Assembly (NCBI RefSeq): GCF_014698305.1
Contig: NZ_JACJST010000031.1
Location: forward strand, 1-60,800
Direction: 5' to 3'
Length of the DNA stretch: 60,800 nucleotides
From: Anabaena lutea FACHB-196
GTDB taxonomy: Bacteria; Cyanobacteriota; Cyanobacteriia; Cyanobacteriales; Nostocaceae
Below, piece by piece: positions 1-60,800 of this stretch. The stretch's first letter is position 1. Each line of letters opens with the position of its first letter. The notes beneath the pieces are model-generated. The model was given only the letters and a program-made list of their open reading frames with translations, made no database searches and was not told where the DNA came from. The translations under genes were made by a program, and so were the position numbers.

Positions 1-11
1 CTTTTGCTGTC

Positions 12-338
12 ATGTCAAGTAAAATTTTTCTCTGCTTCCTGCTGCTTATCTTGTTTCTTTTGTCAAGTTCATACTATACCAAATTAGATGAGCTTACCCT
101 GATTATGCAAGAGTCTGTAATTTATCAGGATATTTTGCAAAAGGGAGAACAAAAAGAAGCTTTCCGTTTCTTGAATCGTCAATTAAATCGGCGGTTTGGT
201 GAAATAGATTCACCCATTATTGAAAGGATTCGCTCATTATCTACTGAACAATTAGAAGCACTAGGAGAAGAGTTTTTAGACTTTTCAGAAGCATCTGATT
301 TAGTTATTTGGTTAGATTCACAAATTCCCAGAAGTTGA
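12..338 (+). CDS. DUF4351 domain fragment, tail of an Rpn-type nuclease/transposase-like protein
   Basis: The last 60 residues (SVIYQDILQKGEQ, then RQLNRRFGEID, RIRSLSTEQLEALGEEFLDF, DLVIWL) match the DUF4351 tail carried by many cyanobacterial Rpn/PD-(D/E)XK nuclease-like proteins. The first 30 residues are hydrophobic and do not look like the middle of such a protein, and the nuclease core is missing. The reading frame is open to the window edge, so the gene may continue upstream. I read it as a 3' remnant, or a protein whose front is lost or frameshifted. A small functional membrane-anchored DUF4351 protein is less likely. The domain call is good; the status as an intact gene is doubtful. 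Confidence 0.55.
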   Translation: MSSKIFLCFLLLILFLLSSSYYTKLDELTLIMQESVIYQDILQKGEQKEAFRFLNRQLNRRFGEIDSPIIERIRSLSTEQLEALGEEFLDFSEASDLVIWLDSQIPRS

Positions 339-350
339 TAATATTTTTCT

Positions 351-382
351 ATATTCCCGATTTTTGCAAAAATCGGGAATAT
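351..382. terminator. Perfect 32-bp palindrome after the DUF4351 gene
   Basis: Two 15-base arms (ATATTCCCGATTTTT and its complement) flank a central GC, so the whole stretch is a perfect inverted repeat 13 bases after the stop codon. There is no clean T-run after it, so termination is possible but not certain. Confidence 0.4.
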
Positions 383-606
383 TTAAGCTTTCATTTTACA
401 CTGTGGTATTAGTAAAATTACTTAATAACTAATATCGCCATCTAAACCGTATTATACATAATTGTAAGCGTATATCAATAAGTATATGTTCAGATGCGTT
501 TCTTAGGTGCAGAAAAAATCTAGTTTCTTAATGCTTTTTTTGGAAGTTTGAATTTTTAAGTATTGCAATCTGATAAAATTTGTAAGGTTTCTTTGAGCTA
601 GGAGCA

Positions 607-1632
607 ATGGGATCGACTGGTGTAAGGATCGCAATTGACGCAATGGGGGGAGATCATGCACCCGCTGAAATCGTCTCTGGCGCACTGCGAGCGCGGGAAG
701 AATTGGGCGTAAAAATATTATTGGTGGGTGATCCGCAGCAAATTGAGGCTGCGATGCCACCAAAAACAAATATGGCGGGTTTAGAGATTGTTCCTGCTGA
801 GGAAGCGATCGCTATGGATGAGGAGCCGATCACCGCTGTTAGACGCAAACGTAAGGCTTCCATCAATGTAGCGATGGATTTAGTCAAGAACCAGCAAGCA
901 GATGCAGTATTCTCTGCGGGTCACTCTGGGGCAGCAATGGCATCAGCTTTGCTCCGCTTAGGACGATTACCGGGAATTGATCGCCCAGCTATTGGGACAG
1001 TATTTCCCACCATCGTCGCAGGCAAACCAGTGATGATACTTGATGTCGGCGCTAATGTAGACTGCCGTCCTAAGTTTTTAGAGCAGTTTGCTGTCATGGG
1101 ATCGATTTATAGTCAATATGTTTTGGGAACACCTGAACCCAAAATAGGTTTATTGAATATTGGCGAAGAAGATACTAAAGGTAATGAAGTAGCTCTCCGC
1201 GCCCACCAACTCTTAAGGGAAAATACCCAAATTAATTTTACTGGCAATGCCGAAGGACGGGATGTCCTCTCTGGTGAATTTGATGTGATTGTATGCGATG
1301 GCTTTGTGGGTAATATTTTATTAAAATTTGCCGAAGCCGTGGGCGGAGTAATTCTGCAAATTCTGCGGGAAGAACTACCCCAAGGTTTACATGGTCAAAT
1401 TGGCACGGCAATTTTAAAGCCCAACCTCAAGCGCGTTAAACAGCGCATGGATCACGCTGAACATGGAGGAGCTTTACTTTTAGGCGTAGACGGAATTTGT
1501 TTTATCGGTCATGGTAGTTCCCAAGCGCCTTCAATTTTTAGTGCGATTCGCATGGCCAAAGAAGCTGTAGACAATCAGGTACTGCAAAGACTTCAGTCCC
1601 AATATCAAATCCTACAGAGTGAAAGCGATTAG
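607..1632 (+). CDS. plsX: Phosphate acyltransferase PlsX
   Basis: PlsX makes acyl-phosphate from acyl-ACP, the first step of phospholipid assembly through the PlsX/PlsY route in the cytoplasm. The N-terminus has the family signature IAIDAMGGDHAP (residues 8-19). The later NVAMDLVKNQQADAVFSAGH and VCDGFVGNILLKFAE segments are also typical. The length of 341 residues is normal. A GGAG-like site (taggagc, about 600-606) supports the start at 607. It is followed by fabH and fabD on the same strand, the usual cyanobacterial order. Repeat-rich spacers of 272 and 113 bases separate the three genes, so they may be only loosely co-transcribed. Confidence 0.95.
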   Translation: MGSTGVRIAIDAMGGDHAPAEIVSGALRAREELGVKILLVGDPQQIEAAMPPKTNMAGLEIVPAEEAIAMDEEPITAVRRKRKASINVAMDLVKNQQADAVFSAGHSGAAMASALLRLGRLPGIDRPAIGTVFPTIVAGKPVMILDVGANVDCRPKFLEQFAVMGSIYSQYVLGTPEPKIGLLNIGEEDTKGNEVALRAHQLLRENTQINFTGNAEGRDVLSGEFDVIVCDGFVGNILLKFAEAVGGVILQILREELPQGLHGQIGTAILKPNLKRVKQRMDHAEHGGALLLGVDGICFIGHGSSQAPSIFSAIRMAKEAVDNQVLQRLQSQYQILQSESD

Positions 1633-1904
1633 CCTTTTCTATGAAACGCTACGCAAACAGCCATAGTCATTTGTCATTAGTCATTCAATTTTGGATTTGG
1701 GATTTTAGATTTTGGATTAACTATAGAGAAATTAATTTCATTTTCAATGCAGGATTTCTTTTTTAATCTAAAATCTCCCCTCTAAAATCTAAAATTGGCA
1801 CGGTCACTAGTCATTAGTATTAGTTACTTATCTTGATAAAAATGGCAATTGACACATGACAACTGACAACTGACAAAAATGCTGAAGCTTATAGGAGATT
1901 AAGA
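1633..1904. repeat. plsX-fabH spacer with heptamer repeats
   Basis: This gap holds degenerate seven-base repeats of the ATTTTGG/ATTTTAG type (about 1687-1716 and 1765-1797) and TCATTAGT/GACAACT-type repeats (about 1806-1876). No coding frame is visible. An AGGAG site at 1891-1895 serves fabH. Confidence 0.6.
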
Positions 1905-2900
1905 GTGCCAATATTCAACGGTGTAGCAATTACAGGCAGTGGCTCGGCAGTACCAGCAACTACCCTAGATAATAAATCACTAACTCAACTGGTAGAAACA
2001 TCAGATGAGTGGATTACCACAAGAACAGGAATTAGTCAACGGCGGTTAGCATTGCCACCTGAGTCATTAACTTCACTTGCTACTACTGCTAGTCAGCAGG
2101 CTATTGCAGCCGCAGGTATTAATCCAGAGGATATTGATTTAATTTTGCTGGCAACCTCTACCCCAGACGATTTATTTGGTAATGCTTGCCGCATTCAAGC
2201 TGAAATAGGCGCTGTCAAAGCAGTCGCTTTTGACTTAACAGCAGCTTGTTCTGGCTTTGTATTTGGACTAGTCACAGCAGCCCAATACATTAGAACAGGT
2301 GTTTATCAAAATGTACTGCTGATAGGGGGAGATATCCTCTCTCGTTGGGTAGATTGGCAAGATCGACGGACTTGTGTGTTGTTCGGCGATGGTGCAGGGG
2401 CAATAGTTTTGCAGGCCAGTCAGAGCGATCGCTTATTAGGATTTTCTCTTAAAAGTGATGGCACTCAAAATCATTATCTCAACATCGGTTATGAAGGTTC
2501 TGCCCAAGAACTGAGTCCAGGTATAAATGTCACTAAAGGAACTTACCAACCTATCAGCATGAACGGCAAAGAAGTCTACCGCTTTGCAGTCCAAAAAGTT
2601 CCAGAAGTTATAGACAAAGCCTTATTTGCAGCTAATCTCACCGTTGGCCACATAGATTGGCTCGTATTACATCAAGCAAATCAGCGGATACTGAACGCTG
2701 TAGCTGACCGCTTAAATATTCCAGAACAAAAATTAATCAGTAACGTCGCCAATTATGGTAACACCTCCGCCGCTTCTATTCCCCTAGCATTAGATGAAGC
2801 AGTACGAGCCGGAAAAATTCAAACCAATGATATCATTGCTACCTCCGGCTTTGGTGCTGGTCTTTCCTGGGGTGCAGCAATTTTTCAATGGGGAAGGTAA
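1905..2900 (+). CDS. fabH: 3-oxoacyl-ACP synthase III FabH
   Basis: FabH condenses acetyl-CoA with malonyl-ACP to start fatty-acid synthesis. The active-site Cys is at about residue 115 in TAACSGF. The His is in VLHQANQRI and the Asn in NYGNTSAASIP, giving the complete Cys-His-Asn triad. The length of 331 residues is usual. The start is GTG at 1905, 9 bases after the AGGAG site, and gives MPIFNGVAITGSG, the expected beginning. It lies between plsX and fabD, so the three genes form a fatty-acid/phospholipid initiation cluster. Confidence 0.95.
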   Translation: MPIFNGVAITGSGSAVPATTLDNKSLTQLVETSDEWITTRTGISQRRLALPPESLTSLATTASQQAIAAAGINPEDIDLILLATSTPDDLFGNACRIQAEIGAVKAVAFDLTAACSGFVFGLVTAAQYIRTGVYQNVLLIGGDILSRWVDWQDRRTCVLFGDGAGAIVLQASQSDRLLGFSLKSDGTQNHYLNIGYEGSAQELSPGINVTKGTYQPISMNGKEVYRFAVQKVPEVIDKALFAANLTVGHIDWLVLHQANQRILNAVADRLNIPEQKLISNVANYGNTSAASIPLALDEAVRAGKIQTNDIIATSGFGAGLSWGAAIFQWGR

Positions 2901-2946
2901 AGAGGCAGGGGGCAGGGAGCAGGGGGCAGGGGAGGGAATTTCTTGC

Positions 2947-2974
2947 CCAATGACCAATGACCAATGACCAATTA
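2947..2974. repeat. CCAATGA heptamer repeat (STRR)
   Basis: Three exact CCAATGA units and one CCAATTA lie in tandem in the fabH-fabD spacer. They are followed by CTAATAA-type units up to the fabD start. This is the short tandemly repeated type known from heterocystous cyanobacteria. Confidence 0.75.
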
Positions 2975-3013
2975 CCTTTTCCCCAATGACTAATAACTAA
3001 TAACTAATGACAA

Positions 3014-3895
3014 ATGACTAAAACTGCATGGGTGTTTCCCGGACAAGGTTCGCAAACCTTAGGTATGGGAATGGATCTACTAGAAATACCATCTGCTCAA
3101 GAAAAATTTGCCCAAGCTGAGGCAATTTTAGGCTGGTCTGTCATAGATATTTGTAAAAATGACGAAGAAAAACTATCACGCACACTCTATACTCAACCGA
3201 TTCTTTACGTAGTAGAAAGCATTATCGCTGATATCCTACGAGAACGGGGGCAGCAACCAGATTTAGTTGCTGGTCATAGTTTAGGAGAATACATAGCCCT
3301 TTATATTGCTGGCGTTTTTGATTGGTCTACGGGCTTACACTTAGTTAAACGTCGGGCGGAAATCATGGATAGTTCCGCCGGTGGCATGATGGCCGCACTG
3401 ATGAACTTTGACCGCGAGGAATTGGAAAAAGTCATTAGCGAGACACCTGATGTAGTTTTAGCAAATGATAACAGTCCGGCTCAAGTCGTCATTTCTGGGA
3501 CTCCAGATGGTGTACAAGCTGTAATGTCGCAAGTCAAAGCCAAGCGTGCTATCCCCTTAAAAGTTTCAGGAGCATTTCACTCACATTTAATGACAGCTGC
3601 TTCTACTGAATTTCAAGAAATTCTCGACTCAGTTATTTTTCAGTCAGCCGTTGTCCCAGTTTTGTCTAATGTAGAACCTGTTCCCGCAGTTGATGCTGAT
3701 ATATTAAAACAGCGCCTTTCTCAACAAATGACAGGTTCAGTTCGGTGGCGAGAAATTTCTCTACAATTACCAGAAAATGGAATTGAGCGAGTTGTAGAAA
3801 TTGGACCAGGAAATGTTTTAACAGGTTTGATCAAACGCACTGCTACAGGCTTGATTTTGGAAAATATTCGTAATGCTGCTGAGTTACCTGTTTAG
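3014..3895 (+). CDS. fabD: Malonyl-CoA:ACP transacylase FabD
   Basis: FabD loads malonyl groups from CoA onto acyl carrier protein for chain extension. Visible motifs are FPGQGSQ (residues 8-14), the nucleophile elbow GHSLGEY with Ser89, and the catalytic His region SGAFHSHLM near residue 192. The end has the usual EIGPGNVLTGL. The length of 293 residues is normal. The start ATG sits inside the repeat-rich spacer with no good ribosome site, but MTKTAWVFPGQGSQ is the standard beginning. In many cyanobacteria plsC comes next; here plsC lies about 4.3 kb downstream. Confidence 0.95.
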   Translation: MTKTAWVFPGQGSQTLGMGMDLLEIPSAQEKFAQAEAILGWSVIDICKNDEEKLSRTLYTQPILYVVESIIADILRERGQQPDLVAGHSLGEYIALYIAGVFDWSTGLHLVKRRAEIMDSSAGGMMAALMNFDREELEKVISETPDVVLANDNSPAQVVISGTPDGVQAVMSQVKAKRAIPLKVSGAFHSHLMTAASTEFQEILDSVIFQSAVVPVLSNVEPVPAVDADILKQRLSQQMTGSVRWREISLQLPENGIERVVEIGPGNVLTGLIKRTATGLILENIRNAAELPV

Positions 3896-3949
3896 GGTAA
3901 ATTCATTCACAATTAAATTAGGGTCAACAGCAACAATTTCTAGGAGATC

Positions 3950-4330
3950 ATGGATATGACAAACGTATCCAATGAACAATCAGGTATCATTCGGACAGAA
4001 AGAGGACTGATGATAACCGGAACTCGTATTACCTTGTACGATGTGATGGACTATTTAAAAGCCCAATATCCATCCAAGTTGATTCGTGAAAAGCTCGGAC
4101 TCAATGATGAGCAGATTAACTTGGCTTTAGCTTACATAGATGCTCATCTTGCGGAAATAGAAACTGAGTATCAAGAATTTCTCCAAACAGCAGAGGAAAT
4201 TCGACAGTATTGGCAAGAACAAAACCGCGAACGATTTGCCAAAATAGCAGCTATGCCTACTAAAGTTGGTCAGGAAGCTCTGCGTGCAAAACTGCAATCT
4301 TGGAAAGAGCGCATTACATCCCAATCATGA
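3950..4330 (+). CDS. DUF433 protein, likely antitoxin
   Basis: The first half (GIIRTERGLMITGTRITLYD, then VMDYLKAQYPSKLIREKLGL) is a DUF433 domain, a small helix-turn-helix-like fold. It is common in cyanobacteria as the antitoxin-like partner of DUF5615 PIN-like proteins. The second half is a charged helix with no known motif. AGGAG at 3942-3946 is too close to the ATG at 3950 (3 bases) but well placed for the second ATG at 3956, so translation may start there. The stop overlaps the next gene as ATGA, which suggests translational coupling. The partner gene is broken, so this antitoxin may now be unneeded. Confidence 0.75.
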   Translation: MDMTNVSNEQSGIIRTERGLMITGTRITLYDVMDYLKAQYPSKLIREKLGLNDEQINLALAYIDAHLAEIETEYQEFLQTAEEIRQYWQEQNRERFAKIAAMPTKVGQEALRAKLQSWKERITSQS

Positions 4331-4718
4331 ATTTCCTAATTGACTATAATTTGACAGGGGACGCGGTTTTATTCTGGGGAACACTTGCAGCAGAAGGTTG
4401 GGTTGATCTCTTGTCAATTCGCTTTTTCACTTTCAAACAAATTGGATTAGCAACAGATAGTAGTGACAGAATTGTGTGGCAATTTGCTCAAGCAAACCAA
4501 ATGATTCTGATTACAGCTAATCAAATATGAAATGATCTGATTCGCTAGAGCAAATGATTCGTGAGGAAAATATAGCAACTTCACTACCAATTCTCACTAT
4601 TGGAAATCCTGATCGATTCGATGAGCGTGGTTATAGAGAAAAATGTGCCGCTCGTCTAGTGGATATTTTATTAGATATTGAAAACTATATGGGAGCAGGT
4701 AGAATCTTTATTGCTTGA
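4327..4718 (+). pseudogene. Frameshifted DUF5615 PIN-like toxin partner
   Basis: The gene begins with ATG at 4327, overlapping the DUF433 stop. MNFLIDYNLTGDAVLFWGTL runs in frame to ITANQI, then hits a stop at 4528-4530. The expected continuation (SDSLEQMIREENIATSLPIL, then RLVDILLDIENYMGAGRIFI) is found in another frame and ends at 4718. Around 4520-4545 several one-base gains and losses are needed to join the two parts, and an in-frame TGA precedes the second part. DUF5615 proteins are PIN-like putative RNase toxins. This copy should be inactive unless recoded or a sequencing error. Confidence 0.65.
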
Positions 4719-4894
4719 AGTTTTTGGTATGGTGGACTAGCGATTTCAATATCATAAAAAGAAGATTTACTTGATGAATTCCAGTAATTTGTGAAGAATT
4801 TCAGTAAGATAACGCTAAAAAAATCAACCTTAAAATTCCTGGGAATTGCTCAAAAATCGGCTTAATAACCTTTCAAACAAAACTAAAAATATTC

Positions 4895-6013
4895 ATGAAT
4901 ACAGTTGAAAAAACAATTTGGATGACGCAAGCAGATTATGCCAAAAAGCTGCGTCCTTTACTTCCAGCAGAGGCATTTCTACCTGATACTAATAAAGTCT
5001 GGATTCTGTTAATGAATCTAGCAATTTTGATTCTAGGTTGGGGAATCGCAAATCATCTCGATGACTGGAATTGGTATTTTCTCTGGCTTTATTTGCCACT
5101 AGCATTAGTGATGGGTAATAGTGTGATTGTTCTCCTTTTTAGTACCCACGATTTGCTCCACAGCCGCAGCATTAAAAATCCTCGGTTGAGACAAGTAATT
5201 AGTCTGTTGGGATTAACAATGTTATGGATGCCACCAACTTTATGGAAGGCAGTACACAATCGAGAACATCATAATAAAACCAATTCTTTGCAAGATCCAG
5301 ATCGTAATTATTTAGACAGTCAACCTCAAAATTGGGGTAAATGGATTCAGAATGCTTTTGTCCCCTCCGCTGAGGTAAATCCTATTTTATTGACTATCGG
5401 TATGGGTCATGCTTGGGGAGTTCACGCATTTCGTAACCTGACCTCAGTGTTATTATTTAACAATGGTAAAGCCCAATATCCTGTAGTAGCTTTTACAGTT
5501 AGTGGTAAAGAACGACGTGCGATCGCTCTAGAATTATTAATGATGGTCGGAATCCATGCAAGCATCTTAACTTACCTGGAATTCCATCCCGTTAAACTTC
5601 TTCTGGGCTACTTTTTTCCCATTTGGATAGGCTATGCAGGCCTGATATTTTATATCTATACGAATCATATGTTATGTCAAATGACAAGTGTAAATGATCC
5701 TCTGATTAATAGTCTCTCTATTCGAGTTCCTAAAATATTTGATGTTTTACATTTCAACTTTTCTTACCATACCGAACATCACATTTTTCCTGGACTAAAT
5801 TCAGATTACGCGCCAATGGTACAAGCATTATTACAAACACATTATCCTGAACGTTTTAATTTGTTGAATGCTGGCAAAGCATGGCAATTGATGCTGCAAA
5901 CCCCTCGTCATTACAAAGATGACAACACTTTCACAGACTGGTCTGGAAACAAGTCCGTGGAATGTCCAATCTTATGCACAAATCATCTCATTGAAGAGAG
6001 TAATCCTCAATAG
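4895..6013 (+). CDS. Fatty-acid desaturase family membrane protein
   Basis: This is a di-iron membrane desaturase/hydroxylase. The three histidine boxes are present: HDLLH, HNREHH and HTEHH, in the correct order. Long hydrophobic segments lie before and between them (about residues 37-85 and 210-260). The length is 372 residues. The sequence does not let me choose between acyl-lipid desaturase, carotenoid hydroxylase-like enzyme and another FADS member. It sits alone with a 176-base upstream gap and belongs to the accessory block between fabD and plsC. Its lipid substrate is plausible from the neighbours but not shown. Confidence 0.8.
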   Translation: MNTVEKTIWMTQADYAKKLRPLLPAEAFLPDTNKVWILLMNLAILILGWGIANHLDDWNWYFLWLYLPLALVMGNSVIVLLFSTHDLLHSRSIKNPRLRQVISLLGLTMLWMPPTLWKAVHNREHHNKTNSLQDPDRNYLDSQPQNWGKWIQNAFVPSAEVNPILLTIGMGHAWGVHAFRNLTSVLLFNNGKAQYPVVAFTVSGKERRAIALELLMMVGIHASILTYLEFHPVKLLLGYFFPIWIGYAGLIFYIYTNHMLCQMTSVNDPLINSLSIRVPKIFDVLHFNFSYHTEHHIFPGLNSDYAPMVQALLQTHYPERFNLLNAGKAWQLMLQTPRHYKDDNTFTDWSGNKSVECPILCTNHLIEESNPQ

Positions 6014-6471
6014 ACATCTGGTAGTAAATAATGAGGAGACTTTCTCAGGAACGCCCCTACAAGAATTTTAAAAGATGCACATTTAAATTCGGTCGATGTC
6101 TAATGATAGGTTTGGCTAACGAAAAAGTTTTGCCTAAAATCATAATTATGCAATTTACAGGAGTGACCTGGAATTTTAGATTTTAGATTTTAGATTAAAA
6201 AAAATTTGGTATAGGTTCCCCGTTCTCTACTGACGGCAAAATACTCACTGCGCTGCGTACGCTTCGCTAACGTAAATCCCAAATCCAAAATCAAGCTCTA
6301 CCCTTGAGGGTGGAGTCAATCCAAAATCCAAAATCGTAAATCCAAAATCGAGTGACAGATTCATATAAGTTTTTGCAAAATAGCTGAAAAAGTTGACATA
6401 AGACTGGTGTATATGTCTATTTTAAGGTAAAAATATTACCATAACCATCCTCACTGAAATAACTTTGGGTT
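6014..6471. other. 458-base gap with repeats upstream of the pspA-like gene
   Basis: The gap holds ATTTTAG heptamers (about 6174-6199), a GCGTACGCTTCGCTAACG-type dispersed repeat (about 6255-6273), and CCAAAAT/TCCAAAAT heptamers (about 6276-6350). The last 80 bases look like a promoter region for the gene at 6472. No gene is seen. Confidence 0.5.
6393..6421 (+). promoter_or_regulatory. Possible sigma-70 promoter of the pspA-like gene
   Basis: TTGACA at 6393-6398, a 17-base spacer and TCTATT at 6416-6421 resemble -35 and -10 boxes, about 50 bases before the start codon. The -35 is perfect; the -10 is weak. Confidence 0.3.
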
Positions 6472-7185
6472 ATGAAAAAAGCTGTCTACTGGCTAATGGG
6501 TGAAAGGGCAGGGCGAACCATAGTTGGGACTTGGAACTGGTTATGGGGAATGCCTGTCGAGTCTGGTGGTAAAGTGGCTGTAGCCGTTGCTGAAGAATCT
6601 CTACAGTCAATGCAAGAAGCAGTTCAGAAACTGGCTGGAGCAGTTGCGGCTCAAGAAGGTGCTTATAAAACCGCCAAGAATAAATATGAGACAAAAGTTA
6701 AAGAATTCAAAACCCTAGAGCAACAAGCGATGATTGCTCAAAGTGGTGGTAACGAAGAAGCAGCGCGAATGGCGATGAGTAAGGCCATTCAAACAGAGCA
6801 AATCTTGCCCAAACTAGAGGAAATGGTTAAACAGGCCGAAATGGCAGTCAAGGCTTCTAAAGATAAACTCAACCGTGAGCGTATGAAGCTTGAAAGTTAT
6901 AAAGCCGATATGCAGAATATGAAAGATATGTCAGAGGTAAACGAAGCTCTGGCCATGATAGCCAAAGTCAATAATGAATTTGACATTGGTTCAGCGAAAA
7001 GTGACTTTGAAAAAGCTAAAGGTGCAGTTGAGCGTCGGAATTTGAAGACAGAAGCTTTAGCAGAATTGTCAGAAAATCCCGCAGAAAAACTCCAGGCCGA
7101 AATCGAAAATATGACATTAGACGACGAAGTTGCCCGTCGTTTGCAAAGGTTACAAGATTCTCAACCCAAACAACTACCAGAATAA
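6472..7185 (+). CDS. PspA/IM30-family coiled-coil protein
   Basis: It is mostly alpha-helical and rich in E, K, A and Q from residue 40 on, as in PspA/IM30 (Vipp1) proteins that bind and remodel membranes under stress. The family-like tail includes NEALAMIAKVNNEFDIGSAK, ALAELSENPAEKLQAEIENM and DDEVARRLQRL. The first 40 residues (MGERAGRTIVGTWNWLWGMP) form an unusual Trp-rich amphipathic front in place of the normal PspA helix. Length 237. The next gene follows after 10 bases, so the two are very likely one operon. It is probably a paralogue and not the housekeeping Vipp1. Confidence 0.8.
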   Translation: MKKAVYWLMGERAGRTIVGTWNWLWGMPVESGGKVAVAVAEESLQSMQEAVQKLAGAVAAQEGAYKTAKNKYETKVKEFKTLEQQAMIAQSGGNEEAARMAMSKAIQTEQILPKLEEMVKQAEMAVKASKDKLNRERMKLESYKADMQNMKDMSEVNEALAMIAKVNNEFDIGSAKSDFEKAKGAVERRNLKTEALAELSENPAEKLQAEIENMTLDDEVARRLQRLQDSQPKQLPE

Positions 7186-7195
7186 ATAGGAATTT

Positions 7196-8062
7196 ATGAG
7201 TCAGAAAAGCGGACCACCTCCTATTGTTTTTATCTTGTTGTTTTTAGGGCTTTTAGGTGGTGGTTATTGGTGGTTTTTCATGCGGAACTCTACTTCAACC
7301 ACTACAACTACTACCGGGGCTTTTTCACTACCAACAACAGTAGCCAGCGGTACTACCGTAAAAATAGACGGTTCTACCAGTATGGTGACAATTAACCAAA
7401 ACCTTAAAAATGGTTTTGAGAAACAGTTTGCGGGTACAAAAGTAGAAGCATTTGGGAATGGGACAGATAAGGGAATTCAGGATCTATTGGCTGGTAAAGT
7501 TGATCTGGCCGCAGCTTCGAGACCATTGACAGCACAAGAGCAAAGTCAGGGATTAAAGGCTGTTACTGTAACACAAGATGCGATCGCTGTGATTGTCAGT
7601 AAGGCAAATCCTTTCAACCGAGGATTAACCAGCAGCCAAATTGCAGATATTTTTCAGGGAAAAATTAATAATTGGTCAGTAGTGGGTGGTTCACCTGCAA
7701 CAATCCGCGTTATTAATCGACCGGTAATTAGTGGCACACATCAAACATTTAAAGAATTGGTGCTAAAAGGAGCTAATTTTGGGACAACACCCAACATTAC
7801 GACATTACCGCAAGATGCCACAACTCCCTTAATTCAAGCTTTGAAAAAAGATGGTATCGGCTATGCTACCTTTGCTCAGGTTGCTAATCAGCAAACCGTG
7901 CGAGTCGTTGCTATTGAGGGATTGACACCAGAAGCAGCTAGTTATCCTTACAAACGTTCACTGTATTACGTTTATAAAGACCCTGCTAATGTCGGAGTGC
8001 AAGCATTCCTAGGCTATGCAACTTCGCCCCAAGGTCAGCAGGCTTTAACATTAGGAAACTAG
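7196..8062 (+). CDS. Membrane-anchored PstS-like substrate-binding protein
   Basis: A single N-terminal membrane segment (IVFILLFLGLLGGGYWWFF, residues 10-28) is followed by a Thr-rich linker. The PBP-like fold of phosphate-binding proteins comes next: KIDGSTSM, the KGIQDLLAGKVDLAAASRPL region, QDAIAVIVSKANPF, and SGTHQTFKELVL. No lipobox is seen, so the protein is probably held by its helix with the domain outside the membrane. No pstC/A/B genes are near. It forms a two-gene unit with the PspA-like gene, which suggests a sensing or membrane-stress role more than bulk phosphate uptake. That role is inference. Confidence 0.8.
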   Translation: MSQKSGPPPIVFILLFLGLLGGGYWWFFMRNSTSTTTTTTGAFSLPTTVASGTTVKIDGSTSMVTINQNLKNGFEKQFAGTKVEAFGNGTDKGIQDLLAGKVDLAAASRPLTAQEQSQGLKAVTVTQDAIAVIVSKANPFNRGLTSSQIADIFQGKINNWSVVGGSPATIRVINRPVISGTHQTFKELVLKGANFGTTPNITTLPQDATTPLIQALKKDGIGYATFAQVANQQTVRVVAIEGLTPEAASYPYKRSLYYVYKDPANVGVQAFLGYATSPQGQQALTLGN

Positions 8063-8162
8063 TATAGAAGAAATAGAAAGTTCCGATCTGGCAGAATGCT
8101 CCCAGTTAAAGGTTAAAATAAATTCTGACTGCGGAATTCTGACCAAAATATCAACGGCGAGC

Positions 8163-8212
8163 AAGCCCCTGGCTTTAGACATGGGGGTTAGTCGTTGGCG
8201 ATTTTAATCGCC
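8163..8212. mobile_element. Possible IS200/IS605-type end hairpin relic
   Basis: AAGCCCCTGGCTTTAGAC followed by ATGGGGGTTAG resembles the imperfect end hairpins of cyanobacterial IS200/IS605 elements. A second hairpin with arms GGCGATT and AATCGCC lies at 8197-8212. No transposase gene is attached on this side of plsC; a TnpB tail lies at 8963-9082. Confidence 0.35.
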
Positions 8213-8268
8213 GCCCCCATTCTTCTACCAATTCACTTTTGTATTCTGTTTTATTTATATTATTTTCT

Positions 8269-8907
8269 GTGACTAGAACTCGTGAACCCTTAATTAGTTT
8301 GGCACTGTATCACGCCTTTAAATGGTCAGTGGTTAGTCCCATGCTGCATACTTACTTTAGGATCAAGATTTATGGCGTGGAAAACGTCCCCCAAACTGGC
8401 CCATTGCTAGTAGTCAGCAATCATGCCAGTTACTTTGACCCACCAATCGTTTCTAGTTGTGTACGTCGTCCCGTCGCCTACATGGCTAAAGAAGAATTAT
8501 TTAAAGTTCCAGTTTTAGCACAAGCAATTAAATTATACGGTGCTTACCCAGTCAGTCGGGGAAGTGCCGATCGCACTGCAATCCGTTCTGCTTTAGAATG
8601 TCTTGATAATGGTTGGGCTGTGGGTGTTTTTTTAGAAGGGACTCGTACTCCAGATGGTCGGATTACTGACCCCAAAAGAGGAGCAGCACTACTAGCCGCC
8701 AAGGCAAAAGTACCTTTTTTACCCGTAAGTTTATGGGGTACTGACAAGATTTTACAACCAGGTTCATCACTTCCTCGTTCAGTTCCCCTGACTGTCAGAA
8801 TTGGTAAATTAATTGATGCTCCTAGTTCCACTAATAAACAAGAATTGGAGACATTGACACAAAAATGTGCCTCTGTGATTAATGAAATGCACGATTTAGG
8901 GCGATAA
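8269..8907 (+). CDS. plsC: 1-acyl-glycerol-3-phosphate acyltransferase PlsC
   Basis: PlsC adds the second acyl chain to lysophosphatidic acid, making phosphatidic acid at the membrane. The acyltransferase motifs are clear: NHASYFDP (HX4D) and FLEGTRTPDG (EGTR). The best start is GTG at 8269, giving MTRTREPLISLALYHAF (212 residues); an upstream TTG at 8239 adds only a hydrophobic stretch. In related cyanobacteria this gene commonly follows fabD. Here a 4.3-kb accessory block separates them, although strand and order are kept. Confidence 0.9.
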   Translation: MTRTREPLISLALYHAFKWSVVSPMLHTYFRIKIYGVENVPQTGPLLVVSNHASYFDPPIVSSCVRRPVAYMAKEELFKVPVLAQAIKLYGAYPVSRGSADRTAIRSALECLDNGWAVGVFLEGTRTPDGRITDPKRGAALLAAKAKVPFLPVSLWGTDKILQPGSSLPRSVPLTVRIGKLIDAPSSTNKQELETLTQKCASVINEMHDLGR

Positions 8908-8962
8908 TAGCAATTTTAGATTTTGGATTTTCAAGTAAGTGAACCACATTTTTTATTTCACG

Positions 8963-9082
8963 TTCCAGAGAAATAAAGAGTGTAGTCTAATATGTGAAAA
9001 CTGCGGTCATGTCCACAATAGAGATGAAAATGCCGCAGTTATAGCAATTATTAAGGTGTTACAAGTAGTCGGACAAAATTAA
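8963..9082 (+). pseudogene. C-terminal relic of an IS605-family TnpB
   Basis: The frame ending at 9082 reads CENCGHVHNRDENAAVIAII and then KVLQVVGQN. This is the C-terminal zinc-finger half (CxxC) with the last RuvC acidic residue (RDENAA) of TnpB/OrfB proteins. Everything upstream of about 8963 is plsC or spacer, so only the last 40 residues remain. The following 80 bases may hold a right-end remnant, but I cannot define it. It marks an old transposon insertion next to plsC. Confidence 0.7.
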
Positions 9083-9229
9083 ATTCATTAGTGGAGAGAG
9101 GGAACTCTTAACAGAAAAACAATCCGTGTAATTAATTCTGTCGGGGTACTTATCAATTCACTTAATTAAAGCTACAAATGAATCTCCCCGTCTCCCCGTC
9201 TCCGCGTCAGTCCATTTAGAAAAAGAGAG

Positions 9230-10330
9230 TTAAGAATTCCCGGTTCCTGGTTCCCTGCTGTATATTCGTTGCCAGACAGTAAAAGCTAAAAGCAAAATAA
9301 TACTACTGGCACAGGCCATCATCACCGGCAAACTCATCCCTTGTACTCTCATTGCCGACAGGTTAAAAAACAAGGTAATTGACCACAATGTAAAGGCAGC
9401 ATGACGTTGGGATAATCCCCAAGCCAGCAAGCGGTGATGTAAATGGTCTTTACCGGGAGTACTGAGAGGGTTTTTTCCTGCCAATAGTCGCCGGATAAAC
9501 ACCTGAGTAGTGTCTAAAACTGGCAACAGCAGAAATAAAACCGTGGGGATCAGAGCATAAACAGTATTTTGTTGAAGTTTGCCTAAAATACTAGTTGCTG
9601 CTAGTACATAACCGAAAAAATAGGCTCCAGCATCACCCATGATGATGCGCGACGGGTGGAAATTATGGCGCAAAAAGCCCAATGCTGCACCCGCCAAAGC
9701 TGCCAAAACTAAAGTAGCCGCCGCCCGATTGTTAAATTGGGCAGAAACCGCTAATAAACTCATGGCGGTAATAAAGCTAATTCCTCCTGCCAAACCATCC
9801 ATACCATCCATCAAGTTAATAGCATTGGTAATACCGACAACCCACAATACTGTCAACGCCATGGACAGCAGCGAATCAATAGGAGTACCAAATAAAACTT
9901 TGATGCTGATGCCATTGGCAACCAGCAACAGTGCTGTTGTAATCTGCGCCCACAAACGGACAGAAGGGGGTAAGCCAAATTGGTCATCAATAAAGCCGAC
10001 AAGGACTAATATCGACCCTCCTAACAGAATCGTTAAAACTTGAGCTAATACGCCTTGGAGTTCAATAGGACGTAAAAGGCTGGCTAGTACCAAAGCGGCA
10101 ATAACACCGGCATAAATAGCCAAACCGCCTGCATTAGGTAAAGGTTCTCGATTGAGTCGCCGGGCGTTAGGTTGGTCTGCCCAACCCACCCGCAAAGCAA
10201 ATTTGCGTATAATCGGCATTAAACGCCACGTTACCAGCCAAGCCAAGAGAAAAGTAAAAACTACTGCCAACCAGCCGGTGCCGCTAGGGTCAGCAATACC
10301 AAGGGATTTCAGGGAGTTCTCTAGATTCAT
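9230..10330 (-). CDS. WecA/TagO-type undecaprenyl-phosphate sugar-1-phosphate transferase
   Basis: This is a polytopic membrane enzyme of the MraY/WecA family (GT4 phosphotransferase group). It moves a HexNAc-1-phosphate from UDP-sugar to a polyprenyl phosphate, starting cell-wall polymer or O-antigen synthesis. Catalytic Asp motifs are seen in FIDDQFGLP and NAINLMDGMDGLAGG. The GDAGAYFFGY motif and the cytoplasmic HLHHRLLAWGLSQR loop are WecA/TagO-like, not MraY-like. Length 366. The start has a GGGAG site just upstream on the minus strand. It is divergent from groEL. Confidence 0.85.
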   Translation of the reverse strand: MNLENSLKSLGIADPSGTGWLAVVFTFLLAWLVTWRLMPIIRKFALRVGWADQPNARRLNREPLPNAGGLAIYAGVIAALVLASLLRPIELQGVLAQVLTILLGGSILVLVGFIDDQFGLPPSVRLWAQITTALLLVANGISIKVLFGTPIDSLLSMALTVLWVVGITNAINLMDGMDGLAGGISFITAMSLLAVSAQFNNRAAATLVLAALAGAALGFLRHNFHPSRIIMGDAGAYFFGYVLAATSILGKLQQNTVYALIPTVLFLLLPVLDTTQVFIRRLLAGKNPLSTPGKDHLHHRLLAWGLSQRHAAFTLWSITLFFNLSAMRVQGMSLPVMMACASSIILLLAFTVWQRIYSREPGTGNS

Positions 10331-10429
10331 CTCCCAATTCCACCATTACTGCCAGTATCTAAAATGAGCATTAACTGTAATATTAATCAATTTTTTATTT
10401 GTATCTGTTAAATTCAGTAGCTGAGGCAC

Positions 10430-10456
10430 TTAGCACTCTTTGCCTGTGAGTGCTAA
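10430..10456 (+). promoter_or_regulatory. CIRCE operator of groEL
   Basis: TTAGCACTC, a 9-base spacer, then GAGTGCTAA: a perfect CIRCE inverted repeat, 32 bases before the groEL start. HrcA repressor binds this element in bacteria, so heat-shock derepression is expected. Confidence 0.95.
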
Positions 10457-10485
10457 ATTGTCTAATGGAAGCGCTAGAGAAATAA

Positions 10486-12171
<1,686 letters not shown>

Positions 12172-12209
12172 TCACCGCTTCCTCAACTAATTAATTTTTA
12201 TTTTTTTCT

Positions 12210-12245
12210 ACAGTTTGTCTTCACAAAAAGGCAAACTGTTTTTTA
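12210..12245 (+). terminator. Rho-independent terminator of groEL
   Basis: Stem ACAGTTTG (12210-12217) pairs with CAAACTGT (12232-12239), followed by a run of T. It lies 39 bases after the groEL stop. Confidence 0.85.
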
Positions 12246-12337
12246 TGCCATTCAGAAATTTTGCAGAAACTTATAAATGCTATTATGTCGGCTGTAATAC
12301 TGCTGAGTTTTCACGAGAAGTCTGAAAAGCGGCTTTG

Positions 12338-12469
12338 CTCAAGGTCAATTAAAATAATTCGTAATTCGTAATTCGTAATTCGTAATAATGCCGACCGCAG
12401 GCTACGCCAACGTAATTAAGTTTTGTAATGTAGATTTAGACATTGCCACGTTTAGAAGCTCTTGACTTA
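12338..12469. repeat. Direct repeat, copy 1, with four AATTCGT units
   Basis: This stretch starts CTCAAGGTCAATTAAAATAA and ends AGAAGCTCTTGACTTA. It is nearly identical to 12591-12701. The 21-base length difference equals three AATTCGT heptamers, present four times here and once in copy 2. One other base differs (GTAATG against GTAATT). Confidence 0.9.
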
Positions 12470-12501
12470 GGGAACACCACAAAATAAATTACCCAAAAAT
12501 C

Positions 12502-12585
12502 GTAGGGTGGGTTACGGACTAACGTCCTAACCCACCATAAATTTAGGGGATAATGGTGGGTTACGCGCTCGCTAACCCACCCTAC
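12502..12585. repeat. 84-bp palindromic repeat between the direct repeats
   Basis: The ends are GTAGGGTGGGTTA and TAACCCACCCTAC (13-base inverted ends), with internal CCTAACCCACCAT and ATGGTGGGTTA pairing. No frame is coding. A related element with the same end sequence lies at 46248-46350, so it behaves like a dispersed MITE-like or REP-like repeat. Confidence 0.75.
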
Positions 12586-12590
12586 AAAAA

Positions 12591-12701
12591 CTCAAGGTCA
12601 ATTAAAATAATTCGTAATAATGCCGACCGCAGGCTACGCCAACGTAATTAAGTTTTGTAATTTAGATTTAGACATTGCCACGTTTAGAAGCTCTTGACTT
12701 A
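12591..12701. repeat. Direct repeat, copy 2
   Basis: This is a second copy of the 12338 sequence with a single AATTCGT unit, ending 53 bases before the corA start. The two copies flank the palindromic element at 12502-12585. Confidence 0.9.
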
Positions 12702-12753
12702 AACCCCCAGAATTAGTTAAAACCTTTGACAAATGACTATTAGGTAAAAATGC

Positions 12754-13896
12754 ATGATTAAAAAAATTCGCCGTACTTCTAAACGTATTACTAAAAAAGA
12801 TGACAAAGAACATTATCATCAACCAGGAACTCCGCCAGGTACAATCATCATTGATGAAAATGCTGAACAGCCAATTATTTTTTTAATTGACTATAACCAA
12901 ACTAACTTTATCCGTGAACAAATTACTAACCCTGAAGATTGCCTTAACTATTTGGATACAGAATCTGTTTCTTGGGTAGATGTACAAGGCTTAGGTAATA
13001 GAGATATCTTAGAACGCTTGGGGAAAGTTTTTGATTTACATCCTCTAGTTTTAGAAGATGTGGTCAATATGACAGAGCGTCCCAAAATTGAGGATTATGA
13101 AGACCAATTGCTGATTATTGCTCGCATGGTAGTACCGAAGGAAACAGGCTATGGTTTTTATAGTGAACAAGTAAGTTTAGTATTGGCAAAATATTATCTA
13201 CTCACAGTTCAGGAGGAAGCAGAACATGATTGTCTGGAAGGAGTAAGGGTGAGAATTGAGAAAAATAGAGGTATTATTCGCAAACAAGGAGCCGATTATT
13301 TAGCTTATTCTTTATTAGATGCCATTATTGATGGCTTTTTTCCCGTATTAGAACTTTATGGCGAGCAAATTGAAGAATTGGAGCAGGAAGTAATTGTTCA
13401 ACCTACTCCACAAACATTACGAAAAATCTATCAAATTAGACGAGAATTATTGCAACTACGTCGTGCAATCTGGCCTCAACGGGATGCAATTAATTCTTTA
13501 ATTAGAGATGGCAGTGAACTAATTAATGATGAAGTGCGAATTTATTTACGAGATTGTTATGATCATACAGTACAAGTCATGGATATGGTGGAAACTTACC
13601 GAGAACTATCATCGGGATTAATGGATGTCTATCTTTCCGCAGTTAGCAACAAAATGAATGAAATTATGAAACTGCTAACGGTGGTTTCATCAATTTTTAT
13701 TCCCCTAACTTTTGTGGCTGGAATATATGGCATGAATTTTAATACTGAAAAATCGCCATATAATATGCCTGAACTGAATTGGTATTGGGGTTATCCATTA
13801 TGCTTGGCATGCATGGCAATGATTGCTGGTATATTAATATTGTTTTTTTGGCGACGGGGTTGGCTAGATAATTCAGTAGATGTTAAGCGGGATTAA
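12754..13896 (+). CDS. corA: CorA-type magnesium/cobalt channel
   Basis: CorA is a pentameric inner-membrane channel for Mg2+ and Co2+. A long soluble helical domain comes first. Two C-terminal membrane helices follow: about residues 303-325 (VVSSIFIPLTFVAGIYGMNF) and 345-368 (YPLCLACMAMIAGILILFF). The signature GMN is at 326-328 and an acidic periplasmic loop with NTEKS follows. Length 380 is usual for the long bacterial form. The first 60 residues are Lys/His-rich and variable. It stands alone, with no metal riboswitch that I can recognise in its repeat-filled leader. Confidence 0.93.
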   Translation: MIKKIRRTSKRITKKDDKEHYHQPGTPPGTIIIDENAEQPIIFLIDYNQTNFIREQITNPEDCLNYLDTESVSWVDVQGLGNRDILERLGKVFDLHPLVLEDVVNMTERPKIEDYEDQLLIIARMVVPKETGYGFYSEQVSLVLAKYYLLTVQEEAEHDCLEGVRVRIEKNRGIIRKQGADYLAYSLLDAIIDGFFPVLELYGEQIEELEQEVIVQPTPQTLRKIYQIRRELLQLRRAIWPQRDAINSLIRDGSELINDEVRIYLRDCYDHTVQVMDMVETYRELSSGLMDVYLSAVSNKMNEIMKLLTVVSSIFIPLTFVAGIYGMNFNTEKSPYNMPELNWYWGYPLCLACMAMIAGILILFFWRRGWLDNSVDVKRD

Positions 13897-13975
13897 AAAT
13901 GCTAACTAAAAAATTATAATCAATAAATTAATCTACCAATCGACAAAATATTAGCGGGAGTTGAACAACAAATTT

Positions 13976-14692
13976 ATGGCAATACAAAGCGGCGATCAAA
14001 ATCTCATTGTTTTGACAGTTTATATTCTGGGGGTATATTACACGTTCAATCGCATGATTGAATCTATCGACGATATGGTAATGCTGAATTTTCAGAAAGG
14101 TATTGTCGATGAACAATTAAAAGAGCAAAATCTCCAAGATACAGTGGGCATTTCTTTTAAAACAAGTAATTATGGTTTAGATAAAATAGAAACTGATCTG
14201 AAAGAGTTATCAATGAGTATTGAAAATAAATCAGAAAGTATTGCCATATACGTTGACTGGGATAATAGTTCTTTTGTGGTTGAACATACTCAGCAATCCC
14301 GCCGAGTGATTCGCAAATCCCCAGATTTAACACGTGATTTAGCTATACCCCAAGTTCCCACTATCATTGCTCCTAAGAAAACTATTTCGGAAAATGTCAC
14401 CGCAGAAGATGTTTTTCAAAGAGATAAAGAATTAGGTATTTATAAACCAGCATCGCCTTTAATTAATGTTGCTGCCATCAAAAAGAATGATAAGCAAAAG
14501 AAGTTATACAAAGACTTTTTAGATGGCACAAAGGATTTGGAATTTTCATTACAACTCGTGCTGCGGATTTCGGAAATGAGAGTCGGTATTGCTCCTGGTA
14601 TCAATGTTCCTCCAGTGTCAATTATCAATTGTCCCTTTACCATCACCAAGCTACCCTGGACTTACGCTTTACCTTGGAATAAAAAGAAGTAA
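13976..14692 (+). CDS. Unknown conserved-looking protein next to rnpB
   Basis: I do not recognise a family. The start is uncertain. ATG at 13976 gives MAIQSGDQNLIVLTVYILGV; a TTG at 13961 lies directly against GGGAG and is less likely. The front has one hydrophobic stretch (LIVLTVYILGVYYTF), perhaps a membrane anchor. The middle is polar with IAIYVDWDNSSFVVEHTQ. The end is Pro-rich (INVPPVSIINCPFTITKLPW). The product would be 238 residues. It ends 45 bases before the rnpB region. Confidence 0.6.
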   Translation: MAIQSGDQNLIVLTVYILGVYYTFNRMIESIDDMVMLNFQKGIVDEQLKEQNLQDTVGISFKTSNYGLDKIETDLKELSMSIENKSESIAIYVDWDNSSFVVEHTQQSRRVIRKSPDLTRDLAIPQVPTIIAPKKTISENVTAEDVFQRDKELGIYKPASPLINVAAIKKNDKQKKLYKDFLDGTKDLEFSLQLVLRISEMRVGIAPGINVPPVSIINCPFTITKLPWTYALPWNKKK

Positions 14693-14736
14693 TTCCAATC
14701 CAGACACAGATGGCGATCAAAGCGTACACTGGATAA

Positions 14737-15108
14737 AGGAGAGAGTAGGCGTAGGCAGTTGCAGATCAGTTATCAACACTGGTTTGAGGAAAGTCCGGGC
14801 TTCCGAAAGACCAAACTTGCTGGATAACGTCCAGTGCGAGCGATCGTGAGGATAGTGCCACAGAAAGATACCGCCCATCAATTTTAAATTGGTTGGTAAG
14901 GGTGCAAAGGTGCGGTAAGAGCGCACCAGCAGCATCGAGAGGTGCTGGCTCGGTAAACCCCGGTTGGGAGCAAGGCCAGAGGAACTATGGTTGGTCTTTT
15001 ACCAGTTCCGTTAAACAAGAGCCGCTAGAGGTGTCTGGTAACAGGCATCCCAGATAGATAACTGCCCTCGAAAGAGAACAGAACCCGGCTTACTACCGAC
15101 TCTCTTCT
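14737..15108 (+). ncRNA. rnpB: RNase P RNA
   Basis: This is the catalytic RNA that trims tRNA 5' ends. Conserved parts appear in order: GAGGAAAGTCCGGGCTTCC (P3/CR-I area), GTGCCACAGAAAGATACCGC (CR-II/III), GGTAAGGGTGCAAAGGTGCG (CR area), and CAGAACCCGGCTTACTACC near the 3' end (CR-V). P1 is formed by AGAGAGT (14740-14746) with ACTCTCT (15099-15105). Size about 372 bases fits cyanobacterial type A RNA. Exact ends are estimates. A strong terminator follows. Confidence 0.97.
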
Positions 15109-15110
15109 TA

Positions 15111-15150
15111 AACGAATTATGGATTTTTTATTTTCCATAGTTCGTTTTTT
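15111..15150 (+). terminator. Terminator of rnpB
   Basis: The stem AACGAATTATGGA pairs with TCCATAGTTCGTT across a T-rich loop, followed by TTTTT. It begins two bases after the P1 stem of rnpB. Confidence 0.88.
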
Positions 15151-15324
15151 CAATTACAGCAATTTTCAGGTAAATGAATTACATTTAAAGGCAAGTTTCG
15201 CGCAATCGCTCTTAGCAATCTCGTTCGCGGTAGCGTTGCGTAGCAAAGAGTAGACGCTAAGGAGCAAAGTAAGAAAAGAATAGAAAAATTATCTAGTTGT
15301 AGCCATTTAACCTAATATACTGTT

Positions 15325-16707
15325 ATGGATAATCAAATGAACATAAGTAATATAAAATCTTTTTCAGTGTATGGTCTTTTTGAAACAGATAATGTACAAA
15401 TTCCTTTTGATGAAAATATAAAAATACTCGTTGGTGAAAATGGAATTGGAAAAACTCAAGTCTTAAATCTTTTTTATTATACTTTAACAAGAAATTTTTT
15501 TAGACTTGGTGAATTTACATTTGATAAATTGATTTTAGAATTTCATCACGGAAAATCTGTTGAAATAACTAAACTTAATGTAGATGAATTGATTAAACAA
15601 ATTTATGAAAATCCTATAGTTATGGATGAATTTGATAATCAAATTAAAATTAAATATCATAATCTTATGATAGGAGTTGAGATTTTAAAAAAGAGATTTA
15701 TACAAAGCAAGATTCATCTGTTATATACTTCAGATAATTCTAAACCTACTTCTGAAATAAAAAAGCGCCGTGGTTTTGATATATTTGATATACAAATTGG
15801 AAGAAAAAAAGTACATATATTCAACTCTTTTTTTAATCAATGTGAAAAAGAAATTGAATCAGGAACTGGCACTAGTGAGATTATGTATTTTCCCACATAT
15901 AGGCGTGTAGAAGAAGATTTACATAATCTTGGTTATAATGATGACGAACTCTTAAGTCAAGAGAATACACTTATTCAGTTTGGGATGGATGATGTTCAAC
16001 AACGTTTTAATAACATTCAAAACACTATTGATAGACTTTTAAAAGAAGGTTTTTCAGAAATGTCATCTGAAATTCTCAGTCAACTTATAGAAGATGAAGA
16101 AAATACAACAGATAGCGATTTTCTGAAAAATATTGACAATAATGATGTTGAAATTTTATTATCACGTGTCGGAAAGAGAATTTCAGAAACGAAAAAAGCA
16201 AGAATTCGAGAACTACTTTTAAATAAAGAAGCAAAACCTAAAGATAGTTCTCTAAATTTTTTCCTAAAAAAATTAATTGAAATTTACTCTTCTCAGAAAG
16301 AGTTAGACAATTCTGTGAAAGTATTCAGAGACGTTTGTAATAAATATTTGATCAATAAAAAGGTATTTTATGATGAAAGTGCTATCAGAATATTTATAAA
16401 ATCAGAGAAAAATTCTTCTGAAATTGCATTAAGTAAACTTTCTTCTGGAGAGAAACAAATTATTTCTATATTTTCTAAAATTTACCTTTCTGAAAGTTAC
16501 AAAAGATTTATTGTACTTTTCGATGAGCCAGAATTATCATTATCAATAATATGGCAAAAACAATTACTTCCAGATATTATAAATTCAGGAAAATGTGAAT
16601 TACTATTAGCTGTAACTCATTCTCCATTCATTTTTGATAATGAATTAGATAAATATGCTATTGGATTAGATCAATATATTCAATCTCCAGAAATGATTAT
16701 AGCCTAA
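15325..16707 (+). CDS. ABC/SMC-type ATPase, AriA-like (PARIS defence)
   Basis: This is a stand-alone ABC-like ATPase of the AAA_15/OLD type. Walker A is GENGIGKT (37-44), the signature SSGEKQ is at 373-378, Walker B is FIVLFDEPELS with D400-E401, and the H-loop is THSPF with His432. Between them is a long helical insert (about 150-360). There is no fused nuclease. The next gene (DUF4435) overlaps by one base (TAATG). An ATPase of about 460 residues plus a DUF4435 protein of about 300 is the layout of PARIS. There AriA senses phage anti-restriction proteins such as Ocr and holds AriB. The base composition is strikingly AT-rich beside its neighbours, a sign of transfer. Family certain; PARIS assignment probable. 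Confidence 0.8.
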   Translation: MDNQMNISNIKSFSVYGLFETDNVQIPFDENIKILVGENGIGKTQVLNLFYYTLTRNFFRLGEFTFDKLILEFHHGKSVEITKLNVDELIKQIYENPIVMDEFDNQIKIKYHNLMIGVEILKKRFIQSKIHLLYTSDNSKPTSEIKKRRGFDIFDIQIGRKKVHIFNSFFNQCEKEIESGTGTSEIMYFPTYRRVEEDLHNLGYNDDELLSQENTLIQFGMDDVQQRFNNIQNTIDRLLKEGFSEMSSEILSQLIEDEENTTDSDFLKNIDNNDVEILLSRVGKRISETKKARIRELLLNKEAKPKDSSLNFFLKKLIEIYSSQKELDNSVKVFRDVCNKYLINKKVFYDESAIRIFIKSEKNSSEIALSKLSSGEKQIISIFSKIYLSESYKRFIVLFDEPELSLSIIWQKQLLPDIINSGKCELLLAVTHSPFIFDNELDKYAIGLDQYIQSPEMIIA

Positions 16708-17645
16708 TGTCATACTTAGAAAAACTCAAACAAAGTCGAGATAAATCCCAGGTTGCTTATCAAGAATTTGCTCTGCATACAAGACAAGATAAAGATGGTT
16801 TATTTTGTTTTTTTGAAGGTAAAGATAATGCTTACTACTCACCAAGAATAAAACGTTTTACAGATAATTATCACCTAATAATGTGCGGTGGTAGAGATAA
16901 AGTATTAGACGTTTACCGACTTATTACTATTCATTCTGAATACGATAAATACAAAAAAGCTTTTTTCATTGATAGGGATTTTAATGAACCTTTACTACTT
17001 CATAACCCACCAATATTTGAAACACCTTGTTATTCGATTGAAAATTTTTATGTTTCAGTAAATGTTTTTAAAGAAATTCTCAAAAACGAATTTCATTTAT
17101 CAGAGGTTAGTGATCCAGCATTTCAAGTTTGTATTACTCTTTTTAAAGACAGACAAGAAGAGTTTCATCAAGCTACAACTTTATTTAATGCTTGGTATGC
17201 TTGTTTGGTAGAAATTAGAAATACAACAGGAAAAGAAATAGGTGTAAATTTAGATGATAAATTCCCAAAGAATTTTATTGATTTAACTTTAGAGTCAGTT
17301 TCGGTAAATTATGACTTGGAAAAAATAAAACAGACTTTCCCTCAAGCGTTGGAAGTTTCAGAAAATATTTTAAATGCAAAGATTACTGAGTTTATTGATT
17401 GCCAGCATTGTAAAGTTTTTAGAGGAAAATATGAAATGTGGTTTTTGTTAGTATTTTTAAGGTTAATTTTAAGAGACTCTAATAAAAGTCAATTGTTTAT
17501 CACAGAAAAATTAAGTTTTACTTTTAATAATGACTATACCAGTCTAAATCCTATACTTACTAATGAACAAGCACTGACAGCATTTAATGGCTATGCTGAA
17601 ACCCATGAAAGTTTAAATGTATATTTAACGCAAGTGATAAAATAG
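16707..17645 (+). CDS. DUF4435 TOPRIM-like protein, AriB-like toxin (PARIS defence)
   Basis: The front half has the pattern of DUF4435/TOPRIM nucleases: FFEGKDNAYY with Glu37, then MCGGRDKVLDVYRL (60-73), then the acidic pair in AFFIDRDF (Asp89, Asp91), then PCYSIENFYV. In E. coli PARIS the matching protein AriB is released by AriA and cuts tRNA, stopping growth of infected cells. All the metal-binding acids are present, so the nuclease is probably active. Start ATG overlaps the stop of the ATPase gene, so translation is coupled. Length 312. The gene shares the low GC of its partner. No further gene belongs to the unit. Confidence 0.78.
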   Translation: MSYLEKLKQSRDKSQVAYQEFALHTRQDKDGLFCFFEGKDNAYYSPRIKRFTDNYHLIMCGGRDKVLDVYRLITIHSEYDKYKKAFFIDRDFNEPLLLHNPPIFETPCYSIENFYVSVNVFKEILKNEFHLSEVSDPAFQVCITLFKDRQEEFHQATTLFNAWYACLVEIRNTTGKEIGVNLDDKFPKNFIDLTLESVSVNYDLEKIKQTFPQALEVSENILNAKITEFIDCQHCKVFRGKYEMWFLLVFLRLILRDSNKSQLFITEKLSFTFNNDYTSLNPILTNEQALTAFNGYAETHESLNVYLTQVIK

Positions 17646-17862
17646 GCATAAATGTCACTTTATCTCTCCTTTCATGTTTTTATTGTAGTATATGCGATGC
17701 CTGGGGCGTTCCGTATGAGGAATCGCTAATTCCAAATTTCATAAATCTTTGCATTTATGAAAATGCTGTCACAGTAAGTTTTTCCACAAAAACCAACTTC
17801 TATTTATACTCTATATTTAATGCTAAGTTAGGAGTTATTAGCCCTTTTTCCACACTTACTGA

Positions 17863-18600
17863 ATGTCTCTCGTTTATCCCCGCCGTCAAAGGCAACTTGA
17901 AAGTTTAGTCCAAAAGCTGGGTTTGTCAAAAGATGCACCGATAAAGTGGCCATTGCTTGATTTGGCGCTAACTCATGCGACTGTTTCTGAGTCGGCAAAT
18001 TATGAACAGCTGGAATTTGTGGGTGATGCGGTGGTGCGGCTGGTAGCGGCTGTGATGTTATGGGAACATTATCCTGATTGCTCTGTGGGGGATTTTGCGG
18101 CTATTCGTTCCGTTTTGGTGAGCGATCGCATTCTTTCCCAATTAGCAAGAGGATATGGTTTAGAATTATACTTACTCGTCGCTGGTAGTGCTACCGCTGA
18201 TCATATTGGTCAAGAGTCAAGACTTGCAGATGCTTTTGAAGCAGTTCTGGGAGCGCTTTATCTCAGTACTCACAATCTCAATCTGATTCGTCCTTGGTTA
18301 GATCCCCACTTCCAACAACTGACTACAGAAATTCGTCTTGATCCGGCTCGACTCAACTATAAAGCGGCTCTCCAAGAATGGACTCAGGCACAATTTAAAG
18401 TTTTGCCAGAGTATCGAGTAGTGGAGGTGAATCAACCCCACGGCACTCAAGAGCGTTTTGTGGCTGAAGTTTGGTTAAATGAAAAAATGTTAGGACAAGG
18501 CAAGGGACGCTCTATTAAAGCAGCTGAACAGGCAGCAGCTAAAGTAGCTTATGTAGCAGTTACTGAAGAGGTGATTGCTAAGGGAGCAAATGACAAATGA
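17863..18600 (+). CDS. rnc: Ribonuclease III
   Basis: RNase III cuts double-stranded RNA in rRNA and mRNA maturation. The family signature is NYEQLEFVGDAVVRL (about 46-60) with acids for metal binding, and DAFEAVLGALYLS is the second motif (Asp-Glu). A dsRNA-binding domain follows from about residue 160 (NYKAALQEWTQ, then GQGKGRSIKAAEQAAAKVAY). Length 245 is usual. The spacing from the AT-rich defence operon is 217 bases, with no repeats of note. It reads toward the oxidoreductase gene but an 81-base repeat-containing gap separates them. Confidence 0.93.
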   Translation: MSLVYPRRQRQLESLVQKLGLSKDAPIKWPLLDLALTHATVSESANYEQLEFVGDAVVRLVAAVMLWEHYPDCSVGDFAAIRSVLVSDRILSQLARGYGLELYLLVAGSATADHIGQESRLADAFEAVLGALYLSTHNLNLIRPWLDPHFQQLTTEIRLDPARLNYKAALQEWTQAQFKVLPEYRVVEVNQPHGTQERFVAEVWLNEKMLGQGKGRSIKAAEQAAAKVAYVAVTEEVIAKGANDK

Positions 18601-18681
18601 CTAATAATTCCTTAATGGTACAAGCCCCCGGATTTATCAGAGGGGTCAATCCAAAATCTAAAATCCAAAATCCAAAATCGG

Positions 18682-19731
18682 ATGACTCATATTAAACTTG
18701 CGATCATCGGGGTAGGACGTTGGGGAGTACATTTACTGCGAAATTTTTTAGCACATCCTCAAGTGTCTGTAGTGGCTGTAGTAGACAACCATCCAGCAAG
18801 ATTGACAGCAGTCCAACAACAGTTTGAGTTAGATGAAAATGTATTATTAACAACTGATTGGCAAGCGATCAAGCAAGTTCCAGGAGTGAATGCAGTAGCG
18901 ATCGCAACTCCTGCTACTACTCACTATGCCTTAATTAAAGATGCACTCCAGCAGGGATACCATGTTTTGGCAGAAAAACCCTTAACTCTTAATTCAGAAG
19001 AATGTCGGGAACTTTGCCAATTAGCTGATTATCAGCAATTGATACTCATGGTTGACCACACCTATTTATTTCATCCAGCCGTAGAACGAGGTCAAACTGT
19101 TGTTCAGTCTGGTCAATTAGGTGCTTTACGTTATGGCTATGCTACCCGCACCCATTTGGGACCAGTTCGGCAAGATGTTGATGCATTGTGGGATTTAGCT
19201 ATTCACGATATCGCTATCTTTAACACTTGGTTAGGTGAATTACCTGTGAAAGTCCAAGCAACGGGTACGGTGTGGCTACAGGAAAATAGGTCTATTGAGG
19301 GAACCGCAACGGAAAACCAAGGTTTAGCTGATTTAGTTTGGGTAAAGCTGACTTATCCAGATCAATTTCAAGCCTATATTCACCTCTGTTGGCTAAATCC
19401 CGATAAACAGAGACGATTAGGGATTGTGGGTAGCAAGGGTAGCTTGATTTTTGATGAAATGTCCCCTGCATCACCTTTAACTCTGATATATGGAGAGTTT
19501 TCTCAACAGGAAAATTTCTTTATTCCTGTGAATCAAAGCCAAGAAGCGCTGGACATTGAAAAGGGTGAACCATTACAGAAAGTGTGCGATCGCTTTGTTG
19601 TTTCTATCCTCCAGAATACCCCTTCTCTGGTTTCCTCTGGTTGGGTAGGTAGAGAATTAGTAGAAATTCTCAGCGCTTTGACTACATCTCTCCAGCAAGG
19701 TGGTAAATCTATCACCATCACTAATCCTTAA
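18682..19731 (+). CDS. Gfo/Idh/MocA-family oxidoreductase
   Basis: An NAD(P)-binding Rossmann front (LAIIGVGRWGVHLLRNF, residues 6-22) is followed by the family motif AEKPLTL near residue 96. The C-terminal substrate domain is typical of Gfo/Idh/MocA dehydrogenases. These oxidise or reduce sugars, inositols or biliverdin-like compounds; the substrate cannot be read here. Length 349. The leader just before the start consists of CCAAAAT-type heptamers (18646-18679), so no clear ribosome site is visible. It is not part of an obvious sugar pathway cluster. Confidence 0.85.
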   Translation: MTHIKLAIIGVGRWGVHLLRNFLAHPQVSVVAVVDNHPARLTAVQQQFELDENVLLTTDWQAIKQVPGVNAVAIATPATTHYALIKDALQQGYHVLAEKPLTLNSEECRELCQLADYQQLILMVDHTYLFHPAVERGQTVVQSGQLGALRYGYATRTHLGPVRQDVDALWDLAIHDIAIFNTWLGELPVKVQATGTVWLQENRSIEGTATENQGLADLVWVKLTYPDQFQAYIHLCWLNPDKQRRLGIVGSKGSLIFDEMSPASPLTLIYGEFSQQENFFIPVNQSQEALDIEKGEPLQKVCDRFVVSILQNTPSLVSSGWVGRELVEILSALTTSLQQGGKSITITNP

Positions 19732-19803
19732 TTTTATGATTTGTAGTAACCGTTCAGCAGGTTAGACAAGCGATCACCATAAATTTAATTTATACAGGAC
19801 TAA

Positions 19804-19884
19804 ATATACAGCGCTTCCTGCTGTTATGAGGTATAGTTTTTTATCCTAAGTAGGGGCGGGGTTTCCCCGCCCTATATTGTATTG
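19804..19884 (+). repeat. Dispersed repeat with GC-rich hairpin, copy A
   Basis: The sequence begins ATATACAGCGCTTCCTGCTG and contains the hairpin GGGCGGGG / CCCCGCCC. The last part (GGTTTCCCCGCCCTATATTG) is repeated once more at 19893-19918. An inverted homologous copy lies at 46697-46776. Both copies sit directly downstream of genes. Confidence 0.8.
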
Positions 19885-19955
19885 AATGGGGTTTGGTTTC
19901 CCCGCCCTATATTGTATTGGATTCTGAAAATCAAACTGAATTCTAAGAGGAAATA

Positions 19956-21977
19956 TTAAAGCTTTGCTACTTTTTCTCCTTGTTGTGAAAGTCGATTGAT
20001 CTCACTTGTATCTACTGGTTCTTCCTTTATCTCTGCTGGCTGCAAGCTAGTATAAATGATTCCTTTCACGTCATTATTAGAAGTATGTTCACTATTTCTT
20101 AAATCCCCTTTTTTTACTGAGTTAGGTAATAGAGATATATCAATCAAAGGTAATATAATTTTTACCGTCGTTCCTTGGTGCAAACCCAAACTCTCAAGAG
20201 TAATAGTTCCACCCATCAGTTCGATTAAGTTGCGAGAAATTGCTAATCCCAGTCCAGTTCCTTCAAATTTCCGTGTGGTTGTACCATCCACCATCACAAA
20301 GGGGCGAAATAGTTTATGCTGCTGCCCAGGATCAATACCTATTCCTGTATCTTTGATTGCGACTATGACATGATATTTACCATGACTGTGCTGAATATCT
20401 GTACTAATGGTGATGCTACCTGTATCGGTGAATTTCGTAGCATTACCAATGATATTAATGAGAACTTGTTTGAGTTTTACTTCATCGGCCTTAATTGGTA
20501 TCGCTTCATTACCTAACTCACATTTAAGTTGTAATCCCTTATGTTGGACATTCACTGATTGTAAATTAATGACCTCTAGCAGTAATTGACGCAATTCTAG
20601 AGGCGTTATTACTACTGAAAGTTTACCTGCTTCAATTTTGGAAATATCGAGTAAATCATTAATAATTCCTAACAAATGAATTGCTGTTTCATCCGCTCGC
20701 TGGAGAAATTCTAATTCTTCTTCTCTGTCATCACACATTCCATCTCTAACTAAGCGAACGCAGTTAATAATAATATTTAGTGGATTTCTTAATTCATGGG
20801 AAGTCGTAGCTAAAAACTGACTTTTAACTTTATTAGCTGATTTTGCTTCTTTCCAGGCTATTTCTAGTTCTTCTGCCCATGCTTTGAGTCGTTCAACCAT
20901 TTGATCTAGTGCTTGTGCTAATTGATTAAATTCCCGAATTTTAAAGTTACGAGGAATTGGTTGTGCAGCGTGGTGACTGTGAATATTTAAAGCATAGTCT
21001 CTGAGTTCTTCTACAGGGCCAGCTAGATAAGGAGCTAAATATAATGATGCCAACAAACTTGCACCAATTAAACCAACAGTCAAAACAATCAGGATAAGTT
21101 TGATTTCATCTAAACTAAACAGTGCATTTTTTACACTTGTTACAGCTAAAATAACCCATTTTTTTTGCTGTTTGGGTGTAATGGGATCAGGAATAGCTGT
21201 ATAGCCAGCAACTAATTCTTCGCTTTCTATAAAATTAAAATTTATGGAATCATTACGTCCTGTAATTGCATTTTTAATTAAGTTTTTTAGTTGTTCAGCA
21301 TCTGAGTAATTATTAATATTAGTTCCAACTCTTTCTGGCAAAGGGTGAGCCAAAATAGCTCCATTTTCAGCAATGACTACCAAAGAGCCTGTAAGTGAAC
21401 CCGGTTGATTTGTAGTTTTCTGGTGTAATGTCGTTTGCAGAATTAATGCATAAGCTAAATTTCCACGACGATTATAAACTGGGGCTGATAACAGCAATTG
21501 CAGCTGATTTTGTGTATTTTTTTTGCCAGTTGTTCCAGCTTTGGGTGGTAATATAGCTTGGATTTGCACTTCATCACTGGGAAAAGATAATTTTAATTCT
21601 GAAATTGCTTTATCACCGCAGCTACTAGCAATGATGTTACCTGTTTGGAGATTTTTTAATTGAATACAATCAATGTGGTTTGGTAGTTGTTGCGCTAGTT
21701 GATTGAGAAATGTTTGAACTTGATCTGAGTAACCAGACTTAATGACTGTTGTTTGACTAGCACTCAGCAAATTAGTTTTCAGTACTGCAATCGCATCGGT
21801 AATTTTTTCACCTTTATTGATAGCGCTCTCTGTTAAGTTTTGTCGAGCAGTTGTCAAAAGGCTTGAGCGTGCCTTATTCAAAGCCACCATTTCTCCGACT
21901 AATAACACCGGAACAAATAGCAGAAGAATTCTTGTTACTAAAATTCGCCGAAATGACGATTGACGGAACTTAGCCAT
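19956..21977 (-). CDS. Sensor histidine kinase with extracytoplasmic cache-like domain
   Basis: The order is: N-terminal membrane helix (ILVTRILLLFVPVLLVGEMV), a roughly 250-residue external sensor region of double-cache type, a second membrane helix (LILIVLTVGLIGASLLASLYL), HAMP, then the kinase. The phospho-acceptor box is FLATTSHELRNPLN. The ATPase lobe has the N-box QVLINIIGNATKF, G1 DTGIGIDP and G2 EGTGLGLAISRNL. I prefer the start at 21977 (MAKFRQSSFRR, 673 residues) over an upstream ATG at 22025. No response regulator is adjacent, so it is an orphan kinase. Its tail of about 60 residues after the kinase is polar and unassigned. Confidence 0.88.
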   Translation of the reverse strand: MAKFRQSSFRRILVTRILLLFVPVLLVGEMVALNKARSSLLTTARQNLTESAINKGEKITDAIAVLKTNLLSASQTTVIKSGYSDQVQTFLNQLAQQLPNHIDCIQLKNLQTGNIIASSCGDKAISELKLSFPSDEVQIQAILPPKAGTTGKKNTQNQLQLLLSAPVYNRRGNLAYALILQTTLHQKTTNQPGSLTGSLVVIAENGAILAHPLPERVGTNINNYSDAEQLKNLIKNAITGRNDSINFNFIESEELVAGYTAIPDPITPKQQKKWVILAVTSVKNALFSLDEIKLILIVLTVGLIGASLLASLYLAPYLAGPVEELRDYALNIHSHHAAQPIPRNFKIREFNQLAQALDQMVERLKAWAEELEIAWKEAKSANKVKSQFLATTSHELRNPLNIIINCVRLVRDGMCDDREEELEFLQRADETAIHLLGIINDLLDISKIEAGKLSVVITPLELRQLLLEVINLQSVNVQHKGLQLKCELGNEAIPIKADEVKLKQVLINIIGNATKFTDTGSITISTDIQHSHGKYHVIVAIKDTGIGIDPGQQHKLFRPFVMVDGTTTRKFEGTGLGLAISRNLIELMGGTITLESLGLHQGTTVKIILPLIDISLLPNSVKKGDLRNSEHTSNNDVKGIIYTSLQPAEIKEEPVDTSEINRLSQQGEKVAKL

Positions 21978-22269
21978 CGAGTGTCTCACTTCGCATCTGC
22001 AAACCACAATAACACCGATATGCAATTAGACTAGCTAAACGAGACATTTTATAAAATTATGGGAAATTTATTGTAACTTGTTAAAAATATCAAACTGTTA
22101 TTGGGTAAAAAGACATTAGAGATACCAAAACTATTAGACAGTATATGTAATAGCGGCTGGTTTTGCATATCTATCTAAGGATGAAATTAATAAACATTTT
22201 TCTGTTGGCAAGGCTTTTCTACAATCAACTCATTCATAAGAAAAAGTTCAAAACTATCAAACCAATCCA

Positions 22270-22819
22270 ATGGTAAAATATGTTCCTCATACCACGGTGG
22301 TTGTGAACATGAGTGTAGAAGGCAAGATAGCAGATTTCAAGCGATCGCACTGTTGGCCTCAGGGGCTGATACTACCCACTTGGAAAAATAAATTGCTGCC
22401 TATTATGCCATTTTATTCGATGCGGGTACGCTTTGTGCCTACGGTACAACAATTACGTTGTCAGATTCAACGCTGCTGCAACAGAGAACAAAAGAAAATA
22501 GAACTCCTCAGCCCGTTCATATAGTGATTTCGAGTTCTGACCACCATAATCCGGATATTAAATTCTTTCAGCAACCAGTTAAATGCTGGTTAATCACGAC
22601 TAAAGTGGAGGCACATTTTTGACAATAAGGCTGAGAATTTGAGCAAATTCTGGTTACGGAAACACTAACCGAAAAAATTGATCAAGGGCAAGAATTTTTA
22701 CCCGGATTTCTCACAAGTGGCAACTTCTACAAGTTTTTACAATAGAACAGAAAGTATTTTGGCGCTATCGGCTGCAACCACAAGCTTCTATAGATTACGC
22801 TAATGAAAGCTTTTGCTAA
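22270..22819 (+). pseudogene. Decayed RibD C-terminal-type reductase gene
   Basis: The start (PHTTVVVNMSVEGKIADFKR) matches RibD_C/dihydrofolate-reductase-like proteins. Further expected pieces lie in other frames: LLASGADTTHLEK then a stop; AILFDAGTLCAYGTT; PQPVHIVISSSDHHNPD; then EQILVTETLTEKID and YRLQPQASIDYANESF at the end (about 22819). At least two frameshifts and one in-frame stop separate them. These enzymes reduce a pyrimidine intermediate in riboflavin synthesis or related compounds. The copy is dead, and its tail overlaps the front of the next reading frame. Confidence 0.7.
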
Positions 22820-22844
22820 CTTTTTAAATATTAAAAGCCACACG

Positions 22845-24026
22845 ATGGTAAAACCACTTAAACCTAACTATTCTGTCGTTTGGACTAACAAAATTGCCGA
22901 AGTTACCCAAGAAGCCTGGGATGCTTTGGCAATGCCACTCAAAACCCCGTTCTTAGAGTGGCAGTGGCTGAATAATATGGAAACCTCCCACAGTGCGACA
23001 GCGAACGCAGGTTGGTTGCCAAATCACTTGACGCTGTGGCGAGATAGAATATTAATTGCTGCTGCCCCACTTTATTTAAAAGGCCATAGTCAAGGCGAAT
23101 TTGTATTTGATCATCAGTGGGCAGAGTTAGCCTCACGCATTGGGGTAGAATATTATCCAAAAATGTTGGGAATGTCTCCCTTTACGCCGGCAGAAGGCTA
23201 TCGCTTCTTAATTGCTGCTGGGGAAGATGAGGAAGAAATCACAGCGATAATGTTGCATGAGATTGATGCTTTCTGCATCAAGCATGGTATTTCCGGCTGT
23301 CATTTTCTCTATGTTGATCCTCAATGGCGGGCTGTGTTGGAAAAACAAGGTTTTACACCTTGGTTACACCATAGTTACATTTGGGAAAACGCAGAATTTC
23401 AAGCTTTTGATGATTACTTGACAGTATTCAATGCTAATCAAAGACGCAATATTAAACGCGAACGCAAAGCTGTTGAAAAAGCAGGTTTAAGACTTGAAGC
23501 ATTGACTGGTGAAGAAATTCCTAAGTCTTTGTTTCCCTTGATGTACGAGTTTTATGCTGACACCTGCGATAAGTTTGGTTGGTGGGGTAGCAAGTACCTG
23601 ACAAAGCGGTTTTTTGAGCAGTTACATCATAGTTATCGCCATCGGGTGGTATTTTTTGCTGCCTACAATGAAGAGGATCATCGTCAACCTGTGGGAATGT
23701 CCTTTTGTCTATTTAAGGATGACAGACTATATGGACGTTATTGGGGTAGTTTTCAGGAAATAGACTGCTTACATTTTGATGCTTGCTATTATAAACCGAT
23801 TGAGTGGGCGATCGCTCACGGTATCCAAACTTTTGACCCCGGTGCAGGAGGTAGACACAAGAAACGGCGAGGGTTTCCAGCCAAACCCAATTACAGTCTC
23901 CATCGCTTTTACAACAATCGTTTAGGACAAATTTTGCGCCCCTATATTCGGGAAGTTAATGAAATGGAACAGCAGGAAATGGAGGCGATTAATGCAGAGT
24001 TACCTTTTAGCAAAGGTAATGCTTAG
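22845..24026 (+). CDS. FemAB-like (PF04339 type) peptidoglycan/GNAT-fold acyltransferase
   Basis: The protein has the GNAT-like double fold of the DUF482/FemAB-like family: WQWLNNMETS near the front, GCHFLYVDPQWRAVLEKQGF in the middle, NQRRNIKRERKAVEKAGL, and the signature end FDACYYKPIEWAIAHGIQTF followed by DPGAGGRHKKRRGF. Members are N-acyltransferases of unproven substrate. The start is uncertain. ATG at 22845 (MVKPLKPNYSVVW) is preferred over ATG at 22803, which lies inside the dead RibD-like tail. The preferred product has 393 residues. The next gene follows after 78 bases and may be co-transcribed. Confidence 0.8.
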   Translation: MVKPLKPNYSVVWTNKIAEVTQEAWDALAMPLKTPFLEWQWLNNMETSHSATANAGWLPNHLTLWRDRILIAAAPLYLKGHSQGEFVFDHQWAELASRIGVEYYPKMLGMSPFTPAEGYRFLIAAGEDEEEITAIMLHEIDAFCIKHGISGCHFLYVDPQWRAVLEKQGFTPWLHHSYIWENAEFQAFDDYLTVFNANQRRNIKRERKAVEKAGLRLEALTGEEIPKSLFPLMYEFYADTCDKFGWWGSKYLTKRFFEQLHHSYRHRVVFFAAYNEEDHRQPVGMSFCLFKDDRLYGRYWGSFQEIDCLHFDACYYKPIEWAIAHGIQTFDPGAGGRHKKRRGFPAKPNYSLHRFYNNRLGQILRPYIREVNEMEQQEMEAINAELPFSKGNA

Positions 24027-24104
24027 GAAAAATATCACCTCAGCAATACCTTTGAGATGTAATGTAAAAAGACTGTCGAAATAATTTTTCGTTTGAGAAT
24101 GCTT

Positions 24105-24488
24105 ATGAATTTGTTACTTGATGATTTAACCGCAATTGATAATAAACTTTCTCAACGTCATATTGACCTTGATCCCAGTGGCTACTTCATTATTTACATA
24201 GACCGCAATGAACAGTTAATTTACGCCAAGCATTTTACAAATGTAATTGATGATCGCGGTTTGGCTGTAGATCCAGAAACAGGTCAGGTAATTCCGGCAC
24301 GGGGAAAGGTAGAAAGAATCCACACAACTGTATTTAGTGGCAGGACTGCAAAAGAACTGTGTGTGAAGATTTTTGAAGAAACTCAACCCTGTCCTCTTAC
24401 CTTACTAGACCATGCGGCTTATTTGGGTAGAGAATTTGTTCGCGCTGAAATTGCTTTAGTGACAGGGCAAGAGTACATTCAGGATTAA
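24105..24488 (+). CDS. DUF4346 protein
   Basis: A small soluble protein (127 residues from the ATG at 24105; ATG at 24099 is also possible). The sequence LDPSGYFIIYIDRNEQLIYA, then DPETGQVIPARGK, and CPLTLLDHAAYLGREFVRAE fit DUF4346. This family is found in cyanobacteria and archaea, sometimes as part of larger pterin-related proteins. The function is not known. GAG at 24095-24097 is well spaced for the 24105 start. It follows the FemAB-like gene on the same strand. Confidence 0.7.
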   Translation: MNLLLDDLTAIDNKLSQRHIDLDPSGYFIIYIDRNEQLIYAKHFTNVIDDRGLAVDPETGQVIPARGKVERIHTTVFSGRTAKELCVKIFEETQPCPLTLLDHAAYLGREFVRAEIALVTGQEYIQD

Positions 24489-24829
24489 AATCAAGAATGA
24501 TGGGTAATTGGGAAGGAGGTAATAGGTATTATCTCTTCCCCAATTTGATAGCTGATGAGAAAATTGAGTTTACAAAAAAAGGGAATAGGGAACAGGGAAC
24601 AGATAAGAAACTTTAGTTCTGAGTTTAAAGCTCAGTCAAAAAACAGTGTTATTATTTCGATTTCATGTTTTTAAATATGACTTTTTCCTATTCCCTATTA
24701 AGAGTTAAGAGTTCCCTCTGAACAATACCTTTGCTAAATTGAAAAAGCCTTGATTCCTAGGTTTGGTTTCATGTTGTCATACCAACAAAAAGCTGAAATT
24801 TTTGAAAAGTTAATTGAGAGGATTGCAAC
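24489..24829. other. 341-base gap before pabAB
   Basis: It contains GGGAATA/GGGAACA heptamers (about 24580-24601), a weak hairpin CTGAG/CTCAG near 24619-24637 and TTCCCTATT repeats (about 24688-24699). No gene or clear promoter is seen. Confidence 0.4.
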
Positions 24830-26992
24830 GTGAAAACCTTGATTATTGACAACTATGACTCTTATACTTTTAACCTTTATCAATTAATTGCAGAAGTCAA
24901 TGGAGAGTATCCCACTGTAATTACAAACAAGTTTGTATGGGATGAACTGAACCAGTGGGAATTTGATAACATCGTGATTTCACCAGGGCCAGGTCGTCCA
25001 GAAAACCCAAAAGATTTTGGAATTTGTCGTCAAATTATTCAAAATGCCCAAGTGCCACTTTTAGGGGTTTGTCTTGGACATCAGGGACTTGGTCATGGGT
25101 ATGGGGGAAAAGTTATTTATGCCCCTGAAGTTAGGCATGGTCAAGTCAGTGAAGTTTATCACAATGGCAGTGATTTGTTTGCGGGAATTCCTTCACCTTT
25201 CTCTGTTGTGCGTTACCATTCCTTGCTGGTTTCCAATGACCTACCGGACTGTTTGGCAAAAGTAGCGTGGACAGAAGATAACCTGGTGATGGGAATACGC
25301 CATTGTTCTTTGCCACTGTGGGGTGTACAGTTTCATCCAGAGTCAATTTGTACTCAGTATGGACATACTTTATTCGAGAATTTTAAAGAAATTACCCGAA
25401 AATTTGCCCATGAGCTAGGCAAAAATCCTAGAAAACACTATTGGAAAGGAAACAACGGTAATGCTGCTTTGCCAACAAGTTCTTCTGTCCAAAAACAGCA
25501 ACGGGAATTTGAACTTTGTACGCGCAAACTGAATGTGTGTCCCGATTCTGAGCAGATATTTGTGCATTTGTTTGGTAAATCACCCAACGCATTTTGGCTA
25601 GATAGCAGTCGTGTTGAACCTGGTCTTTCTCGCTTTTCTTTCATGGGAGATAGCAGTGGAGAAAACAGTTTCTTGATTCATTATCGGACGCTATCGCAGG
25701 AACTGACTATTACAAAATCTGATAATATCAGCCGTAGAAAAGAAGGAATTTTTGAGTATCTCAAGCGAGAAATTGAACGGCGACATTGCCCAGCTGATGA
25801 TCTACCCTTTGATTTTAATTGCGGGTTTGTGGGTTACTTTGGCTATGAACTCAAGGCAGAATGTGGATCGCAATTAAACCACTCTTCTACCTTACCCGAT
25901 GCCATGTTTTTGTTGGCTGATCGGATGATTGTAATTGATCACCAGGAGCAAACTCTTTATTTGCTTTGCCTAATTCAGGAAGGAAAAACAGCCTCAGCAG
26001 AAGCTTGGTTTGAATGGATAATACACCAAATTCACCACCTTCCTCCTCTGTTACCTATTGTTCCTGAGCAGAAAGAGACACCTGTAATTTTCCGGTTAAG
26101 CCGTTCCCAAAGGACTTATCTTGATGATATTAAGAAATGTTTGCAGGAAATTCACGAAGGAGAAACCTATCAAGTTTGTTTGACGAACCAGATTCATACA
26201 GACACGACACCAGATCCACTGGGGTTCTATCGTTCATTACGCCGCATCAATCCTGCTCCCTACTCTGCATTTTTGCGCTTTGGCGATGTGGCCATTGCTT
26301 GCTCGTCTCCAGAACGATTTCTGCACATTGATCGCCAAGGTTGGGTAGAAACAAAGCCTATTAAGGGGACGCTGCCACGAGGAAAAACACCCGAAGAAGA
26401 TTTTATCCTGCGTGAACAATTACGGAATAGCGAAAAAGATCGAGCAGAGAATCTGATGATTGTGGATTTGCTTCGCAATGATCTGGGAAGAGTTTGTGCA
26501 GTCGGCACTGTCCATGTTCCCAAATTGATGGATGTGGAAACATATCCTACAGTACATCAACTGGTAACGACCATTCGTGGTCATTTACGCGCCGATATGA
26601 GCGCCGTAGACTGCATTCGCAACGCCTTTCCCGGCGGTTCTATGACTGGCGCACCTAAGATCAGAACCCTGGAAATTATTGATCGATTAGAGCAGGAAGC
26701 GCGGGGTGTGTACTCAGGGGCAATCGGCTTTTTGGGATTGAATGGTTCAGCTGATTTGAATATTGTTATTCGTACTGCTGTGTTGACTCCAGAACAAACT
26801 TCGATTGGCGTTGGTGGGGGTATTGTGGCGCTTTCTGATCCCCAGTTGGAGTTTCAAGAAACAATGCTGAAAGCAAAGGCATTGATTCATGCGATGTTGA
26901 TCACAACTTATGGAGTTTTTGATCCTGACCAATATTATATCCAGGAAATAGAAACAGAGGTTTTTGATAGCTATGAAAAAGCGCCGGCATAA
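24830..26992 (+). CDS. pabAB: Fused aminodeoxychorismate synthase (PabA-PabB)
   Basis: The protein makes 4-amino-4-deoxychorismate from chorismate and glutamine, leading to p-aminobenzoate and folate. The N-terminal class I glutamine amidotransferase has PLLGVCLGHQG with Cys81 and VQFHPES near residue 166. The C-terminal chorismate-binding half has ETKPIKGTLPRGKT, where Lys512 in PIKGT marks PabB (TrpE has PIAGT). It also has FPGGSMTGAPKIRTLEIID. Length 720, both halves complete, no lyase (PabC) attached. GTG start at 24830. Bifunctional fusions occur in cyanobacteria, plants and actinomycetes. Confidence 0.9.
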   Translation: MKTLIIDNYDSYTFNLYQLIAEVNGEYPTVITNKFVWDELNQWEFDNIVISPGPGRPENPKDFGICRQIIQNAQVPLLGVCLGHQGLGHGYGGKVIYAPEVRHGQVSEVYHNGSDLFAGIPSPFSVVRYHSLLVSNDLPDCLAKVAWTEDNLVMGIRHCSLPLWGVQFHPESICTQYGHTLFENFKEITRKFAHELGKNPRKHYWKGNNGNAALPTSSSVQKQQREFELCTRKLNVCPDSEQIFVHLFGKSPNAFWLDSSRVEPGLSRFSFMGDSSGENSFLIHYRTLSQELTITKSDNISRRKEGIFEYLKREIERRHCPADDLPFDFNCGFVGYFGYELKAECGSQLNHSSTLPDAMFLLADRMIVIDHQEQTLYLLCLIQEGKTASAEAWFEWIIHQIHHLPPLLPIVPEQKETPVIFRLSRSQRTYLDDIKKCLQEIHEGETYQVCLTNQIHTDTTPDPLGFYRSLRRINPAPYSAFLRFGDVAIACSSPERFLHIDRQGWVETKPIKGTLPRGKTPEEDFILREQLRNSEKDRAENLMIVDLLRNDLGRVCAVGTVHVPKLMDVETYPTVHQLVTTIRGHLRADMSAVDCIRNAFPGGSMTGAPKIRTLEIIDRLEQEARGVYSGAIGFLGLNGSADLNIVIRTAVLTPEQTSIGVGGGIVALSDPQLEFQETMLKAKALIHAMLITTYGVFDPDQYYIQEIETEVFDSYEKAPA

Positions 26993-27027
26993 GTGCAGAA
27001 ATTTTGGATATGTAATTTCAGTGGTGA

Positions 27028-27048
27028 GGGTTTAGCAATGCTAAACCC
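27028..27048. terminator. Hairpin between convergent pabAB and psb32-like genes
   Basis: GGGTTTAGC, loop AAT, GCTAAACCC: a 9-bp stem between two convergent genes. The same hairpin (loop ACT) recurs at 42377-42397 below murD, and a decayed form lies near 29761. It is a repeated element that may serve as a two-way terminator. Confidence 0.5.
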
Positions 27049-27091
27049 CTACACAATATAGGGTACGATGTTTTACGCCATCCCCAATCAC

Positions 27092-27823
27092 CTATGCCTC
27101 ATTTGATGGTTGAACGGCTAGGTAGATATAGTAAGTGGCCATGGGAATGACAGTGGCAGCAATTAACAATCCTACTATCCAAGCGATCGCATTGTCTTTT
27201 TCGGTTCCTTCGGTTTTTCCAAATGTTCCTTCTACTCGTATAGTTTCTACTATCTTTGGTGGGCCGGGATCAGGTTTACCGGAGATGACAGCGACTAAGC
27301 GATCGCGCACGTCAATAAATGCCTGATTATATTTGTTACCATTGCGTAACGGTACACCCAAAGTTTCTTCAGCCACACTTTCAGCGATCGCATCTGTCAA
27401 TGTAGACTTGACTTGATCACCGCTGACAATAGCGGCACGATTGGTAACAGTATCAATCACCAATAAGGTTTGATTTGCTTGTGCTTCTGCTGTGGGAAAC
27501 CATTTTTCAAATAGTCCTTGAGCAAAACTTTCTGGTGTTTCCCCATAGTCAAGACGGTGAATAGTCACAATTCTGGCTTCGTTACCAGTTTCCTGTGCCA
27601 ATTCTTTGAAGGCGCTGCTAATTTGACCTTCATTGAAACGACTAATGACATCAGCTTGATCTACAATCCAGGTGTCTGGTGACAAACTGGGTATTTGATA
27701 CACACCCGTCGCCAAAGCAGGCACAGCGAACAGAGAAGTCGCCATCATCATCACCATTAAGGATAAAATGAGGCGTGTAAAGTATTTTTGACTACTAAAT
27801 AATTGCTTGAGTAGCTGTTTCAT
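27092..27823 (-). CDS. TPM-domain protein, Psb32-like
   Basis: The protein starts with a signal peptide (about residues 1-40, ending FAVPALATG), then a TPM domain (about 45-190: DTWIVDQADVISRFNEGQIS, and NQTLLVIDTVTNRAAIVSGD). A C-terminal membrane helix (AWIVGLLIAATVIPMATYYI) completes it. This is the layout of Psb32, a thylakoid/lumen protein linked to photosystem II repair. The start at 27823 has AGGA nine bases before it; an upstream ATG (27850) is less likely. Length 243. It is convergent with pabAB. Confidence 0.82.
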   Translation of the reverse strand: MKQLLKQLFSSQKYFTRLILSLMVMMMATSLFAVPALATGVYQIPSLSPDTWIVDQADVISRFNEGQISSAFKELAQETGNEARIVTIHRLDYGETPESFAQGLFEKWFPTAEAQANQTLLVIDTVTNRAAIVSGDQVKSTLTDAIAESVAEETLGVPLRNGNKYNQAFIDVRDRLVAVISGKPDPGPPKIVETIRVEGTFGKTEGTEKDNAIAWIVGLLIAATVIPMATYYIYLAVQPSNEA

Positions 27824-28080
27824 CGGATGAATCCTAAGACAGTCTTGCACTCAAAATACTACACAACCAAGGACAAAATCACCCCATTTGCGGATAATTA
27901 TGGATTTGTTAGATTAATTAACTATTAACATAAGTTGCTAGTACCGCTTTCTCGGAATTAAAAATTAAAAATTAAAAAAACAGATTAAACAGGCTTTTCA
28001 GGTATTTTTAAGGGTTGGTTAACTTACGCCGTGTGGTACTAGTTATATTTGTCTATATATTCGGCGAAGTTTTACAATAC

Positions 28081-28761
28081 ATGACCATCATCTTAACCAA
28101 CGACGACGGTATTGACGCAGATGGTATCCAAGCCTTACTGAAAGCTGTAAACGGGAAAAATGTAATTATAGCTGCACCAAAAGAACATCAATCTGGTTGT
28201 GGACATCAAGTGACGACAACTGTGCCTATTAAACTACAACGCCGTTCTGAGTTTGAGTACGCTATCTCTGGTACTCCCGCTGATTGTGTGAGAATTGCAA
28301 TTACACAAATATGTTCAAATGTCAAATTTGTTCTTTCAGGCATTAATGCCGGAGGGAATCTGGGCGTAGATGCTTACATTTCTGGAACTGTCGCAGCTGT
28401 TAGAGAAGCTGCAATGCATGGTATTCCTGGAATTGCAATTTCCCAATATCGCAAAGCCAAACTAAATTACGATTGGGATTTAGCCGCTAAATGGACATCA
28501 GCAGTTTTAGCAGATTTGCTTCAACGTCCTTTAGAACCTGGAAACTTCTGGAACGTAAATTTACCTCATCTCCTTCCGGGAGAAACAGATCCTGAAGTTG
28601 TGTTTTGTCAACCATGCACCAAACCTTTGCCCGTCAATTATCGGATGGAAGGTAATGATTTTTACTATGTGGGGGAATATGGTAAACGAGATCGCACTCC
28701 TGGGAGTGATGTGGATGTATGCTTTTCTGGGAATATTGCGATAACTCAATTAAGGGTTTGA
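28081..28761 (+). CDS. surE: 5'/3'-nucleotidase SurE
   Basis: SurE is a metal-dependent nucleotidase that removes phosphate from nucleoside monophosphates. The front ILTNDDGIDADGIQALL is the family signature; the paired Asp9-Asp10 type residues bind the metal. HQSGCGHQVT and SGINAGGNLGVDAYISGTV are further SurE motifs. The ATG at 28081 gives the standard start MTIILTNDDG and 226 residues. A longer frame from 28015 adds only a hydrophobic, non-family stretch. It ends 9 bases before the convergent coiled-coil gene. Confidence 0.92.
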   Translation: MTIILTNDDGIDADGIQALLKAVNGKNVIIAAPKEHQSGCGHQVTTTVPIKLQRRSEFEYAISGTPADCVRIAITQICSNVKFVLSGINAGGNLGVDAYISGTVAAVREAAMHGIPGIAISQYRKAKLNYDWDLAAKWTSAVLADLLQRPLEPGNFWNVNLPHLLPGETDPEVVFCQPCTKPLPVNYRMEGNDFYYVGEYGKRDRTPGSDVDVCFSGNIAITQLRV

Positions 28762-28770
28762 AGTGAAACG

Positions 28771-29130
28771 TCATGTTTCTTCATCTGGACTTTGAAGCAA
28801 AGACACGATTTTGTCTACTGTTTGTGTCAATTGAGTGAGTTCTTGTAGTGAATCTTTCTGAGCTTCAGCTAGACTTTGGACAGCATCACACAAAGCGAAA
28901 ATTTGAAACCCCTGCTGCTGTACCTGTTTTCCTTGTGCTTCAACTTGTACACTTAGAGCATCCACTCTTTCTGCCAGACGTTCAATTGTTTCAGTAGTAG
29001 ATAGTACTGCTTCCCCTATTTGCTCAACAATAGATTCTAATCGACTTATTTTAGCTTCGACTCCTGCTGAAATCATTTCCTGTCCGCCCCAATTTTGAGA
29101 AATCATCATAGTAATATTGTTAGTATTCAT
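28771..29130 (-). CDS. Small coiled-coil protein of unknown function
   Basis: A 119-residue protein with no family that I recognise. Residues 22-115 are one long amphipathic helix with heptad-like spacing (SRLESIVEQIGEAVLSTTET, RLAERVDALSVQVEAQGK) and a central QQQGFQIFALCDAVQSLAEA. It is soluble and acidic. Similar short proteins with repeated V/L heptads are common in cyanobacteria. It runs toward surE. The start is the first ATG; MMISQNWGG at residue 8 could also serve. Confidence 0.55.
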   Translation of the reverse strand: MNTNNITMMISQNWGGQEMISAGVEAKISRLESIVEQIGEAVLSTTETIERLAERVDALSVQVEAQGKQVQQQGFQIFALCDAVQSLAEAQKDSLQELTQLTQTVDKIVSLLQSPDEET

Positions 29131-29893
29131 CCAATAATTTCATAATCAGTAATACCAGGCTAAATTGCAAATTCCAGTATTAAAAAAGTCTAACTGATTC
29201 TCATACTGGTATGCATTCCGAAAACCTATTTAAGTTACAGTTAATTGCCATTGATTGAAATCGATAACTTTTTTGTCAATTCATATTATATGAAGCTTGT
29301 TTTACTCATGTCTCCAGCAATACTACTGGATTTCGAGAAGGGTTATCTCCTGGACTTGAGGCTAACTTGACATAATATAATGTCCGATTGTTCGCGTAGC
29401 GTCTCGTCAGAGATATACTTATCATCTAGACTGACGCGGGGACACAGAGATTTTTTTGATAAGTGATTACGCGTGCATCATATAGCAGGAGTCAGGAGAC
29501 GCTTCGCAGACCTATAGCTTACGCCACGCTGCGCTATCGGTTCAGGAGTAAAACCCTCTTGTAGTGAGAGTTTCATTATCAATTGATGTCCTAACCACCC
29601 TGTCCACGGCTATATAAAACACTTACAGGACTTACGCAAAATATCTCTCAAAGCCTCTTTTCTCTGTGAACTCTGTACCTCTGTGGTTCGTTTTTCCGTG
29701 GGGTGTGCGTAAGTCCTAACTTAATATGCTGTGTATTGTTGAAAAGCAAAATTATCGGTGGGGGTTTAGCACTGTGCTTTACCCCTACAACACGACATCA
29801 ACAAAATTATTAATTAAAGCCTGAAAGAAGCTATTTCGGTAAAGGCACACCATGTTTAATTTGCACAGTGCGTAAGTCCTATATTCTACTTAA
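29131..29893. other. 763-base gap filled with decayed repeats
   Basis: The gap contains GCGTAGCGTCTC-type and GACGCTTCGCAGAC-type dispersed repeats (about 29394-29545) and an element with inverted AGGACTTACGCA ends (29627-29717). It also holds a decayed GGGTTTAGC hairpin (about 29756-29788) and a third TGCGTAAGTCCT at 29869-29880. No frame looks coding. Confidence 0.6.
29627..29717. repeat. 91-bp element with 12-base inverted ends
   Basis: AGGACTTACGCA (29627-29638) and TGCGTAAGTCCT (29706-29717) are exact inverted ends around an unstructured middle. A third end copy stands alone at 29869-29880. The shape is MITE-like. Confidence 0.7.
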
Positions 29894-30571
29894 TTAGATG
29901 AAGGATTGACCCAAAAACACAATACCGATACCACAAACAGCTAAACCAGCCCAGCGAATTTTACTTGGTAATATTGGCTGAATTTCTCTGCTACCGATAA
30001 TTACACCAACTTCTCTAGTACAGAGGAAAATTACACTTTGAGTTAAAATGACACCAATAATATAGGCAACTACAGTGAGTATTCCTGCACCGATGATGGA
30101 TTCACCATCAGCATATCCCTGAAATAAACCAGCAGCAGCACCCAGTATGGCTATAACTAACCAACTAAGTTGAATTTGCCGGACTAAGATGATGCCAAAA
30201 GCAATAGTGCAAATAGCGATCGCTATTTCTTGACCTGGTAAATTTTGTTGGTACAGATGAATCATTTGTCCACAGAATGCGGCTATGACAAAAGATGCAC
30301 CTATCCAAGCACCACGTCCAAATCGAGCAGCCAGTAAACCGATGGCAACTATGCCAGCTAATCGATTTAAGCTAATGACTGGATCAGCTATCCCCCAAAT
30401 TAATCCTTCCCAGGAGTTAGAAATATTGTGCTGAACTGGTGATCCACCTGATGAACTTAGTAGACTGATCAGGACTAAAGCTGCGATCGCTCCCATATGG
30501 CTGTACAGTCTGGATGCAGGTAATTCCCCTGAATTGGAAGATGCTATTAGTTGAATTTTCAACATTATCAT
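29894..30571 (-). CDS. HupE/UreJ-like membrane protein lacking metal histidines
   Basis: It has six or so hydrophobic segments (for example MGAIAALVLISLLSSSGG, RLAGIVAIGLLAARFGRGAW, WLVIAILGAAAGLFQGYADG, IGAGILTVVAYIIGVILT). The order fits HupE/UreJ proteins, linked to nickel or cobalt uptake. The usual histidine-rich signatures are changed: the DHLL-type site reads ISLNRLAG and the HGxAHG-type site reads FQGYADGE. Metal binding may therefore be lost or different. Length 225. The gene stands alone on the minus strand. Confidence 0.65.
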   Translation of the reverse strand: MIMLKIQLIASSNSGELPASRLYSHMGAIAALVLISLLSSSGGSPVQHNISNSWEGLIWGIADPVISLNRLAGIVAIGLLAARFGRGAWIGASFVIAAFCGQMIHLYQQNLPGQEIAIAICTIAFGIILVRQIQLSWLVIAILGAAAGLFQGYADGESIIGAGILTVVAYIIGVILTQSVIFLCTREVGVIIGSREIQPILPSKIRWAGLAVCGIGIVFLGQSFI

Positions 30572-30815
30572 TAATAGGTCAAATTAGTCTTTTCTGTAAT
30601 TTATACTACTTCAATCTCAAAAAAAACTAACGCCGTTATAAATATATATGACACTGGCTATATATATTTTTGTTAAGTTCCAATTAGGGCAGGATTACTC
30701 TAAGGAACTCCCAAAAATAAATTATCCAATTTCTGCTGGAATCAAAACGACTTTTTCCCCCTGCCCTGCATTAAAAGCGATATAGCATTTTTTTATTTGG
30801 AAGTCCCTGAGAGTC

Positions 30816-32567
30816 TCAACGAAGTAATTCCTCAACTTGATACTGACTCCACAAAGTTCTGTACAGACCTGGCTGTTCTAGAAGTTCGGAGTGATTACCT
30901 ACTTGGACAATTTTGCCCTTGTCCATGACAAAAATTCGGTCAGATGTGGCAGCGGCGGAGAGTTGATGGGTAATGAAGATTACTGTTTTCCTTTGAGTGC
31001 CACGATCAAGATTTTTCAGGATTTTTGTGGCTGTTTGATTATCAACACTGGAGAGAGCATCATCTAAAATTAACACCGGGGCATCAATCAGCATTGCCCT
31101 AGCTAGGGCTGTACGTTGTCTCTGTCCCCCAGAAAGAGTGATTCCTCGTTCACCTACAATAGTTTCATACTGCTGCGGAAAATTACTAATTTCTGCCTCG
31201 ATTTGGGCAAGATGAGCAACTGCTTCTACACTTTCTTGTTCACTTAGCGGATCTCCATAACGGATATTATTTTTAATGGTGGTGCTAAACAAAAAGCTAT
31301 CTTGAGGCACATAGGCGATCGCACCCCGTAAATCATTTATAGCTATTTTTGTAATATCTATCCCATCCAAAAACAACTGCCCAGCTTCAATATCCAACAA
31401 GTGTGGTAAAGCATTAGCCAAAGTAGATTTACCCGATCCGATAGCGCCGACAATAGCCACCACTTCCCCCGGAGCAATAGTAAAGTTGATATGGTCTAAT
31501 GCTGGAGTACTGGCACCAGGGTAAGTATAAGTGAGATTTTTGGCTGTCAGTTTTCCTGTGATTTTGTCGGCGCTGATACGTATGGCATCTGCGGGATCTT
31601 GAATTTTGGGGGTAACACTGAGAATAGATTCCAGGCGATCTATACTTACTTCACCTCGTTGGTAAGTAGTGATGGTGAAGCCTAACAAAGCTGTTGGGAA
31701 AACTAGACGCTCTACATAAATCAGTAGCGCCAAAAAATCACCCACATCCAGCGTGCCAGAAGATATCCGCATTGTTCCCAAGCCGATGATAATCAGAGAA
31801 CTGAGATTAGCTAAACCGCCAATTAGCGGAAACAGAGTATTGCGGCTTTGTGCCAATTTTAGATTAGCTGCCAATAGCTGCTGATTTTTCTTGTTAAAAG
31901 CTTGACGTTCGTTTTCTTCTTGAGCGTAGATTTTAATCAAAGAAATGCCGCTAATGTCCTCTTGGATGAGTTCACTCAGATCCGAAAGTTTTTCCTGCAC
32001 CGCTGATTGTTGTTGACGCAAGCGATCGCTAAACAGATGTACCAACAGAAACATAAACGGATAGACTGCCAAAGAAGCTAATGTCAGATCCACACTAATC
32101 GACAGCATCACTGGCAGCGTTAGAGCGTAAGCAAACAGAGTATTTGCCAAACTCAATACCGCAAAACCCAACAACCTCCTGATATTTTCTACATCACTAG
32201 TAGCCCGACTGATTAAATCCCCAGGAGTGTTATTGGCAAAATAAGCTGGCTCCAACTTGAGCAAATGTTGAAAAATCCGCTGTTTCAGTTCAAATTCTAC
32301 CTGCCGCCCTACGCCAAATATCCAAATGCGGGAAGCCATCCGCATCAGCAACATCGCTGAACTCAGCAAGATGATTGTAATTACATAATGTAATACTTGA
32401 TTGATACTAAAGGTGGTCGAAAGTTTGTCTACCCCAGAGCGAATCAGCAAAGGGATATAAACGCCTAGACCATTCACAAACAATAAAGCAATAATGCCTA
32501 ATGCCGTCTCTCGCCAATAGGGACGCAGATAAGTACCGAGTTTCTCAAGCCGTCGAGATTGTGTCAT
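30816..32567 (-). CDS. ABC exporter (MsbA/MdlB type, fused permease-ATPase)
   Basis: This is a half-transporter: an N-terminal six-helix permease (about 1-310) and a C-terminal ATPase. Walker A GAIGSGKSTLAN is near residue 375, the Q-loop is in YVPQDSFLFS, the signature LSGGQRQRTALARAML is complete, and Walker B is VLILDDALSSVD. A D-loop and H-loop (FITHQLSAAA) follow. Length 583 is normal for a homodimer. The substrate cannot be inferred; lipid, peptide and drug exporters share this form. It is monocistronic, with repeat-filled gaps on both sides. Confidence 0.9.
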   Translation of the reverse strand: MTQSRRLEKLGTYLRPYWRETALGIIALLFVNGLGVYIPLLIRSGVDKLSTTFSINQVLHYVITIILLSSAMLLMRMASRIWIFGVGRQVEFELKQRIFQHLLKLEPAYFANNTPGDLISRATSDVENIRRLLGFAVLSLANTLFAYALTLPVMLSISVDLTLASLAVYPFMFLLVHLFSDRLRQQQSAVQEKLSDLSELIQEDISGISLIKIYAQEENERQAFNKKNQQLLAANLKLAQSRNTLFPLIGGLANLSSLIIIGLGTMRISSGTLDVGDFLALLIYVERLVFPTALLGFTITTYQRGEVSIDRLESILSVTPKIQDPADAIRISADKITGKLTAKNLTYTYPGASTPALDHINFTIAPGEVVAIVGAIGSGKSTLANALPHLLDIEAGQLFLDGIDITKIAINDLRGAIAYVPQDSFLFSTTIKNNIRYGDPLSEQESVEAVAHLAQIEAEISNFPQQYETIVGERGITLSGGQRQRTALARAMLIDAPVLILDDALSSVDNQTATKILKNLDRGTQRKTVIFITHQLSAAATSDRIFVMDKGKIVQVGNHSELLEQPGLYRTLWSQYQVEELLR

Positions 32568-33008
32568 TCACGCAATTTTGCTACTTTATCATCCTGGACT
32601 AACTGGCTATGGTTTTTTTGTATTGTCGTTATTGCCGTAGCCCGTCTTCACCTACTCTAATCCATGACTCAGTTACATAGCCATGATCAACTGGGTACAC
32701 GAGGACGCTTGAAGAAGGAGTCAGGAGTCAGTAGCGGAGCCGGAGACGCTCCGCCTCCGGTCAGAATCAATCAGTCGAGGATTGGGTACCCACAACTGAA
32801 TTGTTGCACCACCAAATCGTAGATGTGGTGGGGGTCTTAAACCCGGTTATTCATCCGCCACTCGCACAGAATTAATTCAGCAATTCTGACTTCTGACTCC
32901 TGAATTCTGTTCGATAAAAATATTTATTTGCGTATTTACACCTTTGCGTCCCTGCGTGTCCGTGTTTGCGCGTTTATTCTTCAAGTTAGCAAATCAGACC
33001 AAATTTTA
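32568..33008. other. 441-base gap with repeat debris
   Basis: It holds GGAGTCA-type units (about 32717-32730), a GGAGACGCTCCGCCTCCGG palindromic repeat (about 32741-32760), ACTTCTGACTCCTGAATTCT (about 32888-32907) and GCGTTTGCGTCC-type units. No gene is seen. Confidence 0.45.
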
Positions 33009-33048
33009 AAACAGGCCAGCCACTACAAGGTAGCAGAGCGGCCTGTTT
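33009..33048 (-). terminator. Terminator of the unknown membrane gene
   Basis: AAACAGGCC (33009-33017) pairs with GGCCTGTTT (33040-33048). On the minus strand the stem is followed by a T-rich tract, 21 bases after the stop of the gene at 33070. Confidence 0.75.
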
Positions 33049-33069
33049 ATAATCAGGTTTTCCACCTTC

Positions 33070-33732
33070 TTAAGAGCGCCCGCGTAAGAAAATGTAAATC
33101 TGATTGAGATAACTTTCCCAAACTTGGGTTGTCAGTTGTAGCGTTTCCGCATTAGGTACAAAATCTTCTACTCGTAATCCTCTTGTACTGATGGCTTGAG
33201 GATTTTGTAGTAGATAGGATGGTATTCCCATATTTAGAGCATTGAAGGCCATGGTTGTCCGATTCATATCTCCCACAGGTAGGATGCTATCCCCTCTGAT
33301 ATCTGAGATGTTCAAAGCAGTACTTGTTGGACTCAAAGCAACTAATGCAGACGGGGGCAGCCCTGCCCCTACTGGGGTTCTGACGACGAAGTAAGCAATA
33401 GCTGGTGTACTGGACAATAGCAAAATCGTCAGCGCCCAACCCAATAACAACCCACCGGGTTTGTCTATCCCACCTCCTTTGATCTTTTGGGCAGCAATCA
33501 ACAACATTAAAACCGACGCACCTAGAGGCTTGAGTGGAAAAGAGATCAACCGCCACAAGGAAGCTACAGCGGGTTCACTAGGATTAAGAAATGCCAAAGC
33601 TAAAACGACCAATACAATCCCTAAAGCAAATCGTCCAACAAAGTTTACTGTTGGATAAAATCTCTGGAATAAAGAAAAGGCAACAACACCAATTAGCAGC
33701 CACAACAATACCCGGCTTAGTAATTGAAACAT
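33070..33732 (-). CDS. Unknown cyanobacterial membrane protein
   Basis: It has four hydrophobic segments in the first 120 residues (LLSRVLLWLLIGVVAFSLF, GRFALGIVLVVLALAFLNP, PLGASVLMLLIAAQ, LLLGWALTILLLSSTPAIAY) and a soluble tail of about 100 residues. The front and the LSSTPAIAY turn recall the membrane part of large YdcF/DUF218-type cyanobacterial proteins. A DUF218 catalytic core is not evident in the short tail (LNISDIRGDSILPVGDMNRT, ending QIYIFLRGRS). It may be a shortened relative. The function is unknown. A clear terminator follows. Confidence 0.6.
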   Translation of the reverse strand: MFQLLSRVLLWLLIGVVAFSLFQRFYPTVNFVGRFALGIVLVVLALAFLNPSEPAVASLWRLISFPLKPLGASVLMLLIAAQKIKGGGIDKPGGLLLGWALTILLLSSTPAIAYFVVRTPVGAGLPPSALVALSPTSTALNISDIRGDSILPVGDMNRTTMAFNALNMGIPSYLLQNPQAISTRGLRVEDFVPNAETLQLTTQVWESYLNQIYIFLRGRS

Positions 33733-33991
33733 AGATTAACTCTCTAATTTTCTGGTGTGGCAAGCCCAAAGGATGCGGGGAGTGGACTTATTTTATCGTC
33801 AAACTGTAATTTCACTATTAGCCGACCTATAAAATACTTCATACCTCACACCTACAGACTACCGTCGTAGTGATTTTAGTTCAATTTTTTGACACTGCGT
33901 CTATATCTTAGGATTTTCCAGAAGAGCAACATAGCACCAGTAAACTAAATTAATTGAGTAGTAGTAGTCAAATCGTTATAAAGGAAAAACT

Positions 33992-34990
33992 ATGTCGGCA
34001 GGAAAGCCCACCATTTTGGTAACTGGGGGAGCGGGTTATATTGGTTCTCATGCAGTACTTGCTTTGGTAAAGGCAGGTTATCAGGTGGTGATCCTCGATA
34101 ATCTGGTGTATGGACATCGTGATTTAGTGGAAAAAGTTTTACAGGTAGAACTTATAGAAGGTGACATAGAAGATCGTCCCCTGTTAGATCATCTATTTAA
34201 AACCCATGATGTGGCAGCAGTTATGCACTTTTCAGCCTATACATATGTGGGCGAATCAGTAACCAATCCTGCCAAATACTATCGCAATAACGTTGTCGGT
34301 ACTTTGACGCTGTTAGAGGCGATGCTGGCTGCCTCTATTCAGAAATTTGTTTTCTCCTCCACTTGCGCCACTTACGGTGTACCAGAATTTATCCCGCTGA
34401 CTGAAGAACATCCCCAACATCCCATCAATCCCTATGGAACTACCAAGTTAATGGTAGAGCAGATTCTTTCTGATTTCGACGTGGCTTACGGCTTAAAATC
34501 GGTGCGTTTCCGCTACTTTAATGCTGCTGGTGCTGATCCCAATGGATTATTGGGTGAAGATCATAATCCCGAATCTCATTTGATTCCTTTAGTATTGATG
34601 ACAGCATTAGGCAAGCGAGAATCAATCTCGATTTTTGGTACCGATTATTCTACTTCTGATGGAACTGCTATTCGGGATTATATTCACGTCAGTGATTTAG
34701 CAGATGCTCATATTTTGGGTTTGGAATATTTACTCCAAGGTGGTGAAAGCGAAGTTTTCAATTTGGGTAATGGTAACGGCTTCTCGGTTCGAGAAGTGAT
34801 TGCCGCAGCACAAGAAGTTACAGGAAAGATTATACCTGTTCAAGAATGCGATCGCCGTCCTGGAGATTCTCCTATTCTCATCGGCACAAGCGAGAAAGCC
34901 AAAAAAGTCTTAGGCTGGAAACCTCAATACCCAGATATTAAAGATATTGTCGCCCATGCCTGGCAATGGCATCAAAAACGGCACAAGTAG
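33992..34990 (+). CDS. galE: UDP-glucose 4-epimerase
   Basis: GalE interconverts UDP-glucose and UDP-galactose using bound NAD. The Rossmann motif is VTGGAGYIGSHAVLAL (10-25). The catalytic Ser-Tyr-Lys set is in SSTCATYG and NPYGTTK. HFSAYTYVGESV and YFNAAGADPNGLLGEDH are typical of GalE. Length 332. It probably supplies activated galactose for cell-wall or exopolysaccharide synthesis, but no sugar genes are adjacent. AAAGG about 9 bases before the ATG supports the start. An 8-base tandem repeat follows the stop. Confidence 0.93.
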   Translation: MSAGKPTILVTGGAGYIGSHAVLALVKAGYQVVILDNLVYGHRDLVEKVLQVELIEGDIEDRPLLDHLFKTHDVAAVMHFSAYTYVGESVTNPAKYYRNNVVGTLTLLEAMLAASIQKFVFSSTCATYGVPEFIPLTEEHPQHPINPYGTTKLMVEQILSDFDVAYGLKSVRFRYFNAAGADPNGLLGEDHNPESHLIPLVLMTALGKRESISIFGTDYSTSDGTAIRDYIHVSDLADAHILGLEYLLQGGESEVFNLGNGNGFSVREVIAAAQEVTGKIIPVQECDRRPGDSPILIGTSEKAKKVLGWKPQYPDIKDIVAHAWQWHQKRHK

Positions 34991-35007
34991 GTGACAGGGA
35001 GCAGGGG

Positions 35008-35087
35008 AGATGCGGGGACGCGGGGACGCGGTGATGCGGTGACACGGAGATGCGGTGACACGGAGACGCGGGGACGCGGTGATGGGG
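35008..35087. repeat. Ten-unit 8-base tandem repeat
   Basis: Ten units of consensus GGACGCGG lie in exact 8-base register (AGATGCGG, GGACGCGG x2, TGATGCGG, TGACACGG, AGATGCGG, TGACACGG, AGACGCGG, GGACGCGG, TGATGGGG). Most other tandem repeats in the window have a period of seven. GTTCCCT heptamers and AATTACG units follow at about 35098-35152. Confidence 0.85.
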
Positions 35088-35150
35088 GGAAAATTAAGAA
35101 TTCCCTGTTCCATGTTCCCTGTTCCCTGTTCCCTGTTTACGAATTACGAA

Positions 35151-35792
35151 TTACTCTTTCCTCAGTGCTTGCACTAAGAAAAAGACGATACCTATACATA
35201 GGAGTATAATTGCTATGACAATTATAGGCTGTATGAATCCTATCGCCCCACCTTGCTGTTGATTAGTAATATTTTCTACAGCTTGTGGAGTCTCTACAGC
35301 CTTACCTGCTGCTACGGTGATTTGAAACTTTAAATCAAAAGGTCGAAAACTCCCTTCTGTGGCTGGTTTACCAGTCAGTTTGAGTTCATAAGCCCCTGGT
35401 TTGGGAAAAGTAATTTTTGCTCCTGGTATGCCTTCATACCGTTCAGCCTGCACAGGTTGCAAATCAGGCTCAAGCAGTGCCGGTTCTCCTGGTGTATAAG
35501 GTTCGGCATAAACAGCCAACTGACAATCACACTCTTTGAGGGGTAGTACCTTACCACCTTTGCGGGTAAGAGCAAACCAAGCTTGAGCAGGTTCCCCCGC
35601 ACGGGGGTTATCATTGGGTTCAATGTGGAGAGTACCACCAACATCGGCTGCAATTTGCACCTTATGAGCAGAAGCAACAGAAACTGATGTTAATAATATA
35701 ACTATAAAAAATACTGATAAGACATAATTTGTCTTTCTCCGCCTGGGTGTAGTCGAAACACTGAGTTTACCGTGACTTGTTTGGGGGGACAT
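35151..35792 (-). CDS. Membrane-anchored periplasmic protein, partner of the SafE-like gene
   Basis: The protein has an N-terminal signal/anchor (YVLSVFFIVILLTSVSVASA), a beta-rich outer domain (HKVQIAADVGGTLHIEPND, PLKECDCQLAVYAEPY, FPKPGAYELKLTGKP) and a C-terminal helix (IVIAIILLCIGIVFFLVQAL). I do not recognise the family. The beta domain resembles the CopC/FixH kind of copper-site scaffolds only in outline. It overlaps the preceding SafE-like gene by 26 bases, so the two are translated as one operon. The CDC and His residues just after the signal peptide could bind metal; that is inference. Confidence 0.65.
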   Translation of the reverse strand: MSPQTSHGKLSVSTTPRRRKTNYVLSVFFIVILLTSVSVASAHKVQIAADVGGTLHIEPNDNPRAGEPAQAWFALTRKGGKVLPLKECDCQLAVYAEPYTPGEPALLEPDLQPVQAERYEGIPGAKITFPKPGAYELKLTGKPATEGSFRPFDLKFQITVAAGKAVETPQAVENITNQQQGGAIGFIQPIIVIAIILLCIGIVFFLVQALRKE

Positions 35793-36996
35793 ACAACTTT
35801 TCTATACTTAATTTTGACCAAAAACAGTGCCAACGGACTAATAACACCCCAAGAGTGATGATTCCCAGTAATACAGCCGCTAATTTATTTTCCCAACTTA
35901 ATCTTAAAGAACCCAGATAATGAGAACCAATTAAAACTGCATGAATGGTACTCAATAGTAAAGCTGGAACGCTTAAAAGATGAATTTGCCGCCAATACTT
36001 ACCTAAATATTTTTGCATTTGATCAAAACTTGTAAAAGCCGCAGGAGCCATTAACATCAATGCCACAGCACCTGCACTCATACCCCATTGAAATTCCAAA
36101 GGCAAAAACCCGAAAGCGGCAAAATTCCATTGTAGGGAGTGTTCTATCATGTGGGTGGTATGCACCCCAGAGAGAATAAAAGCAGCTACTCCTAAAGCGC
36201 GACGGTAGCGCAGAGGTGATGCCCAGCAGCTACTAATGGGACGAGCAATTAGCGCCAGAATTAGGCAAATCAAGGCGGCGTGTCCGCTGTAGTCTACCAT
36301 TGTGTCACCAGTCCGCAACAGGGTAATTGCGCCAATAATCAGTGTCACCCACCCACCCAAGCGAAACAACTGACTTCGCCGATCTTTACTCATTAAGGAA
36401 GTGGAAACACCTACTCCCAACATCGTCGGTAGAGTTCCCAAACCAAAAGCTAACATGGTAATTGCACCATGCCATAAATTACCTGTGGCTGCGGCTTTAA
36501 TTTGAGCAGCGTATAAAAAACCGCAAGGCATCAAACCCCAAGTCATCCCTAATAGTGCTGGTGTCCACCATCTACTGTGTAAGGATAGCTTCACCATCCC
36601 TGCACTCAGTCGGTTATGTAAACTACCTTGTAATAGAGGGTGTAGTAAGGGAATACGTGGTATTAAGTCTGGTTTGACTTGTCCTAAACCAAACCAGATC
36701 AGCATTATGCCAGTAATTATTGCTATCCAACGGCGGAAATCGCTACCAATACCTGCTAATTGCCCACTTTCGACTAGTACCGAACCTAATGCGCCAATTC
36801 CAGCGCCAACCAGAGCATAACTCAACATTCGCCCTAAGTTTAGCAGGGTATGAAATTTTAATTGCTGTTGCCAACCCAGAGTTTCCTGTTGATGCGAAAG
36901 GGAAAATGCAACTGCTAGGGGGCCACACATCCCAAAGCAATGTCCAAAACTCCCCAGGAAGCCCAGGATTGTCATCAACAGCAAATCTAACCACAT
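35767..36996 (-). CDS. SafE/DsbD-like transporter fused to ferric-reductase-like domain
   Basis: The first 240 residues have six helices with the motif GHCFGMCGPLAVAF (18-31) and WGLMPCGFLYAAQ (about 162-174). This is the Cys pattern of the SafE/DsbD_2/urease-accessory-like family, linked to copper handling or cytochrome c biogenesis. From about residue 265 a second membrane unit has paired histidines (SGVHTTHMIEHS, then WRQIHLLSVPALLLSTIHAV) like ferric-reductase/YedZ haem sites. Length 409. It is followed by a small periplasmic partner that overlaps it. A metal or electron transfer role across the membrane is likely; the substrate is not shown. Confidence 0.75.
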   Translation of the reverse strand: MWLDLLLMTILGFLGSFGHCFGMCGPLAVAFSLSHQQETLGWQQQLKFHTLLNLGRMLSYALVGAGIGALGSVLVESGQLAGIGSDFRRWIAIITGIMLIWFGLGQVKPDLIPRIPLLHPLLQGSLHNRLSAGMVKLSLHSRWWTPALLGMTWGLMPCGFLYAAQIKAAATGNLWHGAITMLAFGLGTLPTMLGVGVSTSLMSKDRRSQLFRLGGWVTLIIGAITLLRTGDTMVDYSGHAALICLILALIARPISSCWASPLRYRRALGVAAFILSGVHTTHMIEHSLQWNFAAFGFLPLEFQWGMSAGAVALMLMAPAAFTSFDQMQKYLGKYWRQIHLLSVPALLLSTIHAVLIGSHYLGSLRLSWENKLAAVLLGIITLGVLLVRWHCFWSKLSIEKLYVPPNKSR

Positions 36997-37003
36997 AAAT
37001 AAA

Positions 37004-37045
37004 GTCCTGAGTCCTGAGTCCTGAGTTATGAGTTATGAGTTCTGA
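37004..37045. repeat. GTCCTGA/GTTATGA heptamer repeat
   Basis: GTCCTGA x3, GTTATGA x2 and GTTCTGA x1 lie in unbroken seven-base register, 8 bases upstream of the SafE-like start codon. The rest of the gap to 37255 holds no gene. Confidence 0.8.
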
Positions 37046-37255
37046 AGCTTAAGTCAGAACTTTTCTAGACGCGAACTTTACGTTAAAATTGTCATTTTGT
37101 CAAAAGACAAGCTGTCAAACTAGTACAGCAAGGCGCAAATAAGCAGACCATCAACAATTCCTGAAAAGTTTGTATAATCTGCTTTTTAAATTCCGCCGTA
37201 CTGTAGCGTTTGATCGAGGATTTGTTAAAATGCTTTTAATCAGGATAAAATGGAT

Positions 37256-38065
37256 CTAATAGCTTTTTCCCAGCATTATCTTACCAACTAAAGACCGCCA
37301 TAATTTATCTGGAAGTATGGCGTGTAGGAAGAAATAAGCCTCACCGTAAGGAGAGTAACGCAGCCTTCCTGATTGATCAGTTGCTGCCCGATAAATTGTT
37401 TTTGCCACTCCTTCTGGTTCTGCTAAATAGTCATTAATCTTCTTTGTGAACTGCTGTAAATGATTGACCATTTGTGCATAGTCAGGATGGGTAGCCCAAG
37501 TTGTGCCGCGATTAAAAAAGTTGGTTTTGATGCCACCTGGTTCAATAATTTTTACCTGAATCCCAAAGGGACGTAGTTCATAGCTTAGAGACTCAGAAAG
37601 TCCGTCTACAGCCCATTTAGTGGCGTGATAAGAGGAAGTAAGCGGAAAAGCGAGACGACCACCAATTGAAGAAACATTGATGATTGTGCCTTTTCCTTGC
37701 CGGCGCAAAACTGGAATAACATTTTGGATAGTGGATACAAGCCCGAAAAAATTAGTTTGAAACTGATGCTCTAATTGCTCAGGTGTCACACCTTCCAGTG
37801 GTCCCATGAGCGCATATCCAGCATTATTGACCAAAACATCAATCTGCCCAAAATGCTCTAATGTTTCGCGGGTAGCAGAGGCAATGGTTTCCGGTTTGGT
37901 GAGATCTAGATGGGGATAGATCACGTTCTTTTCTTCTGCCCAATTATCAGCCTTATTGAGCGATCTCATCGTTGCTGAAACATTCCAGCCTTTCTGGAGG
38001 AAATACTTGGCTGTTGCTTCACCAATACCACTGGAAGCACCTGTAATTAAAACCGTTTTACTCAT
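37256..38065 (-). CDS. Short-chain dehydrogenase/reductase under MerR control
   Basis: This is a classical SDR. The cofactor motif is TGASSGIGEATAKYF (8-22). LVNNAGYALMGPLE is the structural motif. NVSSIGG and SYHATK carry the catalytic Ser, Tyr and Lys (SSYHATKWAVDGLSESL). Length 269. It reduces or oxidises an unknown carbonyl compound. The gene is divergent from a MerR-type regulator and its promoter carries the regulator's dyad between -35 and -10 boxes 20 bases apart. It is therefore likely to be induced by a small-molecule or oxidative signal sensed by that regulator. Confidence 0.88.
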   Translation of the reverse strand: MSKTVLITGASSGIGEATAKYFLQKGWNVSATMRSLNKADNWAEEKNVIYPHLDLTKPETIASATRETLEHFGQIDVLVNNAGYALMGPLEGVTPEQLEHQFQTNFFGLVSTIQNVIPVLRRQGKGTIINVSSIGGRLAFPLTSSYHATKWAVDGLSESLSYELRPFGIQVKIIEPGGIKTNFFNRGTTWATHPDYAQMVNHLQQFTKKINDYLAEPEGVAKTIYRAATDQSGRLRYSPYGEAYFFLHAILPDKLWRSLVGKIMLGKSY

Positions 38066-38106
38066 CGTTGCCTTTTAGAAAATCAAATTTTGCTATTTAT
38101 ACAGGT

Positions 38107-38138
38107 ATCTTAAACTGTGGAGTATAGTCCGCAGTCAA
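38107..38138 (-). promoter_or_regulatory. MerR-type promoter and operator of the SDR gene
   Basis: Reading the minus strand, TTGACT (38133-38138) and TAAGAT (38107-38112) are 20 bases apart, the long spacer of MerR-activated promoters. Inside lies a dyad, on the plus strand ACTGTGGA (38114-38121), six bases, TCCGCAGT (38128-38135), with one mismatch. The regulator gene starts 27 bases away. Confidence 0.8.
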
Positions 38139-38161
38139 GTAAGATATTTGAGGTTGCTGTG

Positions 38162-38566
38162 ATGTTGATTGGTGAACTGTCCCAGAAAACGGGGCTATCG
38201 AAGGACACTATCCGTTTTTACGAAAAAATAGGCTTAATCGCTGCCGGTGATAAGCCTGCTGGAACCAGAATCTACAAAGAATACAATGCAGAGACGGTAG
38301 AACGTCTTTTTTTAATCAACCAGGGAAAAGGACTCGGATTTACTCTGAGTGAGATCAAACAGCTAATTGATCAATGGGGAAGTGATGCCATGCCTCAAAG
38401 CGAACAAATCAAAACCATTGAGCGCAAACTCACCGAAATTGATCACAAGATACAACAAATGAATAATATCAAATCTTACTTGGCTGCTAAATTAGGTAAG
38501 CTAAAGCAAGGAAATAATGAATATATCCCACCTGCAACATCCAGACAAATTAACTCTGAGAACTAA
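38162..38566 (+). CDS. MerR-family transcription regulator
   Basis: The winged helix-turn-helix front is complete: MLIGELSQKTGLSKDTIRFY, EKIGLIAAGDKPAGTRIYKE, and GLGFTLSEIKQLIDQWG. A coiled-coil dimer helix follows (about 80-120). The protein ends soon after, with no cysteine in the usual effector loop, so it does not look like a metal sensor of the CueR/ZntR type. The start at 38162 is preferred. The longer frame from 38117 begins inside the operator. It is transcribed divergently from the SDR gene and very likely controls it and itself. Length 135. Confidence 0.88.
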   Translation: MLIGELSQKTGLSKDTIRFYEKIGLIAAGDKPAGTRIYKEYNAETVERLFLINQGKGLGFTLSEIKQLIDQWGSDAMPQSEQIKTIERKLTEIDHKIQQMNNIKSYLAAKLGKLKQGNNEYIPPATSRQINSEN

Positions 38567-38610
38567 ATTATTTGCGTTATCTTAGGTCTGGAATATAAGA
38601 GTAATTAATA

Positions 38611-39639
38611 ATGATGAAAAAATGGCTTTGGCTAATGTTAGTGATCTTGGTTGCAATAGCTGTGATGGACATTAGCGGTGCTTTCCAGCAACCTGAAATT
38701 TTACCTATTGTTGAAAATACTCCCATAGAAAAACCCCAATCCCAGCCAGAACCGCAGAATAATAATACTAATACTAATACTCTATTGGTGTCTGCTGATC
38801 AGCTTTTGGCACATCTTCAAAAGTTGAATTTTCAGCGATTTACAACAAAAGAGAGATTTAATACCCGCACTTATATTACAACTGAATTAAGGAAATTCGG
38901 CTGGAAACCGCAAATAGAAAAATTTCCTACAGGTGTAAATATTTTTACTCAACGACAGGGAACTGACAAAGCTGCTGGTGCAATTCTCATCGCTGCCCAT
39001 TATGATAGCGTTGAATTTTCTTCTGGTGCAGATGATAACGCCACGGGTGTAGCTGTGGTATTAGAAGTTGCCAGACTTTTCGCTGACTATCCCACATCTA
39101 GAACATTGCAGTTAGCTTTTTTTGACAAGGAAGAAGCAGGACTTTTAGGTAGTCAAGCTTTTGTCAAGCAAAAAGCACGTATATCAAATCTGCGGGGTGT
39201 AATTGTCATGGATATGGTGGGTTATGCTTGTTACACTGCTGGATGTCAGAAATATCCGACTGGATTACCTGTAACTCCACCTAGCGATAAAGGCGATTTT
39301 TTAGCAGTAGTAGGTGATATGGAACATCTACCTTTATTGAATGCTTTTAGCAACCCTAATCAAAATCTACCAGCAGTACTGACATTACCTGTACCTTTCA
39401 AAGGTGTGTTGACACCGGATACTTTACGTAGTGATCATGCACCATTTTGGTATCAAGGTGTAGGTGCTGTATTAGTGACAGATACTGCTAATCTGCGTAG
39501 TCCTAATTACCACCAACCCAGTGATTTACCCAAAAATATCGATCGCTCTTTTTTCACAGGTTCGGCGCAAATTATTGTCAACGCTGCTACTACTTTGTTA
39601 GAAACAACGGCTGTTTTGACAACTCCATCAGCGACTTAA
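38611..39639 (+). CDS. M28-family zinc peptidase, membrane-anchored
   Basis: An N-terminal helix (WLWLMLVILVAIAVMDIS, 4-21) anchors or exports the protein. The peptidase domain has the co-catalytic zinc ligands of family M28: His in AAHYDSVEFSSG, Asp in GADDNATGVAVV, the Glu pair in FFDKEEAGLLGS, Asp in IVMDMVGY, and His in SDHAPFW. All are present, so it should be an active aminopeptidase or glutaminyl cyclase-like enzyme acting outside the cytoplasm. Length 342. It ends 4 bases into a convergent small gene. Its upstream neighbour MerR is 45 bases away and probably not functionally linked. Confidence 0.88.
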   Translation: MMKKWLWLMLVILVAIAVMDISGAFQQPEILPIVENTPIEKPQSQPEPQNNNTNTNTLLVSADQLLAHLQKLNFQRFTTKERFNTRTYITTELRKFGWKPQIEKFPTGVNIFTQRQGTDKAAGAILIAAHYDSVEFSSGADDNATGVAVVLEVARLFADYPTSRTLQLAFFDKEEAGLLGSQAFVKQKARISNLRGVIVMDMVGYACYTAGCQKYPTGLPVTPPSDKGDFLAVVGDMEHLPLLNAFSNPNQNLPAVLTLPVPFKGVLTPDTLRSDHAPFWYQGVGAVLVTDTANLRSPNYHQPSDLPKNIDRSFFTGSAQIIVNAATTLLETTAVLTTPSAT

Positions 39640-40076
39640 TTAACCTTGGGTTTAGGAAATGTCAAAGTCCAGCTTTGAGGATTATTCATCTGAGAATATA
39701 AACCTTGAAAAATCATTTTTATAGCAATGCGACTTCTCATATAGTGCCTAATCAAATGAGTTCCTGGTTTGGCAACAATATTATTATAACTTTGGCTATA
39801 GCCAAAAGGACGAGAACAGTATTGGCGATTACCTGGAACTGTTAACATAAAAAATGGAGTTTCCTTATATTCATCAGGAACCATAAATATCCCATATACA
39901 TGATGTTCACCATGCCAAGGTTTAACAATAACCTGAGTTGCTTGGACTTGAAATTTGTTGTTTTTTAATTTCAGCACATCTACAAGACTGCAATTAGAAT
40001 CATTTACAGGCCACCAAATAAGAATAATGATTATAGAAAACAGCAGAATTAAACCATAAGTGAAGGAGCGACGCAT
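39636..40076 (-). CDS. Small exported protein of unknown function
   Basis: I do not recognise this 146-residue protein. It starts with a basic N-terminus and a hydrophobic helix (YGLILLFSIIIILIWWPV), so it is exported or membrane-anchored. The outer part holds VIVKPWHGEHHVYGIFMVPD and TVPGNRQYCSRPFGYSQSYN, with two cysteines that could pair. Its stop overlaps the stop of the M28 gene by 4 bases, tail to tail. Confidence 0.55.
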   Translation of the reverse strand: MRRSFTYGLILLFSIIIILIWWPVNDSNCSLVDVLKLKNNKFQVQATQVIVKPWHGEHHVYGIFMVPDEYKETPFFMLTVPGNRQYCSRPFGYSQSYNNIVAKPGTHLIRHYMRSRIAIKMIFQGLYSQMNNPQSWTLTFPKPKVN

Positions 40077-40438
40077 ACAGTCAAGATAATTTTGTGGGCA
40101 TGAGATTTAAATTTCTATAGGACTCCTATTTGATTTTTGTGAAAGTGTCCTGCGCTTTGCGTTTAGAAAAATCAGTACATATCTACCTCTCCTGTTCCCT
40201 ATTCCCTATTCCCTATTACCTGCCCACACAAGTAAATTCCGTAATCAAACCGGATTCCTATATATTGTCGTATTTAAATTAGACGACTATTTAGGCAATA
40301 TTAGTGGTTATTAATACCAATTTTAAATAAATTTTGTCAATGAGGTAAGATTGTTTATTGTAACTTTTAATTCAGAATAATAGTAGTCAAACACACGAAA
40401 AGCAGCTACAATCCCTTAAGTTGAGGTGCATTCTGAAA
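40077..40438. other. 362-base gap upstream of the DUF1400 gene
   Basis: It contains TTCCCTA heptamers (about 40195-40217) and an AT-rich leader. GAGGTG at 40423-40428 may be the ribosome site of the following gene. Nothing else is seen. Confidence 0.4.
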
Positions 40439-42094
40439 ATGTTTATAAAAAAAAGCTGGAAAAATATTAAGCTAGTTGCAGGTGTACTGAGTGCGATCGC
40501 ACTCACGCAACTATTGGGAGTAAACACTTCCGCGCAAGCAGCAGATCAGGTTGTGGTGCGGTATGGTGCTTTGGAAGAATCTGTCTCTCTTTCTGACTTA
40601 AAAAAGACTGCGGAAACTGGAGAATTACCTGCTAGTTTAGGGACTTACACCAAAAGATTAACCGAACAACAACGTAGTTTCCTGGTGCGGGGCTTAAAAA
40701 TTAGAGTACCTGTGAATGTCGTCACTCTCAATCGCTTACTCAATACTCAACTGGGTAACACCATTCTTAATGACATCTCTAAGGCTATAGTCCGTGAGGA
40801 TAAAGCTGGAGTTCAAGCACTCAGATCAGGTTTAATTTTAGGTGCTAGTTCGTCCCAAGGTCTATCTGTACTCAATTTTATTGCGGCTTATCCCAGTAAA
40901 CGCCTAGAAATTAGTGTACCGCAAGCGTTGACAGTAGCGCAGAGTTTGAATATGGCTTTTTGGCGGACTCAGCAGTTGATGCTGGCTATGACTCCCCGAA
41001 TTGACCCCACAAAAGTACAAGTTTCTTACTCTGTTGATCCTACACAATCGGGAAGCGCCCAAGTACAAGTACTAAACTTAAATCTGAATGATGAAAAGCG
41101 ACAACGTAATATTCCCTTAGATGTTTACTGGTCAACTGCTACAAATACTGACAAACCTGTAATTGTCTTTTCTCATGGTTTTGGTACAAATCGTACAGAT
41201 TTGCGTTATTTAGCTGAACATCTGGCTTCTCATGGTTATGTAGTCGCAGCTGTAGAACATTCTGGTAGTAATCAGACAAGCAGGGATTTAGCAGTTAAAA
41301 ATAAAACTCCGTTGCTTCAACCTCAAGAATTTGTAGATCGACCAAAAGATGTTAGCTTTGTTTTAGATGAATTAGAAAAGCTAAATCAAACGGCTGATAA
41401 CCCATTAAAAGGGAAATTAGCAACTAATAAAACTATGGTTGTCGGTTATTCTTTTGGTGGTACTACAGCTTTAGCATTGGCTGGAGGTGAGTTCCAAATT
41501 GACAGTCTCACAAAAAGCTGTGATCAGCAATCGGCTAAATTGGCTTTGCTACAAAGTTTTTTGTGTGTAGCTAAAGGATTACCGGAAAATAGCTATCAAT
41601 TACGAGATGACAGAATCAAACAGATAGTAGCCCTCAATCCTGCTACTTCTTTAGTGTTTGGTGAAACGGGTTTAACAAAGGTGCAAGTACCAACTTTAAT
41701 ATTAACAAGTTCAGCCGATAATGTTACCCCACCTTTAAGTGAACAGATTATCAGTTTTGCAAAAATTCAATCTCCTAAATGGTTGGTTGGTGCAGTTGGT
41801 GGTACTCATCTGAGTGTGATGGATGCTAGTCTGATTAAGAATAATCAGGAAAACACTAATTCATCTTTTTATGATCGGGAAGTAGTGGGTGAAAAATCCG
41901 CAGATATTCGCAAATATTTGAAAGCTATAACTTTAGCAATGGCTGCACAATTAACTCCTGAAGCCAGCAAGTATGCAGTTTTCCTGACTCCAGATTATGC
42001 TCAAATTTCTTCAACTTCACTGTTTCCATTTCGGCTAGTGAAGGAACTTCCTCGCGATGTGCTGGGGTTGACGAAAGGGTTGGGTGAAAAATAA
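40439..42094 (+). CDS. Exported alpha/beta hydrolase with DUF1400 domain
   Basis: A signal peptide (about 1-34, ending NTSAQAAD) leads to a DUF1400 region (about 35-165: VVRYGALEESVSLSDLKK, LTEQQRSFLVRGLKI). A PAF-acetylhydrolase-like alpha/beta hydrolase follows. VFSHGFGTNRTDLRYLAEHL is the oxyanion region; the nucleophile elbow is VVGYSFGGTTALALAG (GYSFGG); a late Asp region and THLSVMD carry the rest of the triad. It is an esterase or lipase in the periplasm or outside the cell. The ATG at 40439 is preferred over TTG at 40421. Length 551. Confidence 0.85.
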   Translation: MFIKKSWKNIKLVAGVLSAIALTQLLGVNTSAQAADQVVVRYGALEESVSLSDLKKTAETGELPASLGTYTKRLTEQQRSFLVRGLKIRVPVNVVTLNRLLNTQLGNTILNDISKAIVREDKAGVQALRSGLILGASSSQGLSVLNFIAAYPSKRLEISVPQALTVAQSLNMAFWRTQQLMLAMTPRIDPTKVQVSYSVDPTQSGSAQVQVLNLNLNDEKRQRNIPLDVYWSTATNTDKPVIVFSHGFGTNRTDLRYLAEHLASHGYVVAAVEHSGSNQTSRDLAVKNKTPLLQPQEFVDRPKDVSFVLDELEKLNQTADNPLKGKLATNKTMVVGYSFGGTTALALAGGEFQIDSLTKSCDQQSAKLALLQSFLCVAKGLPENSYQLRDDRIKQIVALNPATSLVFGETGLTKVQVPTLILTSSADNVTPPLSEQIISFAKIQSPKWLVGAVGGTHLSVMDASLIKNNQENTNSSFYDREVVGEKSADIRKYLKAITLAMAAQLTPEASKYAVFLTPDYAQISSTSLFPFRLVKELPRDVLGLTKGLGEK

Positions 42095-42102
42095 ATAAAC
42101 AA

Positions 42103-42129
42103 AAAAGGCTTGGAAGGGAAACCAAGCCC
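42103..42129 (-). terminator. Hairpin with T-run on the minus strand
   Basis: GGCTTGG (42109-42115) and CCAAGCC (42123-42129) form a stem, preceded by six A on the plus strand, so the T-run lies on the minus strand. It may end minus-strand transcripts from murD and, less clearly, plus-strand ones from the hydrolase. Confidence 0.6.
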
Positions 42130-42376
42130 AGACTTCACTCAGGGTAAAATATACTATATACTTTATATTTTTTAAGTAATTCAAGCATCCTCCTTAAGAC
42201 TGACATTCTCTAATTTAGTAAACAGGTTTCTGGTAAAAATCAATTATTGATTCTGATGGCTACTTAGAAATTTTACAAAAGTCTCAGCAATTATTAGTTA
42301 TTAAACGCAGATAACCGCAGATACAAGTCATAGAATCTCATTTATAATGAGATTAATCCTTTGATTTTGTAGGTAG

Positions 42377-42397
42377 GGGTTTAGCACTGCTAAACCC
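42377..42397. terminator. GGGTTTAGC hairpin after murD
   Basis: GGGTTTAGC, loop ACT, GCTAAACCC: the same element as at 27028-27048, here 18 bases after the murD stop on the minus strand. The rest of the 320-base gap (42095-42414) shows no gene. Confidence 0.55.
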
Positions 42398-42414
42398 TTA
42401 CAAATCTAGTGTTT

Positions 42415-43839
42415 TTAAATAGGAGTTTTCAGACACAATTGACGAAAATCATCGCCCCGCACTTCAAAATTAGGATATTGGTCAAAACTCGCACAAGCGG
42501 GAGATAATAACACTACTGTTGCTTGATGCTGTTTGGCTAATTCTGCTGATTTGGAAACTGCGTTTGCCATTGTTTCCACAATCTCATAATTATGATATCC
42601 TACTTCTTGCAGACGTTGCGCGAATGCAGGTGCAGCATTACCAATAAGTAAAACAGCAGCGGCTTTAGCTTGAATTTTTGCTAACCAACCTGTATCATCT
42701 CCGGGTTTGGCTTCCCCACCAGCAATGAGTATGGCTGGACTTTTCACAGATGCTAAACCAACTTCAGCAGCATCGTAGTTAGTGGCTTTGCTATCATTAA
42801 TAAAGTCAATTCCTTCCCAAGTGCAGATATGTTCTAAACGATGGGGAACACCAGGAAATTCTCTAATTGCATGAGAAATTGCTTCAATATCAATATTTGC
42901 TAATCTGGCGGCTGCTACTGACATGAGAAGATTTTGTTGGTTATGTTCTCCTACCATTCGTAAAGCGGATACTTCCACAATTTGCTTGGGTGCTGATGTG
43001 GAGTTTAACTTTTCTATTACCCAACCATCTTCAATATAAAAGCCTTTTTCCCCAATGAGGAAATCTTTACCTTTAACAGTTGTCCAATAAGCATCTTGCC
43101 ATTGATTTAAACCTATTTGACTCAAATAGGCATCATCCCCATTGAATATTTTTAGTTGAGAATTATTTAATAGCTTGGCTTTGATATTGTAGTAATTTTC
43201 TAAAGTTTTGTGGCGCGGAAGATGATCTGGTGTGAACGTTGTCCAGATTCCAATGCGGGGAGACAGGGTGACGGAAGATTCGATTTGATAACTGCTAAGT
43301 TCACCAATTATCCAATCTAGGCGATTTTGGATTTTGGATTTTGGATTTTGGATTTTGTTTTCTTCGTCGCCTTCAATTCCCATCTGGGTTAAAGCGACTT
43401 CACAAGCAGCATAACCGATGTTACCACAGGCTGGGGCGTTGAATCCTGCGGCTTGAAAAATGGCAGCAGTTAGGGCTGTGGTGGTGGTTTTACCGTTTGT
43501 ACCGGTAATTCCTACCCAGGGAATATTTTGTAAATGTCGCCAAGCGAGTTCCATTTCGCCGATAGTTTCAATTCCGAGCGATCGCGCTTTGGCTAAGATA
43601 GGAATATCCCAAGGTACTCCAGGGCTGACGACTATTAATTCGGGTAAGTGATTAGTATCGAGGTTTGGAGAATGTCCTAAGTTGACGGTAATTTTTTCAG
43701 CTGCTAGTTCTTTTTGTTGTTTAAGAAGGGTTGGGGAGGTGTTCGTATCGCTGATTTCTACCTCCCAGCCTTCCTGTTTCAACAATCTTGCCGCAGCAAC
43801 CCCGGACTTTCCCAAGCCAATAATGCAAGCTTCTGGCAT
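42415..43839 (-). CDS. murD: UDP-MurNAc-L-Ala:D-Glu ligase MurD
   Basis: MurD adds D-glutamate to UDP-MurNAc-L-alanine in peptidoglycan synthesis. The front [15 protein letters not shown] is the nucleotide-binding start. The ATP site is [12 protein letters not shown] (110-121). [10 protein letters not shown] and [12 protein letters not shown] are conserved MurD motifs. Length 474 is slightly above the usual 440-460. The extra part includes residues 162-172 ([11 protein letters not shown]), encoded by four CCAAAAT heptamers, inserted in a loop before [11 protein letters not shown]. The insert keeps the frame and the flanking motifs are intact, so the enzyme is probably active. Confidence 0.94.
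43324..43356. repeat. CCAAAAT heptamer repeat inside murD
   Basis: On the plus strand, four ATTTTGG units run in seven-base register (murD coding strand CCAAAAT). This unit is otherwise found in spacers of this window (for example 6276-6350 and 18646-18679). Here it is translated in frame. Confidence 0.85.
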
Positions 43840-43919
43840 AGACTGTGTAGCATCCCTGGTTAAGCTACTTTATGTTAACCCGAATTGGTAAAAATTACAC
43901 CAGTTTTTGTTGCTTTATG

Positions 43920-46070
43920 CTACAGATTTTTCACAATCGCCCCAAAATCAGCTAAAACACGGGCATGATTTCGGAGTAATCCCAGCAAATTTAACCGATT
44001 TCGCTTGATGTTTGCATCTGAGTCCATGACTAAAACGCTATCTTCACCATCAAAAAATTTACTCACGGTAGGCGCAATTTTTTCCAGTGCGGCTATTAAC
44101 AGTTGATAATTGCGGGTTTGTTGTGCTGCTTGAGTTTGTGGAACTAATTCTACTAGGGCGTGATAGAATGCTTGTTCAGAAGACTTTTGGAAGAGTTCTG
44201 GTTTTACAAGGGATTGTGGTTCTAGCTGTTGAAAGTCTAAATCTCCCTGTGCTGCGAGACGGGTAGAACGGTTAACGGTTTCGTAGATTTTATCTAATGT
44301 ACCGTCTTTGCGGATTTGTTGTAAATAGAGAGCGCGATCGCGTACTTCTAATAAATCCTGTAAAGCGCGTTCTGTGTATTCTGGGTCATTTTCTCCCAAT
44401 ACAGCATTTACCAAATCATAATCTAGCTGTTTTTCTTCTTGTAATAAGGTGCGGATACGTTGTAAGAAAAATTCTTGCAAGTTGGAAATTAAGGATTTCG
44501 CATCTTTGTGAAAAGTGGTGGCAAAATTTGTAGCTATTTGCTCAATTAGATGCACTAAATTAATTTGCAAATTTGCAAACCAAGCTATTTTGACTATGGA
44601 ATTAGCCGCACGACGTAAAGCAAAAGGATCAGATGAACCTGTGGGAATTAAACCTAAACCAAAGATACTCACTAAAGTATCTAATTTATCAGCTAAACTG
44701 ACAACTTGACCTGTGAGAGTTGCGGGTAAGATATCACCTGCACCTGTGGGTAAATAATGTTCAAAAATCGCTTTGGCAACTTCGCTATTTTCTCCACTGG
44801 CTAAGGCGTATTTTTCTCCCATAATTCCTTGCAATTCTGGGAACTCATACACCATTTGCGTGACTAAATCTGCTTTACATAATAATGCGGCTTTGTGAAT
44901 ATTCTCGCTTGTTGCTGCATCTAATTGTAATTGGTTGCTGATTTGTCCAGCAATATTCACTATTCTATCTACTTTGGTACGGACAGAACCTAACTCTTCT
45001 TGGAAAGTGACTTTTTCTAATTGGGGTAAATAGCTTTCTAAAGGTTTAGCTAAATCAGCTTCATAGAAAAATCTGCCATCTGCTAAACGCGCCCGAATTA
45101 CTCTTTCATTCCCGACAGAAATAATATCTGATTTGGCGGGATCACCGTTAGAAATTGTGATGAAATTTGGCAACAATTCATTATGATCGTCATTTTTGAA
45201 GATGGGAAAATAACGTTGGTGCGTAACCATCACTTCTGTAATTACTTCAGTTGGTAATTGCAAAAATTCTGGTTCAAATTTACCGATAACTGCGGAAGGA
45301 TATTCAACAAGATTGATGATTTCTGCTAATAAATCTGGGTAAAGAACTGTATGTCCACCTGCTGTTTGGGCTGCGGCTTGGACTTTTTGGGTGATGACTT
45401 TTTCCCGTTCTTCAGGAATGACAGTCACAAAAGCAGAACGGAGAGTATTTACATATTCTGTAGGGTGGGAAATGCTGACAGGTTCGGGATGTAAAACGCG
45501 ATGTGCTTGAGAAATGCGATCGCTCTTCACAGTCTTTTCGCCATTCTTTAATTCTAACGGCAAAACGTCCCCATCTAACAAAGCTACCAACCAACGAATG
45601 GGGCGAGAAAATCTTTCATCTCCGCTTCCCCAACGCATTAACCGCTTTCCTTCCAAATTCCAAACCCACTGGGGAACCAATTCTGTTAAAATTTCCGCAA
45701 CAGGACGGCCAGCAGTCTTTTTCTGAACAAAGACAAAATCCCCTTTCTCTGTGGGACGAATTTCTAAAGCTGTGATTTCCACACCTTGTTTTTTAGCAAA
45801 ACCTATTGCTGCTGGTGTGGGTTGACCATCTTTAAAAGCTGCTTGTGCGGGTGGTCCCTTGATTTCTTCTTCCTTGTCTGGTTGTTGAGACGGTAAACCG
45901 GTGATTAAAACCGCTAACCTTCGAGGAGTTCCATAAACCTCAACCGCTTCTGGAGTCAGACTATTTGCTTCCAGACTTTGGGGAATGCGCGATCGCCATT
46001 GTATGATGGCATTACGCAAAAAACTTGCAGGTAGTTCTTCTGTACCAACTTCTAATAAAAATGCAGGCAT
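43920..46070 (-). CDS. glyS: Glycyl-tRNA synthetase beta subunit
   Basis: This is the beta chain of the alpha2-beta2 glycyl-tRNA synthetase. It starts with [19 protein letters not shown], the family signature, and continues with [14 protein letters not shown] and [20 protein letters not shown]. The middle has [12 protein letters not shown] and [20 protein letters not shown], and the end has the anticodon-binding part with [18 protein letters not shown]. Length 716 is normal. The alpha subunit gene (glyQ) is not nearby. The spacing to murD is 80 bases on the same strand, so the two may be co-transcribed, though their functions are unrelated. Confidence 0.95.
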
Positions 46071-46247
46071 AAGTCACTAATTTTCGTCAGTCAATTCCAC
46101 CAGTTTACCTTGTCATTAGGCTGAAGTATGGGTTGTAGAACAGATGTGGCGGAATTTTATTTGCACTAAAACCTCAAAATCGAAATGATGTGAATTTCTG
46201 TATAATCCAGACGGTTGACATTTACATCATCTGTCAGAATCAGGATT

Positions 46248-46350
46248 GTAGGGTGGGTTAGCGACAGCGTAACCCACCAAAATCATCAACCACCTATTCT
46301 CACATCTTGCACCTTCTCAATAAGGGTGCGGTGGGCAATGCCCACCCTAC
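46248..46350. repeat. 103-bp MITE-like repeat, GTAGGGTGGG ends
   Basis: GTAGGGTGGG and CCCACCCTAC are 10-base inverted ends. The left part (TTAGCGACAGCGTAACCCACC) is similar to the element at 12502-12585. The middle has GGTGCGGTGGGCAATGCCCACC. It is noncoding. Confidence 0.7.
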
Positions 46351-46411
46351 GCAATAATAAGGGTTGTAGACTTAGATTTTCGCAATAAGATGATGGTGCA
46401 AGATATGATTA

Positions 46412-46680
46412 TTAACTAAACAAGAAATTAGCACCAAACAGATTAACATTGAAGTTAGCACTATTAAACCCAGATGTACCGGATAAAGTAGCTAAATAAC
46501 TGACCAGTTCCAAAGCCAGAATTACCAATTGTTCCATCACCAATGCGTAGGAGAGTATTAGCACCTGATGTCACCACATCAATATTAGCAATTCCTGTAA
46601 ATATCAATAATCTCTAGGGTGTCCCCCACTGCGTACGCGTAGTTACCCACAACTGTCACATCATATGCATAACTTACAGC
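46412..46680 (-). pseudogene. Relic of an LVIVD-repeat secreted protein with C-terminal tail
   Basis: On the minus strand the first piece reads SYAYDVTVVGNYAYAVGDTL then EIIDI, a good LVIVD beta-propeller repeat. Later pieces read ANIDVVTSGANTLLRIGDGT and, after a frameshift, ATLSGTSGFNSANFNVNLFG and ANFLFS with a stop at 46412-46414. These match the C-terminal ends of large cyanobacterial LVIVD/RTX-like surface proteins. At least two frame changes separate the pieces and the rest of the gene is missing. It is dead DNA of a once large secreted protein. Confidence 0.6.
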
Positions 46681-46696
46681 GGTTCTCGGTTGAATG

Positions 46697-46776
46697 CAAT
46701 ATAATCTAGGGCGGGGAAACCCCGCCCCTACGGGCTTAAACAACTGTATCTCATAACAGCAGAAAGCGCTGTATAT
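46697..46776 (-). repeat. Dispersed repeat with GC-rich hairpin, copy B
   Basis: This is an inverted homologue of 19804-19884 (shared ATATACAGCGCTT.CTGCTG, TTATGAG, and the GGGCGGGG/CCCCGCCC hairpin, with scattered changes). It directly abuts the stop codon of the P-type ATPase gene, where the hairpin could end or protect its transcript. Confidence 0.78.
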
Positions 46777-48705
46777 TCACTTTTTCAATAACCTTAAACC
46801 ACTCAAAGTCACTAATACCGTCGAACCTTCATGGCCGATAACGCCTATAGGGAGGTTAATATTCCCGAAAAAGTTACCAATCAAGAGTAAAACAATAAAA
46901 CCTAAAGCTACAGTAATATTTTGTTTGATTATAGAGTGCGATCGCTTGCCCAATTTCATCGCCACCGCAATCTTTTCTAAATTATCCGCCATCAATACTA
47001 TATCTGCGGTTTCCAAAGCCACATCACTACCAGCCACACCCATAGCAATACCAACAGAAGCTTGCGCTAACGCAGGTGCATCATTTATACCATCCCCCAC
47101 CATAGCCACAGTCTGATAATGTTTCTGGAGACTACGAATTACATCTAGTTTATCTTCTGGCAAAAGCTCTGCATACACTCGATCAATTCCCAGCAACTTA
47201 GCCACAGTTTGGGCTGTTCTGTGATTATCCCCAGTTAACATGACAATTTCTTCAATTCCCAACTTCCGTAACTGGTGAATAGTTGCAGCTGCTTCTTGTC
47301 TGACTTCATCTGCGATCGCAATTATACCCAAACAATTGACGATTCCTGATTGAGAATTCTCCCTGGCTACCCAAACCACAGTTTTACCCTCATCTTCCCA
47401 ACCTTGCGCCGTTTTTTGCAAAGCTGCGGGTAAATTAGTCACATACTTTTTAATAAAAGTCCCATTCCCGACAATGATCTTTTGTTCATCTACTATGCCA
47501 ATAATACCCTGTCCTGGGAGAGCTTGCGCCGCAATTGCCCGTTCCCATGTTAACTCAGCCGCAGCTTGAATAATTGCCTTAGCAATGGGATGTTCAGAAG
47601 CCGATTCTACAGATGCTGCTGCTGTTAATACATCATTGTCAGTAAATTCCTCAAATGCAATTACCTGAGAGACTTTTACCAGTCCTGTAGTCAGAGTACC
47701 AGTTTTATCAAATGCGATCGCTCTAACTTTCCCCATCATCTCCAATTGAGAGCCATTTTTAAACAAAATTCCCCTTCTTGCACCATTAGCAATTCCAGAC
47801 AGTAAAGTAGGCATTATTGCTGCCATTAAAGCACAGGGAGAAGCTACCACCAAAAAAGTTAAAGCCCGATAAATCGTAGTTTCCCAATCCCAACCCCAGA
47901 GAAATGGCGGTAAAATTGCCAATAATATCCCCACAATCACAATAAACCGCGCATAGCCCCGTTCAAATTTTTCGATAAACTCTTGAGAAGGTGGTGCTTC
48001 TGTTTGCGCTTGTTCAACTAACTTAATTACCCGTTGAATTAAACTACTTTCCGCAGGTTTGTGTACTTGCAACTGTAACGCCCCATAACCGTTGAGACTA
48101 CCCGCAAAAACTTCCTCTCCCACCGTTTTTTCTACAGGTAAAGATTCCCCCGTAATAGCTGCTTGATTTAAAGTACTGTAACCAGATAAAATCACCCCAT
48201 CAGTAGGAATTATTTCCCCCGGTTTCACAACTATTTCATCTCCCACCCGTAACTCAGAGATAGAAACCATTTCCTCACTTCTTTGACGCAGAACCCGCGC
48301 TGTATCTGCTGTCAAACTCATCAAACTGCGGATACTGCGTTCTGTGCGACGCATAGCGTAACCTTCCAAAGCGCCACTAATCGCAAAAATGAGAATTAAA
48401 ATCGCACCATCAATAATTAGATGATATTCCTGTTTCCATAATCCCAAACTAGCAGCCCCTAGCGCCGCCACTATCATCAGTAAATCTACATCTAGTTCTT
48501 TTTCTTTAAAAAGAGTAGTTAGTCCCTCACGAGCGCTTTCATAACCGCCAATGACATAAGCCGCAGGTAACAGTAGCAACGCCAAACCCAACCAGTTGAG
48601 ATGTAAAGCAAACCAGCCGAGAAATAGCAAGAAACCACAAAGCATTGCGGCAACAGCGTCAGCGTGTTCTGTAGTGAATTGTTGAAACCGTTGGGGGTAG
48701 AGCAT
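46777..48705 (-). CDS. P1B-4-type heavy-metal ATPase (CoaT-like)
   Basis: This is a metal-exporting P-type ATPase. The phosphorylation site is DKTGTLTTG, the hinge is MVGDGINDAPALA, and SEHPIAKAI carries the HP motif of heavy-metal pumps. The membrane metal site is SPCALM, with HEGSTVLVTLSGL in the last helix. SPC plus HEG[G/S]T marks the P1B-4 group, which includes the cobalt exporter CoaT of Synechocystis. There is no N-terminal metal-binding domain, as usual for this group. Length 642. Its promoter has a MerR-type 20-base spacer with a perfect dyad. Substrate cobalt, zinc or iron is inferred from the group only. Confidence 0.87.
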   Translation of the reverse strand: MLYPQRFQQFTTEHADAVAAMLCGFLLFLGWFALHLNWLGLALLLLPAAYVIGGYESAREGLTTLFKEKELDVDLLMIVAALGAASLGLWKQEYHLIIDGAILILIFAISGALEGYAMRRTERSIRSLMSLTADTARVLRQRSEEMVSISELRVGDEIVVKPGEIIPTDGVILSGYSTLNQAAITGESLPVEKTVGEEVFAGSLNGYGALQLQVHKPAESSLIQRVIKLVEQAQTEAPPSQEFIEKFERGYARFIVIVGILLAILPPFLWGWDWETTIYRALTFLVVASPCALMAAIMPTLLSGIANGARRGILFKNGSQLEMMGKVRAIAFDKTGTLTTGLVKVSQVIAFEEFTDNDVLTAAASVESASEHPIAKAIIQAAAELTWERAIAAQALPGQGIIGIVDEQKIIVGNGTFIKKYVTNLPAALQKTAQGWEDEGKTVVWVARENSQSGIVNCLGIIAIADEVRQEAAATIHQLRKLGIEEIVMLTGDNHRTAQTVAKLLGIDRVYAELLPEDKLDVIRSLQKHYQTVAMVGDGINDAPALAQASVGIAMGVAGSDVALETADIVLMADNLEKIAVAMKLGKRSHSIIKQNITVALGFIVLLLIGNFFGNINLPIGVIGHEGSTVLVTLSGLRLLKK

Positions 48706-48732
48706 AAGAGTTGTCTGAAGATAACTACTCTC

Positions 48733-48764
48733 ACCCTAAACCTTGACATCAATGTCAATGTCAA
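48733..48764 (-). promoter_or_regulatory. MerR-type promoter of the metal ATPase gene
   Basis: On the minus strand TTGACA (48759-48764) and TAGGGT (48733-48738) are 20 bases apart. In the spacer, TTGACAT (48743-48749), two bases and ATGTCAA (48752-48758) form a perfect dyad. This is the design of MerR-activated metal pumps such as coaT under CoaR. The putative -10 is 28 bases from the start codon. Confidence 0.75.
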
Positions 48765-48843
48765 GAATGTGGGCTTTATTTTTTGTCGCTACACCTTATA
48801 CTTGATCTCAATATCTAAACCCTATTTAGCAACCTATTAATTC

Positions 48844-50055
48844 ATGCGCTCTCGGCAAAGTATCCTGGAAATGTTTGCGACTTTCCTACAATTTGAAGCT
48901 GAACGCTTCAATGGTTGGGTATATGATGCCAAATTACGCCGCAGCATCCAAAATCTCTTATTACAGATACCCCAAACGCAAAACTCAGAAAATTTTTGGG
49001 CAATTTACTGGCATAAAGCTTGGCAAACTCAACCAAATTCCTTAGCGCTTGGTCATCTATCTGCGTATTTGCAAGAAACCTGTTATTGGTCTGTACAAAG
49101 AACAATTCCCCAATTTTCTAGCTTACAGAGTAGTTTATCTGATTGTTTTCAAATAGCAATTTCAGAAGTTCCCAAAATCTTAAAAGGTTGTGATCCTAAT
49201 CAAAAAGCTAGTTTAAAAAGTTATAGTGCTGTAGCTTTTGGTAATATTATTCGTGATGCTTTACGCCAAAAACAAGAAATAGATTTTTGTAATGATTGGG
49301 CATTATTGCTGAAATTAAGCCGCAAGCGACTCCAGGAAGCTTTACAAAATGCTGGGGTGACAGATGAGATTATTGCTTGTTACCTGTTGGCTTGGAAATG
49401 TTTTACAGATGGTTATATTCTGGGTAAATCACCAGGTGTCCGTAAATTACAAAAACCTGACCAAGAGACTTGGGAAACCATAACTCAACTCTACAACCGC
49501 GAATGCTTAACCCTAAACCCACCTGGGACAGAATGCAATGGGGAAACTCTAGAAAAATGGCTAGTTTTTTGTGCCAAACAGGTGCGTGCTTATCTTTATC
49601 CAGTAGTTTCTTCCCTCAACTTACCCAAGCTAGGACAAGCAGAAGGTGAATTACAAGATGATTTACCAGATAATACTCATGAATCTTTACTAACTAGTAT
49701 AATTGCTGAGGAAGAAGCCGAAACTCAAAAAAATCAACAAACAGAAATCCACAACTTGTTAATTTCGGCCTTGGGAAAACTGACTCCACAATCACAGCAG
49801 TTATTGCAGCTATATTATCAGCAAGGACTCACTCAACAACAAATTGCCCAACAGCAACAAATCCAGCAATATCAAGTTTCACGCCAATTAGCTAAAGCCA
49901 GAGAATCCCTACTGCTGGCCATTAGCAAATGGAGTCAGGAGAAAATGCATATTTCTCCAACTTCCAACGTGGTGAAATATATTAGTGCAGTGTTGGAAGA
50001 GTGGTTACAGAATTATTTTCGTAATCTGGAATCTCACTCCTCAAAGGAGAAATAG
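48844..50055 (+). CDS. Divergent sigma-70-like protein with region-4 helix-turn-helix
   Basis: The first 300 residues are helical and hard to assign (MRSRQSILEMFATFLQFEAE, RLQEALQNAGVTDEIIACYL). They replace a normal sigma region 2 or carry a strongly changed one. Residues 313-357 (LTPQSQQLLQLYYQQGLTQQ, QIAQQQQIQQYQVSRQLAKA) form a sigma region-4-type helix-turn-helix with DNA-reading helix QYQVSRQLAKARESL. Length 403. The DUF1822 gene follows after two bases with AGGAG inside the end of this gene, so they are co-translated. Cyanobacteria have families of such proteins next to DUF1822 and CHAT/CHASE2 genes. Its activity as a sigma factor is inferred, not shown. Confidence 0.75.
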   Translation: MRSRQSILEMFATFLQFEAERFNGWVYDAKLRRSIQNLLLQIPQTQNSENFWAIYWHKAWQTQPNSLALGHLSAYLQETCYWSVQRTIPQFSSLQSSLSDCFQIAISEVPKILKGCDPNQKASLKSYSAVAFGNIIRDALRQKQEIDFCNDWALLLKLSRKRLQEALQNAGVTDEIIACYLLAWKCFTDGYILGKSPGVRKLQKPDQETWETITQLYNRECLTLNPPGTECNGETLEKWLVFCAKQVRAYLYPVVSSLNLPKLGQAEGELQDDLPDNTHESLLTSIIAEEEAETQKNQQTEIHNLLISALGKLTPQSQQLLQLYYQQGLTQQQIAQQQQIQQYQVSRQLAKARESLLLAISKWSQEKMHISPTSNVVKYISAVLEEWLQNYFRNLESHSSKEK

Positions 50056-50057
50056 TT

Positions 50058-51203
50058 ATGTCTCTGTTCTGTGTCCCCCCTACCCAACTGTGGTTAGAGG
50101 TTTCTTTAGAGGTACAAAACCAATCTTGGCAGCAAAGCCAGTCTTTTGTGAGTCCTCTCGGTCGTTGGAATGCCTTTCTTAATCAAGTATGTCTCAGTAC
50201 CTTTTTGCCTTGGTTGCAAACAGAATATGCACCAGAAGCTACTTTAGAAACCCTTCCCGATATTTGGGAAGTAGTTAGCGGTACTGCTATAAATCTGGAT
50301 ACAAAGCGCCTGATTCTGATTCCAGATAAAAATTTAGAAACTAGAGAATTTCATGTTCCCCAAGAATGGATAGATATTCCTAAGTTAGCTGGAGATTATT
50401 ATCTAGCAGTACAAGTTAATCCTGATGGTGCGTGGCTGCGAATTTGGGGTTATACCACCCATGAGCAGTTAAAAAATCAAGGTAGCTATGATCCTCAAGA
50501 GAGGACTTATTCTCTGGAAGCCAATCAGATGATTGAGGATTTAAATGTGCTTTGGGTTGTACGGCAATTGTATCCTGAAGAACAAACACAAGTAGAAATT
50601 TCTCCTTTGCCTATTTTATCAGCTACCCAAGCAGAAAACCTCAAGCAGAGATTAGCAAATCCCACAATTATTAATCCTCGCTTAGAATTGCCCTTTGAAA
50701 TTTGGGGAGCATTATTAGAAAGCGAAGACTTTTTCCAACAAACACAGAATTCAACAATTGTTAATTTGCGTCAGTGGTTTGAGAATGTTGTTACCAATAG
50801 CTGGCAAACAATAGAATCTTTATTTGGTGCAGAATCAAATTTAGCCTTTAGCTTTCGTCAAACTAATGATGTTGTTGAAGAATCAATTCGACGGGTAAAA
50901 GTTATTGATTTACCTACTCAAGATGGTAATCAAGCAGTGGTATTGATGTTGACTGTGATAGCAGAAACAGATGGAAGAGTAGGAATTCGCGCTCAGTTAT
51001 ATCCGAATAATCGCAATTCTTATTTACCAACTAATGTTAGACTAGCATTGATTTCCACATCAGGCGATGTTGTGCAATCAGTAGCAGCAAGGGAAGCAGA
51101 TAATTCTATTCAACTGAAAAGGTTTCGATGTCCAGTGAATACAAGATTTAGTATTCAGGTTGCTTTAGATGATTTCACCTTCACAGAAGAGTTTGAATGT
51201 TAA
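50058..51203 (+). CDS. DUF1822 protein
   Basis: The length (381) and order FVSPLGRWNAFLNQVCLSTF, RLILIPDKNLETREFHVPQE, VQVNPDGAWLRIWGYTTHEQ, and a beta-rich tail (AVVLMLTVIAETDGRVGIRA, LPTNVRLALISTSGDV) fit DUF1822, a family seen in cyanobacteria and without known function. It has no signal peptide or membrane helix, so it should be cytoplasmic. It is two bases behind the sigma-like gene with a good AGGAG site. As the protein between a sigma-like factor and a protease, it is the natural candidate for an anti-sigma or a protease substrate. This is a hypothesis from position only. Confidence 0.8.
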   Translation: MSLFCVPPTQLWLEVSLEVQNQSWQQSQSFVSPLGRWNAFLNQVCLSTFLPWLQTEYAPEATLETLPDIWEVVSGTAINLDTKRLILIPDKNLETREFHVPQEWIDIPKLAGDYYLAVQVNPDGAWLRIWGYTTHEQLKNQGSYDPQERTYSLEANQMIEDLNVLWVVRQLYPEEQTQVEISPLPILSATQAENLKQRLANPTIINPRLELPFEIWGALLESEDFFQQTQNSTIVNLRQWFENVVTNSWQTIESLFGAESNLAFSFRQTNDVVEESIRRVKVIDLPTQDGNQAVVLMLTVIAETDGRVGIRAQLYPNNRNSYLPTNVRLALISTSGDVVQSVAAREADNSIQLKRFRCPVNTRFSIQVALDDFTFTEEFEC

Positions 51204-51304
51204 TTAAATGTCTGAATTATCTCGTTTATCTCGTTCCCAGGCTCTGACTGGGAATGCCATCACAGAGCCTCTGCCTCTGATATCATCGTTGCTAGAGCCA
51301 TAGA

Positions 51305-51410
51305 CAGAGCCTACTAAAATTCATTCTCATATAGAATATAGGAATGAGAAAATGAGAAATAGGCAGAGCCTACTAAAATTCATTCCCATACAGAGTATGG
51401 GAACGAGAAA
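51305..51410. repeat. Two tandem copies of a hairpin repeat
   Basis: CAGAGCCTACTAAAATTCAT and about 28 further bases occur at 51305-51351 and 51364-51410. The second holds a CCATAC/GTATGG hairpin. The spacer at 51226-51256 holds TCGTTCCCAGGCTCTGACTG, another common repeat. This fills the gap between DUF1822 and the CHAT gene. Confidence 0.75.
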
Positions 51411-51444
51411 TTAATTACAAATTACAAATTACAAATTACCAACC

Positions 51445-53805
51445 ATGAGTAAATTGATCGTCCTAAATTTAGGAAAAGGAAACTTACACCAAGGGTTTCC
51501 CACGGTCATAGCTCAACTTTGGCAAACGGATATTCCTAATCCCATGCAATTTACAGGTGGATTACCTGCTGCACCACAATTAGAGCATCTTTATCAACGT
51601 TGGCAACAATTGTATACAGCTTTGTATGCCAGTTTAGGATGGCGTAGTCACAACATTTCTGCATTTGAAATTGATGAAGAAGACGTTACCCATATTTCCC
51701 AAACTGAGTTTGAAAACCTCTGCCAAGAATTACAAAAAAGTCTGAATATATGGCTCAATAGTTTGCTGTTTCTGAATATTGACCGCAAACTGCGTACTCA
51801 ACTTTTACCTACAGATGAAATTCGCTGCATTATTACTTCTGAATGCCATCAAGTTTTACAGTTGCCTTGGTGTTTGTGGCATTTTTTTAATGATTACCCA
51901 TTAGCAGAAATAGCCCTCAGTCCTCCTGAATATACCCGTGCAATTAAAACCAAGCAGAGAAAGACTAATGGTAAAGTTAGAATTTTAGCTATTTTAGGCG
52001 ATCGCAATGGCATCGATCTGGAAAAAGACCAAAATTTACTTCGACAATTACCTAATGCTGAACTCAAATTTTTAGTTGAACCCAACCGTTCCCAACTTAC
52101 AGAACAATTATGGGAATCTGGTTGGGACATTCTCTTTTTTGCGGGGCATAGTTCCAGCCAAGGGAAAGGGAAAATGGTACTAAATGCTCGCGAAACTTTG
52201 ACCATTGATCAATTAAAGTATGGTTTACAAAAAGCGATCGCACAAGGTTTGCATTTAGCAATTTTTAACTCTTGTGATGGTTTGGGCATAGCAGAAGATT
52301 TAGCTGATTTGCATTTACCTCAAGTGATTGTCATGCGAGAACCTGTGCCAGACCGGGTTGCACAGGAATTTTTAAAGCATTTCCTCGCTGTTTTTTCACG
52401 AGGACAAACTTTGTATACAGCAGTTAGGGAAGCTAGGGAAAGGTTACAGTCTTTAGAACAGGATTTTCCCTGTGCTACTTGGTTGCCCGTGATTTGCCAG
52501 AATCCATCGGAAATATCGCCAACATGGCCAGATTTGTGCGGTCAGCAGTCTGGTTCACAGTTGTCACGTGCCAATTTACAACAGTTACCAATTGTTTGTT
52601 TTAGTAGTTCAATTATTACTTTTTTGATAGTATTAATACGGTTGTTTGGAGGAATGGAAGCCCTAGAAATAGGAGCATTTGATCAATTAATGCGATCGCG
52701 CCCCAAAGAACAACCAGACTCTCGGCTATTGGTTGTAACCATTACTGACCAAGATATTCAAGCCCAAGGACAAGAACCCAGACAAGGTTCACTTTCAGAT
52801 AAATATCTCAACTTGTTGCTGGCAAAACTCGAACAATATCAACCCGCAGTCATTGGTCTAGATATATACCGGGATTTTCCCGTGAGTGCCAATCAACCAG
52901 AACTAGCCAAACGGATGCAAAAAAGCGATCGCTTGATTGCTATTTGTAAACGTGCTGACCCAGAATATGACCCCACAGGCGTTTCACCTCCACCGGAAAT
53001 ACCAGAAACACGGTTGGGTTTTAGCGACTTTATCGAAGACAACGACAGTGTAATGCGCCGTCATTTGGTAGCAATGACTCCCAACCCCATCTCATCAACT
53101 TGTACACCAGCTTATGCCTTCAGCACTCGGTTAGCATTTTTATATCTGCAATCACAAGGAATCACAGCCAAATTTACACCAGATTGGGATTTACAACTAG
53201 GGAATCAAACCTTCGGACGTTTGCACAAACGAAGTGGCGGTTATCAGTCTATAGATGCACAAGGCAGTCAAATCCTGCTGAACTATCGTTTTTCACCCTC
53301 TGTGCAAGCGTTGGCTTCGCCCGCCGCAGGCATCGCCCCACAAGTTACCATGAGCCAAGTATTAAACGGGCAAATTAACCCCAATGCCGTTAAAAATCGC
53401 ATTATTCTCATTGGTGTAACCAGTAACAGCAGCAGTGATTATTGGTCTACACCATACAGTAAAAGCCCATTAAAAGTTGTACCAGGCATATTCATCCAAG
53501 CACAGATGGTGAGCCAAATTATCAGTGCTGCATTAGACAACCGACCCTTGTTATGGGTTTGGACTCAATGGGGTGAAATCTGCTGGATTTGCTGTTGGTC
53601 TTTAACAGGTGGATTACTAGGCTGGTATTTTCGGAAAATTAGATATTTAAGTATTGCGTTAGCTACGGCAATAGGCACAATATCTGGACTCTGCTTGTTC
53701 ATATTAATTCAAGGAGGTTGGATACCCTTAGTACCACCTCTAATTTGCTTAGTAGTTTCTAGCATTCAAGTTACCTATATCAGTAAAAAATTACAGAAAT
53801 TTTAG
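51445..53805 (+). CDS. CHAT caspase-like protease fused to CHASE2 sensor and three membrane helices
   Basis: The order is: an N-terminal CHAT-linked region (1-170), a caspase-like CHAT domain (about 175-355) with the catalytic pair His235 (LFFAGHSSSQG) and Cys277 (AIFNSCDGLG), and a membrane helix (about 382-401). A CHASE2 extracytoplasmic sensor follows (about 402-690: SRLLVVTITDQDIQAQGQEP, YQPAVIGLDIYRDFPV, NRIILIGVTSNSSSDYW), then three helices at the end (about 697-786). The protease is predicted on the cytoplasmic side and the sensor outside. Length 786. Both catalytic residues are present, so activity is likely. It follows sigma-like and DUF1822 genes on the same strand after 241 bases. 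Confidence 0.88.
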   Translation: MSKLIVLNLGKGNLHQGFPTVIAQLWQTDIPNPMQFTGGLPAAPQLEHLYQRWQQLYTALYASLGWRSHNISAFEIDEEDVTHISQTEFENLCQELQKSLNIWLNSLLFLNIDRKLRTQLLPTDEIRCIITSECHQVLQLPWCLWHFFNDYPLAEIALSPPEYTRAIKTKQRKTNGKVRILAILGDRNGIDLEKDQNLLRQLPNAELKFLVEPNRSQLTEQLWESGWDILFFAGHSSSQGKGKMVLNARETLTIDQLKYGLQKAIAQGLHLAIFNSCDGLGIAEDLADLHLPQVIVMREPVPDRVAQEFLKHFLAVFSRGQTLYTAVREARERLQSLEQDFPCATWLPVICQNPSEISPTWPDLCGQQSGSQLSRANLQQLPIVCFSSSIITFLIVLIRLFGGMEALEIGAFDQLMRSRPKEQPDSRLLVVTITDQDIQAQGQEPRQGSLSDKYLNLLLAKLEQYQPAVIGLDIYRDFPVSANQPELAKRMQKSDRLIAICKRADPEYDPTGVSPPPEIPETRLGFSDFIEDNDSVMRRHLVAMTPNPISSTCTPAYAFSTRLAFLYLQSQGITAKFTPDWDLQLGNQTFGRLHKRSGGYQSIDAQGSQILLNYRFSPSVQALASPAAGIAPQVTMSQVLNGQINPNAVKNRIILIGVTSNSSSDYWSTPYSKSPLKVVPGIFIQAQMVSQIISAALDNRPLLWVWTQWGEICWICCWSLTGGLLGWYFRKIRYLSIALATAIGTISGLCLFILIQGGWIPLVPPLICLVVSSIQVTYISKKLQKF

Positions 53806-54161
53806 ATATTAAAAGTATATTAAAAACTTAGGAAAATTACGTACACAGTTATATACAAAAGGTAGGTAGCAAGGCGCACTTACGGTTCTGATGCGGCGGG
53901 ATTATAGCGATATAATCTTGCTATCCGCCCACGGTGATGCCGTATTTTACAGAAGTTGCATATATGTGGACGAATATTAGTAATAAAGACATAATCAGAT
54001 AAATCACAACTAAAACATAATCCTTAACTTGCTTAAAAATGAAACATAATTTTGATTTAATTATCTTCAGGGATTAATACTGCTGAAAAAATATAGCAAT
54101 TTTTCGGCTTACAAAATTTATTCGTAACCATCCTCACTTTTTAATTTAACAAAAAATTACA
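53806..54161. other. 356-base gap after the CHAT-CHASE2 gene
   Basis: The first 55 bases are repeated in degenerate form at 58433-58484 (see the relic there). A GATTATA-GCGA-TATAATC hairpin lies at 53900-53917. The rest is AT-rich leader for the next gene. No gene is seen. Confidence 0.5.
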
Positions 54162-55370
54162 ATGGTTAGTCAGGAATACATCTCTCATTGGAAACATATC
54201 CAAGAAATTTTATTAACCAATTTATTTGGATATTTACCCACAAATATTATAGGAGGCAAATTAAGAAATTTACTATATCGTAATATTCTTCATAAAATAG
54301 GTAAATCAGTTTTTCTTGAAAATAATGTTAAAATTTTTAATGCTTCTTGTATTGAAATTGGTAATAAGGTGCAAATTGCACGGAGTGTTAATTTAGATGC
54401 AAGATGGCACTCAAATAATAAAATATATTTAGCAGATGAAGTCAGCCTTGAACAAGGTGTTGATATTAGGGCATTAAACAACACTTCTATTGAGATTTAT
54501 GAAAGAACCTTTATTGGCCCTTACGTCTGTATTGCCGGACCTGGCAATATCAAAATCGGTAAAAACTGTTTAATTGCAGCACAAACAGGTTTATTTGCTA
54601 ATAATCATCTTTATTCAAATCCTACTGAAAATATTAACTCTCAGGGTGTTAGTCGAGAGGGAATTGTAATTGAAGATGATTGTTGGTTAGGCTCAGGGGT
54701 AAAAGTATTAGATGGGGTAAACATTGGAGAAGGCAGCATTATTGGTGCTGGCGCTGTTGTTACTAAAGATATTCCTCCTTTCTCTGTTGCAGTAGGTGTA
54801 CCAGCAAAAGTGATTCGCAGTCGTAAGGAATATTGCAAAGACGGCTGCCGTCTTCCTATTCTGCTCAGTACATCTCTTGCCCAAGTAGAAAAGGCTGCTA
54901 AAGTAAACTATCAACATCTCCAGAACATCAACAATACCGCCAGATGTGATTTACTTTTTAAAAAATTACTTCACTCTATCTGCGAAGTCATGAATGTCGA
55001 TACTGTTACAGTTCTGCTGCCAGCAGAAAAAGAACAACAATTATTTGTGTGTGCGACTATTGGGTTGGAGGAGGAAATTAGAGAAGGCATTCAAATTCCA
55101 TTGGGTTGTGGATTTGCAGGTAAAATAGCAACTAGTGCCAAGCGAATAATTGTAGATGATCTGTCAAAAATAGAAGTTGTAAGCCCTATTTTACGTAATA
55201 AGGGAATCCGGTCAATAATGGGTGTCCCGTTACAACTAAAAGACCAAGTATGCGGTGTCTTGCACGTTGGCAAATTTTGTCCTTACCAATTTACGAACGA
55301 TAGTGTACAGCAATTACAGCTTATTGCTGATTGTATGGGATTAGCAATTGAACCATTATTAAAAATCTAA
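54162..55370 (+). CDS. Hexapeptide acetyltransferase fused to GAF sensor domain
   Basis: Residues 45-225 form a left-handed beta-helix of hexapeptide repeats, as in O-acetyltransferases: [57 protein letters not shown], and the typical end [28 protein letters not shown]. From about residue 255 a GAF domain follows ([60 protein letters not shown]). The enzyme may be switched by a ligand or redox signal. Length 402. It heads a block with two glycosyltransferases, so the substrate is probably a polysaccharide. Confidence 0.85.
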
Positions 55371-55650
55371 AAGTAAAATAGTGGTGAAATTTAATTTATT
55401 ACAGTTGAATTATATTATGTGACAGGGAATAGGTCACAGGTAACAGATTTGGAAGTCTGATTAAGCATCTTGGCTGTTGCTATAAAACCTTGAGTAAGTT
55501 GGCGTTAAAAAATCAACTTATGTAACAAAATGTAAATTCAACCAATACCTTATAAATAGGTCGTTTCACCGTTTTTACAAAACTAAACATATATCAGTTT
55601 TATCGTGCCGACTTACTTAGTTAAAAACCGCAATTAATTAGAGATTTTTT

Positions 55651-56736
55651 ATGAAAAAGCTTATTGTTTACATTGCTGAAGTTCTTTTAAGTGAAGAGAC
55701 TGGTATGGGAAGAGTTGCTTGGCATTGGAAAAATGAATTTGAAAACCGAGGCTACGAATTTCTACACATTGGACCAGCAGAAACAGGGCGAGTTGCTCAT
55801 AAAGCATTCTTCCCTTATGCAGCTCGGCGATTCTATAATCAGCTGGGTCGGGAAGCATCTCTTTTTATAATTCATGAACCTGCCTCTGGGTTTTTCCTAT
55901 CATTTAATATTCCTATTGTAGTAGTTAGCCATGGTCTGGAGAGAAGAGCCTGGGATTTTGAATTGCATGGCAAATATGGAAGCTCTCAAAAATTAAAATT
56001 ACGGACAAAGCTTCTTTTTCCCTTATGGAGACTGCATTATTGTGACTTAGGTTTAAAAAAAGCGAATCTTTTATTTATGTTAAATCAAGAAGATTCTGAA
56101 TTTGTTCAACGATATTATCATCGAGATTCCCAAGATATTTTCTTATATAAAAATGGAATTTATCCCTATGATTTAAATGAAACAGTGCAGACTAACGAAC
56201 CATTCACTATTCTTTTTATGGGTTCTTGGGTTGAGCGCAAAGGAATTAAGACACTAGTTGATGCTGCTCATATTTTGCATAAACAAGGCTTATTCTTCCA
56301 TTGGTTACTTGCTGGTACAGGTCTTGACCATGAGGCTGTTTTAGCTTCTTGGCCAAAGGATCTTCATCCTTATTTAGAAATAATTCCCAAATTTTTTGTA
56401 TCTGATGAGCTTAATCTCTTTATCCGTTCTCAAATCTTTATTCTGCCTAGCTTTTTTGAGGGGCAACCTTTAGTGTTATTACAAGCAATGGCATCTGGAC
56501 GCTGCTGTATCACGACAAATTGCTGTGGTCAAAAAGATTTGATTAATCATGGGTATAACGGGCTACTGTATGAACCGGGTGATGCAGAGAAGTTAGCTTC
56601 TCTAATACAAAAGTGTGCTAGCGATAGCCAGTTGAGAACGACTCTTGGCAAAAATGCCAAAACTTCAGTCCAAAATCGGTCATGGAAAGAAGTGTCTGCT
56701 GAAGTAGTGGAACGTGTAGAAGCTTTGTTGAATTAG
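55651..56736 (+). CDS. Family-4-type glycosyltransferase
   Basis: This is a GT-B fold transferase. The second domain starts FTILFMGSWVERKGIKTLVD (about 189-208). Donor binding is at LPSFFEGQPLVLLQAMASGR, with the EX7E-like pair, followed by GYNGLLYEPGDAEKLASLIQ. The N-terminal half has an acceptor-type fold with VVVSHGLERRAWDFE. Length 361. The linked sugar and acceptor cannot be told. It lies between the acetyltransferase-GAF gene and a GT2 gene, so extracellular or cell-surface polysaccharide synthesis is likely. The leader is 280 bases and lacks clear repeats. Confidence 0.88.
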   Translation: MKKLIVYIAEVLLSEETGMGRVAWHWKNEFENRGYEFLHIGPAETGRVAHKAFFPYAARRFYNQLGREASLFIIHEPASGFFLSFNIPIVVVSHGLERRAWDFELHGKYGSSQKLKLRTKLLFPLWRLHYCDLGLKKANLLFMLNQEDSEFVQRYYHRDSQDIFLYKNGIYPYDLNETVQTNEPFTILFMGSWVERKGIKTLVDAAHILHKQGLFFHWLLAGTGLDHEAVLASWPKDLHPYLEIIPKFFVSDELNLFIRSQIFILPSFFEGQPLVLLQAMASGRCCITTNCCGQKDLINHGYNGLLYEPGDAEKLASLIQKCASDSQLRTTLGKNAKTSVQNRSWKEVSAEVVERVEALLN

Positions 56737-56821
56737 AGCTAACAATAATATTATCCAGTGAACGATTTGTGAGAGATGATTGCTGAATTTTTAGTTTAGA
56801 TGCTGTGAAATTTTCCTGATT

Positions 56822-57826
56822 ATGAATAAATTGCTGACCATAGCTATACCCACATTTAATCGCGCTAAATTGCTTGATGAGCAGCTAGAATGGCTTACTC
56901 AAGAAATCAAAGGCTTTGAATCTGAGTGCGAAATTTTAATTTCTGATAATTGCTCAACTGATGATACTCAACAGATTATCGAAAAATGGCAAACAATTCT
57001 TAGTAATACCACATTTAAATCTCATAGGAATATAGAAAATATAGGGTTGATGAAAAACATTATTCACTGCATAAATTTAAGTGAAACAAAATATGTATGG
57101 ACAATTAGCGATGATGACAGATTTTCAAATGGAGTACTTACTTATGTTATTAGCAAAGTTAAAAAACATGAAGATTTGTCATTATTGTTTCTTAACTTTT
57201 CTGGTCGGAATAAAATTACTGGAGAAGCAGTCCATCCACCAACAATTATTGGAAACCGCTGGTTTGATATCGAGACTGAAGATGATTGTAGTAATGGCAA
57301 AGCTATATTTGAATATTGCTTTTCAAAAAGTATTGGTGCAGTTAGCCTCTTAAGCGCCACAGTATATCGTACTGACTTAGTACAAAAATCTCTAAAACTT
57401 TGGCAAGATGCTTCAAGTAATTGGGTGTCTTTAGCCTATTTAGCCGGCTATTGTGCTGCTAATGGCAGTGTAATTGTCAGTAAAGATATTTATTTAGAAT
57501 GTACTGTTGGTGTGAGCTATTGGCAGAAAGAGCCAAAGTGCGCGCTGTTAGCCCAGTATAAACACATCCCAGAAATGATTTTAAAACTAGAAGAGAGTGG
57601 ATACTCTAAACAATTTTGCAGGGGGATGATTTTATATAAAGCTAGAGAAGTTAACTTAAAAGTCTTTTTGGGTGCTTTAAGAAGATGGCCTATCTTGACC
57701 AGCAATATAATTATTTATTTTTTAAATTCAATTATTTTAGCTGCTTTTTGTCTAATTGATTTAAAATTCCAGAATTTCATAAACAAGCTGAAAAAAAGTT
57801 TAGAACCTATGGGTTTTCAGTTTTAA
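56822..57826 (+). CDS. Family-2-type glycosyltransferase
   Basis: This is a GT-A fold transferase. It starts LLTIAIPTFNRAKLLDEQLE, then CEILISDNCSTDDTQQIIEK, and has the metal-binding DDD in VWTISDDDRFSNG (a DXD-like motif). The middle is a moderately conserved acceptor part, and a hydrophobic stretch near the end (SNIIIYFLNSIILAAFCLID) may bind the membrane. Length 334. It follows the GT4 gene by 85 bases and is part of the polysaccharide block. Sugar and linkage are unknown. Confidence 0.87.
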   Translation: MNKLLTIAIPTFNRAKLLDEQLEWLTQEIKGFESECEILISDNCSTDDTQQIIEKWQTILSNTTFKSHRNIENIGLMKNIIHCINLSETKYVWTISDDDRFSNGVLTYVISKVKKHEDLSLLFLNFSGRNKITGEAVHPPTIIGNRWFDIETEDDCSNGKAIFEYCFSKSIGAVSLLSATVYRTDLVQKSLKLWQDASSNWVSLAYLAGYCAANGSVIVSKDIYLECTVGVSYWQKEPKCALLAQYKHIPEMILKLEESGYSKQFCRGMILYKAREVNLKVFLGALRRWPILTSNIIIYFLNSIILAAFCLIDLKFQNFINKLKKSLEPMGFQF

Positions 57827-57864
57827 AACTGTGGTTGCTAAGGAACTCAACAAAGGTAATGGTA

Positions 57865-58329
57865 ATGCCCAAATTATATCATCCCCAAGTTACTGCTGCA
57901 ATTGAAATTTTTGCTACTAACTACTTCTGCTGTGCAGAACTTGATGCCCAGCTTGCACTTGATTACTGTGAAGCAATCGATGAACTTTTACTAACTCGAA
58001 ATGCAGATTTTTTTCCATATTGTGGCATATGTCTTACCCAGTTAGTAAGAGACATCAATAATCTAATTCCACCAATGGATATTGCTCTCAATAATTTCAA
58101 TAATGATAAGATACACCACAAGTTTCTTGTCGGTAGAGAAGGTATAGTCAGTCCAGTTCTATATTTAAGAATTGCCAAACACTATATAATCAATCAAAAC
58201 TGGAATAAGCTTGAATATGACCTCACCGCTCTTGCAACTGAGAAATACGGCTGCGATGAATATGGAGTAACTGAAAACACAGATAGTAGTTTTCAGTATA
58301 GATTTTGGTGGGATTACAGCAAAATTTAA
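57865..58329 (+). CDS. Unknown soluble protein after the glycosyltransferases
   Basis: I do not recognise a family. The ATG at 57865, 8 bases after AAAGG, is preferred over TTG at 57835 and ATG at 57859. The 154-residue product is helical, with three or more Cys (NYFCCAELDAQLALDYCEAI, FPYCGICLTQLV) and a Trp/Tyr-rich end (SSFQYRFWWDYSKI). It follows GT2 by 38 bases, so it may belong to the block. It ends 19 bases before the CHASE2 relic. Confidence 0.55.
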   Translation: MPKLYHPQVTAAIEIFATNYFCCAELDAQLALDYCEAIDELLLTRNADFFPYCGICLTQLVRDINNLIPPMDIALNNFNNDKIHHKFLVGREGIVSPVLYLRIAKHYIINQNWNKLEYDLTALATEKYGCDEYGVTENTDSSFQYRFWWDYSKI

Positions 58330-58348
58330 ACAACACTCTTGAAAGTAG

Positions 58349-58484
58349 CCAATCAGCCAGCAGCCATTAGTCTAGATATATACCGGAATTTTGCCGTGAG
58401 TGCCAAGCAGTAAAAAAAATACAGAAATTTTAGATATTGCAAGTGTATTAAAAAATTAGGCAAATTACTCACAAAGCCATATAC
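58349..58484 (+). pseudogene. Deletion relic of a second CHASE2 gene 3' end
   Basis: The first 63 bases match the CHASE2 codons near 52838-52893 (frame: AAISLDIYRNFAVSAKQ, then stop). From CAGTAAAA on, the sequence matches the end of the intact gene and its flank (53781-53861: ACAGAAATTTTAGATATT and then noncoding). The middle, about 890 bases, is gone, joined at a shared CAG. So a copy of the CHASE2 end and its downstream flank once stood here. Confidence 0.8.
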
Positions 58485-58737
58485 AAAGAGACTTTCAACC
58501 CTATTCCCTGCGGTATATCAATAAACCCAACAAATTGAGGTAAAAGTCTTTCTGTATATACACTTGAGGCTATTTTATCGAATTTTTTGGTCTAAGTTCT
58601 ACTAAAAAACTTTTTATTTTGCTCTGATTTGAGTGCATAAACCTCACAACTGGAACGTGTAACTCATCAAGAAGTCAAATGGCTAACACCAGACTTCTGA
58701 ACAAACTGTATAAATTGATTGAATTAAGGAACTGAAC

Positions 58738-59193
58738 ATGAATATTTACCCTAACAAACAAATGAAGTCTTTTTTATTAATCTTGGCTACAACTTTTGGA
58801 ACAGCTTTATCAGTTGTTAGCACTGTTAATTCTGCTTTTGCCTCAGAATTAACAGCTAATAAAAATTCAGCAGTAAATAGCAGAAATATAGCCAGAGTAA
58901 CTACTTGTCCCAAATATGCGGGAGGAGGAAAGTTATTTGCCAAAATTGAAACTCGTAATTTTATTATTCACCTTTGCAATCGTCGTGGAACGCTGTTTTA
59001 TACAGGCATTTCTAAGCAGAATGGTAGAGGAATTTATTCTCTGCCAACTTATTCAGAAGAAGGAATAGGAATTATTGCCAAGAATGGACAATATGAATAT
59101 GTTGTTACTGGGGCTGAACTAAGCATTGCCAAGAATGGCAAACTTTTACAGTCCGAACGTGTAATTAAATATGTTAGTGGCAACTCCAATTAA
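58738..59193 (+). CDS. Small secreted protein of unknown function
   Basis: It has a clear signal peptide (MNIYPNKQMKSFLLILATTF to VNSAFAS, cleavage near residue 36). The mature part of about 115 residues is beta-rich with two Cys (TTCPKYAGGGKLF, FIIHLCNRRGTLFYTG) that may form a disulphide. I do not recognise the family. The AAGG-like site before the ATG is weak. It lies between the CHASE2 relic and the DUF928 gene. Length 151. Confidence 0.6.
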   Translation: MNIYPNKQMKSFLLILATTFGTALSVVSTVNSAFASELTANKNSAVNSRNIARVTTCPKYAGGGKLFAKIETRNFIIHLCNRRGTLFYTGISKQNGRGIYSLPTYSEEGIGIIAKNGQYEYVVTGAELSIAKNGKLLQSERVIKYVSGNSN

Positions 59194-59698
59194 TTATAAA
59201 GACAAAATCCTGAAGGAGCAAATTCTGAGGAACCTCGAAACTTGTTATACCATTTCTTTATGAAGATGCGCTTTATTGGCGGATGTAGAGACGTTCCATG
59301 GAACGTCTCTACGGTATTTATTTGGCGCAACTTTACACAGAATTGGTATTAAACAGTAAATGTTAGTTTACAGTGCAATATGACTGCGATAAAAAAATAG
59401 ACTGAAAATCCATGCAGTGGAAACCTAAGAACCCAAAAAGTTTTTAGGTTTTAACGTATTTAGAACACACTCTGAATATCTGGATTACTTTCTTCCTTTG
59501 TGCTGACTCTGCGAGAAACCACTCTGCATCTATGGGTGTGATCTAAAAATGTGGTTCATTTACACAAAAATAGCTGTAAATTGGGGATAAAAGCCAATAG
59601 AGGGATAAAGTCTTTACAGTCAGGAATCAAGCGCATATTCATAAAAAACAAGTATAACAAGTTATATACATTGTTTCATCAAAAAATTAATTGTTGCT
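59194..59698. other. 505-base gap with perfect 28-bp palindrome
   Basis: The palindrome at 59285-59312 starts GTAGAGACGTTCC and is a perfect 14-base inverted repeat. TTTTTAGGTTTTAACG and CTTTGTGCTGACTCTGCGAG are generic. A frame at 59551-59763 overlaps the DUF928 start and is not convincing. No gene is seen. Confidence 0.6.
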
Positions 59699-60487
59699 AT
59701 GAAAAAGATACTTTGTTTTCATACTTTCTCCCTCATCTCTGCAATGACCTGGAGCATATTTAACTTACCAGGAAATTGGCAAAGTGGACAGGCTCAAACC
59801 CCAACACCAACTACTCAAATACAATATATTGCACCAGGAGTGCAGGAACAGCCAGGAGAACCCAGAGGCCGACGTAAAGGTGGGGGTAGCCGAGGCCCAT
59901 GTAAGCAGTATACAAACCTCACGGCTCTAGTACCCATAACTAAAACAAGAACGAAAGATTTCGTTTGGGGAAACTCAGCATCTCCAAATCCCACATTTTG
60001 GTTTTTAGTACCTGATAAGTTAACTCCCAAACTTCCTGTAGAGTTTGTGATTCAAGACGAAGCAGATAATTATGTCTATCAAACAAAATTTAATCCACCA
60101 GAAACACCAGCAGGTATAGTCAGTCTAGCTGTAAAACCTACAGTACCCTTAGAAACAGGCAAATCTTATCGTTGGACTTTTGCCATTTATTGTGATCCAA
60201 ACAAGTCTTCTGCGTCCGTTTATGTTCGCGGTTCAATCACACAAGTTGACCTCAATCCAACACTGCCAAAGCAACTAGAAGCAGCTAAAACACCATTAGA
60301 AAAAGCTGCTATTTTTGCCAAAAATGGTATTTGGCATGATGCTTTAACAAGCTTGGGTGAACAAATGCAAAGCAGTAAAAATCAAGACCCTGAAATAACA
60401 TTAGCTTGGGCTGAGTTGCTTAAACAAGTTAATTTAGATAATTCGGCTTCTGCTTCTATTGTTCCTTGTTGCACATTCAAGAAATAG
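59699..60487 (+). CDS. DUF928 exported protein
   Basis: It has a signal peptide (about residues 1-32), then a GRRKGGGSRGPC stretch. A beta-sandwich-like region follows: LTALVPITKTRTKDFVWGNS, TFWFLVPDKLTPKLPVEFVI, GIVSLAVKPTVPLETGKSYR, WTFAIYCDPNKSSASVYVRG. This is the DUF928 pattern found in cyanobacteria next to CHAT, CHASE2 and hemagglutinin-like genes. The helical tail (EAAKTPLEKAAIFAKNGIWH) is also typical. The function is unknown. ATG at 59699. Length 262. It may be the outer partner of the CHASE2/CHAT system. Confidence 0.8.
   Translation: MKKILCFHTFSLISAMTWSIFNLPGNWQSGQAQTPTPTTQIQYIAPGVQEQPGEPRGRRKGGGSRGPCKQYTNLTALVPITKTRTKDFVWGNSASPNPTFWFLVPDKLTPKLPVEFVIQDEADNYVYQTKFNPPETPAGIVSLAVKPTVPLETGKSYRWTFAIYCDPNKSSASVYVRGSITQVDLNPTLPKQLEAAKTPLEKAAIFAKNGIWHDALTSLGEQMQSSKNQDPEITLAWAELLKQVNLDNSASASIVPCCTFKK

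Positions 60488-60800
<313 letters not shown>

Follow-up and report, generated by a model that had tools for sequence, protein, structure and literature searches.

Introduction

Three neighbouring genes of Anabaena lutea FACHB-196 raise the question of whether a protease joined to a membrane sensor can govern a sigma factor through a protein of the DUF1822 family. They lie in a stretch of 60,800 nucleotides (contig NZ_JACJST010000031.1), the whole of which we call the window. An earlier note on this DNA took them for one candidate switch, with DUF1822 linking sigma factor and protease, and knew of no described function for the set. On the latter point it has to be corrected: in the part of the article available to us, Kaur, Iyer, Burroughs and Aravind (2021; PMC8195603) describe EACC2-caspase proteins whose sensors vary and whose genes adjoin those for ECF sigma factors and DUF1822, and propose proteolysis upstream of a sigma-linked response. 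What is new here is that the two lobes of DUF1822 keep different company, and that a candidate cut site lies in the protein. The reading we put forward, to which we give about as much belief as doubt, is a membrane-gated proteolytic sigma switch in which CHASE2 would control CHAT, DUF1822 would be cut after Arg267 and the sigma factor would be freed.

The three genes and their products

The three genes are all present as described, in a row and all on the plus strand (Table 1), flanked by genes that a domain scan assigns to a P-type ATPase and a hexapeptide-GAF protein. DUF1822 starts 2 bases past the sigma stop, the gap the note had given, and 241 bases separate it from the CHAT gene. The DUF1822-CHAT gap is poorly conserved and in the window rich in repeats; its median across loci is about 56 bases (166 pairs, with start codons guessed). 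When 14 upstream regions were compared by promoter footprinting they aligned poorly except near the sigma start, so we claim no promoter motif.

Table 1. Features of the sigma/DUF1822/CHAT-CHASE2 locus, in window coordinates.
Feature	Position	Strand	Basis
Sigma-70 family (ECF-like) sigma factor, 403 aa, class SIG	48844..50055	+	TIGR02937, Sigma70_r4, modelled relative
DUF1822 protein, 381 aa, type N1-C1	50058..51203	+	PF08852 4.4e-107, whole profile covered
N-lobe, type N1, residues 11-220	50088..50717	+	fold model; type tracks sigma type
Flexible linker, residues 222-275, with W-motif and LAF(S/N)FR motif	50721..50882	+	low pLDDT; motif alignment
Arg267 codon, candidate P1 cleavage site	50856..50858	+	invariant in 76/76; cleavage predicted
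C-lobe, type C1, all-beta, residues 276-380	50883..51197	+	fold model; tracks EACC2-CHAT gene
57-base direct repeats, two copies, 86% alike	51295..51410	.	inside DUF1822-CHAT gap
EACC2-like domain, CHAT protease and CHASE2 sensor, predicted membrane protein, 786 aa	51445..53805	+	
N-terminal domain, about residues 1-190	51445..52014	+	matches described place of EACC2 (PMC8195603, available part)
Asp195 codon, candidate acidic S1 anchor for P1 arginine	52027..52029	+	position, compared by eye
CHAT caspase-like domain, residues 201-346	52045..52482	+	PF12770 6.1e-16
Catalytic His235 codon	52147..52149	+	133/133
Catalytic Cys277 codon	52273..52275	+	133/133
CHASE2 sensor domain, residues 392-724	52618..53616	+	PF05226 4.1e-66

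The helix-turn-helix reported for the first protein is confirmed by Pfam, which recognises region 4 only (Sigma70_r4, 9.4e-8). The curated model TIGR02937 (sigma70-ECF), spanning sigma regions 2 to 4, matches residues 74-357 at 6.1e-33 and well above its cut-off (113.8 bits against 42.9). Compared with the PDB, the sigma half of a modelled relative of this class, SIG, gives two matches at E ≤0.001, the best at 7.7e-5, both to sigma models; the sigma alignment (A4) comprises the window's protein and 42 of the 74 listed sequences. A second, smaller class of sigma-like protein, SIG2, bears a weak likeness: TIGR02937 is found in 6 of 9 members with a best value of 4.1e-5, the member shown scores 19.6 bits against the same cut-off of 42.9, and profile comparison with the SIG family is weak (21.7% probability).

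The third protein joins CHAT to CHASE2, as noted before. None of the 133 aligned CHAT domains (the window's own and 132 from fetched loci) departs from His235 or Cys277, which argues for a working protease, its activity being predicted from sequence. The part of about 190 residues ahead of CHAT is conserved in relatives, and we name it EACC2 by its position and company. Residue 195 is acidic in 132 of the 133 sequences (125 with D, 7 with E), and was placed by eye between the protease's first strand and first helix. According to the available text of PMC4626109, proteases that cut after a P1 arginine have their anchor between these same two elements, so that by analogy residue 195 is acidic where arginine-cutting relatives appear to carry theirs. 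In the hydropathy plot three 19-mers exceed 1.5 (starting at 383, 737 and 762) and two peaks are weaker (678, at 1.40, and 711, at 1.08), so the four membrane helices claimed earlier are plausible.

The lobes of DUF1822 and their partners

AlphaFold2 models the DUF1822 protein of the window as two folded parts (mean pLDDT 84.9, pTM 0.65); some members of the family have, by eye, HEAT-like inserts. The family is common: of 120 genomes sampled from the order Cyanobacteriales, 111 have DUF1822, often in several copies, and many genomes repeat the sigma/DUF1822/CHAT grouping. We surveyed 222 distinct DUF1822-family ORFs, counting as partner any SIG, SIG2 or CHAT gene that shared the strand and lay no more than 3.5 kb away; an ORF close to an end of the fetched stretch was set aside only if no partner was found. 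Discovery drew on 60 places picked from the upper part of the match list, on 80 of 494 relatives from a search aimed at N1-type sequence, and on 40 weaker places, all chosen among the matches listed. A further 40 loci were hand-picked for a C1 match among the matches listed, two of them duplicating earlier loci; five duplicates were dropped in all, and some genomes may appear in two sets.

The proposed module is borne out by this survey. At least one sigma-like or CHAT gene lies beside or is fused to 211 of the 222 ORFs, so DUF1822 is not found mostly on its own; the 11 with neither include some at contig ends, and the loci were partly chosen by likeness. The type of the N-lobe tracks the type of sigma protein: N1 occurs with SIG in 130/135 cases and N2 with SIG2 in 50/55. 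The C-lobe follows the protease. Among N1 and N2 ORFs, an adjacent EACC2-CHAT gene is found for 142/155 with a C1 lobe versus 0/29 without. Specifically, N1-C1 proteins have SIG in 108/113 and CHAT in 102/109, N1-C2 proteins SIG in 22/22 and CHAT in 0/21, N2-C1 proteins SIG2 in 43/46 and CHAT in 40/46, and N2 proteins lacking a C-lobe SIG2 in 7/9 and CHAT in 0/8. The ORFs outside profile building behave alike (N1-C1: SIG 11/11, CHAT 10/11; N2-C1: SIG2 21/21, CHAT 20/21).

The C1 lobe also occurs in other contexts. At one locus, L175, a sigma-like protein (own profile, 2e-42) is fused to a C1 lobe directly upstream of an EACC2-CHAT gene; in this fusion Pfam named no sigma domain and the linker profile had no match. 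C1 is likewise fused to STAND NTPases, where CHAT is nearby in 2/7 ORFs and not in the other 5/7. The remaining C1 ORFs have CHAT in 1/1 (the sigma fusion), 2/3 (weak N1) and 8/10 (other N-terminal parts). Among divergent ORFs outside N1 and N2 the C1-CHAT rule is not clean: CHAT is nearby in 9/10 that have no C1 by its own profile, and in several of these (L185, L192, L195, L198) the whole-family profile still covers the C-terminal half.

Such associations could arise simply because the genes adjoin through shared ancestry while their jobs are separate. In the window the repeat-bearing 241 bases upstream of the CHAT gene would fit this, and the tree tests fall short of independent contrasts within N1: there, the tree calls for no more than 1 to 4 changes between C1 and C2, and an independent-pair test of C1 against CHAT finds one supported pair (p 1), so the association may be one event. 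However, the contrast runs in parallel in both N-lobe types (C1 with CHAT; no C1, no CHAT), two rearranged loci (L139 and L168) still keep the genes linked, a sigma-like-C1 fusion adjoins CHAT, and the median gaps are short (about 16 and 56 bases). We consider coincidence of this kind very improbable.

Exchange of sensors on the protease core

On the EACC2-CHAT core the C-terminal part is exchangeable: besides CHASE2 we find Peripla_BP_6, nSTAND1 (in some cases with WD40), NB-ARC, TPR, and COP23 with trypsin. CHASE2 is thus one of several interchangeable sensors. On a tree of 123 protease cores, in which long branches meet, the sensor (CHASE2 or other) switches 9 times and the partner type 10 to 12 times.

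The STAND NTPase sensors of some relatives, together with the C1-STAND NTPase fusions, are also what would be expected if the protease were a conflict or cell-death effector, in which a stimulus sets off EACC2-CHAT self-processing, other targets are attacked, and sigma factor and DUF1822 only regulate expression. This account is close to the autopeptidase proposal published for these very neighbourhoods by Kaur et al. (PMC8195603, in its available part). It leaves the tight sigma-DUF1822 pairing unexplained, however, and PADLOC found no match for the DUF1822 or CHAT protein of the window and one weak match for the sigma factor (E 0.0074, residues 310-355). Residues 349-382, which link CHAT to CHASE2, hold no invariant arginine in 105 aligned sequences, so self-cutting there is not indicated, although a cut may fall after another residue; Arg399 (97/105) sits in the first predicted membrane segment. 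On balance we find the effector account unlikely.

A candidate cut site in the linker

Under the switch reading, DUF1822 is the predicted partner of the sigma factor and is switched by proteolysis. The linker between its modelled lobes falls below a pLDDT of 50 at 228-231, 262-264 and 268-273, and Arg267, flanked by such segments, is invariant in all 76 sequences of alignment A3 (the window's protein and 75 of 80 loci from the N1-aimed search, five being excluded). An invariant arginine thus lies within a stretch predicted to be disordered. A linker profile built from A3 alone included 138 ORFs. In the Arg267 column 121 of them have R and the other 17 a gap, the gaps likely arising because the local alignments may end early. 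The C2 class, which has no CHAT, keeps R in an equivalent-looking motif in 19/22 members, which leaves room for a structural role of the arginine or for its use by a different protease; a CHAT search of the genome lists 14 places above the cut-off.

The arginine kept in the C2 class also favours a different role for DUF1822: as adaptor or as positive cofactor it would recruit the sigma factor to the receptor in the membrane, CHAT would cut the sigma factor or nothing, and the signal would pass by conformation. The 22 N1-C2 sigma-DUF1822 pairs without CHAT nearby point the same way, implying that DUF1822 has a job with the sigma factor alone. A co-fold of the two proteins leaves their binding undecided (pTM 0.55, a global score alone); its input was a natural stretch, L109, with both genes in frame and the single stop read through, and its alignment had 66 further rows, of which 6 were also read-through stretches and the rest came from 30 pairs of separate sigma and DUF1822 sequences. 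Against the adaptor role, the catalytic dyad is intact throughout, and an invariant arginine in a predicted-disordered stretch resembles a recognition motif. We judge it improbable, though by no means negligible.

Searched against the PDB, the DUF1822 fold matched nothing at E 0.001; its weaker matches, the best at 0.004, include Ig-like and other beta-rich proteins. The profile matched nothing at that level either (best 0.36, unrelated); kinship with a known anti-sigma factor is therefore not claimed. In the accessible parts of the literature searched for the name DUF1822, we found no experiments on the family.

The proposed switch

Gene order, operon-like spacing, the intact dyad, the two-lobed model of DUF1822, the associations of the lobes, the sigma-like-C1 fusion, the exchange of sensors and the invariant arginine of the linker are the basis for reading the locus as a switch. 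The course of events we infer, from the contacts and DUF1822 as inhibitor to the cleavage and its site, the CHASE2 trigger and the regulon, would be as follows. At rest, the N-lobe of DUF1822 would hold the sigma factor while the C1 lobe would tie DUF1822 to EACC2-CHAT, the portion of the membrane protein that lies in the cytosol. CHAT would then be activated by a signal at CHASE2 and would cut DUF1822 after Arg267 (LAFSFR|Q), within the disordered linker. The lobes would separate, and the sigma factor, perhaps following further breakdown of the N-lobe, would join RNA polymerase and turn genes on.

Comparison with known systems

As far as the available texts of the cited papers go, several systems resemble this arrangement. 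The set of Kaur et al. (PMC8195603) shares CHASE2 as a variable C-terminus with adjacent ECF-type sigma and DUF1822 genes, and its constant N-terminal alpha+beta module followed by a caspase may correspond to the window's CHAT with the conserved part of about 190 residues ahead of it. These authors call DUF1822 a TPR protein and propose activation by an autopeptidase, whereas here it has two lobes with separate partners and is itself the proposed substrate.

The type III-E CRISPR system of Csx29 (TPR-CHAT), Csx30 and CASP-sigma also pairs a CHAT protease with a two-part inhibitor: the N-terminal domain of Csx30 binds an ECF-like sigma factor, and the cut falls in a flexible loop before its C-terminal part (PMC10028731). 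Its trigger, however, is target RNA via Cas7-11, with no membrane sensor, and no likeness of DUF1822 to Csx30 emerged by fold or profile at E 0.001 from PDB copies in which Csx30 is possibly absent. In CalpL-CalpT-CalpS a sensor-protease likewise cuts an anti-sigma factor and frees an ECF sigma factor, but CalpL belongs to the Lon-type proteases and senses cA4 through a SAVED domain, and the available text describes no CHASE2-type membrane sensor (PMC11417357).

A further parallel is HetF of Anabaena, a CHAT protease in the membrane of a filamentous cyanobacterium. Its substrate PatU3 limits HetZ, and HetZ regulates gene expression positively (PMC12288457, PMC8406250). In these sources, as far as available, no sigma factor is involved, and HetF is drawn as CHAT, one TM segment and TPRs, with CHASE2 not named (PMC8406250). 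With 22.6 bits (residues 200-284), where the NCBIfam HetF equivalog demands 1200, the CHAT-CHASE2 protein of the window is itself rejected as HetF.

Implications

The survey also invites a broader and more tentative reading, which we are somewhat inclined to doubt: that the C1 lobe and arginine linker form a portable 'cut-me' tag for EACC2-CHAT receptor-proteases with varied sensors and varied outputs. In cyanobacteria, one protease core would then be served by CHASE2, periplasmic binding proteins or STAND NTPases as sensors, and one tag would be carried by the sigma-binding lobes N1 and N2, by a sigma factor itself or by STAND NTPases.

If the switch model is true, these cyanobacteria wire many outside signals to transcription via a caspase-like receptor. 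The predicted cut after Arg267, which should be lost with Cys277, opens both the role of DUF1822 and the proposal of 2021 to a direct test. Should the tag prove portable as well, these proteins would be a general class of one-piece receptor-caspases for transmembrane signalling to transcription, a route that would stand beside two-component systems and the stepwise intramembrane cutting of anti-sigma factors.

The three genes and their relatives

The three genes are present and placed as the earlier note had claimed, with a sigma-70-family gene, a DUF1822 gene and a CHAT-CHASE2 gene recognised by TIGR02937 and domain matches. All 133 aligned CHAT domains have the catalytic residues His235 and Cys277. 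Across the collected loci, with start codons guessed, the median gap is about 16 bases between sigma and DUF1822 genes (136 pairs) and about 56 bases between DUF1822 and CHAT genes (166 pairs), as in an operon. Little of the window's own DUF1822-CHAT gap, which contains repeats, is common to the nine relatives aligned across it. The next gene downstream is an odd pairing of domains, and the ORFs beyond it look glycosyltransferase-like by eye.

Features of the window and of collected DUF1822 loci (L-numbers), with positions in each sequence
Feature	Sequence	Positions	Description
Three-gene set	window	48844-53805 (+)	
Gene 1	window		Sigma-70-family protein; TIGR02937 6.1e-33, residues 74-357
Gene 2	window		DUF1822 protein, full-length, 4.4e-107; starts 2 bases past sigma stop
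Gene 3	window		CHAT domain, then CHASE2; begins 241 bases after DUF1822
DUF1822-CHAT gap	window	51204-51444	Two 57-base direct repeats, one 28-base inverted repeat
Next gene downstream	window	54162-55370	Hexapeptide-repeat part joined to GAF domain
Sigma-DUF1822 pair	L033 (own genome, contig 62)	5304-7739	Different C-lobe; CHAT gene absent nearby
DUF928 gene	L107	10471-11244	PF06051, e-44 to e-63 over the three examples
DUF928 gene	L075	3483-4247	as above
DUF928 gene	L174	9781-10557	as above
TPR-like gene	L154	9654-12212	TPRs and CHAT
TPR-like gene	L078	8159-10870	

DUF1822 is present in 111 of 120 sampled genomes of the order. We took 60 loci from the upper part of the DUF1822 match list, 80 named loci most like the sigma-linked type (the best 80 of 494 relatives), 40 weaker matches and later 40 more picked for a match to the C1 lobe described below. 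Profiles were made from the earlier locus sets and all DUF1822-family ORFs were then classified; 222 distinct ORFs remained after 5 duplicates were dropped. The closest relative among the matches listed is Anabaena catenula FACHB-362, whose DUF1822 protein is 93% identical. A sigma-like or CHAT gene adjoins, or is fused to, 211 of the 222. A joint function of the genes, as the earlier note inferred, is strongly supported. Elsewhere and here, the window's genome holds CHAT at 14 places that exceed the cut-off, CHASE2 at 7 and DUF1822 at 3; CHAT and DUF1822 are neighbours both on contig 12 and in the window.

The earlier note was wrong in finding no described function for the set: Kaur et al. 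2021 (PMC8195603), in the sections available, has the neighbourhood and puts forward a scheme in which sensing activates an autopeptidase and a response linked to the sigma factor follows. Both the gene set and the general idea are thus already in print. The accessible part of PMC9679502 tabulates DUF1822 genes among differences between genomes. Of 5.39 million open papers, these two alone matched for DUF1822, and the Kaur paper alone for EACC2 with caspase and for ECF sigma factors with CHASE2 and cyanobacteria; in the accessible portions no experiment on the gene set was found.

Two lobes and two partners

The predicted DUF1822 structure has a mixed alpha-beta N-lobe (residues 11-220, types N1 and N2) and an all-beta C-lobe (residues 276-380, types C1 and C2), joined by a linker. 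We counted same-strand neighbours within 3.5 kb at checkable ORFs. SIG, the large sigma-70-family class, stands beside 108 of 113 N1-C1 and all 22 N1-C2 ORFs, while SIG2, a smaller sigma-like class, stands beside 43 of 46 N2-C1 ORFs and 7 of 9 N2 ORFs without a C-lobe. The protease core, EACC2-CHAT (EACC2 being named by position), is found beside 102/109 N1-C1 and 40/46 N2-C1 ORFs, and beside none of the N1 and N2 ORFs without C1 (0/21 N1-C2, 0/8 N2 alone). The lobe-type counts therefore describe a double association, of the N-lobe with the sigma factor and of the C1 lobe with the protease. Among 40 distinct hold-out ORFs kept outside profile building, whose loci were selected for a C1 match, N1-C1 had SIG in 11/11 and CHAT in 10/11, N2-C1 had SIG2 in 21/21 and CHAT in 20/21, and six of the remaining 8 had CHAT.

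Several observations count against a mechanism built on this association: five N1-C1 ORFs lack SIG, seven lack CHAT, and within N1 the link between C1 and CHAT rests on 1 to 4 changes. The edge of the family is also less clean: ten divergent ORFs belong to neither N1 nor N2 and show no recognised C1, and 9 of the ten have CHAT nearby. In several of these the C-half is still covered by the whole-family profile. SIG2 is itself weakly sigma-like, with 6 of 9 members matching TIGR02937 (best 4.1e-5; the member shown falls below the model cut-off) and a weak profile-profile match to SIG.

The sigma-DUF1822 pair on contig 62 is resembled by 21 further N1-C2 loci, and such pairs were found in many genomes; the C-lobe of aligned N1-C2 members terminates in REILRF. 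Short N2-type proteins without a C-lobe were seen at L194, L196, L200, L201, L202, L204, L208 and L209.

Exchange of outputs and sensors

At L175 residues 15-444 of a single 649-aa open frame match the sigma profile made here (2e-42), residues 516-647 match the DUF1822 C-half, and an EACC2-CHAT gene lies directly downstream; Pfam confirmed the DUF1822 part and found no sigma domain. At L174, L176, L178 and L180 the C1 lobe forms the end of a STAND NTPase protein of NB-ARC or NACHT type, and L173, L177 and L179 were assigned to this class by length (659-660 aa), linker and C-lobe. A CHAT gene lies within 3.5 kb at two of the seven and at none of the other five. From L175 and the STAND fusions, the C1 lobe has therefore been swapped between outputs.

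Sensors behind the EACC2-CHAT core are swapped, like the outputs on C1. CHASE2 follows the core in 98 of 123 tree rows, another sensor in 21, with 4 left unassigned, and the tree requires 9 switches into or out of CHASE2, a number to be read with caution because long branches meet. The alternatives include Peripla_BP_6 (the contig 12 paralogue and two others), nSTAND1, joined by WD40 in L044 and L207 and by a GUN4-like part below the Pfam cut-off in L053, as well as NB-ARC, TPR, and COP23 with trypsin. In L060 no domain was found beyond the core.

Other genes near the loci

A DUF928 gene (PF06051), whose start by eye resembles a signal peptide, often lies 3' of the CHAT gene and could encode a periplasmic partner of the sensor; the window has a different gene there. 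Among the loci from L093 up together with the window, DUF928-like genes occur at 37 N1-C1 loci; 12 of the 25 N2-C1 loci also have one, as do 4 of the 13 remaining loci. TPR-like genes, again with signal-peptide-like starts by eye, lie close to several loci (27 examined N1-C1 loci, 8/25 N2-C1 loci), and their products are possibly a target or partner.

A candidate cut site

We propose that the N-lobe of DUF1822 would hold the sigma factor back, that the C1 lobe would tie DUF1822 to EACC2-CHAT, and that firing of the sensor would lead to a cut after Arg267, a scheme that we judge the likeliest, with chances about even. Co-folding of the sigma factor with DUF1822 gave a pTM of 0.55, which neither favours nor disfavours binding. 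The scheme would share its logic with Csx29-Csx30-CASP-sigma, where, in the available text of PMC10028731, Csx30 binds the sigma factor through its N-terminal domain and is cut at residues 427-429, how this releases the sigma factor being left unclear there. It would likewise share it with CalpL-CalpT-CalpS (PMC11417357) and with HetF cutting PatU3 in a filamentous cyanobacterium (PMC12288457). Membership in these systems finds no support: DUF1822 had no PDB match at E 0.001, and the HetF model scores the window's CHAT protein at 22.6 bits, far below its cut-off of 1200.

Model confidence between the lobes is below 50 at residues 228-231, 262-264 and 268-273. Arg267 is shared by all 76 sequences, between highly variable stretches (257-261 and 268-275); the commonest linker letters are L-A-F-[SN]-F-R, and in 52 of the 76 the next residue is Q or S. 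The linker profile takes in 138 of 185 ORFs, spanning N1, N2 and STAND carriers, and includes none of the C2 class; in the Arg267 column 121 of these ORFs carry R and the other 17 show a gap. On the CHAT side, residue 195, which by eye sits between the first strand and first helix of the protease, is aspartate in 125 of 133 sequences and glutamate in 7. The accessible part of PMC4626109 places at that position the aspartate with which gingipain-R holds a P1 arginine, and an acidic residue of separases; by this argument from position, residue 195 may be the acidic holder of a P1 arginine. Two findings count against the mechanism: the L175 fusion is absent from the linker-profile inclusions, and 19 of 22 members of the C2 class, without a nearby CHAT, keep an arginine at a comparable position (one has K, and in two no counterpart was found), which is either structural or a site for another protease. 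For the proposed cleavage of DUF1822 by CHAT, with CHASE2 sensing and the sigma-like protein freed, the central step has become a precise prediction: a cut after Arg267.
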